The notes beneath the pieces were generated by a model, which saw only the letters and a program-made list of their open reading frames with translations, searched no databases and had not been told where the DNA came from. The position numbers were made by a program, and so were the translations under genes. A stretch of DNA of 64,000 nt from Bacteroidota bacterium (GTDB lineage Bacteria > Bacteroidota > Bacteroidia > M30B66), in NCBI GenBank assembly GCA_947460255.1, contig CANHIS010000009.1, positions 1 to 64,000 of the forward strand. Direction: 5' to 3'. Of the stretch, positions 1-64,000 are shown piece after piece (the first letter of the stretch is position 1; each line of letters opens with the position of its first letter).

Positions 1-2148
1 AAATTGATATGTTACCAAACCAATTGGATTAGCCAAAGTGGTAAACGAGGAAGATGTCCATGCAGAAAAGTTGCTTCCACACACTGAACGAACGTGTGCA
101 AAATAACTTGTTGATGCTGCCAATCCAGTTGCGTCGACTAAATTTCCAACAACAGGAGTTCCTGCAGCACCAGGAGGTGTGGCAGATGTGTTCACAACAT
201 ACTCGAAGTTGCCAGTTGAATTTGAAAGAGAAATGTTAACCGAGTTGTTTGTTATGTTGCTTAATGTAACAATTGGATTAGCGCAAGAAAGCGTTGTAGA
301 ATTAGTTGTTGGACCAAAAGCAGTAGCGATGCCTTCTGAATTTTGTGCAACAACCTCTAAGGCATAAACAGTAGAAGATGTAAGGCCTGAGATTATTGTA
401 TTTGCCCAGTTTGCAGCTGTTTGGTAAAATGGAATTGGACCAAATGTATTGTTAAACTGAAGATAATCTCCTGCAAATGTTGGGGAAGAAATTGCAAACT
501 CTGTAGAAGCAGGATTACCGTTTACTGCCAGCGATGCAATTGTAATGCTTGTTGATGTTGGAGCACCAAATGTAATTGCACCTGGTACAGAGGCAAGTGT
601 AACAAAAGTTCTGTTTATACCGAAGATGCCAGCATTTGCACGTGCTCTGTAGTTGTACAAAGTGTTTGGTGTTAAGCCAGTAGCATTGAATTCGATTGTT
701 GTGTTACCGAATCCTGTAACAGTTGATGGTGTAGCAGCTACAGACGAACCATAAGCAACAGTTAAACCGTAATCGAAAAAGGCATTGGCAGATGTTCCAT
801 TTGCATCAATCGTTCCTTGGAGATTTGCTGCGTTAGTTGTAATTAATAAAGCAGGAGTTGTTGCTACTACTGGTCCTAATGGTGCAGGTGTAGAAACTGG
901 TCCAAAAACATTCGACCAAATACTAGCACCTTCTGAGTTAACAGTTCTAATTCTGTAATAGTAATCTGTAGAAGGATTCAAACCAACTGCAGCATAAGAT
1001 GTAGTTCCAGAAGCAATACCTGATTGGTTTGCGGCAGTAACGGCAAAAGTATTTGTTTCAGAAACTTCAACTGAATATGTGTAAGCAGCGGCACCCATCG
1101 TTGGAGCTACCCAGTTCACATTAAAAGATGTTGGTGTTAATGAAGTTTGAGTTGTAGCAGTTGGTGCTAAAGGTAGAGTCGTAAATGTAGCTTCGTTGCC
1201 GTAAGCTGTTCCAATTGTGTTTGTTGCGTAAGCTCTTGCGAAATAATCCGTGTTGGCAACAAGTGGAGAAATTGTAGATGAGAAAATACCTGTACCAGTT
1301 CCGTTTGTAGTTGAGTTTACAGAAGGAAGTGTTGGGTTTGATGAAGTTCCCCATACAACGCCTCTTGCAGAAACTGAAGATCCGCCATCTGCGGTAACAT
1401 TTCCACCACCATCGGCAGCATTCGTTAAAATTGAGGAAATTGCTGTGGTTGAGGCGGTTGGTACTGATAAAGTTGTAATTGTTCCGTTAATAACCAAATC
1501 ATTACCAGCTGCAGAAAGATTGTTAATGTACCAACTTCCTCCAGCAGCGCTGGCTGCATAATTTACAATACGAAAGGTGATCAAAGTTCCTCCGGCTACA
1601 TTTTGCAAAGCAGGAATCGAACTTAAAGTTATTGCAGCCTGAGCATTACCTGTTCCGGTTGTATTAGCACCCCAAGTGATAGGTACTCCAATATTTACAA
1701 AAGCACCAGCATCTATTCTATACTGCCATTGGCCTGTTGTTGGGCCTGTTCCTGTCCGGCGAATATTGTAAGCTGCAATATTGGAAAGACTGAGCGTGCT
1801 TCCAGCATTTGGAGTAATCGAAAATGTAACTATGTTATTTGCAGTAATAGCTGAATTAAAATCATTTGTTCCGTCGAAAAAGCCATTACCACCCCAAGCA
1901 TTTCCTGCAGCAGTTGGAGTTGTGGTTAAACCAGTACCTCTTGTTATACCGCCAATAGTAACTCCAGGCGCAGTGTTAGAGGGTGAAAATGGGCTAGGTC
2001 CGTATGCACTCAGGCCATTTACATCCCATCCAACAACGAGTTGTGCATTTAGAAACGTTGTTGAAATCAATGCAAATAAAATCAGGAATGTTTTGCGGGC
2101 CGTGAAGGTTTCCGACAATCCTGATAAAATTGGAATGTTTGTTTTCAT
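1..2148 (-). CDS. Secreted fibronectin type III-rich protein, C-terminus beyond window edge
   Basis: The reading frame is open on the minus strand from the ATG at 2148 to base 1 (716 codons) with no stop, so the C-terminus lies outside. The N-terminus has a basic stretch then a hydrophobic run ending ...TTFLNAQ, a signal peptide. An all-beta Ser/Thr/Ala/Asn-rich region follows. At least three fibronectin type III-like units are visible, with motifs such as TNYR-like 'STDYYYRIRTVNSEG' and 'NTLYNYRARANAG', typical of surface or extracellular Bacteroidota proteins. Proteins of this kind usually end in a T9SS sorting domain, but that part is not visible here. Specific function is unknown. Plus-strand frames inside it are shadows. 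A candidate promoter lies at 2203-2210. Confidence 0.85.
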   Translation of the reverse strand, partial: MKTNIPILSGLSETFTARKTFLILFALISTTFLNAQLVVGWDVNGLSAYGPSPFSPSNTAPGVTIGGITRGTGLTTTPTAAGNAWGGNGFFDGTNDFNSAITANNIVTFSITPNAGSTLSLSNIAAYNIRRTGTGPTTGQWQYRIDAGAFVNIGVPITWGANTTGTGNAQAAITLSSIPALQNVAGGTLITFRIVNYAASAAGGSWYINNLSAAGNDLVINGTITTLSVPTASTTAISSILTNAADGGGNVTADGGSSVSARGVVWGTSSNPTLPSVNSTTNGTGTGIFSSTISPLVANTDYFARAYATNTIGTAYGNEATFTTLPLAPTATTQTSLTPTSFNVNWVAPTMGAAAYTYSVEVSETNTFAVTAANQSGIASGTTSYAAVGLNPSTDYYYRIRTVNSEGASIWSNVFGPVSTPAPLGPVVATTPALLITTNAANLQGTIDANGTSANAFFDYGLTVAYGSSVAATPSTVTGFGNTTIEFNATGLTPNTLYNYRARANAGIFGINRTFVTLASVPGAITFGAPTSTSITIASLAVNGNPASTEFAISSPTFAGDYLQFNNTFGPIPFYQTAANWANTIISGLTSSTVYALEVVAQNSEGIATAFGPTTNSTTLSCANPIVTLSNITNNSVNISLSNSTGNFEYVVNTSATPPGAAGTPVVGNLVDATGLAASTSYFAHVRSVCGSNFSAWTSSSFTTLANPIGLVTYQF

Positions 2149-2794
2149 GTTAATTGGTTGAAGACGATTTCGATGTAAGGTTTGTTGTTTTTATAAACTT
2201 CACAAAGGTAGAGCTTCAAAATCTAATTATTAACTCTCTATTGTTAATATTAGGTTAACTAAATACCGATAAAACTTAATTTATAATGCTTGCATGCATT
2301 ATTTGAAAACATAAGTTAGACAATAAAAACGCATTAAGCAGCCGTAAAACAATAGATAATCAGCCCATTAAGGCGATCTACGACAACAATTACTTATGTA
2401 AGTATTTTCTCTGATTTTGCCAATTCATGAGGAGGCACGCACTCGACACATGCTTCAAAACTTATTGGCTAGCAATTGTCTTCTAGAAAATGTATTCATT
2501 AATTATCAGCAACCGAGTCTGGAGCCAATCCTCTGGTCGAAACCGAAACAAAATATGCTTTAGCTCAACTTTCATTAATTCTAGAAAGTGATCAAATCAT
2601 AACAATGTCTAATATCCTTCAGCTTCAATTCACTTTTGAATGTTGAACAGAATATTTACCTAATAAAATCAAGAAGTAATCAATGCCATAAAGATTGAAA
2701 TCTTTCCAAAAGAGAAATGCCTTTCTGAAAATCAAAAGGTAATAACTAGAGTAAATCCTATAAATCGCTCTAAAAACTTCTGGAAACAGTAGGT
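2149..2794. other. Gene-free AT-rich intergenic region
   Basis: This 646-bp region separates the start of the secreted protein from the end of pntB. Besides the promoter candidate at 2203-2210 it holds a small inverted repeat (AAAGATT/AATCTTT near 2688-2703) without a T-tract. A 54-codon open stretch at 2398-2560 lacks an upstream start. I see no supported gene or RNA. Confidence 0.6.
2203..2210 (-). promoter_or_regulatory. Candidate -7 element (TACCTTTG) for the secreted Fn3 protein
   Basis: On the minus strand TACCTTTG fits the Bacteroidota -7 consensus TAnnTTTG exactly. It lies 54 bp upstream of the ATG at 2148, which gives a leader of roughly 50 nt. No clear TTG -33 partner is seen at the expected spacing, so confidence is moderate. 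Confidence 0.45.
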
Positions 2795-4186
2795 TTAATC
2801 TAGACTCTTCAGTTCGTTTGCAAGGTTTGTTAAAGCCGATTTTGCATCACCAAACAACATACTGGTTTTAGGATTGTAAAAAAGCGGATTGTCGATACCT
2901 GCATATCCAGCATTCATAGATCGCTTATTTACAATGACATGCGAGGCTTGTTCAACTTCTAAAATTGGCATTCCGTAAATCGGACTTGAAGGATCGCTCT
3001 TTGCTGCAGGGTTAACTACGTCGTTTGCTCCAACAATCAATACAACATCTGTGGAGCTAAACTCAGGGTTGATTTCCTCCATTTCAACCAATTTATCATA
3101 TTCAACCGACGATTCTGCCAATAACACATTCATGTGCCCTGGCATTCGACCCGCTACTGGGTGAATAGCGTATTTTACTTCCACTCCTCTACTCTGCAAT
3201 AACAATTCAATCTCGTGAATTACATGTTGCGCTTGAGCTACTGCCAATCCATATCCTGGAACAATCACCACTTTACGAGAATAATTCATCAAAACGGCCA
3301 GATCTGAAATTTGGATGTCTTTCACCGTTCCACCAGCCGCAGCATCTCCTGCACTGCTGCTGTTTCCTCCGCCAAAGGCACCAAATATCACGTTACTCAA
3401 TGGTCGGTTCATCGCCTTGCACATTACAATGGTGAGTAGCGTTCCAGCCGATCCAACCAAGATTCCACCAGTGAGCATGGCTTTGTTGTCGTATAAAAAT
3501 CCACCACAGGCAGCCGCCAAACCTGTAAATGAGTTGAGCAGTGAAATCACCACTGGCATATCTGCACCACCAATCGGGATCACAAACATCACCCCATAAA
3601 GCACTGCCAAACCAAGTAAAATATACAGATTGATGCTATTGTTTAGTTCAGGAACGATCGTCATTACGATTCCTAAACCTAACACCACGCCCATCATTAT
3701 TGTATTAATAATGTTGTATTTAGGTAAACGGATTGCCTTGTTTAAGCTTCCGTTCAGCTTCATGAAAGCGATAATACTTCCAGAAAACGAAACAGTTCCG
3801 ATGATTAACCCTGCTAGTACTGCGATTAGCGCCCCTGTTTCATGCTTAAGATTAGGATATTCGATCAATGAAATAAGTGCTGCACAAGCGCCACCCATCC
3901 CGTTGAAAAGCGAAACAAGTTCAGGCATTTTGGTCATTGCCACTTTTCGTGCAGTAATCCATCCGGCAACGGTACCAACGAGTAAAGCCAAACCGATAAG
4001 TGCATAAATCACCATTGGAACTTCTTTTTCATGTAAGAAGATGGTTCCAAAAATTGCAACTCCCATACCGGCAGCGGCAATTAAATTTCCTTGGCGGGCC
4101 GATTTTGGATTTCCCATCAACTTAAGGCCAAGTACAAAAGTTACCGACGCAATGAGGTAACAGATTTCGAGCAAAGATTCGATCAT
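2795..4186 (-). CDS. pntB: NAD(P) transhydrogenase subunit beta
   Basis: The 463-residue length is right for PntB. The N-terminal two thirds contain about nine membrane helices. The C-terminal NADP(H)-binding domain III is unmistakable: VVIVPGYGLAVAQAQH near residue 310, GRMPGHMNVLLAES, VLIVGANDVVNPAA and the final VNKRSMNAGYAGIDNPLFY block. With the two upstream subunits it forms the proton-translocating transhydrogenase of the inner membrane, which reduces NADP+ with NADH using the proton gradient. It is the last gene of the pntAA-pntAB-pntB operon, starting 9 nt after the stop of pntAB. No strong terminator hairpin is visible downstream. Confidence 0.97.
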   Translation of the reverse strand: MIESLLEICYLIASVTFVLGLKLMGNPKSARQGNLIAAAGMGVAIFGTIFLHEKEVPMVIYALIGLALLVGTVAGWITARKVAMTKMPELVSLFNGMGGACAALISLIEYPNLKHETGALIAVLAGLIIGTVSFSGSIIAFMKLNGSLNKAIRLPKYNIINTIMMGVVLGLGIVMTIVPELNNSINLYILLGLAVLYGVMFVIPIGGADMPVVISLLNSFTGLAAACGGFLYDNKAMLTGGILVGSAGTLLTIVMCKAMNRPLSNVIFGAFGGGNSSSAGDAAAGGTVKDIQISDLAVLMNYSRKVVIVPGYGLAVAQAQHVIHEIELLLQSRGVEVKYAIHPVAGRMPGHMNVLLAESSVEYDKLVEMEEINPEFSSTDVVLIVGANDVVNPAAKSDPSSPIYGMPILEVEQASHVIVNKRSMNAGYAGIDNPLFYNPKTSMLFGDAKSALTNLANELKSLD

Positions 4187-4195
4187 AACAGAGCC

Positions 4196-4504
4196 TTATT
4201 TTTTCTTTTTAAACATTTCAAGCATGCGGTCGGTAACCACAAAACCACCTACTACATTGAGCGTTCCAAGCAATACAGCCAAGAAACCGGTAATTAGTCC
4301 GGCATAATCGTCGGTTTTGAGGTGCAGCATCACATAAATGGCTCCAACAATCACCACTCCGTGGATGGCATTTGCACCCGACATGAGTGGTGTGTGAATC
4401 ACTGTGGGCACGTTGCCAATTACTTCCACACCAACGAAAATCGACAGAATGATGAAGTAAATAAGATTGATATGTTCAGCAATGAATTGCGATAATGCTT
4501 CCAT
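4196..4504 (-). CDS. pntAB: NAD(P) transhydrogenase subunit alpha part 2 (membrane domain)
   Basis: This 102-residue protein has three to four hydrophobic helices and is the membrane portion that is fused to PntA in E. coli but separate in many other bacteria. The start is placed at the ATG at 4504 (MEALSQFIAEH); the longer open frame to 4600 would overlap pntAA and add a basic, non-membrane leader. The motif EVIGNVPTVIHTPLMSGANAIHGVV is characteristic of the family. The gene sits 8 nt downstream of pntAA and 9 nt upstream of pntB, so co-translation is likely. Confidence 0.95.
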   Translation of the reverse strand: MEALSQFIAEHINLIYFIILSIFVGVEVIGNVPTVIHTPLMSGANAIHGVVIVGAIYVMLHLKTDDYAGLITGFLAVLLGTLNVVGGFVVTDRMLEMFKKKK

Positions 4505-4512
4505 AAATTTGA

Positions 4513-5637
4513 TTAAGCGAAAGATGAAACACTTGGATGCACGGCTTTTCCTTCGTGCACAATAAGGGAACCTTTGGTGATCTCTTCTTCGAGATCCCAA
4601 TGAAATTTGTCTTTGTCGGCAAGATGCAACAAGAATGTGGAGATATTTTTGGCATAAAGCTGACTAGCATTAAGCGGCAACAAAGAAGGCAAATTCGATT
4701 CACCAACGATGATAACACCTTCTTTCATCACTGTTTTATTGAGTTCGCTGAGTTCACAGTTTCCTCCTTGTTCAACAGCCATATCTACAATCACAGATCC
4801 GGTTTTCATGCCTTTCACCATGTCGGCTGTTAAAAGTACTGGTGCTTTTTTTCCTGGAATCAACGCGGTGGTTATTACGATGTCAGCGTCGCGCACGTGT
4901 TTGGTGATGAGTTCTTGTTGCTTCTTGAGGAAATCTGCTGAAACTTCTTTCACATATCCACCTTCTGTTTTGATGCTATCATCGCCTTTTAGTTCGATAA
5001 ACTTGGCGCCAAGTGATTCTACTTGTTCTTTGGTTTCAGGGCGAATATCGCTCACTTCTACAATTGCACCGAGACGTTTAGCTGTGGCAATGGCTTGTAA
5101 ACCAGCAACTCCAGCGCCCATGATCACTACACGAGCTGGTTTCACTGTTCCAGCTGCGGTCATCAACAATGGAAAAATCTTTCCCAATGCATTGGCTGCA
5201 AGAAGCACCGTTTTATATCCTGCAAGATTACTTTGCGAGCTGAGGGCATCCATTTTTTGCGCGCGCGAAATTCTCGGAATGGCATCTACCGAAAAGGCTG
5301 AAACGCCTGTCTCAGTGCATGCTTTCACCACATCCGGTGAAACCGCAGCATATAAGAAGCTGATTAACACTGAGCCTTTTTTCATCTTCCTAATTTCTTC
5401 GGGCTCTGGCGCATTTACATGCAATACAACATCGGCGGTGTTGTACAGTGCATTTTTATCGGCCACCATTTCGGCTCCAACAGCGATGTATTCAGCGTCT
5501 AGTAGATAGGATTTTTCGCCGGCACCGGTTTCTACCTTTACCTGAAATCCTTTTGAAATAAGCTCCTTCACAACATCAGGAGTAAGTGCAACCCTGTTTT
5601 CTCGGGGTTTTAGTTCGGTTGGAACGGCTAGAATCAC
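4513..5637 (-). CDS. pntAA: NAD(P) transhydrogenase subunit alpha part 1 (NAD(H)-binding)
   Basis: This 374-residue soluble subunit belongs to the alanine dehydrogenase/PNT family. The N-terminus (VPTELKPRENRVALTPDVV) and the Rossmann motif VVIMGAGVAGLQAIATAKRLGA near residue 170 bind NAD(H). The substrate-side segment ALIPGKKAPVLLT is also present. The start codon is GTG at 5637; a nearby ATG further upstream is out of frame. As the first operon gene it has a candidate TAnnTTTG element 17 nt ahead of the start. The split AA/AB/B arrangement is common in Bacteroidota. Confidence 0.96.
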   Translation of the reverse strand: MILAVPTELKPRENRVALTPDVVKELISKGFQVKVETGAGEKSYLLDAEYIAVGAEMVADKNALYNTADVVLHVNAPEPEEIRKMKKGSVLISFLYAAVSPDVVKACTETGVSAFSVDAIPRISRAQKMDALSSQSNLAGYKTVLLAANALGKIFPLLMTAAGTVKPARVVIMGAGVAGLQAIATAKRLGAIVEVSDIRPETKEQVESLGAKFIELKGDDSIKTEGGYVKEVSADFLKKQQELITKHVRDADIVITTALIPGKKAPVLLTADMVKGMKTGSVIVDMAVEQGGNCELSELNKTVMKEGVIIVGESNLPSLLPLNASQLYAKNISTFLLHLADKDKFHWDLEEEITKGSLIVHEGKAVHPSVSSFA

Positions 5638-5654
5638 AGAAAAATCATTTTTAG

Positions 5655-5662
5655 CAAAAATA
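5655..5662 (-). promoter_or_regulatory. Candidate -7 element (TATTTTTG) of the pnt operon
   Basis: An exact TAnnTTTG match on the minus strand ends 17 nt before the pntAA GTG start, implying a short leader of about 10-13 nt. A -33 TTG is not evident at the usual spacing. Confidence 0.4.
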
Positions 5663-5911
5663 GAAGAATTGAGATAGCATGATCATTTTTTAAACTGTAG
5701 TAAAGAAAAATCCATCAACAAAATCCCATACACCTCTAAAAACATGGATAACAATTGAATACTTCTCAAGGGTTGAATAAGCATGAATTTGGATCGATTA
5801 ATTTTGCCCTCTCATGCAATAGTTTTTTGATTTTTTCCCAATTGTCGTGGAATTGCTAAAAGGTCAAAACCATTAAAGTATTTAGTTGTTCTACTTTTCC
5901 ACAGAGATCTA

Positions 5912-6412
5912 ATGACGGATTCACAAAAAGAAAAGGTTAAGGAGTTACAGCAATTCGAAGAGAAGCTGAAGAAGAAGCACGCCAATTTGCAGCCACTCAT
6001 CAAGCAATGGAGCGAAATTATTTGCAGTTGGCCAGAAGTGGAGCGCTGTAAACATATGTATGGTGGAATCGAGTTTCGGGTTTTCAATCGCTCATTTGGC
6101 CACATTCATGCAAATGGACTAATCGACCTTCCATTTAAGAAGGAACTTAGAGACGTTTTGATTGAAAGAGGATATGCACAGTGGCATCATTTCAAAAAAG
6201 ATTTGCTTTGGGTGAGTGTTCAATTGAAAAAGCCCGCTGATTTTGAAAAAGCACGACCTGTCCTGCTTCTTTCCTACTATCTTAAAGCTGGAGATTATCT
6301 TCGAGAATTCCCTGTAGCGGCAAATTTCATCAACCATGAACTAAATCTTCACTTTAAGGATACAGAAATCCTAAAGCTTAGCGGATATTTGCATTCTCCA
6401 AATGAATCCTGA
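5912..6412 (+). CDS. DUF5519 (luciferase-like domain) family protein
   Basis: A 166-residue soluble protein with a charged coiled N-terminus (residues 1-30). The rest matches the DUF5519 pattern as I know it: GGIEFRVFNRSFGHIHANG, DLPFKKELRDVLIERGYAQWHHF, then a C-terminal VLLLSYYLKAG segment. The family is small and its biochemical role is not established despite the 'luciferase' label; a basic alpha/beta fold with a conserved GHIH motif is all that can be said. It begins the operon that runs to trxB and overlaps the next gene by 11 nt. A near-consensus TACTTTTC lies just upstream (5890-5897). Confidence 0.7.
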   Translation: MTDSQKEKVKELQQFEEKLKKKHANLQPLIKQWSEIICSWPEVERCKHMYGGIEFRVFNRSFGHIHANGLIDLPFKKELRDVLIERGYAQWHHFKKDLLWVSVQLKKPADFEKARPVLLLSYYLKAGDYLREFPVAANFINHELNLHFKDTEILKLSGYLHSPNES

Positions 6413-6782
6413 AAACTTCCCTATCACACTTGTTGTGGGCGCCAGCAAGAATCCCGAAAGGTATTCCTTCAAAGCCATTCAAAGTCTTGTTGCCAATGGT
6501 TATCCAGTTTTGGCGTTCGGATTAAGAAACGAAACCATCAACAATGTTGAGGTAAAAACAGACCTTCATTTTACCGAACCCATCCATACTATCACTATGT
6601 ATGTTGGGCCCGACAGGCAATCGGAACTTATTCCACAGCTTTTAAAACTCAACCCGAAGAGGATCATTTTCAATCCGGGAACAGAAAATCCATTATTTAT
6701 CCAACAGGCACAACAACAAGGCATCAAAACCGAACTAGCCTGTACACTCGTTTTATTATCCACAGGTCAATACAATTCATGA
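6402..6782 (+). CDS. CoA-binding domain protein (YccU-like)
   Basis: This 126-residue protein is a single Rossmann-like CoA-binding domain. VVGASKNPERYSFKAIQSL at the N-terminus is the nucleotide-binding loop, followed by a central YVGPDRQSELIPQLLKL and RIIFNPGTENPLF. Such stand-alone proteins resemble the N-terminal domain of succinyl-CoA synthetase alpha; their physiological role is unclear, with CoA binding the known family property. It overlaps the DUF5519 gene by 11 nt and the TonB receptor gene by 4 nt (ATGA), so it is translationally coupled on both sides. Confidence 0.85.
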   Translation: MNPENFPITLVVGASKNPERYSFKAIQSLVANGYPVLAFGLRNETINNVEVKTDLHFTEPIHTITMYVGPDRQSELIPQLLKLNPKRIIFNPGTENPLFIQQAQQQGIKTELACTLVLLSTGQYNS

Positions 6783-9169
6783 TCTCTCTACAAAAATCAT
6801 TTAGCTTAAAACCTAAATATACCCTGCTCATATTAATGCTATTCGCTGCCTTCCTATCTGCCGAGGCGCAAAAAAAACATACAATTTCGGGTTACATTAA
6901 AGATGAATCTACAGGCGAATACATGCCAGGAGCCAACGTTTACGTACGTGAGACCAAGCAAGGTGTTTCAACAAATGTGTATGGTTTTTATTCATTAACA
7001 CTCACCGAAGGGAAATACACCATTTCCGTTTCATTTATTGGTTTTCAGGAGTTTGTGCAAACCATCGATCTAAAAGCAGATCAACGGATCAACATCAATC
7101 TGAAATCCCAATCAGTTCAAGGGAAGGAAATCGAAATTGTCGATACAAAACTTGAAAACAACGTAAAAAGTACCGACATGGGACGGGTTGAGGTCTCTGT
7201 TGAGGAAATGAAAAAACTTCCTGCGTTTTTCGGGGAAGTGGATCTGGTGAAAATTGTTCAATTAATTCCGGGCGTAAAAAACGCCGGGGAAGGAAACACA
7301 GGCCTATATGTGCGTGGTGGTGGACCTGATCAAAACCTCGTTCTGCTTGATGAAGCAGTGGTTTACAATGCCGCTCACCTACTCGGCTTTTTCTCCGTTT
7401 TCAATTCTGATGCAGTTAAAACCGTAGATCTTCATAAAGGTGGAATGCCTGCACAATATGGCGGCCGTTTGGCTTCAGTGCTCGACATTTCGATGAAGGA
7501 AGGAAACTCCAAAAAAATGCAGGTGGATGGCGGACTTGGACTCATTTCTTCTAGGCTAACAGTTCAAGGTCCAATTAAAAAAGACACATCATCATTTATT
7601 GTTTCTGGTCGAAGAACTTATATCGACGTGCTCGTTCAACCGTTCGTTAAAGAAACATCTCCAACCAAAGGTTCTGGCTACTATTTCTACGATTTGAATA
7701 CGAAGGTGAATTATCGTTTGAGCGACAAAGACCGCCTATTTATTTCAGGGTATTTCGGGCGAGATGTTTTTACGTTCAAAAGCAAGGACAGCGGCTTCAA
7801 TATCCGGATTCCATGGGGAAATGCGACGGTTTCAACACGTTGGAATCACTTGTTTTCAAATAAACTGTTCCTCAATACTTCATTGATTTTTTCTGACTAT
7901 CAGTTCGAATCTAATGTTGAACAAACAGCCTTCAAATTTTCGGTTTTTTCAGGAGTTCGAGACTACAATGGAAAGATGGATTTCAGTTGGTATCCAAACT
8001 ATCGGCACACCATTAAATTCGGTGCAAACTATATCTTTCACCGTTTCACTCCTAACAATGCCAGTGGAGAATTGGTTGGCGAACCTTTCGAATTAGGTCC
8101 ACCCGAACGAATTTTTGCACATGAAGGTGCAGTTTACCTTTCGGATGACTTTGATGTAACCGAAAAACTCAGAATACATGCAGGATTGCGAGGATCAATT
8201 TTCTCTCAAGTTGGGCCATTTACGCGTTACCTTAAAAATGAAGTGGGCACCACAGTGGATTCGGTGATTTATGCAAAAGGCGACCCTATCAAAACCTATC
8301 CGAATGTTGAGCCTCGCTTAATGATGCGCTATACATTAAACTCAAAATCTTCCATAAAAGCCTCATATACTCAGAATTACCAGTATATCCACATTACATC
8401 TTTGGCCAACCAGAGTCTTCCAACCGATCTTTGGTTCCCTTCAACTGAGTTGGTTAGACCACAATTCGGAATTCAATATTCACTCGGGTATTATCGCAAT
8501 TTTAAAGACAACGCTTGGGAAGCCTCGATAGAAGGGTATTACAAGGAAATGCAGAACCAAGTTGAGTTTAAGGATGGAACTTTGCCTGCAAATGGCGTGA
8601 ACGACAATGTAGATAACTTCCTCACCTTCGGAACTGGTGAGGCGTATGGTGTAGAATTCTTCCTCAAGAAATCGTTAGGAAAACTTTCGGGTTGGATTGG
8701 TTATACTTTGTCTTACACCAACAGAACATTTCCAGAACTCAACAACGGACAAACCTATTTTGCCCGTTACGATCGCAGACATGATATGTCGGTGGTGTTA
8801 ACCTACGAACTCAACAAAAGCTGGACATTTGGAACTGTTTTCGTTTATGCTTCAGGTAGTTTGATGTGGCTTCCTACCAACATTTATTACTTCGAAGGAA
8901 AACCGGTACTTCAATACGGCGAAAGGAACAATTACAGAATGCCAGCTTATCACCGTTGGGATTTATCGGCCACTTGGACAGGTCCGAAAGACCGAAAAGT
9001 AAGATCAAGTTGGAACTTTTCTATCTACAACGTTTACAGCCGATTGAATCCGTTCTTTATTTATATCGATCCTGAAGGAGACCTTCAAAGTGGCAATTTC
9101 AAAAACACGGCAAAGATGGTTTCGCTTTTCCCAATTATCCCATCAGTAACCTATAACATGAGCTTCTGA
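6779..9169 (+). CDS. TonB-dependent outer-membrane receptor with carboxypeptidase-regulatory-like domain
   Basis: 796 residues. A signal peptide (residues 1-30, ending SAEAQ) is followed by a carboxypeptidase-regulatory-like beta-sandwich (about 33-115, KHTISGYIKDESTGEYMPGANVYV). The plug domain (about 140-245) contains GLYVRGGGPDQNLVLLDEAVVYN and the GGMPAQYGGRLASVLDI strand. The remainder is a 22-strand-type barrel ending in the aromatic YNMSF. It is shorter than typical SusC proteins and is not followed by SusD; a DUF4249 lipoprotein follows with a TGATG overlap. That pairing recurs in Bacteroidota and suggests a two-part uptake or surface complex. The substrate is unknown. Confidence 0.93.
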   Translation: MISLQKSFSLKPKYTLLILMLFAAFLSAEAQKKHTISGYIKDESTGEYMPGANVYVRETKQGVSTNVYGFYSLTLTEGKYTISVSFIGFQEFVQTIDLKADQRININLKSQSVQGKEIEIVDTKLENNVKSTDMGRVEVSVEEMKKLPAFFGEVDLVKIVQLIPGVKNAGEGNTGLYVRGGGPDQNLVLLDEAVVYNAAHLLGFFSVFNSDAVKTVDLHKGGMPAQYGGRLASVLDISMKEGNSKKMQVDGGLGLISSRLTVQGPIKKDTSSFIVSGRRTYIDVLVQPFVKETSPTKGSGYYFYDLNTKVNYRLSDKDRLFISGYFGRDVFTFKSKDSGFNIRIPWGNATVSTRWNHLFSNKLFLNTSLIFSDYQFESNVEQTAFKFSVFSGVRDYNGKMDFSWYPNYRHTIKFGANYIFHRFTPNNASGELVGEPFELGPPERIFAHEGAVYLSDDFDVTEKLRIHAGLRGSIFSQVGPFTRYLKNEVGTTVDSVIYAKGDPIKTYPNVEPRLMMRYTLNSKSSIKASYTQNYQYIHITSLANQSLPTDLWFPSTELVRPQFGIQYSLGYYRNFKDNAWEASIEGYYKEMQNQVEFKDGTLPANGVNDNVDNFLTFGTGEAYGVEFFLKKSLGKLSGWIGYTLSYTNRTFPELNNGQTYFARYDRRHDMSVVLTYELNKSWTFGTVFVYASGSLMWLPTNIYYFEGKPVLQYGERNNYRMPAYHRWDLSATWTGPKDRKVRSSWNFSIYNVYSRLNPFFIYIDPEGDLQSGNFKNTAKMVSLFPIIPSVTYNMSF

Positions 9170-10056
9170 TGAAAACGAAAACCCTCTCCATTTTAACGAT
9201 ATTACTCCTTTCGTTCTTTGTTTTTTCGTGTGAACGGGAAATAGAAATTGAATTGGATCAAAGTGAAGAATCTATTGTTATTGAAGGCATTATTGAAGCT
9301 GGTGGAAATCCCCGCGTGTTGGTTTCGAAAAACCGTGGATTCTTCAACGATTTCCCTTCCGATATCGTTGCTTTGCTCGATACATTCATCCTGCAAAATG
9401 CCGTGGTGACCGTGAATGACGGACAAACAACTTATCCGTTAACCTTCGTACTCAATCCATTCGAATACCCCTTTGCATACTACACAACCACTGCATTGGT
9501 TGGCGAAGTTGGCAAAACATACCTGCTTACAGTTCAAGCTTTAGGAAAAACCGCGACTGCGAGAACGAAAATTCCGCCACCGGTTCCGGTGGATAGTTTG
9601 TATTTCGGAATCAATGTGTTCGACATCAACGAAGATTCACTCGGGTTCCTATATGCCGTTTATCAGGATCCCGATACCCTTGGAAATGCCTACAGATTGT
9701 ATGCAAAGAAATCCTCCGAAACTCAATATTTTCCGGTAAGTGGAGCCATTACGAATGATGAATTCATCAACGGTCGATTGGTCACCTTTTTTTCAGGGCA
9801 ATCGGATAAGCCTTTTGGCGTTCAGGATACATTTATCGAACAAGATTTCTTCTACAGATTGGGGGATACCATCCAGATAAAATTTTGCAGCATTGGTATC
9901 CGAGAGTTTGAATTCTATAATACTTTTGAGGCCGCATTGGGAACGAACGGAAATCCGTTTGCTTCACCAATCATTATAAAAACCAACATTGAAGGTGGAC
10001 TGGGCGTTTGGTGCGGCCAATCCTACTTCTCAGACACATTGATTGCAACAAATTAA
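9169..10056 (+). CDS. DUF4249 family outer-membrane lipoprotein
   Basis: A 295-residue lipoprotein. The signal peptide ends in a lipobox-like FVFSC at residue 21, and the mature N-terminus EREIEIELDQSEESIVIEGIIEAGGNPRVLVSKN is the hallmark of DUF4249. The rest is a beta-rich sandwich. Its start overlaps the stop of the TonB receptor gene (TGATG), so both are translated together. DUF4249 proteins commonly accompany this receptor class and are thought to be partners at the outer membrane; direct function is uncharacterised. Confidence 0.9.
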   Translation: MKTKTLSILTILLLSFFVFSCEREIEIELDQSEESIVIEGIIEAGGNPRVLVSKNRGFFNDFPSDIVALLDTFILQNAVVTVNDGQTTYPLTFVLNPFEYPFAYYTTTALVGEVGKTYLLTVQALGKTATARTKIPPPVPVDSLYFGINVFDINEDSLGFLYAVYQDPDTLGNAYRLYAKKSSETQYFPVSGAITNDEFINGRLVTFFSGQSDKPFGVQDTFIEQDFFYRLGDTIQIKFCSIGIREFEFYNTFEAALGTNGNPFASPIIIKTNIEGGLGVWCGQSYFSDTLIATN

Positions 10057-10057
10057 C

Positions 10058-11005
10058 ATGGAAAACTCAATTGAAAAAGTAGAGTGTTTGATCATTGGAT
10101 CAGGCCCTGCGGGATACACTGCAGCCATCTACGCGTCACGTGCCGATTTAAACCCTGTGCTGTATACAGGTATGCAACCTGGCGGACAATTAACCATCAC
10201 CACCGAAGTCGACAATTTTCCTGGCTATCCAAATGGAACGCAAGGCCCAAAAATGATGGAAGATCTTGAGGCGCAAGCGAAGCGTTTTGGAACTGATGTG
10301 CGTTTCGGATTGGCTACCAAAGTTGACTTTAGTGGTCCTGTTCACAAAGTTTGGATCGACGACACAAAACTCATCGAAGCACAATCAGTAATCATTGCAA
10401 CTGGAGCATCGGCAAAATGGTTAGGATTAGAAAGTGAGCAACGTTTAAATGGATTTGGCGTTTCTGCCTGTGCTGTTTGCGATGGCTTTTTCTACCGTGG
10501 TCAAGAAGTAGCAATTGTGGGTGGCGGAGATACAGCTGCTGAAGAAGCCAGTTACTTAGCCAAGCTTTGCAAGAAAGTTTACATGATTGTTCGTCGTGAT
10601 GAGCTTCGTGCTTCGAAAGCCATGCAACATCGGGTACTGAATACACCAAACATTGAGATGGTTTTTAATGCCGAAACACTCGAAATTGAAGGTGAAGGAG
10701 GCGTAACAGGTGCTCGATTTAGAAGAGTTACAACGGGTGAAGAGTTTAGAATTGATGTCACAGGATTTTTCGTGGCGATTGGCCACACACCAAATTCTAC
10801 CATCTTTAAAGATTGGTTAGAGATGGACGAAAACGGCTATGTAAAAACCATTCCAGGCACATCAAAAACCAACATCGAAGGCGTTTTTGCCTGTGGTGAT
10901 ATTCAAGACCACATTTATCGCCAAGCAATTACTGCTGCAGGCTCTGGCTGCATGGCCGCGCTCGATGCCGAAAGGTATCTTGCAACCGTTCATGTTCCTG
11001 CATAA
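10058..11005 (+). CDS. trxB: Thioredoxin-disulfide reductase
   Basis: 315 residues from the ATG at 10058; the frame extends to a TTG at 10043, but that would overlap the DUF4249 stop. FAD-binding GSGPAGYTAAIYASRA lies at the N-terminus, the redox-active CAVC is near residue 137, the NADPH-binding GGGDTAAEEA follows, and the C-terminal FAD contact is GVFACGDIQDHIYRQAITAAGSG. The enzyme passes electrons from NADPH to thioredoxin in the cytoplasm. It is the last gene of the operon, one base after the DUF4249 stop, and is followed by a strong hairpin. Its co-transcription with a TonB receptor is unusual but may be positional. Confidence 0.97.
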   Translation: MENSIEKVECLIIGSGPAGYTAAIYASRADLNPVLYTGMQPGGQLTITTEVDNFPGYPNGTQGPKMMEDLEAQAKRFGTDVRFGLATKVDFSGPVHKVWIDDTKLIEAQSVIIATGASAKWLGLESEQRLNGFGVSACAVCDGFFYRGQEVAIVGGGDTAAEEASYLAKLCKKVYMIVRRDELRASKAMQHRVLNTPNIEMVFNAETLEIEGEGGVTGARFRRVTTGEEFRIDVTGFFVAIGHTPNSTIFKDWLEMDENGYVKTIPGTSKTNIEGVFACGDIQDHIYRQAITAAGSGCMAALDAERYLATVHVPA

Positions 11006-11021
11006 TTTGTAAAACCTGAAG

Positions 11022-11063
11022 AATGACAAAGCCTGTTCGAAAAATCGGACAGGCTTTGTCATT
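11022..11063. terminator. Long hairpin terminator after trxB
   Basis: A 19-bp arm (11022-11040) pairs with 11045-11063 with one G-T mismatch and a 4-nt AAAA loop. It stands between the convergent trxB and marC genes and could serve both strands. The downstream T-run on the plus strand is short, so efficiency is uncertain. Confidence 0.7.
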
Positions 11064-11135
11064 TAAAAAAATGGGATGTTATTTGGCTACTCTATGATTC
11101 TTCTAGGTGATCATTAAGTTTGGTAATTCTGCACA

Positions 11136-11717
11136 TCAAAATCCTAGGTTACTTCTGAAGATCTTGATTGCGATGGCAAGAAGAATCAATCCAAAAAACT
11201 TTCGAATCACAAACAAGCCACTTTTGCCAAGCTTGCTTTCAAGAAAATTGATAGACCGAAGAACCAAGTAAATGGCTAGCAGATTAATCAGTATACCTAA
11301 AAGGATGTTGTAAAAACCGTAATCGGCGCGCAACGACATTACCGTTGTGAGGGTTCCCGATCCTGCGATAATAGGGAATGCGACTGGAACTAAACTGCCC
11401 GAACGCACATCAGGATCTTGTCTAAAAAGCTCGATACCCATCACCATTTCCAATCCCATGATGAAGATAACAATCGATCCAGCAATGGCGAACGAGTTCA
11501 CATCAACGCCTAACATTTTTAAAAAAGCAGACCCAAAAATCAAAAAGGCAATCATCAAAACACCTGAAGCTGCAGTTGCTTTTCCTGGATTGATTTCTCC
11601 AATTCGGCTTTTTAGTGAAACCAAGATTGGAATTGCGCCCACAATATCAATAATTGCGAAAAGCGTGAGCGTAACTGTGAGAAGTTGCTCAAAGTTTACT
11701 TCAAATGGTCCGAACAT
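11136..11717 (-). CDS. MarC family integral membrane protein
   Basis: 193 residues with six predicted membrane helices. The family pattern is clear: LTLFAIIDIVGAIPILVSL at the N-terminus, VFIMGLEMVMGIELF in the middle and PIIAGSGTLTTVMSLRADYG, which resembles the PLxxGPG-type motif of MarC/YchE proteins. Members sit in the inner membrane; a role in multiple antibiotic resistance was suggested for E. coli MarC but is not established. It is the last gene of the GWxTD-acyltransferase-glycosyltransferase operon, 17 nt after the preceding gene. Confidence 0.9.
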   Translation of the reverse strand: MFGPFEVNFEQLLTVTLTLFAIIDIVGAIPILVSLKSRIGEINPGKATAASGVLMIAFLIFGSAFLKMLGVDVNSFAIAGSIVIFIMGLEMVMGIELFRQDPDVRSGSLVPVAFPIIAGSGTLTTVMSLRADYGFYNILLGILINLLAIYLVLRSINFLESKLGKSGLFVIRKFFGLILLAIAIKIFRSNLGF

Positions 11718-11734
11718 GGTTTAGGGATTTATGG

Positions 11735-12751
11735 CTAATCGATGCCAAGTTTAGAGAAATATCGACGCTTGCGCACAAAGTAGTCAATCACCACCGACCC
11801 CATGTAAACCCCAGTGCTGTTGCGGTTTTTCTCGAGTTTCTTGAGTGCTATTCGTTTTTTTCTGATAGACGGTAGCATTCTGTAGAAATGCATGTGCGCA
11901 CGAACGATCGCATAAAAGTGCGAAAAACCGTTTGAAAAAAGAAACTTAAATGCTGCCACACCATCCATTAACATCCTGAAAAACAAGCTTCTAAAGAGGT
12001 ATTCATCCTCGATATTCTTGTAGATCAACTCGAGATTGTTTCTGAAATTAAGGTAGGTTTTCTTCCAATTCGATTTATCCAGCGTTCCGCCACCAATGTG
12101 AAAAACCATCGATGCTGGTTCGTACATCACTCGGTAACCCTGATTTTTCATCCGCCAGCAAAGGTCAATTTCCTCCATGTGGGCAAAATAGCTTTCATCG
12201 AAGCCTCCACATTGGTGAAAAACTGAAGAGCGAACAAACATGCACGCACCGGAAGCCCAAAACACTTCCTTGGCATCATTGTATTGTCCGAGATCTTCTT
12301 CAAGCGTTTCGAATATACGTCCACGGCAAAACGGAAAGCCCAAACGGTCTAAGTATCCGCCAGCGGCGCCAGCATATTCGAAATGTGTTTGTTGATTAAA
12401 TGCTCGAATTTTAGGTTGTACTGCACCAATTTGAGGATCGTGGTCGAAAAGTTTCTCGATCGGTTCGATCCAATTTGGCGTAACAAGAATATCAGAGTTG
12501 AGCAGGATGTAAAATTCTGCATCAACTTGTCGCAATGCCTCATTGTAACCGCCAGTGTATCCGGAGTTTCGCGAATTTACAATTACGCGTATTTCAGGAA
12601 ACTCTTGCCGCATCATTTCCACCGAACCGTCGGTTGATGCATTGTCGGCAACGATTACCTCTGCATTTGGCGAACAGCGAATTACCTCTGGCAGAAATTG
12701 CCTCAGTAATTTTACTCCATTCCAATTAAGAATGACAACTGCTGTTCTCAT
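11735..12751 (-). CDS. Family 2 glycosyltransferase
   Basis: The GT-A catalytic domain occupies about residues 1-230: VVILNWNGVKLL at the start, ADNASTDGS, the metal-binding LLNSD (DXD-equivalent), GACMFVRSSVF and FAHMEEIDLCWRMKNQGYRV. The basic C-terminal region (RKKRIALKKLEKNR) probably associates with membranes. The start is placed at the ATG at 12751, which overlaps the stop of the upstream acyltransferase gene (ATGA); an in-frame ATG at 12772 would add seven residues. Located beside an LpxL-type acyltransferase, it may act in lipid or surface glycan synthesis; the substrate cannot be read from the sequence. Confidence 0.9.
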   Translation of the reverse strand: MRTAVVILNWNGVKLLRQFLPEVIRCSPNAEVIVADNASTDGSVEMMRQEFPEIRVIVNSRNSGYTGGYNEALRQVDAEFYILLNSDILVTPNWIEPIEKLFDHDPQIGAVQPKIRAFNQQTHFEYAGAAGGYLDRLGFPFCRGRIFETLEEDLGQYNDAKEVFWASGACMFVRSSVFHQCGGFDESYFAHMEEIDLCWRMKNQGYRVMYEPASMVFHIGGGTLDKSNWKKTYLNFRNNLELIYKNIEDEYLFRSLFFRMLMDGVAAFKFLFSNGFSHFYAIVRAHMHFYRMLPSIRKKRIALKKLEKNRNSTGVYMGSVVIDYFVRKRRYFSKLGID

Positions 12752-13611
12752 GCAGGGCGTTTGTGTTTCCAACGTTTATGCGACCAAAGCCAGCAAGAAG
12801 GATTAACTAAAATCTCCTCGGTTAACAGTTGCAGATGCTTTTCGGTTATCGCAAAAGGCGCTTCATTGATAGGATCTAGTGAAACTTCCTTTACTGTAAT
12901 TGCATACTCACCTCTGCGGGGTCGGGTCATCGCCAAAAATACAACAACATGACCAGTGGATTTCGCAATTTTTTCGGGTCCCATGAAAACGGGAGTATCT
13001 TGGTTGAGAAAGGATGTCCAATATGCATTTTCAGGATGTGGAGCTTGGTCCGCTACAAGTAGCGTGATGGTAGGAACAGTTGAAGTTTTAACTGCGCGAT
13101 ATATTTGGTTCATTGGTATCAATTTGGAACCATGAAGACTCCGAATTTTCAACATTACCTTATCGATCAACTTGTTGCTCAACGGCTTATATGCAACCAA
13201 AGCTTGGTACGGGCTCATCAATTGAAGCGCGGTGCCCATCCATTCCCAATTTCCATAATGACCACCAACGGCAATCACTCCCCTGCCCTCTTTGTAAAGC
13301 TTTTCGAGTAATTCTGGATTTGTAACAGACACTCGATTGGGCAGCATTTTTTTATTCAGCGCGAGAAGTTTGAACGATTCCACCATCACATCCACGAAGT
13401 GCATATAAAACAACCGTGTTTGCTTTCGAACCCACTTTTCGTCTTTTTCAGGAAACGACAACCTGATGTTTCGTTCCACAACATCTCGCCTGTAGCGAAA
13501 AACAACGCCAGTTAACCACGATAAGGCTGTAGAAATTTGATACAGTACAGCCAATGGCAATGAAGCTACTAAGAATCCTGCGCTTCTGAGCAAGAAATAA
13601 AGGACTTTCAC
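12748..13611 (-). CDS. LpxL/HtrB-family lysophospholipid (lipid A) acyltransferase
   Basis: 287 residues, the usual length for the family. An N-terminal hydrophobic segment is followed by the catalytic H-x4-E-like motif in GVIAVGGHYGNWEWMG near residue 118, then ADQAPHPENAYWTSFLNQDTPVFMG and the C-terminal WLWSHKRWKHKRP, which is the classic LpxL signature. It transfers an acyl chain to lipid A precursors at the cytoplasmic face of the inner membrane. The start is GTG at 13611, overlapping the stop of the GWxTD gene by 4 nt. Neighbouring envelope genes fit this role. Confidence 0.93.
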   Translation of the reverse strand: MKVLYFLLRSAGFLVASLPLAVLYQISTALSWLTGVVFRYRRDVVERNIRLSFPEKDEKWVRKQTRLFYMHFVDVMVESFKLLALNKKMLPNRVSVTNPELLEKLYKEGRGVIAVGGHYGNWEWMGTALQLMSPYQALVAYKPLSNKLIDKVMLKIRSLHGSKLIPMNQIYRAVKTSTVPTITLLVADQAPHPENAYWTSFLNQDTPVFMGPEKIAKSTGHVVVFLAMTRPRRGEYAITVKEVSLDPINEAPFAITEKHLQLLTEEILVNPSCWLWSHKRWKHKRPA

Positions 13612-15086
13612 CGCGGTGTTTGGAAGTTTTGTTTAAGTTGAGATCCAAAATGGGTATCGGATTCAGTTTGATCGATATCGTTCGTTTGGGTATCGCGCTT
13701 CATGATTTGAAACATCCATTGATCGTTGTTGTGTTCGCCCAAAGCGTCCGAGTGGATGAGCATATAATCGTTGGTTACCAAATCTTGATTACAAAACACG
13801 AATCGACGATTGCTTTGGTTGTTGATTCGGTAATACTGCCAAATTTCGTAAGGTAAGGCGGAAGGTTCGCGTGGGCTTTCTTGGCGGTTATCGGGCGGAC
13901 CGTATTGAAGATACACTCTTCCACGGTCGCTGTTGTAGCCACGTTTGATGGCCGTAGCGAAATTCGATTCTACTTTTCGAACCTCTTGGAAATAGGTAGC
14001 CCAGGCCGCTCCTGGATCTTGTGGACTTTTATTCTTCCAAAATCCTAAGAAATACTGTTGCATGTATTTCAGATTTTTCTCTTTCACTAAGTTTTCTGCG
14101 TATCCACGCTCGCGCATGGAAGAGATTGGTCCCAAGCAGCGGATGTGCTCAGCGAGACTATCAGGATTCTTGTAATTCTCAGCAAAACTTCCTTCAGTAA
14201 CAATTGATACCACTTTATCTAATGCCACAGATTGATATGGGTTGTGACGGTAGAATGAAGTCTTTTTAATTGCCACCATTTTGTTGTCTTTATTTCGGGC
14301 TTCGATTACCAAATTGAAATTTCCAGAGTACAATTCCATGATGTTAAGTTCGGCCATGATACTGTTTACTGAAGCGGTATTAAAGCGGCTAAAGCCTGAA
14401 AACTGATCGAGTTTCTGCCCTTTTGCAGCATCCTCTAGGTAATAATTGATGAGATATTTTTGATTTTCGCCCAAGTTTTCAAGTGCACGGTAAGCTTCAG
14501 CATAAAAGATGAGCTTCTCAACTTCCTGCGGATAAAAGTCTGCGAGATTCGGAACCAGCGTGAAACCGCCTTTGTTAAGCGGGCCTGGCTTATCGGATTT
14601 TGTTGCTGTTTCAACCAATTGAATATCAGAGATACTCATCGAATCGGCTGGAAATCTAACGATCAAGGGTTCTGATGCTTCAACCTTGTCGTGCGTGGGA
14701 TTGTTGTTGTCTTTTATTCTTACTGAAAGCGTGTAATTGCCGTTTGGAAGAGGAATTCTTTGTTGGTCTAAAAAGTTAAATCCAATTTGAGCGGTGTCGT
14801 CAGTTTCAGGGCTTAAGAGATTGTAGCGATCGGCGAATTTTATTTTATCACCTTCTGCAACCGATAATACGATTTCGATAGAGGCTTGAAATTTCCCATT
14901 TGCATTTTGAGAAAACTTCACACTGTTACCTTTTACCAGCAGATAAGATTCTACATAAGGCGATTTTCCTGCCATCATGAATTTACCATGCGAGAACAAT
15001 GCTTTAGGCTTAAGCATCTGAGCATCAACACTTCCTGTCAAGAATAACAGGCAAAGCGAAATTGTATTTAACAGTTTTTGCATCAT
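13608..15086 (-). CDS. GWxTD domain-containing secreted protein
   Basis: 492 residues from the ATG at 15086 (a second ATG is at 15083); the signal peptide is LLNTISLCLLFLTGSVDAQ. The C-terminal third shows the GWxTD-type block around FATAIKRGYNSDRGRVYLQYGPPDNR, followed by EIWQYYR. The domain is widespread in Bacteroidota and related phyla; its function is not known. The gene begins an operon with an acyltransferase, a glycosyltransferase and MarC with overlapping starts and stops, pointing to the envelope. A perfect TAnnTTTG lies 2 nt upstream of the first ATG. Confidence 0.88.
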   Translation of the reverse strand: MMQKLLNTISLCLLFLTGSVDAQMLKPKALFSHGKFMMAGKSPYVESYLLVKGNSVKFSQNANGKFQASIEIVLSVAEGDKIKFADRYNLLSPETDDTAQIGFNFLDQQRIPLPNGNYTLSVRIKDNNNPTHDKVEASEPLIVRFPADSMSISDIQLVETATKSDKPGPLNKGGFTLVPNLADFYPQEVEKLIFYAEAYRALENLGENQKYLINYYLEDAAKGQKLDQFSGFSRFNTASVNSIMAELNIMELYSGNFNLVIEARNKDNKMVAIKKTSFYRHNPYQSVALDKVVSIVTEGSFAENYKNPDSLAEHIRCLGPISSMRERGYAENLVKEKNLKYMQQYFLGFWKNKSPQDPGAAWATYFQEVRKVESNFATAIKRGYNSDRGRVYLQYGPPDNRQESPREPSALPYEIWQYYRINNQSNRRFVFCNQDLVTNDYMLIHSDALGEHNNDQWMFQIMKRDTQTNDIDQTESDTHFGSQLKQNFQTPR

Positions 15087-15088
15087 GA

Positions 15089-15096
15089 CAAATCTA
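15089..15096 (-). promoter_or_regulatory. -7 element (TAGATTTG) directly upstream of GWxTD start
   Basis: An exact TAnnTTTG on the minus strand ends 2 nt before the ATG at 15086 and 5 nt before the ATG at 15083. If transcription starts 4-7 nt beyond the G, the mRNA would be leaderless from the second ATG. Confidence 0.45.
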
Positions 15097-15149
15097 ATCG
15101 CTTCGTGTGTAAAATGGTTTAACAAAATAAAGTGATTGTCGGATTGGGA

Positions 15150-18100
15150 TTATTGACTTTCTGGCTTTGATTTTTTCTTCCGTTTCAGTTCCTTAATTTC
15201 ATCAAATTCTCGACGATAAAAAACACCAACACCTTGCGTGTAGGGAACATCATTGGTTACGAGTAAATATTGATTGGATCTATTAAACACCTTAATCCTC
15301 ACATTTCCATCTGCAGAAACCTTTATTTCGATGTTAAATTCACCAACTAAGTTTGAAGTATTGTTCAAATTGGCGCTTGGTGTAATTCCGGCATTGCCAA
15401 GACTACCATCAATTTGAACACGGTCGTTAAATATTGCAGTTGATATGTTTACGTTCACTTGATCGGTTGAAGTAACATCACCTTGAGCATAATTTACGCC
15501 TATATTGATGTCTTTACTTAACTGAGAAAGCATGTTATTTAGCTGATTAGTAAGTAATTCAGAAACGTTTGAGCCCACATTTCCAATGCTCGAACCCGAA
15601 GAAGCAATGTCTTGACTAGGCAGAAATCGCCCAAAAACTACCAAAGAAAAAACTTGCCTATTTAAATCGTCTTCATTGACTATTTGAGACTTTAAAAGAT
15701 TTCTAGTTTGTTCGTCGGCATTTGGTAGTAAAATGTCGAACTTCACGGTGGGCTGCATTAATTTATCGCTAAGTTTCATTAGCGCGTCCACATCAATTGG
15801 TCGTTTTACCGCAGCAGTAGAATCGATATTTTTCACCAATTGAAATAAAGGCGTTCTCACCCTGTAAGCCGCAGAAAGGTTGATGTCGGCATTATAGGGA
15901 TCACCTCTAAAACTGATTACGCCACCTTTTTGTACACTAAATTTTTTACTGATGATTGTTTGAAGGGTAAACAAATAATCTCCTCTTTCGATAAAATAGT
16001 CGCCGTAAACATTAAAGTCGCCGGCTTCTGTAACCTCCAAACGAAGATTAGCACTACCGTTTCCTGAAATAATATCTCCAATTTTTGGATCGAATAATAG
16101 ACGAGCTTCTGCTTCTGGCGTTACTTCTAAGTTAAAGTTCAATTCATATCCGCGACTTTCAACTTTCTTCTTTTTTTGTTTTAAGTTTCCAGCCTTCTGA
16201 GAAGCTGATTCGAACACTATAAAGTCCTTTTGACTAACATCAGACGTACCTGAAAGCGGCAAATTAAACACAGTGCCCTTTTCGGTTTTTGCGTTGATGT
16301 CCATCACAATATTATCGATAGGACCATAAGCTCTAAAATTTCCAGTGATGTAACCAGTGCCAAAAAACAGATCACTTTGGGTTTCATTGGTATTCAATGC
16401 TTGTAGTTTATTGGCATCAATACGGATATCGAGGATAAAATCTTTAAAATAATCGTGAGATATTTTTATGTCGCAACGAGCTAGATTTTGATTTACATCA
16501 CGAAGCATGAGTGTTTTGCTTGATATCAGGTTTTTTCTAATCTGTACTTTATCTAAAACTTGATAGCGCGTATTTAAGATATCAACTGTAACAAAAGTGC
16601 GCTTGTCGAAAGATAATTCACCGTTCACAACAGGCTTTTCGAGGCTTCCAGTAAGATGTAAATCGCCATCTAGCAAACCAGAAATGTCAGAAAAGATGTC
16701 TTTCACATAAGGCTTAAACAACTCCAAACGAAGATTACGAATTTCACATTTTAAATCAATATTATTTTCTTTTTTATCGGGAGAAAAATGCCCTGTAAAT
16801 GAGAATTTTCTAAACTCTTTGGTACCTAAAAAGCCGTCCAATAAAACCCTTTTATTTTCTGTATCCCATTTGGAAATCACATTGCCATCTCCAATAAAGT
16901 CTTTGTTTACTTGAATGCCTTTAAATTCAAGATTAGATTTAAAGAGAACTTGCTTTCCAATTTCCGAGAATGAGATAATTCCTTTTGTACTACCAGACAA
17001 TTCTATGTCGCTTCCGCTGATAAATGGATTGAGGTTTTTTAAACTAAAATTGTCTAGAACCACATCGACTTCATCATTTGGATTGTTTGATATCTTACCA
17101 TCCACACGAACAAACTCAGCGCCATGCGAAAAAGCCATATTTTCAATATCTACAACACCTTTCGAAATGGTGAGCGTATTTCCCTCGTTCACTTGCCAAA
17201 TCGTATCACCCACCAAAAGCAACGATGGTAAAAGATTAATTCTAATGTCGTTTCCTTTAAAAATGGCTTTTGCATTTAATTCGGCATCCGATTCTAAAAG
17301 CGTTGATTTTGAAGCCCAACCCAATTTTATGCCCATGCTGTCGGTTAAAATATCGCCTTGAAGATTTACGTGGCGAATTGAAACACTGTCGGAAATGTTC
17401 ATTTCGGGACTTAAGGCTGAAATCGAAAGTCGGCCATTATCAGCTACAGCCATCGTTTTCACTTGGTTGAATCGAATTCCAGAAGCAATGAAAAAAGGTG
17501 CTGCAACATCCAACTTAATAAAGCGACGACCAGAATCAAATCGACCAGATATTTGCGTGCCTTTTTGAAATTCCAATTCAGGAAAGAACAATTCTTGAAG
17601 CAGGCTTATGTCTTTGATATTTGCTGAAAAATTGAAATTCTCATTAAAATCGATAGGTGTTTCAGTTTTGTTAATTCTGGTAAAACTGGGTAAAAATGTA
17701 TTTAATACATCTGAAATTTCACCAGGCATTGCTGCCAATCGAAATGCACCAGAAATTTGAGCATCAGCCATATCGCTGAACAAACGAATCTCTCGATTGT
17801 ATGGACTTCCACTGGCTTCAAGTAGCAAATCTTCCATTCTGAAACGTTGAGAACCATAGGTCATAGTTGAGTTCATCAACTCGATTTGCCCATATAAATT
17901 ATCCAAATTATTTCCTGTAAAATTGGAAACGATTTCTGTGGAAATGATGAATGAAGAATCTCTTTGGATCAACTTAAGCGCACTTAAATCTAAGCGATCA
18001 ACACTTGCACTGAAATCGAATTTTGAATTCAGCTTTGAAAAATCGGCTAAACCTTGAAAATCCAATCTCAAGTTAGGATCGCTTACTTTCAGATTTCCAT

Positions 18101-19535
18101 TGTACACATTTCGAGCAACATCGCCGCTGATGGTAATGTTTTGATAGTTATATCCAGAAATGCTTAAACTATTTAAGGTTCCATCGATACTGGCTACCAA
18201 AAGATCGGGATCAAAACTTTCACCATGAATGATTGCGTCACCAGAAATTACACCCAATGAAGGATTTGAGTGAACAATTTTGCCTAAATCGAAAGAGGGT
18301 GTAGCAACGAATCCTTCGTAATAATAATCTTGAATTTCGTTATTATATCGCAGGTTAATCTCGGCAGTTACATTGCCAGCAGCTGTTTCAAGTTCGCCTT
18401 CGGCAGATACATTATCTAGAGTTCCAGATAGCTTTCCTTTATATGTCATCAAGCCCAATTCAACCACCTCTTGAGGAATTTGGAGAGGTTTTCCTGAGTG
18501 GAATGGATACGTATTTATAAGAGCAAGATCAGGCGCGAAGGTTCTTAATTCACTCATTTGCAATGAATAGTACAAACTATCGGTTTCGGGCAAGCCAATA
18601 AAATGGAAATTTCCAAGCATGCGCGATTGTTTTCCAAATTCTATTGTCATGTTTCGTCCTCTCAAATTCCCGACGGTTCCTTTGATGTTCCCAGCGATAC
18701 TCAAATCAAGGTTTAAGCCTTTCAATTCTTCAGAAAATACGGCTAGTTCATCTAAGTTCACCTTACTTGATCGAATTTTACTTCGAATCTGCACTGAATC
18801 GATAAACTCAGTAAGGTCATCATAGGAAGAGTAATCGAAACGAACCTTTCCATTTAATTCACTCTTTGGAGTTTTCGCCTTTAAATTTGCGAACTCCATG
18901 GTGTTGTAAGAGACGATAAAATCCGACCTCAATTCTTGCACTTCGAAACCTGAAGATTCTTTACAACACATGTTCCTAATTTCCCCCGACAGGGAGTCAT
19001 TGATAATCAAGAATCGATCGATGCGTGCGTTAATGTTGGTGAACCTCAAATGATCGTAGTTCATTCCAAATACGGTATCCGGAATTGAATCTCGGAATTC
19101 GTATGTAAAATCGATATTTTCAAGTTCTGCTCTCCAAAAGAAAAGCTCTGGCGGAACTGAATGCGAAGTGTCTCCGGGTTTTCTTGGAGGATCAAGAATA
19201 TCGAGGATAAACTGAATGTTGAGATCGTCCTCGTTCCAAAACTGACGAATGTTAAATTGACCATCAGAAAGTTTTACATGGTCAAAATCAAAATGTGATG
19301 CGTTTAAATACACATCATCAAAATTGGCTTCGATTTTATCGACGTACAACATTGTGTCTTTGTGCAGGTCTTCTACATAAAAACCCTCGATCAGGGCACG
19401 GTCGAAAAATCGAATTTTCACCTTTCTGATCTCTACTTTTGCACCAATGGCTTTAGAAATCCTTTGAGCAGCTTCTTTTGCCGCCCATGTTTGAAAAGCC
19501 GGGCTTTGCACAATAATGAAGCATCCTGTTAGCAA
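15150..19535 (-). CDS. tamB: Translocation/assembly module TamB (DUF490) family protein
   Basis: A 1461-residue beta-helical protein built of repeating strand-rich segments, with the conserved C-terminal TamB domain (about residues 1130-1440: LFDPKIGDIISGNGSANLRLEV, GDYLFTLQTIISKKFSVQKGG, VFGRFLP). It is anchored in the inner membrane and spans the periplasm, where the family moves phospholipids or assembles outer-membrane proteins. No in-frame ATG exists near the start: the TTG at 19535 would cut the transmembrane helix, while the frame stays open to about 19606 and encodes a better basic-plus-hydrophobic leader ending in LTGC. A non-canonical ATT at 19598 or ATA at 19601 is therefore possible. 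It diverges from tsaD. Confidence 0.92.
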   Translation of the reverse strand: MLTGCFIIVQSPAFQTWAAKEAAQRISKAIGAKVEIRKVKIRFFDRALIEGFYVEDLHKDTMLYVDKIEANFDDVYLNASHFDFDHVKLSDGQFNIRQFWNEDDLNIQFILDILDPPRKPGDTSHSVPPELFFWRAELENIDFTYEFRDSIPDTVFGMNYDHLRFTNINARIDRFLIINDSLSGEIRNMCCKESSGFEVQELRSDFIVSYNTMEFANLKAKTPKSELNGKVRFDYSSYDDLTEFIDSVQIRSKIRSSKVNLDELAVFSEELKGLNLDLSIAGNIKGTVGNLRGRNMTIEFGKQSRMLGNFHFIGLPETDSLYYSLQMSELRTFAPDLALINTYPFHSGKPLQIPQEVVELGLMTYKGKLSGTLDNVSAEGELETAAGNVTAEINLRYNNEIQDYYYEGFVATPSFDLGKIVHSNPSLGVISGDAIIHGESFDPDLLVASIDGTLNSLSISGYNYQNITISGDVARNVYNGNLKVSDPNLRLDFQGLADFSKLNSKFDFSASVDRLDLSALKLIQRDSSFIISTEIVSNFTGNNLDNLYGQIELMNSTMTYGSQRFRMEDLLLEASGSPYNREIRLFSDMADAQISGAFRLAAMPGEISDVLNTFLPSFTRINKTETPIDFNENFNFSANIKDISLLQELFFPELEFQKGTQISGRFDSGRRFIKLDVAAPFFIASGIRFNQVKTMAVADNGRLSISALSPEMNISDSVSIRHVNLQGDILTDSMGIKLGWASKSTLLESDAELNAKAIFKGNDIRINLLPSLLLVGDTIWQVNEGNTLTISKGVVDIENMAFSHGAEFVRVDGKISNNPNDEVDVVLDNFSLKNLNPFISGSDIELSGSTKGIISFSEIGKQVLFKSNLEFKGIQVNKDFIGDGNVISKWDTENKRVLLDGFLGTKEFRKFSFTGHFSPDKKENNIDLKCEIRNLRLELFKPYVKDIFSDISGLLDGDLHLTGSLEKPVVNGELSFDKRTFVTVDILNTRYQVLDKVQIRKNLISSKTLMLRDVNQNLARCDIKISHDYFKDFILDIRIDANKLQALNTNETQSDLFFGTGYITGNFRAYGPIDNIVMDINAKTEKGTVFNLPLSGTSDVSQKDFIVFESASQKAGNLKQKKKKVESRGYELNFNLEVTPEAEARLLFDPKIGDIISGNGSANLRLEVTEAGDFNVYGDYFIERGDYLFTLQTIISKKFSVQKGGVISFRGDPYNADINLSAAYRVRTPLFQLVKNIDSTAAVKRPIDVDALMKLSDKLMQPTVKFDILLPNADEQTRNLLKSQIVNEDDLNRQVFSLVVFGRFLPSQDIASSGSSIGNVGSNVSELLTNQLNNMLSQLSKDINIGVNYAQGDVTSTDQVNVNISTAIFNDRVQIDGSLGNAGITPSANLNNTSNLVGEFNIEIKVSADGNVRIKVFNRSNQYLLVTNDVPYTQGVGVFYRREFDEIKELKRKKKSKPESQ

Positions 19536-19599
19536 GACAAGCAGGCTAAGCAGAAAAATTCCTGTTATTTTGCGCAGCAGTTTAATAAGCGATCGAATT

Positions 19600-20622
19600 A
19601 TGAAAAATGAGCAAGGCCCGATTTACATTCTTGGAATTGAATCTTCCTGTGATGACACGGGCGCTGCGGTAATGGCCGATGACAAATTGCTTGCCAACAT
19701 TGTTGCAAACCAAGATATTCATAAAAAATGGGGTGGCGTAGTTCCAGAACTGGCATCTAGGGCTCATCAGCAAAATATAATTCCAGTAGTTGAGGCTGCA
19801 CTTCACGCTGCTAAAATAAGCAAAGCAGACTTAGCAGCCATAGCATATACGCGCGGACCTGGATTGCCTGGATCTTTGTTAGTTGGAGGTTCATTTGCAA
19901 AAGGCATGGCTACGGCATTAGGCATTCCTTTGATTGGCATAAACCACATGCAGGCGCACATTCTAGCGCATTTTATTCGAGAAGAGCGTTCGATTCCTGA
20001 GTTTCCGTTTTTGTGTTTAACCGTTTCTGGTGGGCATACTCAAATTGTTCGGGTGGATGGGCCATTAGAGATGACCGTTTTGGGTGAAACCCAGGATGAT
20101 GCTGCGGGAGAAGCGTTCGATAAAGCTGCAAAAATCATGGGATTGCCTTATCCAGGTGGACCAATGATTGATCAGTTAGCTAAAACCGGAGACCCGAGCA
20201 GGTTTAAATTTCCCGAACCCAAAGCCGATGGATTAAACTTTAGCTTCAGTGGATTGAAAACGTCGTTTCTGTATTTGATTCAATCGGAAGAGAAAAAAGA
20301 CAAGGCGTTCGTAGATAAAAACAAAGCGGACCTTGCAGCATCACTTCAATTTACAATCGTTAAAATACTGATTAATAAAATGTTATCAGCGTCAAAGGAA
20401 ACTGGAATTAAGCGATTGGCCTTGGCTGGAGGAGTTTCAGCCAACAGCGGCTTAAGACAAGCATTTGAGGATTTGAACAGCACAGGGTTTGAGACATTTA
20501 TTCCACCGTTTGCCTATTGCACCGACAATGCTGCCATGATTGGCATAGCAGGATGGTTTGCTTTTAAGGCTGGTATTAGAAGCGATATCACTGAGAGTTC
20601 GCAAGCAAGATTACCCTTTTAG
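19600..20622 (+). CDS. tsaD: tRNA N6-adenosine threonylcarbamoyltransferase
   Basis: 340 residues from the ATG at 19600 (MKNEQGPIYILGIESSCDD); the longer frame to 19516 has a basic leader that overlaps tamB and is not family-like. Motifs of the ASKHA/Kae1 fold are present: GIESSCDDTGAAV, the metal-binding HMQAHILAH, VSGGHTQIV, GEAFDKAAKIMGLPYPGGP, and ALAGGVSANSGLR with FAYCTDNAAMIG at the end. With TsaB, TsaC and TsaE it makes t6A37 in tRNAs reading ANN codons. It is divergent from tamB with essentially no intergenic space, so the promoter must lie within tamB's 5' end. Confidence 0.97.
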   Translation: MKNEQGPIYILGIESSCDDTGAAVMADDKLLANIVANQDIHKKWGGVVPELASRAHQQNIIPVVEAALHAAKISKADLAAIAYTRGPGLPGSLLVGGSFAKGMATALGIPLIGINHMQAHILAHFIREERSIPEFPFLCLTVSGGHTQIVRVDGPLEMTVLGETQDDAAGEAFDKAAKIMGLPYPGGPMIDQLAKTGDPSRFKFPEPKADGLNFSFSGLKTSFLYLIQSEEKKDKAFVDKNKADLAASLQFTIVKILINKMLSASKETGIKRLALAGGVSANSGLRQAFEDLNSTGFETFIPPFAYCTDNAAMIGIAGWFAFKAGIRSDITESSQARLPF

Positions 20623-20624
20623 AG

Positions 20625-21182
20625 TTAAGCTGCTTTTGCGGCAGTGTCCTTAATAGATGAACTGTCTCCGTTTATTTTTTCGAATTCGCGCATTAATTCT
20701 TCGTCGGTTTTACCCAAATTCTTGATTGAAGCTTCAGCGTCTTTTGCGAAAGTGTGTGCAGGATATTTCTTTAGAAACTGCTTGTAATAATCGCCTGCTT
20801 TAGCATCATCATTAATTTGATTGTCGTAAACGAACCCAAGAAAAAATAATGCTTCTGGAGCTTTTGCATTTTCAGGAAATTTCTCAAGGAACTTCTCGAG
20901 GATTTTAACAGCCGACTCGCCCCATCCTAAGTTGATACTGATGTTGGCCGCTTTGAAAAGATATTCAGGTGCTTCAGGCTCTTCCGAGAAATTCATTGCA
21001 AAGTCGTCGTATTCAACTTGCAAATTGTATGCGCTAACTTCATTGATAGGATTTCCATTTTGATCCAATAGCTTCTTCTCAAGTTCTGTGATCTTTTGAA
21101 CTGCCTCGTCTTTGCTACCTCCGCAGGAAATCACAAACATGCTTAGAACAAATAAAAATCCAATTGTAAATTTTTGCATCAT
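20625..21182 (-). CDS. Tetratricopeptide-repeat lipoprotein (BamD/YbgF-like)
   Basis: 185 residues. A signal peptide with the lipobox MFVISC gives an acylated Cys near residue 20. The mature part has TPR-like helices: EYLFKAANISINLGWGESAVKILEKFLEKFP, APEALFFLGFVYDN and AGDYYKQFLKKYPAHTFAKDAEAS. This arrangement resembles BamD or YbgF-type periplasmic TPR proteins, but it is shorter than BamD and is not proven to be one. Located downstream of def and ruvX, in an order common in Bacteroidota. Its stop is 2 nt from the convergent tsaD stop. Confidence 0.82.
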   Translation of the reverse strand: MMQKFTIGFLFVLSMFVISCGGSKDEAVQKITELEKKLLDQNGNPINEVSAYNLQVEYDDFAMNFSEEPEAPEYLFKAANISINLGWGESAVKILEKFLEKFPENAKAPEALFFLGFVYDNQINDDAKAGDYYKQFLKKYPAHTFAKDAEASIKNLGKTDEELMREFEKINGDSSSIKDTAAKAA

Positions 21183-21229
21183 CTTAAAATTTATGTCTCA
21201 TTAATTCGGGGTTAAAAATAGAAAATTGC

Positions 21230-21793
21230 TTATTTCCTTAGCATAGGAAATTTCATTCTATAATCAATCTTCACTTGGCCTCTAGAAATGTTGCTCAGCT
21301 TGGATTTCAGTAAGGTTTTTCTCAAGGAACTCAAACGATCTGTAAAAAGAACGCCCTCGATGTGATCATATTCATGCTGAATTACGCGTGCAAGGATGCC
21401 TGATATTTTCTCTTCGAAGGAATTAAAATTTTCATCTTGATAGCGAATAAGAATCTCACGGTGCCTTGTAACATCTTCGCGTATTCCTGGAATGCTCAAG
21501 CAGCCTTCATTAAAGGACCATGTTTCCCCTGTTTCTTCAATAATTTGCGCGTTAATGAATGTTTTCTTGAAACCCTTTAAATGGGGTTCATCATCCGCAA
21601 ATGGAGTTGCGTCTACTATAAACAAACGAATCGACAAGCCAACTTGCGGAGCTGCTAGACCAACTCCATTGGCATTGTACATTGTTTGAAACATATTGGA
21701 AATCAGATCATTCAGATTCGGATAATCTGCAGAAATATCTTGTGCTTTTTGTTTGAGCACAGGTGTTCCAAAGGCTACAATCGGTAAAATCAT
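21230..21793 (-). CDS. def: Peptide deformylase
   Basis: 187 residues with the three catalytic motifs in order: GVGLAAPQ near residue 43, EGCLSIPG (metal-binding Cys) near 105 and the QHEYDHIEG zinc/iron-binding HExxH near 150. The enzyme removes the formyl group from nascent N-terminal methionine. It starts 21 nt after ruvX, but a perfect TAnnTTTG sits 4 nt ahead of its ATG, so it may also have its own leaderless transcript. Confidence 0.97.
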   Translation of the reverse strand: MILPIVAFGTPVLKQKAQDISADYPNLNDLISNMFQTMYNANGVGLAAPQVGLSIRLFIVDATPFADDEPHLKGFKKTFINAQIIEETGETWSFNEGCLSIPGIREDVTRHREILIRYQDENFNSFEEKISGILARVIQHEYDHIEGVLFTDRLSSLRKTLLKSKLSNISRGQVKIDYRMKFPMLRK

Positions 21794-21797
21794 GCTG

Positions 21798-21805
21798 CAA
21801 AAGTA
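21798..21805 (-). promoter_or_regulatory. -7 element (TACTTTTG) immediately before def
   Basis: An exact TAnnTTTG on the minus strand lies 4 nt from the def ATG at 21793, inside the 21-nt ruvX-def gap. The distance implies transcription starting at or next to the start codon. A -33 TTG is seen only at a short 12-nt spacing. Confidence 0.45.
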
Positions 21806-21814
21806 ACCAAACAG

Positions 21815-22264
21815 TTACAATGAATCGTTGGATCCTTGGCGAGCTTTCTTAAATTGTTGTTGTTCTAGATAACTCTGAAGAATAATTGTGGCAGCTATTT
21901 GATCTGTATTTTCCTTAGTGGCTCTTTGCTTTTTTGAAGCACCTGTGGCAAAAAGTGTTTGAACAGCCATTGATGATGTGAATCGCTCATCGATTCTTTC
22001 GACACGGATTTGTGGGTAATTGTTCTGAAAAAATCGAACGAAATTATTGATTGCTTCTATAGGACCACTAAGGTTTCCGTCGAGATGTTTCGGCTCTCCT
22101 ATCACAACAGCTTCTACGTTTTCAGTTGATAGATAATGCTTCACAAATGGAATTAATTCAACATCAGAAACCACTTTTAATGCAGTTGCAATCATTTGAA
22201 GATTATCAGTTACTGCTATCCCTGTTCGTTTTGTTCCGAAATCGAATGCTATAATTCTGGCCAT
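21815..22264 (-). CDS. ruvX: YqgF/RuvX, putative Holliday junction resolvase / pre-16S rRNA nuclease
   Basis: 149 residues with an RNase H fold. The N-terminal FDFGTKRTGIAVTD is the first catalytic Asp motif, VVIGEPKHLDG and IRVERIDERFTSSMA carry the other acidic residues, and NTDQIAATIILQSYLE ends the fold. In E. coli YqgF matures 16S rRNA; a resolvase function was proposed by fold. It is the first gene of the ruvX-def-TPR cluster; no clear promoter consensus is visible upstream. Confidence 0.95.
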   Translation of the reverse strand: MARIIAFDFGTKRTGIAVTDNLQMIATALKVVSDVELIPFVKHYLSTENVEAVVIGEPKHLDGNLSGPIEAINNFVRFFQNNYPQIRVERIDERFTSSMAVQTLFATGASKKQRATKENTDQIAATIILQSYLEQQQFKKARQGSNDSL

Positions 22265-22602
22265 GAATCGAATTTATCCGCAAGTACGTGAATTCTAACA
22301 AACCTTTCAAAACCAATGATTGACAACCTTTAAAATTCAATTAGTAGTATCTTCCATTTGATTATATTTTTTTACTATTCAACTCTTTGCATCAAATAAT
22401 ATCAGGGAGAGATTATCTATCAGTAACTTCAGATAAGATAAACTATACGGCAATATTGTTAATATTCTAATTCGTAGAAATGCTTGTCCAATCTTAGCTT
22501 CAGCCAATTTCATGAAACAACTTTCTTTATTTCATCAACAATAAAGTGGAAAAATAATGACTTCAACCAACATTTTCAGCTTGACTCCCATTTCTAAAAC
22601 GC

Positions 22603-22653
22603 CGAAATTACACTTGGGAAGGGGTTCGCATTGGGAAGCTTCCCCAACAAAAA
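22603..22653. repeat. Intergenic repeat copy 1 (30-bp exact core, palindromic end)
   Basis: Bases 22615-22644 are identical to 51785-51814. The similarity extends left, with CGAAATT at the same 12-bp offset in both, and right (YAACRAAAA). The core ends with the perfect 12-bp palindrome GGGAAGCTTCCC, and its first GGGAAG could alternatively pair with the final CTTCCC. GC is far above the surrounding AT-rich sequence. Confidence 0.8.
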
Positions 22654-22922
22654 TCTGCTGAATTTTCCAAAAAATGTTTTGCATAGGCTTCCTTGATTTT
22701 TTGGACTTGTAGCACCTAAGATTCTACCATTCATTGAATAATGCCAAAATTGATATTGTCTCAATCCATTGAAAGCTTTTCCAAATGAAAGCTACTGCAG
22801 AATTACAGCATCATTTTTACGACGTGCCTTATTTCATGAACACTAAATAATCCCCTATCCTATTTACCAGCTAATTATAACTTACGACACATTACGTCAA
22901 CAATAACATTCAAATAATTTAC

Positions 22923-22934
22923 ATGTACGTACAT
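22923..22934. promoter_or_regulatory. Perfect 12-bp palindrome, candidate operator
   Basis: ATGTACGTACAT is a perfect inverted repeat located 8 bp upstream of the TAGCTTTG element of the dioxygenase gene, overlapping the region where RNA polymerase would bind between -33 and -7. It is well placed for a repressor; the regulator is not encoded next door. Confidence 0.5.
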
Positions 22935-22942
22935 TTAATTTG

Positions 22943-22950
22943 TAGCTTTG
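22943..22950 (+). promoter_or_regulatory. -7 element (TAGCTTTG) of the dioxygenase gene
   Basis: An exact TAnnTTTG match ends 21 nt before the ATG at 22972, consistent with a leader of about 15 nt. Confidence 0.5.
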
Positions 22951-22971
22951 AGTCTAAAATAATTTCCAACC

Positions 22972-23838
22972 ATGGAAAGAAGAAACTTCGTTAAACTATC
23001 TAGTCTTGCCATAATTGCCAATCCTACATCAATGATCCGTGATTTACTAAGTAGTCAAAATGCTGAAACTGAAATGCCAGTAATTTTTATCGGACATGGG
23101 AGCCCGATGAATGCTATTGAAAAGAATCGTTACTCAGATAGTTGGTTTGCGCTTGGCACTAAAATCCCAAAGCCCAAAGCTATTTTAACCATCTCCGCCC
23201 ATTGGGAAACAGCTGGAACTAAAGTGATGGCCAACCCAATGCCCGAAACAATTCACGATTTTGGGGGATTTCCTCAAGCACTTTTTGATGCACAATATCC
23301 AGCTCCTGGAAAACCTGAATTAGCCGCCGAAGTTGCTAAATACTTGCACGATTATGAAGCTATAACAGATCTTTCATGGGGATTAGATCATGGTACATGG
23401 AGCATTCTAAAACCCATGTTTCCCGAAGCTGAAATACCTGTAATTCAATTAAGTCTGGATTACAGAAAATCGCCCGATCAACATTATGAAATGTCTCGAT
23501 TGCTCCAAATCTTGCGAAAAAAAGGTGTGCTTATTCTTGGTAGCGGAAACATCGTTCATAACCTCGGTTTACTTGATTGGAGAAACCCCAACAATGCTTT
23601 CGATTGGGCTACAGAATTCAACTCAACTGTTGTGTCTGCAGTGAAAGACGGAAATCACCAAAAGCTTATTCACTTCAATAAATTGGGAAAAATCGCTCAA
23701 CTGTCAGTCCCAAGTGCCGAACATTATCTACCAATGCTTTACATTTTAGCGGCATTGAAGCCAAATGAACAAGTGAAATTCTTCAATGAATCCCCAGCAA
23801 TGGGATCACTTTATATGACTAGTTTCATTTCTGCCTAA
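22972..23838 (+). CDS. ygiD: DODA-type extradiol aromatic ring-opening dioxygenase (YgiD-like)
   Basis: 288 residues of the class III extradiol dioxygenase family (4,5-DOPA dioxygenase-like). Metal and acid-base histidines are visible in FIGHGSPMNAI, TISAHWETAG, LDHGTWSILKPMFP and PSAEHYLPMLYIL. The N-terminus MERRNFVKLSSLAII has a twin-arginine-like RRNFVK followed by only a short hydrophobic stretch; this could be a Tat signal or its remnant. Family members cleave catechol-type rings; the true substrate is unknown. It is monocistronic, with its own promoter and a palindromic operator candidate. Confidence 0.9.
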   Translation: MERRNFVKLSSLAIIANPTSMIRDLLSSQNAETEMPVIFIGHGSPMNAIEKNRYSDSWFALGTKIPKPKAILTISAHWETAGTKVMANPMPETIHDFGGFPQALFDAQYPAPGKPELAAEVAKYLHDYEAITDLSWGLDHGTWSILKPMFPEAEIPVIQLSLDYRKSPDQHYEMSRLLQILRKKGVLILGSGNIVHNLGLLDWRNPNNAFDWATEFNSTVVSAVKDGNHQKLIHFNKLGKIAQLSVPSAEHYLPMLYILAALKPNEQVKFFNESPAMGSLYMTSFISA

Positions 23839-23852
23839 AGCATCAACTTAAC

Positions 23853-24533
23853 TTATTGGCGCTTCACAGGGTCGTTACCCATCAATACGTACTGTAAAAT
23901 ATTTGCACCCATTTTTAGTGCTTTTTGCCGATTGGCTTCGGAATCTTTATGAACGCTTTGATCCTCCCAGCCATCGCCTAAGTCGCATTCGAATGTGTAC
24001 AAAACTACCATTCGGCCCTGATAAAATAGGCCAAACGCCTGCGCAGATTTTCCGTCATGTTCATGTATTTTAGGTAAGCCTGCAGGAAAATCGTATAACT
24101 GATGAAATATTGGATGCGAAGGTGGAATTTCAACCAATTCTAACTCTGGAAAAATTCGCTTCAATTGTGGACGAATAAATGGGTCCATTCCGAAATTGTC
24201 ATCTACGTGCAAAAAACCTCCTCCAACCAAATACGACCGTAGATTGTCTGTTTCGGCTGATGAAAAAATAACATTCCCATGCCCTGTCATGTGCAAAAAT
24301 GGGAAATTAAAAATCTGAGGATCAGCAGCATCCACTGTGACAGGCTCAGCAGCAATGCCGGTATTCAAATTCCTATTCGAAAACTCAATTAAATTGGGTA
24401 ACGATGTTGGATTTGCATACCAATCGCCGCCTCCGTTGTATTTGAGTAACGCGATTTGAAACGAGCCCTGCGAAAATGCGAACGCCGAACAGAAAAGCAT
24501 GCATACTGAAAAATAAAACCGTGAAGCAATCAT
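23853..24533 (-). CDS. DUF4159 domain-containing secreted protein
   Basis: 226 residues from the ATG at 24533, which gives a clean signal peptide (FYFSVCMLFCSAFAFSQ); the frame extends to a TTG at 24581 that overlaps alkB. The mature part shows the DUF4159 pattern: LLKYNGGGDWYANPTSLPNLIEF, FPFLHMTGHGNVIFS, GGFLHVDDNFGMDPFIRPQLKRIFP and LYTFECDLGDGWED. The fold resembles a class I glutamine amidotransferase-like domain. Function is unknown. It lies 37 nt downstream of alkB. Confidence 0.88.
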   Translation of the reverse strand: MIASRFYFSVCMLFCSAFAFSQGSFQIALLKYNGGGDWYANPTSLPNLIEFSNRNLNTGIAAEPVTVDAADPQIFNFPFLHMTGHGNVIFSSAETDNLRSYLVGGGFLHVDDNFGMDPFIRPQLKRIFPELELVEIPPSHPIFHQLYDFPAGLPKIHEHDGKSAQAFGLFYQGRMVVLYTFECDLGDGWEDQSVHKDSEANRQKALKMGANILQYVLMGNDPVKRQ

Positions 24534-24570
24534 GAAGCAGTCAATCCTAGTGAACGCCCAAAAATAGACT

Positions 24571-25161
24571 TTATTCTGCAATCAAAATCTTACGAAATGT
24601 GAGATTTATACGTGGTTCTGAATGTTTCCTTTTAGGCAATGAGTGTTTCCAATTTATTTGCATGCCTTTGCCCATCACAAGCAAACTTCCTGAAGGAAGC
24701 GGCAACTTTAAATTCATTCCCTTGTGATGATTGTGACGCAACAAAAACGCTCTTGGCGCACCAAAACTCACTGATGCAATTATTGGATCGTAACCAAGTT
24801 CTTTCTCGTCATCAGCATGCCAACCCATCGAATCTTGGCCATCTCGATAATAATTAATCAACACCGAGTTAAAGTGAAAGCCAGTTCGTTCTTTTATCCT
24901 TGAAGCGATTTCAGCTACTTCTCTTGAAAATGGTTCTGCAATTAAAGTGATGCCCGAATAAGAATAATGTAATTTTTCTTCAGCCTGCCAGGACATTAAT
25001 CTTGGCTGATCAACCCACTTACCGAACATCCTGATTTTCGGCTGAATCCACGAAATTCTATCGCGCAAATCCAACAATAATTTTGACGCTGTTGCACTGT
25101 CGAAAAAAAATTCATCGAACCACAATTCGTCCTCGCTTCCAATGATTGGGATTCTTTCCAT
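24571..25161 (-). CDS. alkB: AlkB-family alpha-ketoglutarate-dependent dioxygenase
   Basis: 196 residues, about the length of E. coli AlkB. Iron-binding HxD is in MGWHADDEKELG, the distal His is in NWKHSLPKR, and the 2-oxoglutarate-binding RxNLTFR motif is near the end (EPRINLTFRKI). The FNSVLINYYRDGQD loop is typical. It repairs alkylated bases by oxidative demethylation; whether it acts on DNA or RNA is not shown. The start at 25161 is a clear ATG. Confidence 0.94.
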   Translation of the reverse strand: MERIPIIGSEDELWFDEFFFDSATASKLLLDLRDRISWIQPKIRMFGKWVDQPRLMSWQAEEKLHYSYSGITLIAEPFSREVAEIASRIKERTGFHFNSVLINYYRDGQDSMGWHADDEKELGYDPIIASVSFGAPRAFLLRHNHHKGMNLKLPLPSGSLLVMGKGMQINWKHSLPKRKHSEPRINLTFRKILIAE

Positions 25162-25218
25162 ATTCTTGCAGTTAACAAAACATCGATTGCTATGTTTGAC
25201 CCTAATTAAATTTTGAAA

Positions 25219-25722
25219 ATGAGACGAATCATTCTACTTCTTGCAATTTCTGCATTATTCGCTTCTTGCGGCACAGACCAAACACTGACTTACACCTTGA
25301 AGGATGTTCCCTTTTCTGCCGAAGGTCCGCTGTTCGAAGGACCTAACACCATGCAATTCGAGCTCAGTCAAAGTATTGAAGACACCCTCAAAAAGGCCGG
25401 CTTTACATCCGAACAATTAGACAAAGTGCAATTGAAATCTGTTTCTTTTGAAAGTCTTGATAGTGTTGGTTTTGGAGCTTTTAATTCGCTTGCGTTTCAA
25501 CTTGCAGCTGAAAACACGCCTATGGTAAGTGCAGCCATTATCAATCCTATTCCCGCTGGAGCAAAAAATGCTGAACTCACAATTTCTAAAGAAGCTGAAC
25601 TCACAGATTTCTTTAAGCAACCAAAAATTTACTTGGTGACCGACGCTAATCTCACAAAAGATCAGGAAGAAAGTGCAAATTTTAAAGCCAACATCGTTTT
25701 TGAAGTAACTGTTTCTAAATAA
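25219..25722 (+). CDS. Uncharacterised lipoprotein, paralogue of the one at 47472-48014
   Basis: 167 residues from the ATG at 25219 (the frame extends to a TTG at 25213). The lipobox ALFASC places the acylated Cys near residue 17. The rest is a beta-rich sequence with GFTSEQLDKVQLKSVSF in the middle and ELTDFFKQPKIYLVTDANL near the end. A second lipoprotein in this window (47472-48014) has the same plan: lipobox, a GFT-x5-L-x-V-x-L block, an EL(K/T)-x-FK block and a final beta strand. I do not recognise a named family. It is followed 9 nt later by a DUF2147 gene. Confidence 0.72.
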   Translation: MRRIILLLAISALFASCGTDQTLTYTLKDVPFSAEGPLFEGPNTMQFELSQSIEDTLKKAGFTSEQLDKVQLKSVSFESLDSVGFGAFNSLAFQLAAENTPMVSAAIINPIPAGAKNAELTISKEAELTDFFKQPKIYLVTDANLTKDQEESANFKANIVFEVTVSK

Positions 25723-25731
25723 TTCTGCCCC

Positions 25732-26190
25732 ATGAAAAATCTATTTCTTCTGCTTTTTAGCATCAGTTTGTTTTCTAGCTCTCAAGTGATCGCTCAAGAT
25801 TCAGGCGACCGAATTATAGGAATTTGGGAACCTAGCAATGGTAAAGCCCGAGTGAAAATTGAAAAAATCGGTACCCGCTATTACGGCAAAATTGTGTGGT
25901 TAAAAGAACCCAATGATCCAGAAACTGGAAAACCTAAAGTGGATAAAAACAATCCTGATGAAAAACTCCAAAACGTTCCAATCAAAGGGTATCGATTGTT
26001 AAAGGATTTCGCTTTCAAAAGCGGAGACGAATGGGACGGTGGCACAATCTACGATCCTGAAAATGGAAGCACTTACGATTGTGTAATTACCATGAAAGAC
26101 AACAACACATTAGACATCAGAGGTTTCATCGGTATTTCCGCATTCGGAAGAACTGATGTTTGGAAACGTCTGCAAACACAGAAAAAATGA
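25732..26190 (+). CDS. DUF2147 domain-containing secreted protein
   Basis: 152 residues with a signal peptide ending SSQVIAQ. The DUF2147 pattern is complete: RIIGIWEPSNGKARVKIEK, GKIVWLKEPNDPETGKPKVDKNNPD, GYRLLKDF, GGTIYDPENGSTYDC and LDIRGFIGISAFGRTDVWKR. The domain is a small lipocalin-like beta barrel of unknown function in the periplasm. Its stop overlaps the start of the next gene (ATGA), coupling it to the outer-membrane protein. Confidence 0.93.
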   Translation: MKNLFLLLFSISLFSSSQVIAQDSGDRIIGIWEPSNGKARVKIEKIGTRYYGKIVWLKEPNDPETGKPKVDKNNPDEKLQNVPIKGYRLLKDFAFKSGDEWDGGTIYDPENGSTYDCVITMKDNNTLDIRGFIGISAFGRTDVWKRLQTQKK

Positions 26191-27260
26191 GAAAAACCTG
26201 GCTCTTCATCCTCTTTACTTGTCCGTTTTTAGCAATAGCTCAACCCGATTCAACAGCTGAAGAAGATTACAGTCAATACGACAACCTCGATTTTGCTGAT
26301 GTTGGTGCGAAGAGATTTTGCACTTCCAAAGTGTTGGATTTGAGTCCTCAGAAGCTTATTTCGATTGGGTATGACTTCCAAGGTCCTTACCAGCTTCAAG
26401 AGGACGGGGGATCCAAGACAGATTTCGATTATTCGCATGGTGAACGCCTGCAATTGAATCTTCCTGTTGTTTCTCGAAACAACATCATCATTCAAGCAGG
26501 TCTAAATTATGCAGCCCAGCGGTATGCTGGTTCGGCTGACACCAATGCCGTGCTTGGAAGAAATCTCCTCGATAAAGGACTAACCACTTTAGGTTTGAAT
26601 CTCACCATTTTCAAACCCTTGAACGAGAAAAACTTCATGCTTTTTCAAGGTTCTTCCGACCTGAATGGAGATTACAACTTCGGAAATTTCTTGTCGCCGA
26701 GTTACCTAAAATATTCGGCAGCATTGGTGTATGGTTGGAAAAAGCACGAAAGGCTCATGTATGGATTCGGCGTTTCTAGAACCTATAGAGTTGGAGAGAT
26801 GAATTACATCCCTGTTTTTCTCTATAACTACACAGCGCCTAACCGGAAATGGGGCGCCGAAGTGCTCTTCCCTGCACGCGCTCATTACAGACGCACGTTT
26901 TCTTCCAGAAGTCTGTTATTGCTTGGTTATGAGCTTGAAGGACAAAGCTATCGGATGACTTCAGACTCAATCTACAGTTACATTAACAGAGGAGCCAATC
27001 CGGCCGGAACCACGCCGATGAACAATCCTGAATTACGTCGCGGTGAATTAAGAATTCGGGCGGTGTATGAGAAATCATTGAAAAACTTCATTTGGATTTC
27101 TGCACAAGTTGGATTCCGTTACAATTACAGCTTCAATGTAGATGAAGTTCCAAGTGGCGATTTTTTCAGAGGTTTCTTCGGAACGCAAACTTACGGAATG
27201 GAAAATGTGCTCGGAAATACCTTCTACTCAATGATCAGCATCAATCTGGTTAGTCCTTAA
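26187..27260 (+). CDS. Outer-membrane beta-barrel protein (DUF6268-like)
   Basis: 357 residues from the ATG at 26187, which overlaps the preceding stop; a longer frame to 26160 would lack a signal peptide. The signal peptide ends CPFLAIAQ. The rest is alternating amphipathic strands (LISIGYDFQGPYQLQ, LNLTIFKPL, FMLFQGSSDLNGDYNFGNF, SAALVYGWKKHERLMYGFGVSRTY) as in barrels of the DUF6268 group. No catalytic motif is seen. Family assignment is by overall look and is tentative; the barrel prediction itself is good. Confidence 0.7.
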   Translation: MRKTWLFILFTCPFLAIAQPDSTAEEDYSQYDNLDFADVGAKRFCTSKVLDLSPQKLISIGYDFQGPYQLQEDGGSKTDFDYSHGERLQLNLPVVSRNNIIIQAGLNYAAQRYAGSADTNAVLGRNLLDKGLTTLGLNLTIFKPLNEKNFMLFQGSSDLNGDYNFGNFLSPSYLKYSAALVYGWKKHERLMYGFGVSRTYRVGEMNYIPVFLYNYTAPNRKWGAEVLFPARAHYRRTFSSRSLLLLGYELEGQSYRMTSDSIYSYINRGANPAGTTPMNNPELRRGELRIRAVYEKSLKNFIWISAQVGFRYNYSFNVDEVPSGDFFRGFFGTQTYGMENVLGNTFYSMISINLVSP

Positions 27261-27292
27261 GGATTGATCACCAGATTCGGTATTTTCGCAGC

Positions 27293-28561
27293 ATGAATGC
27301 AGAACCGATCGTTGTTACCGGAATCGGAATCCTATCCCCGGTAGGGAAAAATGTGAATGAAAACTGGAATTCCATAATCAACGGAAAATCAGGAGTTAAA
27401 AACATTTCCAGATTCGACGCAAGTGCATTTTCAACACACTTTGCAGCAGAAATTGAAGGATTCGATCCTTCTGGTCTCGACCATGTAAAGCAACTTCGAA
27501 AAATGGATCGTTTGAGTTGGTATGCCTTGTCGGTTTGCGACGAGGCGCTTGCCATGGCCAACTTGATTGAAGGTTCTTATCTTCCCGAAAGAACGGGCGT
27601 TTCTTGGGCATCAGGAAATGGAGGAATGGAAAGTATTGATGAAGCATTGGTAGCTTATGCAACTGATCGTTCAAGACCTAGATTTTCTCCCTATTTTCAG
27701 TCGAAAGCTTTACCCGATTCCGCAAGCGGATGGATTGCTTCTCGATACGGATTTAAAGGTCCGAATCAACTTTCGGTGGCTGCTTGTGCATCTTCGAATG
27801 CAGCTATTTTCACCGCGATGCTTTATCTCCGCGCCGGGCTTTGTGATGTGATGGTGACAGGAGGTTCTGAAGCTCCAATTACACCTTCAGTAATTGGTGG
27901 TTTCGGTGCGATGAAGGCCTTGAGTACGCGTAACGATGCTATGCATGAAGCCTCTCGTCCTTTTGCGACAGATCGCGACGGATTTTTACTTGGAGAAGGA
28001 GGTGCTGCTTTGGTACTTGAAACCCTTTCACACGCTGAAAAACGAGGTGCGAATATCCTTGCAGTGCTTACAGGTTGCGGAAATGCGAACGATGCTGGAC
28101 ATCCAACAGCTGCCGATGAACATGGAATTGGAACAACCGCTTCAGTTAAAATGGCGCTTCAAATGGCTGATCTTCAACCAGATGAAATTCAGCTAATTAA
28201 TCCGCATGCAACCTCTACACCTAATGGAGATGCTGCTGAATATGCAGGTTTGTACAATTTGTTTGGGCAATTCTTGAGTAAAATCCCAATGGCTGCAACC
28301 AAAAGCATGACTGGGCACTTATTGGGAGCTGCAGGTGCAATTGAAGCTGCATTTAACGTATTGTCGCTTCAGCATCAGGCTTTCCCTGCGGGGATAAATC
28401 ACTTCGAAACAGAGATCGATATGATCCAAAAAGGCATCCTGCTGTGTGGAGCATCCAAGGAAGGCCGAATTGATCACACATTAAGTCACTCGGCAGGATT
28501 TGGCGGTCACAATGCGACCGTCATTTTGAGTCATCCGCGAGCAGCACTTTCCAAGCTGTAG
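27293..28561 (+). CDS. Beta-ketoacyl-[ACP] synthase (FabF/FabB-like)
   Basis: 422 residues with a thiolase fold. The catalytic triad is intact: the nucleophilic Cys in SVAACASSNAAIF near residue 164, the first His in LINPHATSTPNGDAAE near 304, and the second in ATKSMTGHLLGAAGAIEA near 338. It condenses malonyl-ACP with acyl-ACP. As a stand-alone copy away from acpP or fabG it may be a specialised paralogue rather than the housekeeping FabF. Its last 41 bases overlap the 3' end of the convergent flavin reductase gene. A near-consensus TATTTTCG ends 4 nt upstream of the ATG. Confidence 0.92.
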   Translation: MNAEPIVVTGIGILSPVGKNVNENWNSIINGKSGVKNISRFDASAFSTHFAAEIEGFDPSGLDHVKQLRKMDRLSWYALSVCDEALAMANLIEGSYLPERTGVSWASGNGGMESIDEALVAYATDRSRPRFSPYFQSKALPDSASGWIASRYGFKGPNQLSVAACASSNAAIFTAMLYLRAGLCDVMVTGGSEAPITPSVIGGFGAMKALSTRNDAMHEASRPFATDRDGFLLGEGGAALVLETLSHAEKRGANILAVLTGCGNANDAGHPTAADEHGIGTTASVKMALQMADLQPDEIQLINPHATSTPNGDAAEYAGLYNLFGQFLSKIPMAATKSMTGHLLGAAGAIEAAFNVLSLQHQAFPAGINHFETEIDMIQKGILLCGASKEGRIDHTLSHSAGFGGHNATVILSHPRAALSKL

Positions 28562-29408
28562 TCACATCACCATTATCAAGAAGCTGAGCTGCAACTCGGT
28601 GTTGAGCAAAATCGGTAGTCTTAACATCCATCAGCAAAGTTTCATACAATTCTGAATGTTGAAATGCTGAAATAGCTTCTTGATTCGGCAATGCTTCAAC
28701 GTTTCCTAATTGTCCAAGATGGTTTCCAGAAAGCACTGGAGATAAACGGATTGCTTGTGGTATTTGGTCTACACCGATGCCTAAAGTGGTGAGTGGCTTT
28801 TCGACTTCAAACAAGGCATCACCGGAAGCTCTGCAGTAAAAATTTCCGCCGAGGCGGGCCACCAAATCAATCTTGTGCTGATCGATTTGCTTGTTTTCGT
28901 TAAGGACAGCTTCACTCACATGGATACGTTTCACCAAGCAAACAATCAAGTTTCCAGCTCCACCTTGATCTCCCATAGAAATGACTTGTTGCACTTCACA
29001 TTCAAATTGCACTGGACTTTCAGCAACTCTAGGGGGACGAACAATTTCGGATGCCAACTGTGTGAATCCTGATTTCTCAAACTCATTCACTCCCTTTGGA
29101 TATTCAGTGCTGGAAAGAGACATTTGTTGCACCATCGAATAGCTTACCACATTGATCACAACTTCAGGCACTTCCTGCACGTTTTCTAGCGTATGTTTTG
29201 TAGTGTTATCACGAACGCGGCGGGCTGGCGAAAAAATCAAAACCGGAGGATTGGCGCTAAACACGTTGAAAAAACTGAATGGACTCAAATTTACCTCTCC
29301 ATTAGCATTCACAGTTGATGCAAAAGCAATTGGGCGCGGTCCAACCGCAGCTTGAAGTATATTTTGAACTCCAGCCACAGGCATTTCGGAGGGATTAAAT
29401 GCGATCAT
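28521..29408 (-). CDS. Flavin reductase family (FMN-binding split barrel) protein
   Basis: 295 residues. The N-terminal half is an FMN-binding split barrel: VGPRPIAFASTVNANGEVNLSPFSFFNVFSANPPVLIFSPARR, and NVVSYSMVQQMSLSSTEYPKGVNEFEKSGF. The C-terminal part continues in the manner of the longer Bacteroidota members. The expected reaction is NAD(P)H-dependent flavin reduction or a related redox step; partner unknown. The gene ends inside the fabF-like gene (41-bp antiparallel overlap) and has an exact TAnnTTTG 4 nt before its ATG. Confidence 0.9.
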   Translation of the reverse strand: MIAFNPSEMPVAGVQNILQAAVGPRPIAFASTVNANGEVNLSPFSFFNVFSANPPVLIFSPARRVRDNTTKHTLENVQEVPEVVINVVSYSMVQQMSLSSTEYPKGVNEFEKSGFTQLASEIVRPPRVAESPVQFECEVQQVISMGDQGGAGNLIVCLVKRIHVSEAVLNENKQIDQHKIDLVARLGGNFYCRASGDALFEVEKPLTTLGIGVDQIPQAIRLSPVLSGNHLGQLGNVEALPNQEAISAFQHSELYETLLMDVKTTDFAQHRVAAQLLDNGDVTTAWKVLLADDSK

Positions 29409-29412
29409 GGGG

Positions 29413-29420
29413 CAAATGTA
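29413..29420 (-). promoter_or_regulatory. -7 element (TACATTTG) directly upstream of flavin reductase
   Basis: An exact TAnnTTTG on the minus strand is separated from the ATG at 29408 by only CCCC. Transcription starting a few bases beyond the G would give a leaderless message. Confidence 0.45.
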
Positions 29421-29541
29421 AGATCTTAAAAAAGGAATTTTAAATAAATTTATCCATACCTACATATAAAGTCATTTATCTGATTATCAGAAAGTTAAAA
29501 TTATTCGAAAAAGTAAACAAATCTAAATTGGATTTAATTGT

Positions 29542-29549
29542 TAGTTTTG
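29542..29549 (+). promoter_or_regulatory. -7 element (TAGTTTTG) of the DUF3276 gene
   Basis: An exact TAnnTTTG match lies 32 nt before the ATG at 29582, allowing a leader of about 26 nt. Confidence 0.45.
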
Positions 29550-29581
29550 TGATCGCTACGCTATAAAACACTACCTATTTC

Positions 29582-29941
29582 ATGGAATTTAATGATCATC
29601 AAGATCGGGAGGAGATTTACTCAAAACCTGTGCGAGCAGGCAAGCGGACTTACTTCTTTGATGTAAAAAGCACCAAAGGGGAAGATCTTTACCTCACGAT
29701 TACAGAAAGTAAAAAACGATTTAGAGAGGACGGAACTTTCTTTTACGAAAAACACAAGATTTTCCTTTACAAAGAAGACTTTGAGAAGTTTTCGGAAGGT
29801 TTAAATGAAGCTGTTGAATTCATTCTTGCTAATAATCGCTCTTCGAACAATTCACCAAATTCATTCGCTTATAGTGAACCGAATGATGCACCTAATGATA
29901 GTTGGTCGAATGTTGAATTCGAAGATTTAGATAAAGTTTAA
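29582..29941 (+). CDS. DUF3276 family (PUR-alpha-like) nucleic acid-binding protein
   Basis: 119 residues. The core REEIYSKPVRAGKRTYFFDVKSTKGEDLYLTITESKKRF then FYEKHKIFLYKEDFEKFSEGLNEAVEFI is the single PUR repeat of DUF3276, a Bacteroidota/spirochaete family that binds single-stranded nucleic acid. The last 40 residues are low-complexity Asn/Ser-rich and acidic, and probably disordered. It is monocistronic, with its own promoter and a classic terminator. Confidence 0.95.
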   Translation: MEFNDHQDREEIYSKPVRAGKRTYFFDVKSTKGEDLYLTITESKKRFREDGTFFYEKHKIFLYKEDFEKFSEGLNEAVEFILANNRSSNNSPNSFAYSEPNDAPNDSWSNVEFEDLDKV

Positions 29942-29961
29942 ATTCTTTTTGTATTCTGTTC

Positions 29962-29984
29962 AGCCCGATCATCTCGGGCTTTTT
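29962..29984 (+). terminator. Rho-independent terminator after the DUF3276 gene
   Basis: AGCCCGA (29962-29968) pairs perfectly with TCGGGCT (29974-29980) across a 5-nt loop and is followed directly by TTTT. Confidence 0.88.
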
Positions 29985-29997
29985 GCGTTTAGTTAAA

Positions 29998-30414
29998 TCA
30001 ATAACCCAGAATCAGTAACCCAAGAACGGCTGCAATAAAATAAGAGACCAAACCGCCTGCACCTGCATAATCTTTTGCAATTCTTTGTCCGAAGAAAAGA
30101 AACACCAGCGAAAGCCCTCCAAACGCAACGCCCCAAAAGGCAACATGGTGGTTGTTGTGAAGAACCAATTCTACAATTCCATAGGCCGAGATAATCCCCG
30201 AAGCCAATTCTGATAAAGTGATTGAAATTAGCAGCAAGGGAACCAAGCCGCTGAGAAATGTTTCTTTAAAATGCCCAACCAACCAACTTAAATTTTCTCT
30301 GAAATTAATGGCTTTGTCTAATCCAGATTGTAAAAACAATATGGCAAAAAAAGACGCTAAAGCTATGCGGCTGTAGTGAAGCCCAGTAGCAGAAAGTACA
30401 AAAGTTTCTTCCAT
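29998..30414 (-). CDS. DoxX-like integral membrane protein
   Basis: 138 residues with four membrane helices. The segment FLQSGLDKAINFRENLSWLVGHFKETFLSGLVP is typical of the short DoxX-type proteins of Bacteroidota, and helices 2-4 follow the usual spacing. DoxX relatives take part in respiratory or redox membrane complexes, but this subgroup is uncharacterised. Upstream lie an exact -7 element and an inverted repeat that reaches the start codon. Confidence 0.72.
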   Translation of the reverse strand: MEETFVLSATGLHYSRIALASFFAILFLQSGLDKAINFRENLSWLVGHFKETFLSGLVPLLLISITLSELASGIISAYGIVELVLHNNHHVAFWGVAFGGLSLVFLFFGQRIAKDYAGAGGLVSYFIAAVLGLLILGY

Positions 30415-30442
30415 GAACGGTGAGGATATCCGTTCAAATATA
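30414..30442 (-). promoter_or_regulatory. -7 element (TATATTTG) plus inverted repeat at the DoxX-like start
   Basis: TATATTTG occupies 30435-30442 on the minus strand. Just downstream, TGAACGG (30414-30420) and CCGTTCA (30430-30436) form a 7-bp inverted repeat with a 9-nt spacer covering the short leader and touching the ATG. It could be an operator or a hairpin that masks the start. Confidence 0.4.
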
Positions 30443-30496
30443 AAAGAAGGTTTTTAGAAATCAGCAGCAGAGAAGCAGATTTATGATACAGCTGAA

Positions 30497-31018
30497 TTAA
30501 AAATTCATGAAACCTAACAATTGCGCTTCTAGGGTGTCGCGTGTTTTTGGATCCGACACAATTTGATGTTCATTTACCAAGCCACGAATAGATGAAAGAG
30601 GCAATTTATCGTAATAGACATGAGATTTCAAATACTGAAACACTCCAGTTAAATGATCCATTCCACGAAGATTCCCTGCCCTACCCGATGCTACACCAGT
30701 AAGTGCAACTTTCTTTGATCTGAAAATTTCCGGATCTGCGCAATCAATCACTGTCTTCAAAATTCCTGGGAAACTGCCGTTGTATTCAGGCACAACAAGA
30801 AGTAATCTGTCCGACACATTAAATACTTCATGTGCAAAAGTTCGGAGCGGGTTTTCACCTTTGCGGTATATGTTATCTGTTACAGGAACTTCTGGAAAGC
30901 TTGTGAGTTCTACCAAACGAAACGAAATGTTATTTTTTTCGGCCAATTCGGCATATGTTGCGGCTACACCAGCTGTGAAACTTCCAATTCGGTTGGTTGC
31001 GCTTACGATTGTGATCAT
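30497..31018 (-). CDS. NADPH-dependent FMN reductase family protein
   Basis: 173 residues with a flavodoxin-like fold. The FMN phosphate-binding loop is SATNRIGSFTAGVA at the N-terminus, with LLLVVPEYNGSFPGILKTVIDCADPEIFRSKKVALTGVASGRAGNLRGMDHL in the middle; the PEYNGSxPG motif is diagnostic. It is probably a quinone or azo-type NAD(P)H oxidoreductase; the substrate is unknown. It is monocistronic, and an exact TAGTTTTG lies 16 nt upstream. Confidence 0.92.
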   Translation of the reverse strand: MITIVSATNRIGSFTAGVAATYAELAEKNNISFRLVELTSFPEVPVTDNIYRKGENPLRTFAHEVFNVSDRLLLVVPEYNGSFPGILKTVIDCADPEIFRSKKVALTGVASGRAGNLRGMDHLTGVFQYLKSHVYYDKLPLSSIRGLVNEHQIVSDPKTRDTLEAQLLGFMNF

Positions 31019-31034
31019 GTTTTTTTGCTTGAAG

Positions 31035-31042
31035 CAAAACTA
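31035..31042 (-). promoter_or_regulatory. -7 element (TAGTTTTG) of the FMN reductase gene
   Basis: An exact TAnnTTTG on the minus strand lies 16 nt before the ATG at 31018, implying a leader of about 10 nt. Confidence 0.45.
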
Positions 31043-31247
31043 AACAGCAATTCATTGTTATTGTTTGGTCAGCTAAATTTATTCATGCTCACAGTCAGAC
31101 GGTAGGCGTTGCAGATCGATAGAGATTGATTAAAATATCTTTAACAAGTTCCTTTTTTTGATAATGGTTGGAATAATTTCGGAAATTTGAACCACTCTCA
31201 AAGTTCAACATAAGTGTGTCGGCTCGTCCGAAATTAAATCCTCATCC

Positions 31248-34200
31248 ATGAAAAAAATCTTTTTTTGCTTTCTGTGTCTCGTTCTATTTTCTCAAGTTTC
31301 AAATGCACAGTGGCGAAGCTCTAATCCATTCAATGGTACATACAACGACCTATTTTTCCCAAATAAACTTACTGGTTTTGCCGCTACTACTGCAGGCGGA
31401 GTAGGAAATTGTAGTTCAACACTTTCAATTCACCGAACCATGGATGGAGGTGAAAATTGGGTGAGAATGAACACAGCCTCGAATGCACAAATGACTGACC
31501 TTCATTTCTTTGATGCCTTTACAGGTTGGGCAGTTGGTGCCTCAAGCACTATCCAAAAAACAACAGATGGCGGACAAACATGGACTGTACAATCCTCGGG
31601 AGTTGGTGCTGGATTAAACGACATCCATTTTGGGAATGCAAACAATGGTTTGGTGGTAGGGCAAAATGGAATCGTTCGAAGAAGTACAAACGGAGGAGGT
31701 ACTTGGACAACAGTCGCTTCTGGCGTTACAACCACAATTTTTTCATGTTTTATGGTAGATGCCAATGTTGGATATTTCTGCGGAGCCAGTGGGGTTATTC
31801 GCAAAACTACCAATGGAGGTACTTCTTGGAGCAGTGTTTATTCTGGTACTGAATTCTTTAAAGAGATTTGGTTCGCTGATGCCAATAACGGTTTCGCACT
31901 TACACCAACCCAGATTTTCAGAACCACCAATGGTGGAAGCTCTTGGCAACCTTACACATTCGACAATACCCAAGTTTTGTGGAAAATGAATTTTGTGAGT
32001 GCGCAAACTGGCTATGTAACTAGCGATCCTGGAGGGATTTACAAAACTACCGATGGCGGTGTTTCATGGCAACAAATAACGAATCCTGGAAATACTCTTT
32101 GGCAATCGGTCTTTTTTGTGGATGAACAAAATGGATTCATCGGACGCGACAACGGCAAAATCGCCAGAACTACCAACGGAGGAAACAATTGGACCGAACT
32201 CACGGCTGGTTTTGCAAATCAAGCTCAGGATATCGATTTCGTAAACCCTTATGTTGGACTTTTTGCTGGTGGTCCAAGAATTTACAAAACAGTGAATGGC
32301 TCTTTAACCATGCGTGAAATTCAAACAGGCACCACTTTAAACCTTTCAACAATCAGATGGATCACTGATCAGGTTGTTTTGGCCTGCGGAGAAAATGGAC
32401 TTGTGCTGCGTTCCACTGATGAAGGAAATTCCTACACGCAAATCACTACGCCTATTACATCCTCACTTGTGGATATGTGGAAAGTGTCGGAAACATTAAT
32501 TTACGCAGCAGCTTCCGACGGAAAAGTAATTAAAACAACCAATGGAGGATTAAATTGGTCATTAACAGGAAACACTGGCGCAACAACGATCAGAGGTATT
32601 TCATTCGCAAACAGTTTGGTCGGTATGATTTCAGCTAATGAAAAAGTATACAAAACCAGCAATGGTGGCATTTCTTGGCAATTAAAAAACATTGGAATTG
32701 ATATTAACACCGGACTCGATGACATTTGGATGATCAACACCAACCTAGCGTATGCAGGCGGAACATTTGGTAAACTTTACAAAACCTTCGATGGCGGTGA
32801 ATCTTGGAATCCAATCTTTCCTGCTCAAGAAATAAATGCTTCAATAGATGAAATGTATTGGCTCAGTGATTCGATCGGTTACTTTGCGCGATTAAATAGT
32901 CAATCAATTACAATTGACGGCGGTGTTAATCTTGGCTCGCTTTCGACTTCATGTTTGGCCAACAATGGTGGTATAAACACCATCGAAATTGTGGATTCTA
33001 TATACGGCTATTCAGCAGGTGGAAGTAGTAACGTATTGCATACTTTGAAGCCCAATACATTGTGGAGATGCTACATTCAAGATTCGATATTCTGCGGAAA
33101 TTCAAGAATTTTCGTCGGCTATAATGCCGGCGGTTTGGCTTTAAACAGCAAGAATATTGTTGCTCAATTGAGTAATGCCAATGGTGATTTCAGCAACCCT
33201 ATAAACATTGGAACATTTACGATAACCTTTCCCAATACAGATCCTTCTGGAATCATCACTTGTCAGCTACCTAACAACCTAAATGGCAATGGTTACCGCA
33301 TTCGCGTGATATGCGCCGATCCAGCATTAACTTCACCCGACAATGGATTCGATATTCGCATTCAAAGCAGCATCTCCCCTATCGTTTCATTGGAGGCTAA
33401 TCCTTCAAGTGTTTGTGATGGAGCTCAAGTGAATTTGTTGGCTGAAGTTTCAGCGGTTGGCGTAAATCCTCAGTTTGTTTGGACTATCAATGGAGGAACC
33501 GTAAACTATCAAGCTGAAAGCCTAACATTGGACACCTTAACTTTAGCCTCAACGATTGGTGTAACAGTAACGAGCAGCCTCGCTTGCGCATCCCCGGTAA
33601 CGGGAAATGCATCTACTACGATTCAGGTTTCAGCAAATCCACCAGCATTTGCAGGTGATGATGTTACACTTTGTGCTGGAGAATCGGTGCAATTAGGAAG
33701 TGAAAATAGTTCGTTGATAAGTTGGGAGCCTTCGACGGGCTTATCGGATGCTACATCAGATCAACCAATTGCATCACCAGAAAGTACTACCAACTATCAG
33801 CTCACTGTTCAGAATAATGATGGTTGTGTAAGTTACGATACAGTTCAAGTAACGATTAATCCAGAATTGCCCGAATTAACTTTGGTAAACTCATTTGAAG
33901 TTTTAACTATTGAAAATGAATTGGAGGGAACCTTTACTTGGTTCTTGAACGGTGAAGTGATTAGTGATGAAACAAGCGATTCAATTGTCATTTTTGCGCC
34001 GGGCGACTATTCGTTGCAGTTTGAAGATGCCTTTGGCTGCACTACTTTATCTAATGTGTTTACAGTTGAAATTGTAACAATAGAATCAACTGAATCCAGT
34101 TTAAATCCAATCTTCACTTCTCAATCTGGTGTTTGGCAACTCGATAGAGTTGAACGAAATGGCAATACACTGCCTGTAAGGGTTATCGATTTGAGTGGAA

Positions 34201-34340
34201 AAATCGTTTTCAGTGGAACAATGACTCGTTCTGGAAATGAGCAATTCAGCATGTTGGAAAGTATTCATTCTCAAGGAATTTATGTGATAGAATTTGTAGA
34301 TAACTTCAAGCCAAATCACATTAAATTCTTCCTTCCCTAA
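31248..34340 (+). CDS. T9SS-exported Ycf48-like/BNR-repeat surface protein
   Basis: 1030 residues. The signal peptide ends FSQVSNAQ. Residues about 25-590 form a beta-propeller region of roughly a dozen Ycf48-type repeats, each with a (T/S)(T/D)(N/D)GG-x-(S/T/N)W motif (TTDGGQTW, STNGGGTW, TTNGGSSW, TTDGGVSW, TTNGGNNW). Two Ig-like/PKD-like domains follow (VSLEANPSSVCDGAQVNLLAEV; GDDVTLCAGESVQLG). The C-terminus (VRVIDLSGKIVFSG ... GIYVIEFVDNFKPNHIKFFLP) is a T9SS type A sorting domain. It is exported across the outer membrane; ligand or role unknown. Confidence 0.9.
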   Translation: MKKIFFCFLCLVLFSQVSNAQWRSSNPFNGTYNDLFFPNKLTGFAATTAGGVGNCSSTLSIHRTMDGGENWVRMNTASNAQMTDLHFFDAFTGWAVGASSTIQKTTDGGQTWTVQSSGVGAGLNDIHFGNANNGLVVGQNGIVRRSTNGGGTWTTVASGVTTTIFSCFMVDANVGYFCGASGVIRKTTNGGTSWSSVYSGTEFFKEIWFADANNGFALTPTQIFRTTNGGSSWQPYTFDNTQVLWKMNFVSAQTGYVTSDPGGIYKTTDGGVSWQQITNPGNTLWQSVFFVDEQNGFIGRDNGKIARTTNGGNNWTELTAGFANQAQDIDFVNPYVGLFAGGPRIYKTVNGSLTMREIQTGTTLNLSTIRWITDQVVLACGENGLVLRSTDEGNSYTQITTPITSSLVDMWKVSETLIYAAASDGKVIKTTNGGLNWSLTGNTGATTIRGISFANSLVGMISANEKVYKTSNGGISWQLKNIGIDINTGLDDIWMINTNLAYAGGTFGKLYKTFDGGESWNPIFPAQEINASIDEMYWLSDSIGYFARLNSQSITIDGGVNLGSLSTSCLANNGGINTIEIVDSIYGYSAGGSSNVLHTLKPNTLWRCYIQDSIFCGNSRIFVGYNAGGLALNSKNIVAQLSNANGDFSNPINIGTFTITFPNTDPSGIITCQLPNNLNGNGYRIRVICADPALTSPDNGFDIRIQSSISPIVSLEANPSSVCDGAQVNLLAEVSAVGVNPQFVWTINGGTVNYQAESLTLDTLTLASTIGVTVTSSLACASPVTGNASTTIQVSANPPAFAGDDVTLCAGESVQLGSENSSLISWEPSTGLSDATSDQPIASPESTTNYQLTVQNNDGCVSYDTVQVTINPELPELTLVNSFEVLTIENELEGTFTWFLNGEVISDETSDSIVIFAPGDYSLQFEDAFGCTTLSNVFTVEIVTIESTESSLNPIFTSQSGVWQLDRVERNGNTLPVRVIDLSGKIVFSGTMTRSGNEQFSMLESIHSQGIYVIEFVDNFKPNHIKFFLP

Positions 34341-34710
34341 AGAAATAAATTACGGCCTTGCATTCTCATATATTGAGAGAATAATCTTATTGGTTAAACC
34401 CGTTAATCGATCATTAATATACTTGTCGACAAGAAGATGGGGAACATTTTTCGAGAAATATCTTGGTTGCCGATTAAGAAATTATTCACTGTTATGGCAG
34501 GTTTGTTTATAATGGAATCGACTTGAAGCAACCGATAATTAAATCGGCGAAATTTCTTTTTGCATCGATCACTAACTCCTATTTATTGGGTAATGTCTTA
34601 TTGGAAGTAGCGCTGAAGTAATTGTTTTTACTGGGTTTATTGAAACTTCTGGCGGATGGTGTTTAAACGAAACAATTGAAACCTAAAATCATTACTTTTG
34701 CCGCTTCTGA
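34341..34710. other. Intergenic region, no gene seen
   Basis: These 370 bp between the T9SS protein and the NUDIX regulator hold no credible frame or terminator hairpin. The only feature is the promoter element at 34693-34700. Confidence 0.6.
34693..34700 (+). promoter_or_regulatory. -7 element (TACTTTTG) close to the NUDIX regulator start
   Basis: An exact TAnnTTTG ends 10 nt before the ATG at 34711, so the leader would be only about 4-6 nt. Confidence 0.45.
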
Positions 34711-35481
34711 ATGAACACGCCGGAACCTATGACTGCGGTTGAGAACCGTTTGGTACAATTAAACCCACATGTGTCTGTTGACTGTGTTATCTTCGGTTTC
34801 GACGAAGGTGACTTAAAGGTTTTGCTCATCGAGCGGAATCTAGATGAGCGCGACCATCAATCAAGATTGTATTCCTTGCCAGGCAACTTGGTGAATGATA
34901 ATGAGGATTTAGACAAATCTGCGATGCGGATTTTAAAGGAGCTTACCTCATTGGAAAATCTTTATTTGGAGCAGTTTTATGCATTTGGTGATCCCGACAG
35001 GGTAAAAAACTCAACCGATGCACAGTGGTTAAATGCAGTACGCGATGTTCCTACTGCACGTGTGATCACAGTCGCTTACTATTCGTTGGTAAAAATTGGG
35101 GATTACCAAACTGCACCTTCTTCATTTGCAAGAAAAACTTGGTGGTGCCCCGTTTCTGAAGCACCCGATTTGGCATTCGACCACAATAAAATTCTGAATT
35201 CTGCACTGCGGAGTTTGAAAAACAAATTGCGTATCGAGCCGATTGGATTTGAATTGTTGCCCAAAAAATTTACACTCGGTCAACTTCAAAAGGTGTATGA
35301 AACCATCTTGGGAACAGTGCTCGATAAAAGAAATTTCCGCAGAAAGATCTTGAACAAAGGATTCTTGAAACCTTTGCAAGAAAAACAAAAAGGTGTTCCA
35401 CATAAGCGTGCCCGTTTGTTTGAATTTGACCAAGAAACCTACGACAACCTGAAATCTGGTCAGTTTAATTTCGAGTTTTAA
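34711..35481 (+). CDS. NrtR-like regulator: degenerate NUDIX domain plus winged helix
   Basis: 256 residues. A NUDIX-type domain (about 18-160, VDCVIFGFDEGDLKVLLIERN) is followed by a C-terminal winged helix (FTLGQLQKVYETILGTVLDKRNFRRKILNKGFLKPL), the plan of NrtR/AraR-type transcription factors of Bacteroidota. In the NUDIX box (PGNLVNDNEDLDKSAMRILKEL) the second Gly is Asn, and the RE and EE glutamates appear as RI and EL, so hydrolysis is unlikely and ligand sensing more plausible. No adjacent sugar or NAD operon reveals its regulon. Confidence 0.88.
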   Translation: MNTPEPMTAVENRLVQLNPHVSVDCVIFGFDEGDLKVLLIERNLDERDHQSRLYSLPGNLVNDNEDLDKSAMRILKELTSLENLYLEQFYAFGDPDRVKNSTDAQWLNAVRDVPTARVITVAYYSLVKIGDYQTAPSSFARKTWWCPVSEAPDLAFDHNKILNSALRSLKNKLRIEPIGFELLPKKFTLGQLQKVYETILGTVLDKRNFRRKILNKGFLKPLQEKQKGVPHKRARLFEFDQETYDNLKSGQFNFEF

Positions 35482-35703
35482 GACAGTTTCCTCTTGGACT
35501 AACTTCCTTCAATAGTTAGAATTCTAGCCCGAAATGGAGCATTGTTTCTGTGATAGAAACTCAGCTAATAAAGATAAAGCAGAATTTCGGGACTGAAATT
35601 TATTTGCCTGTTGACATTCGCGAAGCAGACCTTGAAGCTTCAACATCAAATTCGTGTTTAATTAAACGAGATCCATTGATTTGATTATGGTGTGAGCACA
35701 AAA

Positions 35704-35732
35704 AAAGGCTGCTCATTTACAGAACAGCCTTT
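35704..35732 (-). terminator. Rho-independent terminator of the large T9SS gene
   Basis: Read on the minus strand, AAAGGCTG pairs with CAGCCTTT across a 13-nt loop and continues into TTTTTTT. It begins 23 nt after the stop of the gene ending at 35755. Confidence 0.82.
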
Positions 35733-35754
35733 GTAATTTTTCAAGCAGTAGTTG

Positions 35755-38700
35755 CTAATTCATCAATAACTTTTCGCGGTAAACTTTACCACCATTGAGC
35801 ACTTCTACCAAATAGAAACCTGCAGGAAGCGCGTTTCGTTGAATTATTGTCAATGCTGAATTTGTGGTTTGGAGTTGTATTAACCTGCCCGATGCGTCTA
35901 ACAATTTAACCTCAGAGATTCCTTTGTTTGGCAATTCAACGTAAACCAATTCTTGTGCTGGATTAGGGTAAATGTTTAATCTTGAAACACCATTTAAGTC
36001 ATCAATTCCAACATTACGCAAATCTAGATCAACCGTAAATGTATCTGATCCACACAAGTTCGTAACAACCAAACGAGCTGTGTATTGCGCTCTGCTGGGA
36101 TAAGTAAAACTCACAGTTCCATTTAGTGCAAGATCTTCATCTCCATCGCTATCGAAATCCCAGGAATAAACCGCTGGACCACTAGTGGCATCAACAAACG
36201 TAACCGTAAGCGTGTTGTCTAAAATGGTAGTAAAATTAGCCTCTGGTGCATCAATCATCAATACATTAACCACATCTGTTGCTGTACAACCGCTTGAATT
36301 AACTACAGAAACGGTGTAGGCACCAGCTTCAGTTACAGAGATCGTAGAAGTAGTGTCGCCCGTAGACCAATCGTAGGTGTTGAAATTGTTGCCGGCATTC
36401 AAATCAATGAAACTACCACTGCACAAAATCCGATCAGCTCCAAGGTTCAAAACAGCTGCGGGCAAAGTGCTAACCGTGAGTGTATCGAAAACATTGCATC
36501 CATTCTGTCCAAAAAAGACCACAGTGTATTGGCCGGCTTCAGCTACTGAAATCACTGGTTCATCTGATCCTGTAGACCAAAGAACCCCTACAAACGGACT
36601 CGCTTCCACTGTTGCAGTAACGCCATCAAATGCTGATGATGGAGGCGCGGTGTTTAAATTCAAGAAAATGTCATTTCCACTATCGTCTTTCCCTGTAAGG
36701 GTTCCATCCGCATTGCGGAAAACCATAAACAATCCGTTTACCAATGAATCGTCTGGGACATTGTAATAATCGTAAACATTAATAGTAATCGACCACAAAT
36801 TGTTGCCGATGTTGGTCATTTGCCCGATTCCATCATCCTGGCCCCAATTGCCAACGAAAGGTAAAACAGCACCTGCAAATGGCGCAAATTCATACGAAGA
36901 ATGCATGTAAACACTTGTAGCTCCAACCAAGCCAGATTGGCCCTGTGTTGCGTCGTAAACAATGGTGAGTGAATCTCCTTGTGGAGTTAAAGTAATTCCA
37001 GGATCGAGCACCACCGGGACATTTCCGCAACTTGTATAATTGTCGGCGAGATTAAGTTCGAGATCCAAAACATCGGTACGAACTTGAACAGAATCAATTC
37101 TCGCACAGCCATTTGCCGCCACCGCAGTAACTACATAAGTTCCTGGTTGATTTACTGTAAATGATGAAGTTGTTTGTCCGCTACTCCAGCTGTACGTTGC
37201 GAAATTCGTTGATGCGGCAACCAAAAAGCCTGAAATACTTCCACAAGTGGAGGTGTCGTCGGAAACGGTTAAATCAGGAACAGGAAGCACCGTGTAAGTA
37301 ACTTCATCGGTTGCCTCACAGCCTTGATCTGTAGTAACTTGTAAGGAAAAAGTGCCACTCCCCTCCACAAAAATACTAGAAGTTGTTTCGCCTGTAGACC
37401 ATTGAATTTGGGCAATTCCTGTTCCGATGATCGTTCCAGAAATTCCTTCAAAACTACTTATAGGTGGAGTTTGCTGAAGATTTAAGAAAATGTCGTTTCC
37501 AAGATTGTCTTTCCCTGTTCGCGTACCATCTGAGTTTCTAAACACGATGAAAAGTCCGCTGATTGGGTCATTGCCTTCAATATTATAATATTCGAAAATA
37601 GGAATTGTGATGCTCCAGAGGTTATTCCCCAAGGAAGTCATTGCACCCAAACCATCGTCTTGGCCCCAATTGCCGATCCATGGTTCAAATGGCCCACCAA
37701 AAGGCGTGGCTTCATATGTAGAATGCATGTAAACGCGGTCGCCAGCAGGTAAATTCGATAAGGTTGATTGCCCCAAAGTAGCATCATAAATGATGGTGAG
37801 TGAATCGCCTTGCGGACTAGAAACGTATCCCGAATTCAATACAATTGGAGCGCTTCCACAAAGGGTTTGATTTCCACCTAAATCAACATTAGGCGTAGGA
37901 AATAGATTTACTAAAACCGTGTCAGAATCGGCCAAATCATCAGCAAAAACCAACACCGAATACTCACCAGCTTGATTTACTGTGATTGTTTGTGTTGTGG
38001 CACCTGTAGACCAATTGTAGCTTGAAAATCCAGGACCAGCATCTAAAACCCAAGGTCCTTCAGAAGCACAGGCGTTAATGTTGGCGCCTAAGTTTACCAG
38101 ATTGCTGTTATCTACAACGGTGTAAGTGAAATTGAGGCCTTCATTGTTGAGGAATCTCAAAGTGTGCATATCGAAATCGGTAGCTAGATTTTCTTTGGTC
38201 GACGAAAAAACGTAGAAGAAAACTTGTGCCCCAGCATTGAAACCAGGGATCAATCCAAAAGCCTCACTTCCAGAAACATCCATTGGAATAATTACCGAAT
38301 TTGCAAAACCATCAATAGAATACCGTAAGTAAAAAATCTCCTCTGGCGAAGGCACATCACTCAAAAAGGCACTAATTTCAATTGGCACACCTGGCGTAAC
38401 TGCATTAAACGACAAATCGCTTGAAATTGAGTCTATTATCACAGGTTCAGCCGAAGTTTCCATGAAAATCGCCGAACTGTTTTGGTACCCCGCATCGCGC
38501 CAATTAACAGTATAGAACTTATTACTATTCAATATGATACGATTATCCGCACCTGTATTGTAACTGTAATTCTGAAGTTGATCAATTTCCACATTCACGC
38601 CTGCCCATTTGTTTCCAAAAGGGTTTGCAACTGATCCTGAGGTAAATAGAAAATCAAAAGTATCTGCTGCCACATCTCCACCTTCCGAACAATCGATGAT

Positions 38701-38931
38701 CGTTTGCCAACGACGAATTCCTGTAGTAATCAATGATACTTTTCCCGCAGTAACTTGGGTTGAACTTGCAAAAACAGACCCATTTGCCGGCGGATTTTGA
38801 AACCCGTTCCAAGTGCCTGGAATGTTCAGTCCTTCTGGTTCAAAAATTTGCGCGTTAACCATTGCGGTTGTGCAAAGTAGCAAAGCAACGAGTGCCTTGA
38901 TAATGTTATTCTTTTGTAAATAATTTTTCAT
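35755..38931 (-). CDS. T9SS type A sorting domain protein with twice-inserted CBM-like domain
   Basis: 1058 residues. Signal peptide 1-27 (TTAMVNAQ); N-terminal beta domain to about 275. Ig-like repeats of the pattern LG-x-C-x-WSTG-x3-S-x6-G-x-Y follow. Two of these repeats are split by an inserted module of about 140 residues (about 365-504 and 642-782), each carrying VYMHS-YE, NWGQDDG-G-MT, GNNLW-ITI, GLF-VFRN-DGT-TGKD and GNDIFLNL; the module resembles carbohydrate-binding modules attached to Bacteroidota alpha-amylases. A PKD-like domain (FTYPSRAQYTARLVVTN) and a T9SS sorting domain (LNIYPNPAQELVYVEL) end the protein. The substrate is unknown, possibly glucan. Confidence 0.9.
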   Translation of the reverse strand: MKNYLQKNNIIKALVALLLCTTAMVNAQIFEPEGLNIPGTWNGFQNPPANGSVFASSTQVTAGKVSLITTGIRRWQTIIDCSEGGDVAADTFDFLFTSGSVANPFGNKWAGVNVEIDQLQNYSYNTGADNRIILNSNKFYTVNWRDAGYQNSSAIFMETSAEPVIIDSISSDLSFNAVTPGVPIEISAFLSDVPSPEEIFYLRYSIDGFANSVIIPMDVSGSEAFGLIPGFNAGAQVFFYVFSSTKENLATDFDMHTLRFLNNEGLNFTYTVVDNSNLVNLGANINACASEGPWVLDAGPGFSSYNWSTGATTQTITVNQAGEYSVLVFADDLADSDTVLVNLFPTPNVDLGGNQTLCGSAPIVLNSGYVSSPQGDSLTIIYDATLGQSTLSNLPAGDRVYMHSTYEATPFGGPFEPWIGNWGQDDGLGAMTSLGNNLWSITIPIFEYYNIEGNDPISGLFIVFRNSDGTRTGKDNLGNDIFLNLQQTPPISSFEGISGTIIGTGIAQIQWSTGETTSSIFVEGSGTFSLQVTTDQGCEATDEVTYTVLPVPDLTVSDDTSTCGSISGFLVAASTNFATYSWSSGQTTSSFTVNQPGTYVVTAVAANGCARIDSVQVRTDVLDLELNLADNYTSCGNVPVVLDPGITLTPQGDSLTIVYDATQGQSGLVGATSVYMHSSYEFAPFAGAVLPFVGNWGQDDGIGQMTNIGNNLWSITINVYDYYNVPDDSLVNGLFMVFRNADGTLTGKDDSGNDIFLNLNTAPPSSAFDGVTATVEASPFVGVLWSTGSDEPVISVAEAGQYTVVFFGQNGCNVFDTLTVSTLPAAVLNLGADRILCSGSFIDLNAGNNFNTYDWSTGDTTSTISVTEAGAYTVSVVNSSGCTATDVVNVLMIDAPEANFTTILDNTLTVTFVDATSGPAVYSWDFDSDGDEDLALNGTVSFTYPSRAQYTARLVVTNLCGSDTFTVDLDLRNVGIDDLNGVSRLNIYPNPAQELVYVELPNKGISEVKLLDASGRLIQLQTTNSALTIIQRNALPAGFYLVEVLNGGKVYREKLLMN

Positions 38932-38951
38932 AAATCAATGGTTCGAAGTGT

Positions 38952-38973
38952 CAAAAATACACTAACAAAGCTA
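38952..38973 (-). promoter_or_regulatory. Two overlapping-region -7 elements (TAGCTTTG and TATTTTTG)
   Basis: On the minus strand TAGCTTTG (38966-38973) and TATTTTTG (38952-38959) both match TAnnTTTG and lie 34 and 20 nt ahead of the ATG at 38931. Either could start transcription of the T9SS gene. Confidence 0.45.
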
Positions 38974-39019
38974 AAATGCAGCAACGAAAAAGAGAGATAC
39001 AAAAGATTAAAAATTATTT

Positions 39020-39134
39020 GGGCCTGTCAGCGCCAAACTCTCCACGCTGTTGCGTGTTTGTCGCTGCCGCGCTTTCCGCACTACTCCTCGGTTTCACCTC
39101 AGGGTAGTTTGCTTCAATCGCTCAGGCAGCTACA
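39020..39134. repeat. GC-rich structured non-coding element, possibly a dispersed repeat
   Basis: About 115 bp much richer in GC than the surrounding AT-rich spacer. It contains a small hairpin CACGC-tgtt-GCGTG (39043-39056) and a larger imperfect stem, ACTACTCCT (39080-39088) with AGGGTAGT (39101-39108). No conserved frame is seen. Its composition recalls the short GC-rich dispersed repeats found between genes in some Bacteroidota, but only one copy is in this window, so that is a guess. Confidence 0.4.
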
Positions 39135-39224
39135 CGAATCAGGAAAAAATCAATAGTTAGAACCAGCTTTCATGGTTACATTACGAATGAAAGCGAAATT
39201 GGATTCGGTAAATGAAAATTCCAA

Positions 39225-39635
39225 TTAAAGTTGTTCTGTGTATTTCTTGAAGTTGTTCAAAATGGCTTGCCAACCCATACGTTGAAGCTCCTCGGTGTTC
39301 TCTGTTTCTGCTTCAAAACTTTCAATAAGCATCACTTGATCTTCAAATGGTTCTAATGAAATGTCCACTTTTCTACCATCATCTAACAGATAACTAATTG
39401 ATTTATTTGGAGTGAGTTCGGTAAACGTCCCAGAGAAATCAAAAGAAAAGCTTCCGTCTTTTGCGGCCATCGTGTAAACGAACTTTCCTCCAACCACCAA
39501 ATCATTTATTGCAGCAGGAGCATGCCAATCATCTGACGCAAAATTCCAATTCATGATATGTTCAGGGTTTGTCCAACTTCCCCAAACATTATCTAATGAG
39601 GCATTTACAAGAATGTTAACAGTGATTATTGACAT
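39225..39635 (-). CDS. SRPBCC/AHSA1-like domain protein
   Basis: 136 residues forming one START-like domain: VNILVNASLDNVWGSWTNPEHIMNWNFAS at the start, GGKFVYTMAAKDGSFSFDFSGTFTELTPNKSISYLLDDG in the middle and the C-terminal helix MGWQAILNNFKKYTEQL. This is the AHSA1 (activator of Hsp90 ATPase-like) bacterial group, which binds hydrophobic ligands; the specific ligand is unknown. Confidence 0.9.
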   Translation of the reverse strand: MSIITVNILVNASLDNVWGSWTNPEHIMNWNFASDDWHAPAAINDLVVGGKFVYTMAAKDGSFSFDFSGTFTELTPNKSISYLLDDGRKVDISLEPFEDQVMLIESFEAETENTEELQRMGWQAILNNFKKYTEQL

Positions 39636-39699
39636 AGAGTAAGTTGTGTTTTAATGTAGTATGCGAAATTGTTAAAATTTCTTTCGAATAAAAATTCTG

Positions 39700-40494
39700 C
39701 TATGATTTTTCTGAGGTATTCACTTCGGTAAATTTCTTAGATAATAAAGGTTTTCCTTGCAATGCTTGAAACAATGTAAATACAGCCAACAAGCCGTAAA
39801 GCACTGCCGCGGATATTGTTAGTTTAGTACTTTTCAAAAAATAAAATGAAAGCAACGGTAAAACCTGTAAAGCGTGCATTCCGATAAAATGAGCAATTCG
39901 AGGGTCTCCATATATTGTGCTCCAATTTAACAAAGGCAAACCAGGACCACCGTCTGCCCCACCGATGGTATGTTTCAAGGCTGAGCCCATCACAAAACCT
40001 TCAAAAGAAAAGATTACAAAAATGATTAATCCCAAACGAATGCTCCAGAGGTAATAGTCGGGTAAATTTGAAAATGAGTCTTTAAAGAAAAGCCAAGCTA
40101 TATAAGCAGTGTAAATGGTTACTGCACTAGCTGCAAATGCCATCAACGAATACATTGAGGCATAAAATGAAGTACTTAAATTGAAATGGGAAAGTTGTCC
40201 ACGGGCTGCCTGAATTGAAATGTAAACAATTTCGAATCCCAACAAGATTATCACTGTCCAATTGAAATAACTAACACTAAAGTTGCTGAGATAAGAACAA
40301 AACCAAGCCATTGCCCAGCTGTACAAGAATGTAGAAAAAGCGAATTTAAATGGTTTAATCCATGCATTAATTCCTGCTACTTGTACATGATGAAATTTCA
40401 CCATAATCAAGCAGGCAAAGGAGAACAAAAGGCAAATCAATCCGAAATAAAACAATTCCGGATTCTTTAATCGAAGCAATTGTAAAAAGTTCAA
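39700..40494 (-). CDS. Uncharacterised seven-helix membrane protein
   Basis: 264 residues with about seven membrane helices. Conserved-looking polar motifs sit between helices: INAWIKPFKFAFS, ARGQLSHFN and GGADGGPGLPLLNWSTIYGDPRIAHFIGMHALQVLPLL. I recognise these as recurring in hypothetical Bacteroidota membrane proteins but know no function. No ATG is available: the best start is TTG at 40494, just before helix 1. The His-rich motif near helices 5-6 could bind metal or haem, which is inference only. Confidence 0.75.
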   Translation of the reverse strand: MNFLQLLRLKNPELFYFGLICLLFSFACLIMVKFHHVQVAGINAWIKPFKFAFSTFLYSWAMAWFCSYLSNFSVSYFNWTVIILLGFEIVYISIQAARGQLSHFNLSTSFYASMYSLMAFAASAVTIYTAYIAWLFFKDSFSNLPDYYLWSIRLGLIIFVIFSFEGFVMGSALKHTIGGADGGPGLPLLNWSTIYGDPRIAHFIGMHALQVLPLLSFYFLKSTKLTISAAVLYGLLAVFTLFQALQGKPLLSKKFTEVNTSEKS

Positions 40495-40633
40495 AATGGA
40501 AGAATTGGAGCTAAAATTAAAAATCGTTTGAATGTGGAAATGTAATCATCAATTGTTATGAAATATGTTTCAAGAAAGTTAACAATACTCGCTATTTATT
40601 GTTACTTCTCCAAAGAAATTAGAGGCCGAAACA

Positions 40634-41041
40634 ATGGAGTTGGAAGAATACAGAACAGATCTAATTGATAGCAGTGGTGAGTGCGAATTTATGCTTAAAG
40701 AAGCACGAAAATCTCTGCATAGTTTGGAAATGAGCAAGGTAAGTGCTGCGCTCCAACCCACGAAAGATCAGCGAGGCAGCAAAGATTTAGATCCAGAAAT
40801 CCAGCGACTAAATCTAAAAATGGAGGCACTGAAAAAATCTGGCGCTGAAATGAAGTTTATCAATAAAGCTATTAGCAGAATTGAATTGCATATTCAAGCT
40901 GTAAAAAATAATCAGTTAAGCGATTTGCATCCAAAGTATAAATTCAGTGAGCGGCTAATCGACGTCCAAATTTCAGAATATCAATTATATATAGATTCTT
41001 TAGTAAAACGTCTCACCCAATTAAAGAGATCAGGAATGTGA
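40634..41041 (+). CDS. Hypothetical coiled-coil protein
   Basis: 135 residues, highly charged and helical (EYRTDLIDSSGECEFMLKEARKSLHSLEM; IQRLNLKMEALKKSGAEMKFINKAISRIELHIQ; QLYIDSLVKRLTQLKR), consistent with two or three coiled-coil segments. There is no signal peptide or membrane segment. I do not recognise a family. It is followed 54 nt later by a DUF2721 membrane protein, possibly its co-transcribed neighbour. Confidence 0.6.
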   Translation: MELEEYRTDLIDSSGECEFMLKEARKSLHSLEMSKVSAALQPTKDQRGSKDLDPEIQRLNLKMEALKKSGAEMKFINKAISRIELHIQAVKNNQLSDLHPKYKFSERLIDVQISEYQLYIDSLVKRLTQLKRSGM

Positions 41042-41095
41042 ACAAATTGCAAACAATCATTTTGCATCCCTTCCTAGAACTAATTATATTCAGCC

Positions 41096-41506
41096 ATGGA
41101 AATTACACTCAATACTCCTGCCCTATTATTCCCTGCAATCTCTCTTTTACTTCTCGCTTACACGAACAGATTTCTTGCAATAGCAAATCTAATCAGAGGT
41201 TTACGCAAGCTTTATGATACCGACCACGACCAAAATATTTTAAGTCAGATTCGAAATCTTCAAACAAGGATAATAATCATCAGAAACATGCAAGCGCTTG
41301 GTATTGGCAGTTTGCTGATGTGCGTAGTTTGCATGTTTGCACTGTTTCTAGATGAAGAGTTTTTGGGCAAATTACTCTTCGGTGCAAGTTTAGTGCTTAT
41401 GATGGGTTCACTTATCCTCTCTTTGAGAGAAATTATCATTTCTGTAAATGCGCTCACATTAGAATTAAAGAAAACTGGTGAAGTTTTTAAAGATCGCTTT
41501 ATTTGA
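41096..41506 (+). CDS. DUF2721 domain-containing membrane protein
   Basis: 136 residues. The N-terminal TPALLFPAISLLLLAYTNRFLAIANLIRGLRKLY is the DUF2721 signature, followed by a cytoplasmic helix and two more membrane helices (LGIGSLLMCVVCMFALFL; LFGASLVLMMGSLILSL). Function unknown. Its last 8 bp overlap the 3' end of the convergent GH57 gene. Confidence 0.9.
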   Translation: MEITLNTPALLFPAISLLLLAYTNRFLAIANLIRGLRKLYDTDHDQNILSQIRNLQTRIIIIRNMQALGIGSLLMCVVCMFALFLDEEFLGKLLFGASLVLMMGSLILSLREIIISVNALTLELKKTGEVFKDRFI

Positions 41507-43949
41507 TCATTTCTTCCATTCTCGCAGGGAGTTTAACCTTCACATGAATGCCCAATTGCAGATATTTTCTGATCCATTCTAATTTCGTTTTCTGATCTCT
41601 GAAATTCATGCCGCTGTGGTCGTCGAGCAATGATTTACCACGTGAGAAATATTCATTTTGAATTTCCCATAAATCCACTTCAATTTCTAATTGGTCCATT
41701 ACAGTAAAAATCCGAAGCACTAAATCCAATAATCTCAAATCTGCATCTCGTGGTTCAATGCCATGAATGAGTTTATAAAGACGCTGTCCGGCAGCAAATG
41801 CAATGGTTGTTTTATCTAACTCGATCTTCCATTTCAAAGCATCTTCAGCCAAATTTTCCAAACGATTAGGATACAGATTTCCGTTCTCGAAAAAATGTCG
41901 AATATCTGAGTTGATTACATTTTCTAAATTCTTCACCAACACTTGCGGAATGGGCAATCGTGCCTCACTCATGACCGACATTAAATTGTAGTTTCGGTTA
42001 TAAATCCGTCTAAATGAATCCTCCGCTTGCTGCACATCTTTCATCACAATTTCGTTGAGTACTTTGCGCTGTTCATCCTTGAATAAATTCCAAAGTGAAA
42101 ATTTTTCAGGCCCGAAAAAGGTTTGCATAATTCCGATCACATCAGCCACATTCGATTTCGTGAAAGCATCTAAGATTTGAATTTTCATTTCTTCGTAATC
42201 ATCGTCTTCCATAAATCCACTAGAATTCCCGATGATATGATTCTGCCCAAGCCAAATCACGGCAAAATAGAATTTCCGAACCGAAAAGGTAATCTTTGAA
42301 TACACCTTCGTTTTTCCAATTGCCAAACGAAGTGATCCAGCCTCAATGCGTTCATAATGTTCACTTTCTGCTCGATAATTACAAATTGTGAGCGCTTCTG
42401 GGAATTCTTCAAACAACGAAGCAACAGCGTAATGGCTGCCCACTCGCGACAAGGTGAGTCGTGAAGGTTGAACATATTTTCGATGCACCAATGAACCATT
42501 AAGCAAATCAGGTAGATTGCTCGGCGCCTTGGTTAAACGATGTAAAAACTCTTTTTCAAGTACAATGCTGCTTTCCGATTCTGCAAGTTGGATAGCTCTA
42601 TCTGCGTATTGCAGAATTTGCGTGGTTTCGATACCCGAAATTTCATCGAAAAACCATCCACAACTGGTGTACATCAACAAAACATGTCGCTGCAATTCAA
42701 GCAGTCGGATCACCTTGGTCTTATGCTGATCAACAGGCATTTTCAAACAATTCCTCTCAAGAAATGCATCCACCGATTTATCCGAACGATCCAAGATAAT
42801 TTCGATGTATTCGTTTCTGGCCTGCCACGGATCTAAAATATATCGCCGCAATTCTTTGTCGAACACCACTGCCAATTGATCGCGTAGCCAATCGAGCGAT
42901 TGTCTCAATGGCGCTCGCCAAGCTTGATTCCAACCCGGATTCATCCCTGAACAACATCCACAATCGGCTCGCCAACGTTCTACACCATGCACACAGCTCC
43001 AAGAACTATTTTCGAAAATCTCCACTTCTTGGTCTGGAGGAAATTTCGATAAAAACAAACTGTAATTGGCAAGCTTGGCTAAATTGTTCGATTCGAGATA
43101 GTCGAAACAAAAAGCAAGAGCCATATCTCCATGTCGATGATGGTGACCATAACTTTCACCATCCGTAGCTACATGAACTAGCTGTGCAGCCGAATCGTTG
43201 TTATTGAAACCATCCAATAAACGATGGGCTAGTTCTTTGCCCGAAGCCAATAATCCTTTGAAGGCAATATCTTGTGAAACACCACCATCATAAAAGAAAA
43301 GTACGATAGATTTCCCTTCAGAAAGTTTGCACAAATAAGGCATTCTGGTATCTATTTTCTCGCCAGAAACGTCGTTCCAATCGGAGGATTCGAAGGCCTT
43401 TACCTTTGAAGCTTGTCGAGGAGCTAGAACTGTATATTTTATGCCTTGTTCGGCAAGTACTTCAAGGGTTTCGGTATCAACAGCAGTCTCTGCAAGCCAC
43501 ATTCCTTCAGGCTTTCGTTTGAAACGAGATTCGAAATCCCGGATACCCCAAATCACCTGAGTTTCTTTGTCTTTCCGATTGGCAAGCGGCATGATAATGT
43601 GGTTATACACCTGCGCCATTGCGCTTCCATGGCCATCAAAACGATTGATACTTTCTTTGTCGGCATCTAGTATTGATTGGTAAGCTTCAGGGGCATGATC
43701 TTGCATCCATTGCAACAAAGTTGGGCCAAAATTGAAGCTCATCTTTGCGTAATTGTTGGTGATGGTAACGATGTCTTGGTTATCGTCGAGGATTCTTGAA
43801 GAACCATTCGGACCATAACATTCGTGGGTGATTCTTTCGTTCCAATCGTGAAATGGGTATGCAGAATCCTGTTGCTCAATAACTTCCAACCATGCATTTT
43901 CTCTAGGTGGTTGGTAAAAGTGACCATGAATACAAATATATTTTTCCAT
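41499..43949 (-). CDS. Glycoside hydrolase family 57 protein with DUF3536 C-terminal domain
   Basis: 816 residues from the ATG at 43949 (MEKYICIHGHFYQPPRENAW); the frame to 43985 adds 12 unlikely residues. The N-terminal GH57 barrel contains HGHFYQPPRE, HECYGPNGSSRILD, MWLAETAVDTETLEVLAEQGIKYTVLAPRQA (with the likely catalytic Glu in WLAE) and VHVATDGESYGHHHRHGDMAL. The C-terminal half (about 380-800) matches DUF3536. Such proteins act on alpha-glucans in glycogen-containing bacteria, but the exact reaction of this subgroup is not known. No glycogen gene is adjacent. Confidence 0.92.
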   Translation of the reverse strand: MEKYICIHGHFYQPPRENAWLEVIEQQDSAYPFHDWNERITHECYGPNGSSRILDDNQDIVTITNNYAKMSFNFGPTLLQWMQDHAPEAYQSILDADKESINRFDGHGSAMAQVYNHIIMPLANRKDKETQVIWGIRDFESRFKRKPEGMWLAETAVDTETLEVLAEQGIKYTVLAPRQASKVKAFESSDWNDVSGEKIDTRMPYLCKLSEGKSIVLFFYDGGVSQDIAFKGLLASGKELAHRLLDGFNNNDSAAQLVHVATDGESYGHHHRHGDMALAFCFDYLESNNLAKLANYSLFLSKFPPDQEVEIFENSSWSCVHGVERWRADCGCCSGMNPGWNQAWRAPLRQSLDWLRDQLAVVFDKELRRYILDPWQARNEYIEIILDRSDKSVDAFLERNCLKMPVDQHKTKVIRLLELQRHVLLMYTSCGWFFDEISGIETTQILQYADRAIQLAESESSIVLEKEFLHRLTKAPSNLPDLLNGSLVHRKYVQPSRLTLSRVGSHYAVASLFEEFPEALTICNYRAESEHYERIEAGSLRLAIGKTKVYSKITFSVRKFYFAVIWLGQNHIIGNSSGFMEDDDYEEMKIQILDAFTKSNVADVIGIMQTFFGPEKFSLWNLFKDEQRKVLNEIVMKDVQQAEDSFRRIYNRNYNLMSVMSEARLPIPQVLVKNLENVINSDIRHFFENGNLYPNRLENLAEDALKWKIELDKTTIAFAAGQRLYKLIHGIEPRDADLRLLDLVLRIFTVMDQLEIEVDLWEIQNEYFSRGKSLLDDHSGMNFRDQKTKLEWIRKYLQLGIHVKVKLPARMEEMIK

Positions 43950-44174
43950 GCCTATGGGCTCAAGTGCTTTGAATAAAGACCGCAAATAACAAAATTATTG
44001 TCAATTCGACACTTTGCCCGCTACATCATTGATGCTTACAAGACTTCCATTCTCAAGGCCTTTGTAGAAGGCTGCAATTTTATCAACAAAAAAATAATCT
44101 ACTGAGACTGAGCCCGACATATTTTATAATCTGTTTTGGTGGATAATTATCGGAGACTCGCCACGTTATTTTCC

Positions 44175-44182
44175 TAAATTTG
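44175..44182 (+). promoter_or_regulatory. -7 element (TAAATTTG) of the TPR-aroE operon
   Basis: An exact TAnnTTTG match ends 27 nt before the ATG at 44210, implying a leader of about 22 nt for the four-gene operon. Confidence 0.45.
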
Positions 44183-44209
44183 CAAGAAACCGATTAACCT
44201 TTCCAAGAT

Positions 44210-45610
44210 ATGGATGAATTTCACCTGGAAGATGATATTTCCCCGATGGTTAACCGGTTCGAGGAGATGCTCAAACATGATGATGCATACTACTTTGAGC
44301 GGCACGACTTAGAGGACATCGTTGATTATTACATCAATTCAAACCATCACCAAAAAGCGCTGAAGGCCATTCGATTTGCTACAAATCAGTATCCTGATTC
44401 AACGTTCTTTTTGCTGAGAAAGTCGCAACTCATTGCGGCAGATGGCCAGTATGATGAATCGTTAAATTTGTTGGAGCAACTCGAAATTTTTGAATCAGGA
44501 AATCCAGAAGTGCATATCACCAAAGGCAGCATTTTTTCAATGCTTGCTAGGCCTAAAGACGCTATTGAATCATATAAGCAAGCGCTTCGCCTCGACCGAA
44601 AAATGGAAGATGTGTACCTGTTCATTGCATTTGAGTTTCAAAACATGAGCATGTATGGGCAAGCGGCAAGATATCTTAGAAGATGCCTGCAATTGAATCC
44701 TGACAATGAAGCTGCTCTTTTTGAAATGTCGCTTTGCTTTGATGTGACGGCAAAATTTAGTGCTGGAATTAAATTTTTCAATGCATTTTTAGATAAGAAT
44801 CCTTATTCGAAAGTTGCATGGTATGCGCTTGGGCACATTTTCAGTAAGCAACAGAAATATAAACTTGCTGCAGAGGCTTTTGATTTTGCGATTGTTGTGG
44901 ATGATAGCTTTGCAGCAGCTTGGTTTAACAAAGCGAATGCGCTTTCTGCTTCCGAAGATTATCGTGAAGCTATTGTTGCTTATGAGGAAACGTTTAGATT
45001 GGAGGAGCCTGAAGCCACCACTTTTCTATACATTGGTGAGTGTTACGAGAACCTCAATGAAAACGAGAAAGCTCTAGAATACTATCAAAAAGCAGTTAAG
45101 CTCGATGAGCATTTGTCTGACGCTTGGGTTGGAATAGGTGTTGTACTCGATTGTTTAGATCGCACTAAAGAGTCGCTATCATTCATAAAAAAGGGCATCA
45201 ACATAGATCCAACAAGAGGAACATTTTGGTTTATTCTTGGAGATTTGCAATTGAAGCTCGGTTTTTATCAAGAAGCAGAAGAATGCTATCGGAAGGTTAC
45301 TGAATTTGAGCCAGAAAATGCTGAGATATGGGTATTCTTAACGAATCTACTTACCGAGTTGAAACGTTCAAAAGAGGCATTAGAAATGATGACTTTGGCA
45401 TTGAAATATCATCCGGACGATGTGCGAATTCTTTTTCAACATGCCGAAGTTCTATTACACAATGCGATGGAAAAAGAAGCTTTGATTTTTGCTCAACAAG
45501 CTCTTTCAAAAGACAATAAACTTTTTAACAATATCGAAGATGAATTGCCTCGATTAAGCATCAATGCTGATTTTCGAAGGCTACAAGATTTTTACAACAA
45601 TGAGCTATAA
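44210..45610 (+). CDS. Tetratricopeptide-repeat protein
   Basis: 466 residues, almost entirely TPR units: at least ten 34-residue repeats such as KDAIESYKQALRLDRKMEDVYLFIA, GQAARYLRRCLQLNPDNEAALFEM, KLAAEAFDFAIVVDDSFAAAWFNKA, EKALEYYQKAVKLDEHLSDAWVGIG and QEAEECYRKVTEFEPENAEIWVFL. There is no signal peptide, so it is cytoplasmic and a protein-protein scaffold. It leads an operon; its stop overlaps the start of the phosphosulfolactate synthase-like gene by 11 nt. The same gene order, as I recall it, occurs in other Bacteroidota. Confidence 0.92.
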   Translation: MDEFHLEDDISPMVNRFEEMLKHDDAYYFERHDLEDIVDYYINSNHHQKALKAIRFATNQYPDSTFFLLRKSQLIAADGQYDESLNLLEQLEIFESGNPEVHITKGSIFSMLARPKDAIESYKQALRLDRKMEDVYLFIAFEFQNMSMYGQAARYLRRCLQLNPDNEAALFEMSLCFDVTAKFSAGIKFFNAFLDKNPYSKVAWYALGHIFSKQQKYKLAAEAFDFAIVVDDSFAAAWFNKANALSASEDYREAIVAYEETFRLEEPEATTFLYIGECYENLNENEKALEYYQKAVKLDEHLSDAWVGIGVVLDCLDRTKESLSFIKKGINIDPTRGTFWFILGDLQLKLGFYQEAEECYRKVTEFEPENAEIWVFLTNLLTELKRSKEALEMMTLALKYHPDDVRILFQHAEVLLHNAMEKEALIFAQQALSKDNKLFNNIEDELPRLSINADFRRLQDFYNNEL

Positions 45611-46397
45611 CGTAGACTTACCATTTTTACCTGAACGACCATCGCAACCCCGTCAAAATGGAATTACAATGATGATGGACAAAGGCCTCAGCCTCAAACA
45701 AGCTGAGGAATTCATTCAAGCATCAGGTCCTTACACCGATATCATAAAACTTGGTTTCGGAACCTCAGTGATTTCTCCCAATTTGAAGGAAAAGGTGAAA
45801 CTTTATCATTCGGCTGGAATGAAAGTTTATCTCGGAGGCACCTTATTTGAAGCATTTTTGGTCCGCGGGAAATTTGAAGATTATATCCGCTTTGCTAAAG
45901 GACTTGGGTTGGAAACTGCTGAAGTTTCAGATGGGTCAATTGTTCTTCCGCATGATGAAAAATGCAAGTATATCAGCCGAATGGCGAAAGAATTTACTGT
46001 ATTATCTGAAGTTGGATCTAAAGAAGCGGGAATTTTAATTGCACCTGCAAAATGGATTTCTATGATGAAGGCCGAATTGGAAGCTGGATCATGGAAAGTG
46101 ATCGCAGAAGCCCGCGAAAGCGGAAACGTTGGAATTTATCGTCCCAATGGTTCTGCTCATGTGGTTTTAGTGAACAGAATTTTGAGCAAAGTTCCGTCCG
46201 ATAAAATCTTGTGGGAAGCACCCATTAAATCTCAACAAGCATGGTTCATCAAGCATATTGGTGCAAACGTGAATCTTGGAAATATCGCTCATGATGATGT
46301 GATTCCATTGGAAACCCTAAGATTAGGATTGCGTGGTGACACATTTTTCCAGCATTTACCAGAAGAACTCCACAAACTCAAACACATAGCCGACTAA
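45600..46397 (+). CDS. Phosphosulfolactate synthase (ComA)-like protein
   Basis: 265 residues from the ATG at 45600 (MSYNVDLPFLPERP); the longer frame to 45564 overlaps the TPR gene more. The ComA-type barrel is visible: GITMMMDKGLSLKQAEEFIQASGPYTDIIKLGFGTSVIS, MKVYLGGTLFEAF, GLETAEVSDGS, and IGANVNLGNIAHDDVIPLETLRLGLRGDTF. ComA adds sulfite to phosphoenolpyruvate, the first step toward coenzyme M in archaea and sulfolactate in bacilli. The product's use here is unknown. It overlaps the TPR gene and shares one base with the rhodanese gene. Confidence 0.88.
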   Translation: MSYNVDLPFLPERPSQPRQNGITMMMDKGLSLKQAEEFIQASGPYTDIIKLGFGTSVISPNLKEKVKLYHSAGMKVYLGGTLFEAFLVRGKFEDYIRFAKGLGLETAEVSDGSIVLPHDEKCKYISRMAKEFTVLSEVGSKEAGILIAPAKWISMMKAELEAGSWKVIAEARESGNVGIYRPNGSAHVVLVNRILSKVPSDKILWEAPIKSQQAWFIKHIGANVNLGNIAHDDVIPLETLRLGLRGDTFFQHLPEELHKLKHIAD

Positions 46398-46711
46398 TGA
46401 AAGAGATCAGCGTTTTAGATCTGAAAAAGATGCGCGAGGAAAATATGCCTCACCAACTTATCGATGTTCGTGAACCGATGGAATACGATATGGTAAATAT
46501 TCGCGGCGAATTAATCCCAATGGGTTCAGTACCTGATAATCTAGACATAATAAAGAAGGATATTCCCGTAGTGATTCAGTGCAAAAGCGGAGCGCGTTCT
46601 GGAAATATTACCAAATACTTGATGCAACAAGGTTTCGAGAATGTGCACAATCTAACTGGTGGAATATTAGCCTGGATTGATCAGGTTGACCCTTCATTGA
46701 GTAAGTATTAA
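46397..46711 (+). CDS. Rhodanese-like domain protein
   Basis: 104 residues, a single rhodanese domain: QLIDVREPMEYDMVNIRGELIPMGSVPDNL, then the active-site loop IQCKSGARSG with the catalytic Cys near residue 56, and GFENVHNLTGGILAWIDQVD. It probably carries persulfide sulfur in the cytoplasm. It is coupled by TAATG overlaps to the ComA-like gene before it and to aroE after it, hinting that sulfur handling may link to the ComA-like step. Confidence 0.95.
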   Translation: MKEISVLDLKKMREENMPHQLIDVREPMEYDMVNIRGELIPMGSVPDNLDIIKKDIPVVIQCKSGARSGNITKYLMQQGFENVHNLTGGILAWIDQVDPSLSKY

Positions 46712-47475
46712 TGAGACAGTTTGCTCTCATTGGGAAGCACCTGCCTCACACTTTTTCGCCTGATTACTTTCAACATAAATTTGAAATTGAAGGTATTCTT
46801 GATGCTCATTATCAAGCCGTTGAATTATCCGAAATAAGCGAACTTGTAGGTTTTGTGCAGCAATCACAAGATCTCGCCGGCTTCAATGTAACAATCCCTT
46901 ACAAAGAGGTACTCCTACCCTATTTGGATCAATTGCATGGCGCTGCCGCGGAAACGTTGGTTGTTAACACTGTGAAAATCCAGAAAGAAAATTCAGGCTC
47001 CACCAAAATCAAAGGGTTTAGATTGGATGGCTACAATACTGATGCCGCTGGATTTTCAGCTGAAATTCGCCCACTTTTGCGCCCAGGAATGGAAAGAGCT
47101 CTCATTTTAGGTGATGGAGCAAGTGCTAAAACAGTCGCTCATGTGCTCAATTTAATTGGGATTGACTGCTTGATGGTGAGCAGAAAAAATTCTGTAGGAA
47201 GTATCAGTTGGGATGATCTTAACGATTACATAATCAAACACCACACGTTAATTGTAAACACTACGCCTATTGGTCAATTTCCAATGGTAAATGATTGTCC
47301 AACATTGCCTTGGGATGCAGTAGGGTCAGCTCATCTGTTTTTCGATCTAGTTTACAATCCTCTAGAAACTCAGTTTTTGAAGCAAGCATTCAAAAGAGGT
47401 GCAAGAATTCAGAACGGTTTAGGTATGCTCCGACTTCAGGCTGAAAAAAGCTGGGAAATTTGGAACAAAGATTAG
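46711..47475 (+). CDS. aroE: Shikimate dehydrogenase
   Basis: 254 residues. Shikimate-binding residues appear in FALIGKHLPHTFSPDYFQHKF and AGFNVTIPYKEVLLPYLDQLHGAA; the NADP-binding loop is ALILGDGASAKTVAHVL near residue 130; NTTPIGQFP and QNGLGMLRLQAEKSWEIW complete the family. The expected reaction is 3-dehydroshikimate to shikimate in aromatic amino acid synthesis. It is the last gene of the TPR operon; its stop overlaps the convergent lipoprotein gene's stop by 4 nt. Confidence 0.96.
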   Translation: MRQFALIGKHLPHTFSPDYFQHKFEIEGILDAHYQAVELSEISELVGFVQQSQDLAGFNVTIPYKEVLLPYLDQLHGAAAETLVVNTVKIQKENSGSTKIKGFRLDGYNTDAAGFSAEIRPLLRPGMERALILGDGASAKTVAHVLNLIGIDCLMVSRKNSVGSISWDDLNDYIIKHHTLIVNTTPIGQFPMVNDCPTLPWDAVGSAHLFFDLVYNPLETQFLKQAFKRGARIQNGLGMLRLQAEKSWEIWNKD

Positions 47476-48014
47476 TTTCCCAACGCAGCTTTAATTTCAA
47501 AAGTAAGTGTAACTTTCAAAGGAACTGGATTGGGTAAAATGGGAAGATCTGTTTCTGAAGTTAATGAGAAAGTGATTTGACTATCCTTGAAAATCTCTTT
47601 AAGTTCAACGCCTTTGGAAATCAGATCAACACTTTTCTGAGTTGTTTCTTCAGGCAGTTGAATGTCGGCAAATGTAACAGCATCAGCACCCAAGGAATTT
47701 GAAGTGCGAATTTGCAAGGATCGGAAGTAATTAAGATTCTGGGATGAATTTACGTTACTAACCGTTGCTTTGGTAAGTGTTACATTTTTCAAGTTATTGT
47801 TGGTAAATCCATCAGCCTCGAGAGTTGAAAGAATATCTGTACTCGTTGTAAATGAACCTAGTTCAAAAACACCAACAGCAGAAGAAGTATCAACTACAAA
47901 TTCAGCACTTGCGTAATCTTTTGAAAAACTAATATCATTTAAAGTTTTCTTGCAAGAGTAAACAAGAGATAAAGCTGAAATTATAATAACTGGCAAAGTA
48001 TTCTGAATTTTCAT
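47472..48014 (-). CDS. Uncharacterised lipoprotein, paralogue of the one at 25219-25722
   Basis: 180 residues. The lipobox SLVYSC puts the acyl-Cys near residue 21. The mature part is beta-rich and shares layout and local motifs with the lipoprotein at 25219-25722: GFTNNNLKNVTLTKATV in the middle, then VELKEIFKDSQITFSLTS and a closing FEIKA strand. No named family is recognised. The gene converges on aroE and diverges from the secreted unknown at 48098. Confidence 0.72.
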   Translation of the reverse strand: MKIQNTLPVIIISALSLVYSCKKTLNDISFSKDYASAEFVVDTSSAVGVFELGSFTTSTDILSTLEADGFTNNNLKNVTLTKATVSNVNSSQNLNYFRSLQIRTSNSLGADAVTFADIQLPEETTQKSVDLISKGVELKEIFKDSQITFSLTSETDLPILPNPVPLKVTLTFEIKAALGN

Positions 48015-48086
48015 AAGAGGAAATTATAGACCAATATTAATCAAATTTCCTTCGGACAACAAAGATCGGAATTCCTAATTCCTACG

Positions 48087-48094
48087 TATTTTTG
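48087..48094 (+). promoter_or_regulatory. -7 element (TATTTTTG) 3 nt before a start codon
   Basis: An exact TAnnTTTG is separated from the ATG at 48098 by AGC only. A normal start distance from this element would give a leaderless transcript. Confidence 0.4.
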
Positions 48095-48097
48095 AGC

Positions 48098-49519
48098 ATG
48101 TTCAAAAATCTTATCCTCGCAATCGCGATTTTAACATTGTTTGCTTCCATATCATCAGGCCAATCTGCAGAAGCTCATTTCTTTGGATCGGTGGTTTCCA
48201 GTGGCAATCAAATCTTTCCAGAATATTTGATTGAGGTTTTAAATAGGAAAGAATTGCTCAATCAAAACGATACTTGTATTGAACGCTTGCACGCGAATTT
48301 TAAAATTAGAGGCGAGTATAGCGATTCAATCACTTGGAAAACTTGTCAAACAAAGGGCGAGGTCATAGTTTCTAAGAAAGACCTAGTATACCATCAATTC
48401 AAACTGATAAATGAGGAGCACAAAGGGTTATTGTTCGGGCAAAAAGGGACTATAAATGTGAGTGAGTTGATAGATTCATTGAACAATTACAGCTTGCTTT
48501 ATCAGGTAAAAATCTCCGAAAATCCTCGCTATTGGCTCATTTACAATCCTTTAAGCATGCAGGTTGAATACGAAATGGACGGGAATAAGCAATTACGTTC
48601 GCTTAAAGGATTTATTTTTGAAGACATGCTGCGAAAAGATGCATTTAAACCAATGATCGCCGCTAATCCAATGCAGTTAAAAGTTGGAGATCGATTACAA
48701 TTGGTGTTTAAGCAAACAATTAAAAAACCTTCAGTAGAAAATAAAATCATAGATAAACACTTGGTCGATTACACACTTCATCGCATTGATACCATTGATA
48801 AAATCCCATACTTCAAATTCAGTTTTCTATTCACCGATTTAGAATTTGGAACAACTCTGAACAATGATACTGCAGCTGTAGGGTTATTTGATGAGGGTAT
48901 TTTTATAGGAAATCAAATCGGAATTCCTTACACTGAATTACCACTTACATTTCGGAGAACAGATCCATCAGCAGAAAATTGGATCAATTTCCTATTTCCC
49001 ATGGAGGAAGTTTATAAGCCTTATGTTGAAACTACATATCACTATGAGGAAAAACTTGATAACAAACAGCTAGTTCTGTTTGCATTTTGGAATTCAAATC
49101 TATCTGCAAGAATTACCTGGCTTAGAGATTTTCCAATGCCGTTTAGGGAATTTGAAGACTATCGAGCGAAGGTCGTTTATGTAAAGAATTTTGATGGGGA
49201 AATTGGGAAATTGTATGAGAAAAAAGTGCATTCTACAAACCACTTTTCCTTCGTGAACGAAACACAAAAAGGCTTAGATTTAATTGTTAACATTCCTAAA
49301 AATAAAGGGAAGTTTAAAATCGAAGTTAGAAACGGAAATGATAGCTTAATCACCTCTGAGAAAAATGAATTTGCATTTAAAAAGGGTGAAAATAAATTGT
49401 TATTTCCAATTAACGCAAAGCAACCTGATCAATACTATAAATTACGATTGATTTCGATTAGTGGTAAAAATGAAAAACTAGAACAGGAATATTTTTTCAT
49501 CAGCAGATATTTTAATTAA
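48098..49519 (+). CDS. Uncharacterised secreted protein
   Basis: 473 residues from the ATG at 48098 (the frame extends to a TTG at 48092). The signal peptide ends FASISSGQ. Two similar-looking halves may exist: residues 30-230 with DRLQLVFKQTIKKPS, and 250-473 with WLRDFPMPFREFEDYRAKV. A beta-rich C-terminus follows. No motif that I recognise is present. It begins an operon with an aldo/keto reductase (2-nt gap) and a PI-PLC-like protein. Confidence 0.7.
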   Translation: MFKNLILAIAILTLFASISSGQSAEAHFFGSVVSSGNQIFPEYLIEVLNRKELLNQNDTCIERLHANFKIRGEYSDSITWKTCQTKGEVIVSKKDLVYHQFKLINEEHKGLLFGQKGTINVSELIDSLNNYSLLYQVKISENPRYWLIYNPLSMQVEYEMDGNKQLRSLKGFIFEDMLRKDAFKPMIAANPMQLKVGDRLQLVFKQTIKKPSVENKIIDKHLVDYTLHRIDTIDKIPYFKFSFLFTDLEFGTTLNNDTAAVGLFDEGIFIGNQIGIPYTELPLTFRRTDPSAENWINFLFPMEEVYKPYVETTYHYEEKLDNKQLVLFAFWNSNLSARITWLRDFPMPFREFEDYRAKVVYVKNFDGEIGKLYEKKVHSTNHFSFVNETQKGLDLIVNIPKNKGKFKIEVRNGNDSLITSEKNEFAFKKGENKLLFPINAKQPDQYYKLRLISISGKNEKLEQEYFFISRYFN

Positions 49520-49521
49520 CT

Positions 49522-50544
49522 ATGAATTACAAATTATTAGGAAACAGCGGACTAAGAGTCTCTGAACTTTGTCTTGGGACAATGACATTTGGCAAAGAAT
49601 GGGGCTGGGGATCTGATTATGCTGAAAGCAAATCGGTCTTCGATACATATGCTCTTGCTGGTGGAAACTTCCTCGACACAGCCAACAGATACACCGAGGG
49701 AACAAGCGAAAAATGGCTTGGCGAATTCGTGGCTAAAGACAGAGATCATTTCGTTTTGGCCACAAAATTCGCACTTAAAGACCGAAATGGAGATCCCAAT
49801 TTTGCAGGTAACCACCGCAAAAATCTGATGCGCTCAGTGGGTGAAAGTTTAAAACGACTAAATACAGATTTCATTGATCTGTTATGGATTCACGCATGGG
49901 ATTTCACTACAAGAGAAGACGAATTAATGCGCGGATTAGACGACCTTATTTCTCGAGGTCTTGTTCATTATATCGGTATTAGTGATACGCCTGCTTGGAT
50001 TGTTTCGCGCTGCAACACCTTGGCTGAATTGCGCGGCTGGAACAAATTTGCTGCACTTCAGGTCGAATACAGCTTACTCCAGCGCACACCCGAAAGAGAT
50101 TTAATCCCAATGGCCAATGCGTTGGATCTTGCGATTACCGCTTGGGCACCTTTGGCCGGAGGTGCATTAACAGGAAAATACCTTAAGAACCAAGCAGGAA
50201 GGGTAAAAGAGGAAAGTATCAGAAGAAACGATAAAGCAAATTTAATTGCGCAATTAGTGGTTGACATTGCATCAGAAAAAGGCAGCACTCCAGCGCGCGT
50301 AGCATTAAACTGGGTTAGACAACAAAATGGGATTCAAATACCAATTATTGGAGCAAGAATCGCTGAACAACTAACAGATAGTTTGCGCTGCATCGGTGAA
50401 GAATTGACTCAAGACGAATTGAACCGTTTAAATGAAATCAGTAAAATTGATTTAGGATTTCCACATGATTTCTTAAAAACTGATGGTGTCAAAGATGTTC
50501 TCTTTGGTGGAACTTTTCATCAGGTTGAAAATCACAGAAAGTAA
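49522..50544 (+). CDS. Aldo/keto reductase
   Basis: 340 residues, an AKR TIM barrel. The catalytic tetrad residues are in GGNFLDTANRYTEGTSEKWLGEF (Asp and Tyr), HFVLATKFAL (Lys) and IDLLWIHAWDFTTREDELM (His). The NADP-binding tail is IQIPIIGARIAEQLTDSLR. Sequence is of the YajO/YghZ-like group (MNYKLLGNSGLRVSELCLGTMTFG). The substrate is unknown. It lies 2 nt after the upstream gene and 2 nt before the next. Confidence 0.94.
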   Translation: MNYKLLGNSGLRVSELCLGTMTFGKEWGWGSDYAESKSVFDTYALAGGNFLDTANRYTEGTSEKWLGEFVAKDRDHFVLATKFALKDRNGDPNFAGNHRKNLMRSVGESLKRLNTDFIDLLWIHAWDFTTREDELMRGLDDLISRGLVHYIGISDTPAWIVSRCNTLAELRGWNKFAALQVEYSLLQRTPERDLIPMANALDLAITAWAPLAGGALTGKYLKNQAGRVKEESIRRNDKANLIAQLVVDIASEKGSTPARVALNWVRQQNGIQIPIIGARIAEQLTDSLRCIGEELTQDELNRLNEISKIDLGFPHDFLKTDGVKDVLFGGTFHQVENHRK

Positions 50545-50546
50545 AC

Positions 50547-51326
50547 ATGAGAAAATTAATCACTTTTTCTCTTTTGCTGTTAACATTGTGTTTATCGATT
50601 GATGCACAAATCATGTTAATAGATAAAGCTATTTCTAAAGATGACCATAAGCGAAAAGAACCGTTAACTGAAGCATTGAACGTTAACCTAGCAGGCGTTT
50701 CGTTGAAAGCCAAAGTAGGGAAAGATGGATCGATTAAATGCGATGGTAAATTATTTGAGGAGCTGTATTTGAAGCCACTTCTAAAAAGGGCGAACGAAAA
50801 CAATGGATGGATTTATGCTAATCGTCCGGATGAATTCATTTTGTTTGTTGATGTGGATGGCGACAGCACTGCGGCCTTCCGTTCATTTGAAAAGTACTTT
50901 GAGATTTATAGCTCAATACTTAGTTCATTTGCAGAAGGGAAGCGAAATAAAAAAGCAATCAAACTGGTACTTACGGGAGATATTCCGAGAACGAAAATTT
51001 TAGAAGCAACAAATAGATATTGCACAGTTGACGAGCCGATTCAGAAAATCGATAGTCGATATGATGGAAATTCAATTAGTATTTCAACATTAAATTTCAA
51101 AAAACAATTCAACTGGGATGGCAACCAGAATATGCCCAACATGCAGTATCATAGCTATATATCTTATTTGAAAAATGCAAGAAAAGCAGGGCATTTATCA
51201 TTTATAACTAACATTCCACAAACTCCAAATGCTTGGGGAATTATGTTGGAAGCTGGCGCAGACTATTTAGAAATAGAAGATTTTGAGGCATTTATAGTTT
51301 TCTGGAAGAATCGAAAATTGTATTAA
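50547..51326 (+). CDS. PI-PLC/GDPD-like secreted protein lacking catalytic residues
   Basis: 259 residues with a signal peptide ending LSIDAQ. Several segments follow the AIM6-type PI-PLC-like family: KEPLTEALNVNLAGVSLKAKV, FEELYLKPLLKRANENNGWIY, FILFVDVDGDSTAAFRSFEKYF and the C-terminal PQTPNAWGIMLEAGADYLEIED, where INTD is usual. The family's HND at the start is KDD here and the metal-binding Glu-x-Asp is SLK, so phosphodiesterase activity is probably lost. Function unknown; it may be a binding protein. Assignment rests on memory of family motifs. Confidence 0.62.
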   Translation: MRKLITFSLLLLTLCLSIDAQIMLIDKAISKDDHKRKEPLTEALNVNLAGVSLKAKVGKDGSIKCDGKLFEELYLKPLLKRANENNGWIYANRPDEFILFVDVDGDSTAAFRSFEKYFEIYSSILSSFAEGKRNKKAIKLVLTGDIPRTKILEATNRYCTVDEPIQKIDSRYDGNSISISTLNFKKQFNWDGNQNMPNMQYHSYISYLKNARKAGHLSFITNIPQTPNAWGIMLEAGADYLEIEDFEAFIVFWKNRKLY

Positions 51327-52177
51327 AAAACCCTTTATCTAATTCACAAACCAAAATTGTATGTAAAATACGATACACAACAAACGCCGAACAATCCTAT
51401 ATTTCAATAATTGAAGCGAATAATTTAACAAAAACTGAGCGCTGACTTAGGAAAATACCCAACATTCAACTTCTTAGGTAAATGAAAATTTCGAAACTGA
51501 ACATTAATGTAATCAGCGCTATGTAAATCATAGCAATCATTTATTTCCTTGCTATTAATCTAAAGTGAAACGATTAAAAGTAATTCGTTTCTATCGGTGT
51601 ACAACAACACTGTTATTAATTCAGACAAATAATAACCAGAAACAAAATTCGATAGTTGACTCTAAACCTTGATCTAAAGCAAATAGACCAAAAATTAACC
51701 AATCACAACAAATTTAATCTAAACATTAAGAACCTTGTTTATAACTTCATTTGCCTCGTTGCTTGATTTTCTCGAAATTGAATCTGGGAAGGGGTTCGCA
51801 TTGGGAAGCTTCCCTAACGAAAAAAATATCGAAATCCCAAATTAAGTTCTACAGAACCAAATAGAATTTTGATCGCATTAGCACCTTGAATTTGACTTTT
51901 AAAAGAGATAGAATAAAACAATGGAGGCAAACAGGTAAATCAACATCTGAAACTCAATCATTCAATTAAAACTGGCTTGGATCCAGAAACAGTTGCCACT
52001 AATTCCAATTAACTTACTCTTCTAAAAACATCAAATTACTTAACAATCAAATAATCAACATATTTCAAATAAGAACGCAGTACTTTCTTGAAATGAACTA
52101 ATTAACATTTTGATTGTAAAATTTAGAAGAGTAAGCTTCGTTACATCAGATAGTTTCAGATAATTTTCATCCTTACA
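51327..52177. other. Long gene-free AT-rich island containing the second 30-bp repeat
   Basis: 851 bp without any credible frame between the operon ending at 51326 and the AsmA gene at 52178. It is strongly AT-rich, except for the repeat at 51773-51823. No tRNA, terminator hairpin or conserved promoter element stands out. Confidence 0.6.
51773..51823. repeat. Intergenic repeat copy 2 (30-bp exact core, palindromic end)
   Basis: Bases 51785-51814 match 22615-22644 exactly and in the same orientation. CGAAATT occurs 12 bp before the core in both copies, and both are followed by a YAACRAAAA tract. The core ends in the palindrome GGGAAGCTTCCC. Confidence 0.8.
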
Positions 52178-54736
52178 ATGAATCAAGAGCAATTTAGTAC
52201 GATTCGAAAGAAAATTATCCGCGCAGCGCTTTGGTTTGCTGGTCTTGCTGCTGCAATGGTTGTTCTCTTGTGGGCAATTGCTTCCTATTTTGAAAAAGAC
52301 ATAGAAGCATATTTCCTTTCAAAACTCAATCAAGAACTCAACACAAGAGTGGAAATCAAAGAAGTGAGCTTTTCCTTACTCAAGAATTTCCCTTCTGCAA
52401 GTGTATCGTTGAAAAATGTTTCAGCCGATCATTCAAAACCTTTTTCAGGTGCAGGAAAATTACTCATTGCAGAACACATAGACTTCAACTTTTCAATTTG
52501 GGATCTACTGTCGGGCAACTATCAAATTGAAAAGATTAGTTTGCACAATGGATCAATTCAAATTCATCGCGATAAAGATAAAATCATTAATTACAAGTTA
52601 ATAAAGGATTCACCCAATAAAGTTGGAGATGATAAATTTAGCTTTTCATTAGATGCTGTAGAACTCAACAAAATTGACCTATTGATTGATGATGTTCCGT
52701 CGAAATTCAAGTCATCAATTCAATTGAATAATTGCGATTTTTCAGGAAACTTTGATGAAAAAACATTCGATTTAAGAATCAATGGAAATCTGATTGCCAA
52801 TCGCATTAGCGCAGGAAAGCAAATACTACTTCAAGATAGACCAATCGACCTTGAATTGGATCTGCAAATCGATCAAATCCAAAATAAATATTTGATTAGA
52901 AAAAGTTTAATCACGGTTTCCGCTATGGAAATTTCCGTGGCCGGTATTTACAAAGATCAAGAAACTCCATACATAGATATGGAAGCAGAAGGTAAAGAAT
53001 TGGATATTGAATCATTTCTTTCTTTGCTTCCCCCCGGATATGATGATAAAATAAAAGAATATCGCAGTGCTGGTGAAATGTTTGCAAAATGCAGAATTAA
53101 AGGGAGTTTTACCGATGAAATTTACCCAGCCGTTAGGGTTGATTTTGGTTTAAAAAATGCCGTTATTGAAAACCAAAAAGCGGAAATCAGTTTAGAAAAC
53201 GTTTCACTTTCAGGGCGCTACGAAAATAATCTGGGAGGTACTTTAAAACTTGATGGGATAGATTTTTCATTGAATGGTGGAAGATTTAAAGGGTCTGCAA
53301 ACATCCAAGATTTCGACAATCCATCTTTTCAAATTGAGGCAGATGCTCAATTGAACTTAGCTGATGTAAATAATTTTATATCAACTGGAGTGGTAAGCAA
53401 TTTAAGCGGAAATGCAGTTATAAAGCTAAAAATACAGGCCAATGCAAGAAGTATCAAAGCTTTCGACAAAGGGGGCTACAATCAAGTTAATGCCGACGGT
53501 TACATAAAAATAGAAAATGGAGGATTCAAAATCGCTGGAGATACACTCAACTACAGAGACTTTAATGGAGAACTGAAATTTCAAGAAAATCTTGTTAAGG
53601 TTGAGAATTTACGAGGAATGCTTGGCAAAACAGACTTCAAACTAAAGGGAAGTCTGAACAACCTATTTGCTTGGCTTTTTGCTGAAAATGAACCAATTGG
53701 AATTGATGCAGTTGTTGAAAGTCGGTCAGTATTTCTTGACGAATTATTTGAAAGAAAAAGTAAAGCCGAAGGAAATACTGAGCCTTATAAATTCCGGATT
53801 TCCCAACGTTTAAATTTAAAATTGAGGGCAAAGGTTAACCAATTAAAATTCAGGAAGTTCACAGCAAATTCAATTAGTGGCTTATTTGATGTTTCAAATT
53901 CTAAATTGAATGCCCAGCAGTTAAACTTCAGTACCATGAAAGGCTCCGTTCAAATGAATGGTAATGCCATCAGTAACAATGAAGGTAAATTACTATTGTC
54001 TTGTAAAGCCAAACTAAACAAAGTCGATATCAATAGTCTGTTTTTCGAGTGTGAAAATTTTGGCCAAGATGTGGTGAAGGATGAGAACATAAGAGGATTA
54101 GTAGACGCTCAAATCGATTTTGAAGCCATTGCGAATGCATCGCTTTATATCGATCCAAATTTGGTTTATAGTAAGGCTGATTTGATCATTAACCAAGGTC
54201 AGCTTATCAGTTTTGAACCACTTGAAGCATTGTCTAAATTTGTATCATTGGACGAACTGATGAATGTTAAGTTTTCTCAATTAAAAAATACAATTGAAAT
54301 TAGAAACAGCAAAATCATTATCCCGCAAATGGATATTGCCTCAAATGCAATTAGAATAAGCGCTTCAGGTATTCATACTTTCGATAATCAAGTAGATTAT
54401 CATTTAAGACTTTTGCTTTCAGACATTCTTGCACGAAAAGCTAAAAAAGCAAGAAAAGACATAGAAGAGTTCGGTGTGGTAGAAGATGATGGATTGGGAA
54501 GAACAAGTTTGTTCATTTCTATGAAAGGGCCTGTTTCAAATCCATTGATATCATACGATTCTCAAGGCGCAAGAGCCAAAATTAAAAACGACATTGTAAA
54601 CGAAAAACAAACCATGAAACAACTGCTTAAAGAAGAATTTGGTTTGTTTAAAAAAGATTCAACACTTGTAAAGCCACAAAAGGATCCCAAAAAACAAAAC
54701 AAAGTGATTATTTCATTCGATGAAGACGAAGAATGA
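52178..54736 (+). CDS. AsmA-like protein
   Basis: 852 residues. One N-terminal membrane helix (about 14-35, ALWFAGLAAAMVVLLWAIASYF) is followed by a long periplasmic strand-rich region starting KLNQELNTRVEIKEVSFSLLKNFPSASVSLKNVSA, the AsmA entry motif, and an AsmA C-terminal region (LSGNAVIKLKIQA; KGSVQMNGNAISNNEGKLLLSCKAKL). The protein belongs with TamB among bridge-like lipid-transfer proteins. The last residues are basic then acidic. It overlaps the downstream glycosyltransferase gene by 4 nt (ATGA). Confidence 0.9.
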   Translation: MNQEQFSTIRKKIIRAALWFAGLAAAMVVLLWAIASYFEKDIEAYFLSKLNQELNTRVEIKEVSFSLLKNFPSASVSLKNVSADHSKPFSGAGKLLIAEHIDFNFSIWDLLSGNYQIEKISLHNGSIQIHRDKDKIINYKLIKDSPNKVGDDKFSFSLDAVELNKIDLLIDDVPSKFKSSIQLNNCDFSGNFDEKTFDLRINGNLIANRISAGKQILLQDRPIDLELDLQIDQIQNKYLIRKSLITVSAMEISVAGIYKDQETPYIDMEAEGKELDIESFLSLLPPGYDDKIKEYRSAGEMFAKCRIKGSFTDEIYPAVRVDFGLKNAVIENQKAEISLENVSLSGRYENNLGGTLKLDGIDFSLNGGRFKGSANIQDFDNPSFQIEADAQLNLADVNNFISTGVVSNLSGNAVIKLKIQANARSIKAFDKGGYNQVNADGYIKIENGGFKIAGDTLNYRDFNGELKFQENLVKVENLRGMLGKTDFKLKGSLNNLFAWLFAENEPIGIDAVVESRSVFLDELFERKSKAEGNTEPYKFRISQRLNLKLRAKVNQLKFRKFTANSISGLFDVSNSKLNAQQLNFSTMKGSVQMNGNAISNNEGKLLLSCKAKLNKVDINSLFFECENFGQDVVKDENIRGLVDAQIDFEAIANASLYIDPNLVYSKADLIINQGQLISFEPLEALSKFVSLDELMNVKFSQLKNTIEIRNSKIIIPQMDIASNAIRISASGIHTFDNQVDYHLRLLLSDILARKAKKARKDIEEFGVVEDDGLGRTSLFISMKGPVSNPLISYDSQGARAKIKNDIVNEKQTMKQLLKEEFGLFKKDSTLVKPQKDPKKQNKVIISFDEDEE

Positions 54737-55740
54737 TAAGTAATATAAGTGTTTCGGTACTTCTTCCATATCGAAATGTCGACCATGTTATCCTAAGAAG
54801 TCTCGATTCAATTAAGCCGCAGCTGCAAAACAATGAATTAATACTGGTTGAAAATCAGGTGGAGGATTCTATTATTGTTGATCAATTTATTCAGCGAAAT
54901 CCAGAATTGAATATCCGGAAATTCAAGGAAATTGAACCAGGAATTGTGAAGGCGCTCAACACAGGTTTACAGTATTGTAAAGGAGAATTTATCGCTCGAA
55001 TGGATGCCGACGATGAAATGCTCCCTAACAGACTTGAACATCAAGCTGAGTATTTAAGAGCCAATCCTGAAATTGATTTGGTTTCTGGTTTCGTTGAGTA
55101 TGCTGGAAGTATAGAGGATAGTCGTGGCTTTGCGTTATATGTGGATCAGTTAAATGAAGTTAAAACCCATGATGATATTTCGCAACTAAGATTTATTGAA
55201 TCTCCATTTGCTCACCCTTCGGTGATGTTCAGAAAATCAGCGATTCAGGACCAAGAGCAATATAAAAATGGCAACTTCCCCGAAGATTATGAACTATGGC
55301 TTCGGTGGCTTCAACAAGGCCGAAAGATGGCAAAGATTGATTCAATGGTACTTCGATGGTACGATAGTGAAAATCGCCTTTCGAGAACAGATTTACGTTG
55401 TTCAAAATCTTCATTTACTTGGTTGAAAATTGAATACTTGACGCATTGGATTAATACCAACGTACAGCCAAATAAGGAAATTATCATTGCAGGAGTTGGG
55501 AAACTAGCAAGACCGATGATCGAACAATTGATAAAAAATGGAATCATCGTGAAAGGCATAACCGATCTAAAGACTCGTTCATTCTTAAATCTTCCATTTA
55601 CGCCTTGGAATGAAATCAAACCATCCGAAAACACATTCATTGTATCAATGGTTTCTAACCGAGGAAGTTGGCGATTAATTCGGGAAGATTTAGAAAATCG
55701 AGGATTTCAAATCATGCGTGATTTTATCTTGTGCGCTTAG
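54733..55740 (+). CDS. Family 2 glycosyltransferase with C-terminal Rossmann-like domain
   Basis: 335 residues. The GT-A domain (1-220) has SVLLPYRNVDHVILRSLDSI, FIARMDADDEMLPNRLEHQ (DXD), ESPFAHPSVMFRKSAI and FPEDYELWLRWLQQGRKM, the usual GT2 set. Residues about 245-335 form a separate nucleotide-binding-like unit (KEIIIAGVGKLARPMIEQLIKNGIIVKGITD ... TFIVSMVSNRGSWRLIREDLENRG) reminiscent of the N-terminus of PglD-type enzymes. Such an appended domain is uncommon. Coupled to AsmA; convergent 4-bp overlap with the acyltransferase gene. Confidence 0.88.
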   Translation: MISNISVSVLLPYRNVDHVILRSLDSIKPQLQNNELILVENQVEDSIIVDQFIQRNPELNIRKFKEIEPGIVKALNTGLQYCKGEFIARMDADDEMLPNRLEHQAEYLRANPEIDLVSGFVEYAGSIEDSRGFALYVDQLNEVKTHDDISQLRFIESPFAHPSVMFRKSAIQDQEQYKNGNFPEDYELWLRWLQQGRKMAKIDSMVLRWYDSENRLSRTDLRCSKSSFTWLKIEYLTHWINTNVQPNKEIIIAGVGKLARPMIEQLIKNGIIVKGITDLKTRSFLNLPFTPWNEIKPSENTFIVSMVSNRGSWRLIREDLENRGFQIMRDFILCA

Positions 55741-57026
55741 CTTTCATTCTGAGCAAAGTGATCTGTACTTTGAGATGACCGGAAGCGACTTCTAAATCGC
55801 AGGAATGGACCCTCGATAAAACGATAACTTAAAATCGACATCAATAAAGTGATCACAAAACACAAAATAATTTGGCTTAAGAATACCCATGGGCTATCGA
55901 TTTCTGGTTGCAGATTTAAAGCCTTGAATGCAAAAAATACAAGCCAAATGGCTACTAAATGCCAAACGTAAAGTCCGTAAGACAATTTCCCCCAAGAAGA
56001 TAAAATCTTCAACTTCCCAAACTTGTAAAACGACTCTTGTGAATAATGCTGTTCCCCAATAATAAATGCAAAAATGAAGGAGAATAATGCAGGCTCGATT
56101 GCATGCACCCAATTTATTATGCGGTAAAATTGAAGACTATAAGTTTCGTCGCGAATTACGACCAAAACAACGGCTGCGATATAAGGCAATACAATTGATT
56201 TGCGCGGTAAGGTTCTAAAATATTCTCTCACGCGGCTCGAATAAAACAAGCCATAAGCCAATAACGCTCCCATGGTTATATCGGAAAAAATACTGATCGT
56301 GTGAAAGCGAGTTGTAACTGAGGCTTGTTGCTGCAGTTGTGCGAATTTCGCTACAATTTCGGGAGAATGAGGTACATCAACATTTCCAAGTTGATACGTA
56401 TTGAAAAGCTGAACAATTTCATTCCATTGGAAAAATCGAAATAGCGCTGCACCAATCAACACTCCGAACAAAGAATAAACGAGGTATTTTCTTGGGATAA
56501 ATGCAATTAATAAAGGCCAAAAAATGTAAAATTGTTCCTCTACAGAAATCGACCAAAGAACTGCTAAAACAGGGATTGGATAAGGATTATTGACTAAATC
56601 GAAATTAACTAAAAAACTTAAATAATACCATATTCTATCGTATGGAATTAAAGAATATTCAGGTTTGAATGGGTTGTATTGAGGAGCCAAATTCAGTAAG
56701 GCAGGAATACCAATAAAGCCTACTATAATCAGAATAAAATAAAGTGGCCATATACGAAGGAATCTTCGGGCATAGAAACTTCCAATATTAATCTTACCGG
56801 TGTCTTCTCTTTCTTGAAGTAATAAATTGGTGATCAGAAATCCGCTCAGTGTGAAGAAGAAGTTAACACCAAGATCACCATTCTGTGCCAAAGAAGTTTC
56901 GATCCATTGGTACCAAGATTCACCATTGTAATACAATGCAAAACTTGTAATATGCAAGCAAAACACTGAGAAAAACGCAACAAATCGAAGCGCATCAAGA
57001 TTTTCAAAATGACGTAATGGTTTCAT
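55737..57026 (-). CDS. Acyltransferase 3 (OafA/YrhL-type) membrane protein
   Basis: 429 residues with about ten membrane helices. The signature parts are present: NLDALRFVAFFSVFCLHITSF (catalytic His), LGVNFFFTLSGFLITNLLLQERED, FYARRFLRIWPLYFILIIVGF (RxxR), VLAVLWSISVEEQFYIFWPL and LSYGLYVWHLVAIWLVFF. The family O-acetylates surface sugars or lipids at the inner membrane. Next to a glycosyltransferase, it likely modifies a surface glycan; the acceptor is unknown. Confidence 0.93.
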   Translation of the reverse strand: MKPLRHFENLDALRFVAFFSVFCLHITSFALYYNGESWYQWIETSLAQNGDLGVNFFFTLSGFLITNLLLQEREDTGKINIGSFYARRFLRIWPLYFILIIVGFIGIPALLNLAPQYNPFKPEYSLIPYDRIWYYLSFLVNFDLVNNPYPIPVLAVLWSISVEEQFYIFWPLLIAFIPRKYLVYSLFGVLIGAALFRFFQWNEIVQLFNTYQLGNVDVPHSPEIVAKFAQLQQQASVTTRFHTISIFSDITMGALLAYGLFYSSRVREYFRTLPRKSIVLPYIAAVVLVVIRDETYSLQFYRIINWVHAIEPALFSFIFAFIIGEQHYSQESFYKFGKLKILSSWGKLSYGLYVWHLVAIWLVFFAFKALNLQPEIDSPWVFLSQIILCFVITLLMSILSYRFIEGPFLRFRSRFRSSQSTDHFAQNES

Positions 57027-57200
57027 TCAGATGATGGTATTTCATTAAAGCCCGAATATAAACGGGTCATTTGGATTGTACAAGAAAATTCAATTTAAAC
57101 TTTGAAACATCCTTATAGATGGAATGCAAAATACGTTATCTCCATGTAGTTTGTTTTCACAAGGGTTGAATATGAATCGGATAACATGAACACAAATTCA

Positions 57201-58922
57201 CTATTCACTAATAGGTTCCTTGCGATTTTGAAAGAACAATTGAATCACAAAAGCTCCAATAAATACCACCAGACATCCTAAAACATTGTACCACAAAAAG
57301 CTAATGCTTGTGAATTTAAACGTCATAAATACAGTAGTTTGTGACAATAATGCAGACAGGAAAACAGCATTCGAATCAACCTTTTTTAGCCAAAATGCAA
57401 CAAGAAATATTCCGAGGATTGTTCCATAAAACAAAGAGCCCAGAATGTTAACTGTTTCGATAAGACTGTTGCCAATCTCTGAGGCAAAACAAGCAATCAG
57501 CACACAAAATACCCCCCACAAAAAAGTGTATCTTCTTGACCAACTAAATTCTTGCTCTGCAGACATTTCAGACTTTTTAAACCGTCTATGTAGATCTATA
57601 ATTGTTGATGATGCCAAAGAATTTAATGCCGCAGCAATCGATCCCCAAGCGGCGAGAAAAATAATGGCAACAAGTAAACCAACTAATCCAATGGGGAGAA
57701 AATCAACCACGAAGCGCAAGAAAATATAGTTCGTATCGTTTGAATCGACGCCTTCGGCAGAAGATTTAACCCACGATTTAACTTGTGTTCTGATTAAGCC
57801 AGATTCTTTTTCATATTTCGATAATTGATCTACTGATAAATCCATAGAAGCTTGGTCGTTGTTCGATCTGGCTTTACTAAATTTTGCTGCCTCTTCCGCC
57901 TTGGCTGAAGAAAGCGCTGAAAATCTCTGTTCAGCCCATACCAATGAATCTGCCTTGTTTGTAGAACGAAGTTTGACTAAGCCACTTTCATTGAAGAAAA
58001 CCGGTGCAGATGTGAACAAATAAAAACTGAAGACCAAAGCGCCTAACAAGAGGATTAAAAATTGCATCGGAACTTTAACAAATCCATTCATCAACAAACC
58101 TATACGACTCTCATTCAGATTCTTAGCAGTTAAATATCGCCCCACTTGCGACTGGTCGGTACCGAAATACGAAAGAGCCAAAAAGAACCCCCCTATAATT
58201 CCACTAAATATGTTGTATTTGTCGCTCCAATTAAAACTACCATTTTCAAATCCAGTAGTGATTACATTTAATTTACCTAAGCTTCCACTTAAATGCAAAG
58301 CGTCTGTAAATCCAACGTCTTGCGGTAACATTTCAACAACCAAATATCCAGCAAGAAACAAGCCTCCAAAAATAATAAAGAGCTGTAATTGTTGTGTGTA
58401 AGCTACCGCTTTGGCTCCGCCACTTACAGTATAAATAATCAACAAGCCACCCATTAATAAATTGGTTAGATAAATATTCCAACCAAAAATGGAGCTCAAA
58501 ATTAAAGATGGAGCATAAATACTCACGCCGGTAGATAAACCGCGCGACAATAAAAACAATGCAGCGGTAAATGTTCGGGTTTTAACATCAAATCTTTTTT
58601 CTAAATATTCGTATGCCGTATAAACATTTAATCTACTGAAAACAGGAACAAATGCGATGCAGATAACAATCATCGCAAGTGGCAAACCGAAATAATATTG
58701 CACAAACCGCATCCCATCTGTGTATGCTTGACCTGGGCCAGACAAGAATGTAATTGCACTCGCTTGGGTGCCCATGATGCTGAGCAAGACTAAAAACCAT
58801 GGCATGCTTTGATTTCCACGAAAATAACCGTCCAAATCTCGCGTACTACGGCTTTTGTAAACCCCATAAGCAACAATCATTAACAGCGTTGCACAAAGCA
58901 CAAATAAGTCGATAGTGCTCAT
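57201..58922 (-). CDS. Sodium:solute symporter family transporter
   Basis: 573 residues from the ATG at 58922, which overlaps the stop of the 37-aa gene (ATGA); the longer frame to 58988 is less likely. About thirteen membrane helices follow the SSS plan: GVYKSRSTRDLDGYFRGNQSMPWFLVLLSIMGTQASAITFLSGPGQAYTDG, YEYLEKRFDVKTRTF and STGVSIYAPSLILSSIFGW. A hydrophilic insert of about 90 residues (near 335-430) interrupts the helices. The transported solute is unknown; the upstream deacetylase suggests an amino sugar or sugar-like substrate. Confidence 0.93.
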   Translation of the reverse strand: MSTIDLFVLCATLLMIVAYGVYKSRSTRDLDGYFRGNQSMPWFLVLLSIMGTQASAITFLSGPGQAYTDGMRFVQYYFGLPLAMIVICIAFVPVFSRLNVYTAYEYLEKRFDVKTRTFTAALFLLSRGLSTGVSIYAPSLILSSIFGWNIYLTNLLMGGLLIIYTVSGGAKAVAYTQQLQLFIIFGGLFLAGYLVVEMLPQDVGFTDALHLSGSLGKLNVITTGFENGSFNWSDKYNIFSGIIGGFFLALSYFGTDQSQVGRYLTAKNLNESRIGLLMNGFVKVPMQFLILLLGALVFSFYLFTSAPVFFNESGLVKLRSTNKADSLVWAEQRFSALSSAKAEEAAKFSKARSNNDQASMDLSVDQLSKYEKESGLIRTQVKSWVKSSAEGVDSNDTNYIFLRFVVDFLPIGLVGLLVAIIFLAAWGSIAAALNSLASSTIIDLHRRFKKSEMSAEQEFSWSRRYTFLWGVFCVLIACFASEIGNSLIETVNILGSLFYGTILGIFLVAFWLKKVDSNAVFLSALLSQTTVFMTFKFTSISFLWYNVLGCLVVFIGAFVIQLFFQNRKEPISE

Positions 58923-59032
58923 GAAAACAATTGCGTAAAAAAGCGGTAAAATAAAATTTGTAATATCAAAAACACCATTAAAATCCAATAGATGCGTTTC
59001 ATCTTGAGATTTTCATTTTTAGTGTTGCTCAT
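58919..59032 (-). CDS. 37-residue single-helix membrane protein, coupled to the symporter
   Basis: A short frame from the ATG at 59032 (MSNTKNENLKMKRIYWILMV ...) encodes a polar N-terminus, a basic patch (KMKR) and one strongly hydrophobic helix (about 13-31). It overlaps the preceding PIG-L C-terminal frame by 14 bp and the symporter start by 4 bp (ATGA), so both junctions look translationally coupled. Size and placement suggest an accessory or helper peptide of the symporter; this is inference, and no named family is known to me. Confidence 0.6.
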   Translation of the reverse strand: MSNTKNENLKMKRIYWILMVFLILQILFYRFFTQLFS

Positions 59033-60137
59033 TTTTCCCCACTGATAAAAAATTAGAGAACAAGCGAAAAGCCCCAGGCACACCGGCTGGTAGTTGACGA
59101 AAAAACGCCAATCCAGTGTATATAAAATGACCAGATCCAAAAGGTGCATATATCAGCGATCCTTTCATTTCGGTTTCATTGGGATCGGCCATTGAAAGCA
59201 AATCTTGGTATTCAGAACTCACCTTTTCTGTGAAATAAATACCACGTTCCTGCACCCATCCATCAAAATCTGAATTGGTAATTTTATTAGGATAATTAAA
59301 AATTGGATGATCAGGATAAAGTATCTTCACCGGAGCTCGCTCATTGGTGACGCGATTTCTAGAAATCTCAAATGGAAATGGACCTGGAGAAACCTTCACA
59401 TCACTGATCCAGTTCTTTGTGTTGTACTGCATCACCAAAGTGCCTCCAAGTTTTGTGTATTCCAAAAAGAACGGCATCCATTGAGCCATATCTTCAACTG
59501 AATTGAGCGCTCGAATACCCACAACAATAGCATCAAAATCGCCTACAGAAAGATTCCTGATTTTTGCGTCATTCAGAATTTCAACTTGATAACCAGCACC
59601 TTGCAATGCTTCGGCAACATCATCGCCAGCGCCTTCAACATAGCCAATTTTGGCAACCGATTTTTCTAAAGGTGTGTAAGTAAAGCGAAATTCGCATGGT
59701 ACATGATAAGTTTGAGTTGGAATATGATCATATTCGATTCGCAAGGTTTGTTGAATTTCTTCTGCCACATTCGAACCTTTTTTTCTGAACATCACTTGAA
59801 TTGATTCATTAAAAGATGACTTCAATTCTCTAGAAGGATTCTTGCGAAGTTGAAAAGAAACTTTATGCTTGCGAGCCGTATTTGAATTGATTTGAATTTT
59901 CTCAGGTATTATTTGAAAGCCTTTATTTTCAGGAATATTCAAGTATAACTCACCTTCGAGACTGTCGATTAAAAACTCAATATTTAAATCCATCGAAACG
60001 TCGGTTTTTCCATTAGAAACAACAACCTGTTGGACCGGGACAGCACGAAGATTAGGAACGACCTCTACCCTTCTGGTTAACTCGCCTTTCACAGGATCAA
60101 CCCATTTGTAAATGATCGGTAATTTCCGAGTAATCAT
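59019..60137 (-). CDS. PIG-L family protein, C-terminal fragment after in-frame stop
   Basis: 372 residues from the ATG at 60137. It continues, in the same reading frame, the PIG-L deacetylase gene whose frame ends at TAA 60246-60248; the 36 codons between are open and family-like. Visible parts are a beta domain (RVEVVPNLRAVPVQQVVVSNG) and a glutamine amidotransferase-like fold (AKIGYVEGAGDDVAEALQGAGYQVEILND; DAIVVGIRALNSVEDMAQWM; GSLIYAPFGSGHFIYTGLAFF). It may be made by reinitiation, or be the dead tail of a pseudogene. Confidence 0.7.
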   Translation of the reverse strand: MITRKLPIIYKWVDPVKGELTRRVEVVPNLRAVPVQQVVVSNGKTDVSMDLNIEFLIDSLEGELYLNIPENKGFQIIPEKIQINSNTARKHKVSFQLRKNPSRELKSSFNESIQVMFRKKGSNVAEEIQQTLRIEYDHIPTQTYHVPCEFRFTYTPLEKSVAKIGYVEGAGDDVAEALQGAGYQVEILNDAKIRNLSVGDFDAIVVGIRALNSVEDMAQWMPFFLEYTKLGGTLVMQYNTKNWISDVKVSPGPFPFEISRNRVTNERAPVKILYPDHPIFNYPNKITNSDFDGWVQERGIYFTEKVSSEYQDLLSMADPNETEMKGSLIYAPFGSGHFIYTGLAFFRQLPAGVPGAFRLFSNFLSVGKNEQH

Positions 60138-60245
60138 AATACCGTTTACCGAAATTACAGCTTCTGCATAGAGTATAGGGTCGCTGTCTGGTTGACCAGT
60201 TTGTGTAAATTTTTCATGAATAAACAGGCCTTCATCATGAGGATT

Positions 60246-60248
60246 TTA
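60246..60248 (-). other. In-frame TAA interrupting the PIG-L deacetylase gene
   Basis: The minus-strand frame reads ...ISNPYWI-stop-NPHDEGLFIHEKFTQTG and remains open to 59019. In full-length relatives I recall a continuous PYWL-x-x-P run at this point. A single base change (for example from AAA, GAA or CAA) explains the stop; no frameshift is involved. Confidence 0.85.
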
Positions 60249-61523
60249 AATCCAATAAGGATTGCTAATTGGAGTATTTAAAGGAATTTGAATTTTAATC
60301 TTTTTTTCTACCAATTGATTGCTTTTAATTTTATCGGTAAATCTAATTTCTTCCTGCGCCCCTGGCACTTTCAAGGAAACCAGATTAACCATATTGGCTC
60401 TTCGATAAATAAAGTTGTAGTTACATGTTAGAGTGTCACCGGCTAAATACTCAATTTTTTGTACCGTAATATCCTGATAAACACCGCCCAAGGCCAACAT
60501 TAAATCTTCAACTTCTTTTAGTTTAACTTGATATTGAAATTTATCGCCCATCTTTTGAATTTCTTCAAGATATAAAACCAATTGCGGTATTGTAGCAGAA
60601 GCATTGTAAGGGTCGAAATTGCTGATCATTTGGTTCACCATCACCGAAATTCCTGCTCCATTTTGATAACGCGACCAAGAAGTTGGAACGCCATCAAAAA
60701 TTGTATTTCTTGCGGTATCACCATCCAATTGTGTGAAATACTCAAGAATTTCACCACGCTGCATTTTCACTCCAAAACCTTGGCTCTTGTGCTGAGATCT
60801 ACTCATCGAAGCAATTTCACCTATCGATAATCCTAAATTTTGATTGAATGCACCAACATCCATCTTTATCATGCCTTTGGTGTTGGTGGTGACGTCACGC
60901 GAAGGCATAAAGTTGTTCCAAAATAGCTTTTTAGATTGCCAAGTTTCAACATGTTTAAGCTGACGAGGATATTTCTTTGGATCTGCGGCAGCTTTAAATG
61001 CATCTACAGCTAATATTGCTGAAGCCGTATGGTGACCATGTCCGCCTTCGCCGGTAGTAGGAAATCGCGTGATGATAATATCTGGCTTGAAATTTCTAAT
61101 CACCCAAACCACATCATGTAGAACTGAATCTCGATTCCAAATAGAAAAAGTTTCTTCAGGATTTTTCGAGTAACCAAAATCGAAGGCGCGTGTGAAAAAC
61201 TGTTGTGCACCATCGATTTTTCTTGCGGCAAGCAATTCTTGTGTGCGAATCAAACCCAATGCTTCTTCTGTTTCAGAACCGATCAAGTTTTGCCCTCCAT
61301 CGCCTCGTGTAAGCGACAAATAAGCTGTTCTTACATGCAATTCACGCGACAAATAGCTCAACAATCGAGTGTTTTCATCGTCGGGGTGAGCAGCAATGTA
61401 AAGCACGCTTGCAGTATTTCCAAGCCTTTGAAGCTTTTGTAAAATTTCTGCCGACGATAACTGTGCACTTAAAAAACCAGCACTGTAGATGAATGTGAAT
61501 AATAAGATGATTTTGTACTTCAT
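60246..61523 (-). CDS. PIG-L family deacetylase, N-terminal part (truncated by TAA)
   Basis: 425 residues from the ATG at 61523 (MKYKIILLFTFIYSAGFLSAQ, a signal peptide); the frame to 61568 adds a non-signal leader. The zinc-binding AHPDDEN motif of PIG-L/LmbE N-acetylglucosaminyl deacetylases lies near residue 45, with RGDGGQN and the HGHHTASAILAVDAF second histidine motif. The catalytic domain is therefore complete in this part. In Bacteroidota the protein is usually over 800 residues; here a nonsense codon removes the C-terminal half. It heads the operon with the 37-aa protein and a symporter. Confidence 0.85.
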   Translation of the reverse strand: MKYKIILLFTFIYSAGFLSAQLSSAEILQKLQRLGNTASVLYIAAHPDDENTRLLSYLSRELHVRTAYLSLTRGDGGQNLIGSETEEALGLIRTQELLAARKIDGAQQFFTRAFDFGYSKNPEETFSIWNRDSVLHDVVWVIRNFKPDIIITRFPTTGEGGHGHHTASAILAVDAFKAAADPKKYPRQLKHVETWQSKKLFWNNFMPSRDVTTNTKGMIKMDVGAFNQNLGLSIGEIASMSRSQHKSQGFGVKMQRGEILEYFTQLDGDTARNTIFDGVPTSWSRYQNGAGISVMVNQMISNFDPYNASATIPQLVLYLEEIQKMGDKFQYQVKLKEVEDLMLALGGVYQDITVQKIEYLAGDTLTCNYNFIYRRANMVNLVSLKVPGAQEEIRFTDKIKSNQLVEKKIKIQIPLNTPISNPYWI

Positions 61524-61687
61524 GGCTGCAAGATAGGAAATGTGAATTTTATGCTGGGGAAATCGCAAAAGATCATCGAAAAACTAAAATCTGAAGCTGT
61601 TTATAGTCGGTGAATTACTTCGAAACAAGATTGGTTATGATTGAAAATAAATCATGTTATCTTAGCCAGAAATCGAGCAACTGCAAA

Positions 61688-62290
61688 ATGAATTATTTAG
61701 CCCACTTGTATTTAGCAGGCGACAATCCCGATCTGATTGTTGGTGGATTCATCGCTGATGCAGTCAAGGGCAAGCAAATAGAAAAATTTAGCACCGAAAT
61801 TATTCGAGGAATTCGATTGCATCGACAAATTGATATGTTCACAGATGCTCATCCAGTTATTGAACGCGGGAAAGCTGCATTGAGGCCCAAGTTTAGGAAA
61901 TTTGCCGGGATTGTAATGGATGTTTTTGGTGACCATTTCCTTGCGAAAAATTGGAATGATTATTCCGATCAAGATCTTAAGGAATATACCGAACACATTT
62001 ACAAACTATTGCATCAGTATAAAGAGGCAATGCCAGAAAGATCTCAATACACTTTACATTACATGAGCATGCAAGATTGGCTCATTAATTATCAACATAT
62101 TGAGGGAATTAAACGCGCCCTATCAGGGTTGGCGCACAGAAGCCGCTTCCCTTCGGGGATGGAAAATGCCCACAAAGAGCTCGAACGACATTATCTATTT
62201 TATCAATCAATCTTTCATGAATTCCTTCCCGACCTAGTGAAGTTTGTGGATAAAGATCGAAAGATTAACACGCGTGGATTATTTCTGTAA
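61688..62290 (+). CDS. acpH: Acyl carrier protein phosphodiesterase
   Basis: 200 residues from the ATG at 61688 (MNYLAHLYLAGDNPDLIVGG); the longer frame to 61610 is not family-like. AcpH motifs are visible: NYLAHLYLA, GGFIADAVKGKQ, RGIRLHRQIDMFTDAHPVI and GIVMDVFGDHFLAKNW, carrying the metal-binding His/Asp residues of its HD-like fold. The enzyme hydrolyses 4'-phosphopantetheine from holo-ACP. It converges on fabH, another ACP-dependent gene. Confidence 0.93.
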   Translation: MNYLAHLYLAGDNPDLIVGGFIADAVKGKQIEKFSTEIIRGIRLHRQIDMFTDAHPVIERGKAALRPKFRKFAGIVMDVFGDHFLAKNWNDYSDQDLKEYTEHIYKLLHQYKEAMPERSQYTLHYMSMQDWLINYQHIEGIKRALSGLAHRSRFPSGMENAHKELERHYLFYQSIFHEFLPDLVKFVDKDRKINTRGLFL

Positions 62291-62329
62291 ATCAATTAAA
62301 TAGGAATTAGGTTTAATTTAACTCACAGA

Positions 62330-63325
62330 TTACCACCGAATCATTGCTGAAGCCCAAGTAAATCCAGATCCGAAAGCAGCCAAACACAAATTGTCGCCAG
62401 GTTTTAAGCGTCCCTCTTGCACTGCTTCACTTAATGCAATTGGTATTGATGCAGCAGTCGTGTTTCCATATTTCTGAATGTTATTAAACACCTTAGATTC
62501 TGGAAGGGACAACTTCTCACGAATAAATTCAGAAATCCTTAAGTTGGCTTGATGTGGAATGAGCAGGTCAATATCTTCAGCTTTGAGGTTATTGAAATTT
62601 AGTGCCTCATCAATCACTTCAGCAAAACGAGTAACGGCATGTTTGAAAACGGCTGGCCCGTTCATGTAAGGCAACATGGTACCATCATCTAGCATTTCAT
62701 GCGTAATTCGATCTTTCAAAACGCTGCCTGGATGCTTCATCACCAACTCTTCGGCATAAACTCCATCTGAATGCAGATGTGTTGATAAAACTCTATGTGC
62801 AGGATCATCAGTTGCTTGCAAAACCACTGCCCCTGCCCCATCCGCAAAAATTACCGCCATGTTTCTACCGCGTTCACTGTGTTCGATTGCATTAGACTGA
62901 ATTTCAGCACCAACGACTAATACATTTTTATAGGTGCCACTTCGAATAAACTGGTCGGCAACACTTAATGCATAAATAAATCCAGAACACTGCATTTTAA
63001 TATCTAAAGCCGGTATGTTTGGAAGTCCTAATTCACGCTGAAGCAATACTCCTGAACCTGGAAAATAGTACTCTGATGTGATAGTTGCCATAACAATCAT
63101 GTCGATATTATTCTCAGTGATACCAGCATTTTTCAAAGCCATTCGACAAGCTTTCGCCGACATGTTGCTCACCGTATCTTCTCCAGGTGTGAAATACCTG
63201 CGTTCTTTGATACCAGTGCGTTCGGTGATCCACTCGTCGGAAGTTGGCATAATTTCAGCCAAATCGTTGTTAGTGATCACATTAGAAGGCACATAATGTC
63301 CTGTTCCGACAATTCTTGAATACAT
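62330..63325 (-). CDS. fabH: Beta-ketoacyl-[ACP] synthase III
   Basis: 331 residues with the FabH catalytic triad: Cys in IKMQCSGFIYALSV near residue 113, His in DLLIPHQANLRI near 258, Asn in KYGNTTAASIPIAL near 288. The N-terminus YSRIVGTGHYVPSNVITN and the C-terminal NLCLAAFGSGFTWASAMIRW are typical. It starts fatty acid synthesis by condensing an acyl-CoA with malonyl-ACP. A separate promoter may lie at 63380-63387. Confidence 0.96.
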   Translation of the reverse strand: MYSRIVGTGHYVPSNVITNNDLAEIMPTSDEWITERTGIKERRYFTPGEDTVSNMSAKACRMALKNAGITENNIDMIVMATITSEYYFPGSGVLLQRELGLPNIPALDIKMQCSGFIYALSVADQFIRSGTYKNVLVVGAEIQSNAIEHSERGRNMAVIFADGAGAVVLQATDDPAHRVLSTHLHSDGVYAEELVMKHPGSVLKDRITHEMLDDGTMLPYMNGPAVFKHAVTRFAEVIDEALNFNNLKAEDIDLLIPHQANLRISEFIREKLSLPESKVFNNIQKYGNTTAASIPIALSEAVQEGRLKPGDNLCLAAFGSGFTWASAMIRW

Positions 63326-63379
63326 ATAGATGATTTTCAGGGGATCAATTTAGAAATATCATTGTAAATCCCAATAAAC

Positions 63380-63387
63380 CAAAGCTA
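63380..63387 (-). promoter_or_regulatory. Candidate -7 element (TAGCTTTG) for fabH
   Basis: An exact TAnnTTTG on the minus strand overlaps the stop of the upstream transporter gene and lies 54 nt before the fabH ATG. Confidence 0.35.
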
Positions 63388-64000
63388 TTGTGGCTCCACA
63401 TGAATCATCACTTCCGAAAGTTCAGGAATCATATCCAAAAGCTTTGATTTCAAACGGTGTGCTATCTCGTGACCTTCACGAACCGATAAATTCCCATTGA
63501 CCGAAATGTGTAAATCAACGAGATAATTCATCCCCGCTTTGCGGATAAAGCACTTTTCAGTGTCCAAAACGCCATCTACCAAAACAGAAACATTGCGAAT
63601 ATTGGTTTCCACTTCAGGATAAACATGTTCATCCATTAATTCTCCAAGCGCAGGGCGAAGAATGAGATAACTATTGTAAAAAATAAATCCTGAGGCAAAC
63701 AACGCAGCCCAGTCATCGGCCGACTCATATCCTTTACCCAATATCAAAGCGATTGAAATACCGATAAATGCTGCCAATGAAGTGATTGCATCGGATCGAT
63801 GGTGCCAAGCATCAGCTTCAAGAGAGGAACTTCCAGTTTCTTTGCTCTTGCGTTTCATCAGTCTGTAGGAGATTTCCTTCCACAAAATAACGCCAACTAA
63901 AAACCACAGCGTAAACGACTTAGGTGGATCATGCGGCTGTTGAATATTGTGAATACTTTCCCAAGCGATAATAGTGGCAGAAACGATTAAAAATCCAACG
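63385..64000 (-). CDS. Cation diffusion facilitator family transporter, N-terminus beyond window
   Basis: The frame is open on the minus strand from 64000 to a stop at 63385, so at least 204 residues are visible and the start lies outside. Membrane helices (GFLIVSATIIAWESIHNI; LWFLVGVILWKEISYRL) flank the metal-binding HxxxD motif in LEADAWHHRSDAITSLAAF. The C-terminal cytoplasmic ferredoxin-like domain (VSVLVDGVLDTEKCFIRKAGMNYLVDLHISV ... EVMIHVEPQ) completes a CDF exporter of zinc, iron or similar divalent metals. Confidence 0.92.
   Translation of the reverse strand, partial: VGFLIVSATIIAWESIHNIQQPHDPPKSFTLWFLVGVILWKEISYRLMKRKSKETGSSSLEADAWHHRSDAITSLAAFIGISIALILGKGYESADDWAALFASGFIFYNSYLILRPALGELMDEHVYPEVETNIRNVSVLVDGVLDTEKCFIRKAGMNYLVDLHISVNGNLSVREGHEIAHRLKSKLLDMIPELSEVMIHVEPQ

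Follow-up and report, generated by a model that had tools for sequence, protein, structure and literature searches.

An in-frame stop codon private to one genome in an exported PIG-L deacetylase gene of a Bacteroidota bacterium, most likely a recent nonsense mutation

Archaeal N,N'-diacetylchitobiose deacetylases (PDB 3wl4, 4xm1, and 8bgn) are single-domain enzymes of ~265 amino acid residues. The long PIG-L deacetylases of Bacteroidota are chains of ~830 residues with a PF02585 domain, two beta-sandwiches and an alpha/beta C-terminal domain; nothing specific to this long protein type was found in the literature. The metal-binding motifs of the PIG-L family are HPDDE, close to the start, and a later HxxH-type motif. 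The gene described here was found in a window of 64,000 nucleotides of a Bacteroidota draft genome (GCA_947460255.1). Its domain order, length and motifs are the same as those of the long Bacteroidota proteins. Different from them, however, it carries a stop at codon 426, which was found in this genome only.

The PIG-L gene frame and its internal stop codon

Translation of the minus strand from 61523 to 59019 gave one frame of 835 codons, counting the internal and the terminal stops. It had 834 positions ahead of the terminal TAA (59021-59019) and one internal stop, the TAA at 60248-60246, with 425 codons upstream and 408 codons downstream. No frameshift was needed to join both halves. A previous sequence-only reading had described this frame as broken only by the TAA and followed by 36 family-like codons; its coordinates and description were right, and the 36 codons aligned residue by residue with the protein of the sister genome, designated G001. 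Full-length alignment of the 408-codon downstream frame with the same protein is far beyond chance. The first in-frame ATG after the TAA, which the same reading had also located, is codon 463 and lies 109 bases beyond the stop, whereas the ATG closest downstream of the TAA is not in the PIG-L frame.

The frame encodes, in order, a signal peptide, the PIG-L deacetylase domain, two beta-sandwiches and a C-terminal alpha/beta domain. The PF02585 profile matched with 63.2 bits against a curated cut-off of 28.2, and the whole deacetylase domain is in the upstream half, as had been claimed. The downstream 408 codons matched no Pfam family above cut-off. HPDDE (residues 46-50) and H162/H165 were invariant in the alignments. 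Moreover, many residues of the C-terminal domain were invariant or nearly invariant in the alignments, suggesting that this domain matters to the protein.

The structure of the read-through chain was modeled with an alignment of 60 sequences, and the model had a mean pLDDT of 90.8 and a pTM of 0.91. Its strand order suggests the PIG-L domain, the first and second beta-sandwiches and the C-terminal alpha/beta domain, whose limits are approximate and represent our own reading of the model secondary structure (Table 1). In the predicted model, the stop falls in a loop of the first beta-sandwich, between strands 405-412 and 452-459, and the 425-residue chain is without the final strands of this sandwich. 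The predicted catalytic domain was similar in fold to the archaeal diacetylchitobiose deacetylases (Foldseek, E = 4e-8). Weaker Foldseek matches were to GH42 enzymes (E = 8e-5), possibly through the C-terminal domain. When each half of the frame was searched by sequence against the Protein Data Bank, there were no matches; only the fold comparison gave any. The gene is an ordinary exported single-chain PIG-L gene of Bacteroidota, with deacetylase activity predicted from sequence and model.

Table 1. Features of the PIG-L gene, given as positions of the window
Feature	Position	Strand	Basis
Whole PIG-L gene frame	59019..61523	-	Full-length alignment to uninterrupted relatives
In-frame TAA, codon 426	60246..60248	-	Sense codon in 28/28 relatives covering the site
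PIG-L deacetylase domain, residues 41-175	60999..61403	-	PF02585 match
First beta-sandwich, residues ~349-476, cut by the stop	60096..60479	-	Strand order, predicted model
Second beta-sandwich, residues ~480-616	59676..60086	-	Strand order, predicted model
C-terminal alpha/beta domain, residues ~625-830	59034..59651	-	Predicted model; many invariant residues
First in-frame ATG past the stop, codon 463, within strand 462-476	60135..60137	-	Predicted model (for the strand)

The stop site in relatives

Homologs were searched for in 60 genomes, including the one under study, and matches were found in 32. The protein of G001, which is the closest relative and belongs to the same genus, was 79% identical over the whole gene and 73% identical in the C-terminal half, and was free of internal stops. 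That of another relative, G004, was 61% identical and also stop-free. In a 30-locus alignment, in which one relative was a fragment ending earlier, all 28 relatives covering the site of codon 426 had a sense codon there. This column was highly variable (E, K, N, Q, A, R, S, and others), with a conserved PYWL motif just ahead of it. Internal stops flagged in two orthologs (G018 and G029) were only the normal terminal stops.

A further 80 loci were examined in other genomes. Single uninterrupted chains were encoded by 74 of them; five ran off the contig and one (L052) was broken. The L052 frame stops at 477 residues, soon after PYWL and with unrelated residues before the stop, at a position 132 bases away from the contig end; it was not counted as a split, since a frameshift at the assembly end is probable. 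A class-wide search with only the C-terminal half found it in 133 of 247 genomes. It stood in its own frame of 408 residues in this genome only, and the main match in each of the other 132 lay in a frame open for at least 676 residues; these counts rest on main matches, some genomes also having a few minor secondary fragments. Several stop flags similar to those of the two orthologs, in open frames of 820-950 residues, were presumed to be terminal as well. By these comparisons, the TAA at codon 426 is private to this genome among the genomes examined.

It had been proposed that the two halves might function as a split pair. Translation would then end at the TAA and resume at the ATG at 60137, as in that proposal, or at another start, to give a deacetylase and a separate C-terminal protein. 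Intact frames in both halves and the lack of decay in the C-terminal half are consistent with two working chains. However, the stop lies within one beta-sandwich of the predicted model, and a chain starting at codon 463 would begin inside strand 462-476 and also be without strand 452-459, such that neither product would have a whole domain set. The break, as predicted, does not fall between domains and leaves no usable start at the first in-frame ATG. Moreover, the restart codon is distant from the stop and is not the nearest ATG, its product would be without a signal peptide, and relatives readable at the site continued through it in every case. Two working chains are thus very improbable, a conserved split of the gene was rejected, and the proposal of a functional split was not supported, as no other examined genome is split at this position.

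A full-length protein would also be made if UAA were read through in this organism. The fully conserved frame past the stop and the tolerance of the codon 426 column for many residues fit such read-through. Against it, UAA is the commonest terminator in this genome, ending 129 of 189 shared genes, on which ground reassignment of UAA as a sense codon was rejected, and TAAA, the context found here, is the commonest single terminator context (50). In addition, no stimulating RNA structure was found near the stop, as the RNA around and after it folded little better than shuffled sequences (z = -0.96), and no relative covering the site kept a stop there. Read-through is hence highly unlikely. The same degree of doubt applies to a newly arisen two-chain or read-through state, in which the deacetylase would be made mainly without its C-terminal domain together with some full-length protein or a separate C-terminal chain. 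Functional split or recoding has no positive support.

The previous reading had offered recent nonsense mutation, read-through and reinitiation side by side. The first stands, alongside a base error, while the latter two were not borne out, given the sense codon in relatives and the lack of any sign of recoding. It had also stated that a sense codon in close relatives would make the stop an error or a strain-specific lesion, and that is what the comparison gave.

Recent nonsense mutation versus base error

The host assembly is a 4.13 Mb draft genome of 246 contigs with a completeness of 97%, and the window is on contig 9 (68,771 bases). About 850 kb of this genome were compared with 1.2 Mb of G001; the unfiltered stop list consisted mostly of antisense shadow frames and alternative starts. 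With overlapping shadow frames removed, 221 shared genes (91,858 codons) were comparable, and among them PIG-L alone had a clear in-frame stop that was not close to a gene end; a further flagged stop was within a poorly aligned N-terminal stretch. The reverse comparison covered 219 genes and gave no stops and one frameshift, which was in a 153-residue gene of G001 (contig C7, near 21010) that is a single open frame here (G000 C6:15844-16305). A generally poor assembly is therefore unlikely, and an error-ridden assembly was rejected as a general cause of the stop.

The C-terminal half showed no sign of decay, as had been noted before. When this genome was compared with G001, dN/dS (Nei-Gojobori) was 0.043 for the N-terminal half and 0.107 for the C-terminal half, dS being close to 2. 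Taking G004 as the outgroup, we counted 17 unique amino acid changes in the C-terminal half for this genome vs. 28 for G001, and 16 vs. 11 in the N-terminal half. Thus, the C-terminal half is not evolving faster in this genome. A rough Poisson estimate gave P of ~0.03 for neutral evolution of the C-terminal half over 2% of the branch and ~0.005 for 3%, values that hold to an order of magnitude only given the assumed baseline and the near-saturated dS. Without excess change in the C-terminal half, the stop would be very young, absent from the organism as a consensus error, or inconsequential through read-through.

The most likely account, which we consider probable, is that a normal gene for a single chain acquired a nonsense mutation very recently. 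The premature stop in this one genome would truncate the exported deacetylase after residue 425. If it is made, the truncated chain would keep the catalytic domain but break off partway through a beta-sandwich and be without the conserved C-terminal domain, and would therefore probably be impaired or unstable. The stop would be too recent for decay of the downstream half to show. The complete lack of decay also counts against this account, since it fits a base error as well. Next most likely, and in our judgment rather unlikely, is that the TAA is a single-base error or minority variant in the draft consensus and that the organism's gene is intact. The division of the genome into 246 contigs, the undecayed frame past the stop and the intact site in every relative covering it are all as expected of such an error. 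However, such errors are rare in this genome, as the single clear in-frame stop among the compared codons indicates. A recent nonsense mutation is thus preferred, and the TAA base is presumably real in the organism.

Neighboring small open reading frames and comparison with known systems

Between the PIG-L gene and the gene for a sodium/solute symporter is a micro-ORF of 37 residues (59032-58919, minus strand), which has a single apparent membrane span and a TGA that overlaps the symporter ATG (ATGA). A similar micro-ORF preceded the symporter in ~46-48 of 51 loci in which PIG-L is followed by a symporter motif, nearly always at the same distance, as found with a loose search pattern. Such micro-ORFs were present in many of the loci L034-L112, with the typical sequence PPxFxxWxxWYxLVxxxLxxLIxLFYxFTKxFS. 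The members tested matched no Pfam or NCBIfam family above cut-off. The micro-ORF possibly encodes a small symporter partner that has escaped annotation, and as a lead it may be worth more than the PIG-L stop. An extra ORF of ~60-68 residues, often with a histidine-rich start, was also found between PIG-L and the symporter in six loci (L059, L075, L077, L095, L101, and L104), which are from Mucilaginibacter and some related genomes.

The stop itself matters little, whether it is a lesion of recent origin or a wrong base in a draft assembly. If the stop is real and the truncated enzyme is active, the need for the C-terminal domains could be judged from it. More generally, when the frame past a stop in a draft genome is undamaged, youth or error should be considered before a functional split.

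Compared with the archaeal N,N'-diacetylchitobiose deacetylases, the protein is alike in the fold of its predicted catalytic domain, but it is a long chain rather than a single-domain enzyme. The interruption itself is comparable to the nonsense alleles of young bacterial pseudogenes. Barring a possible assembly error, no difference from them was seen here: similar to these alleles, the gene has a single premature stop, an otherwise intact frame and intact orthologs in nearby relatives.
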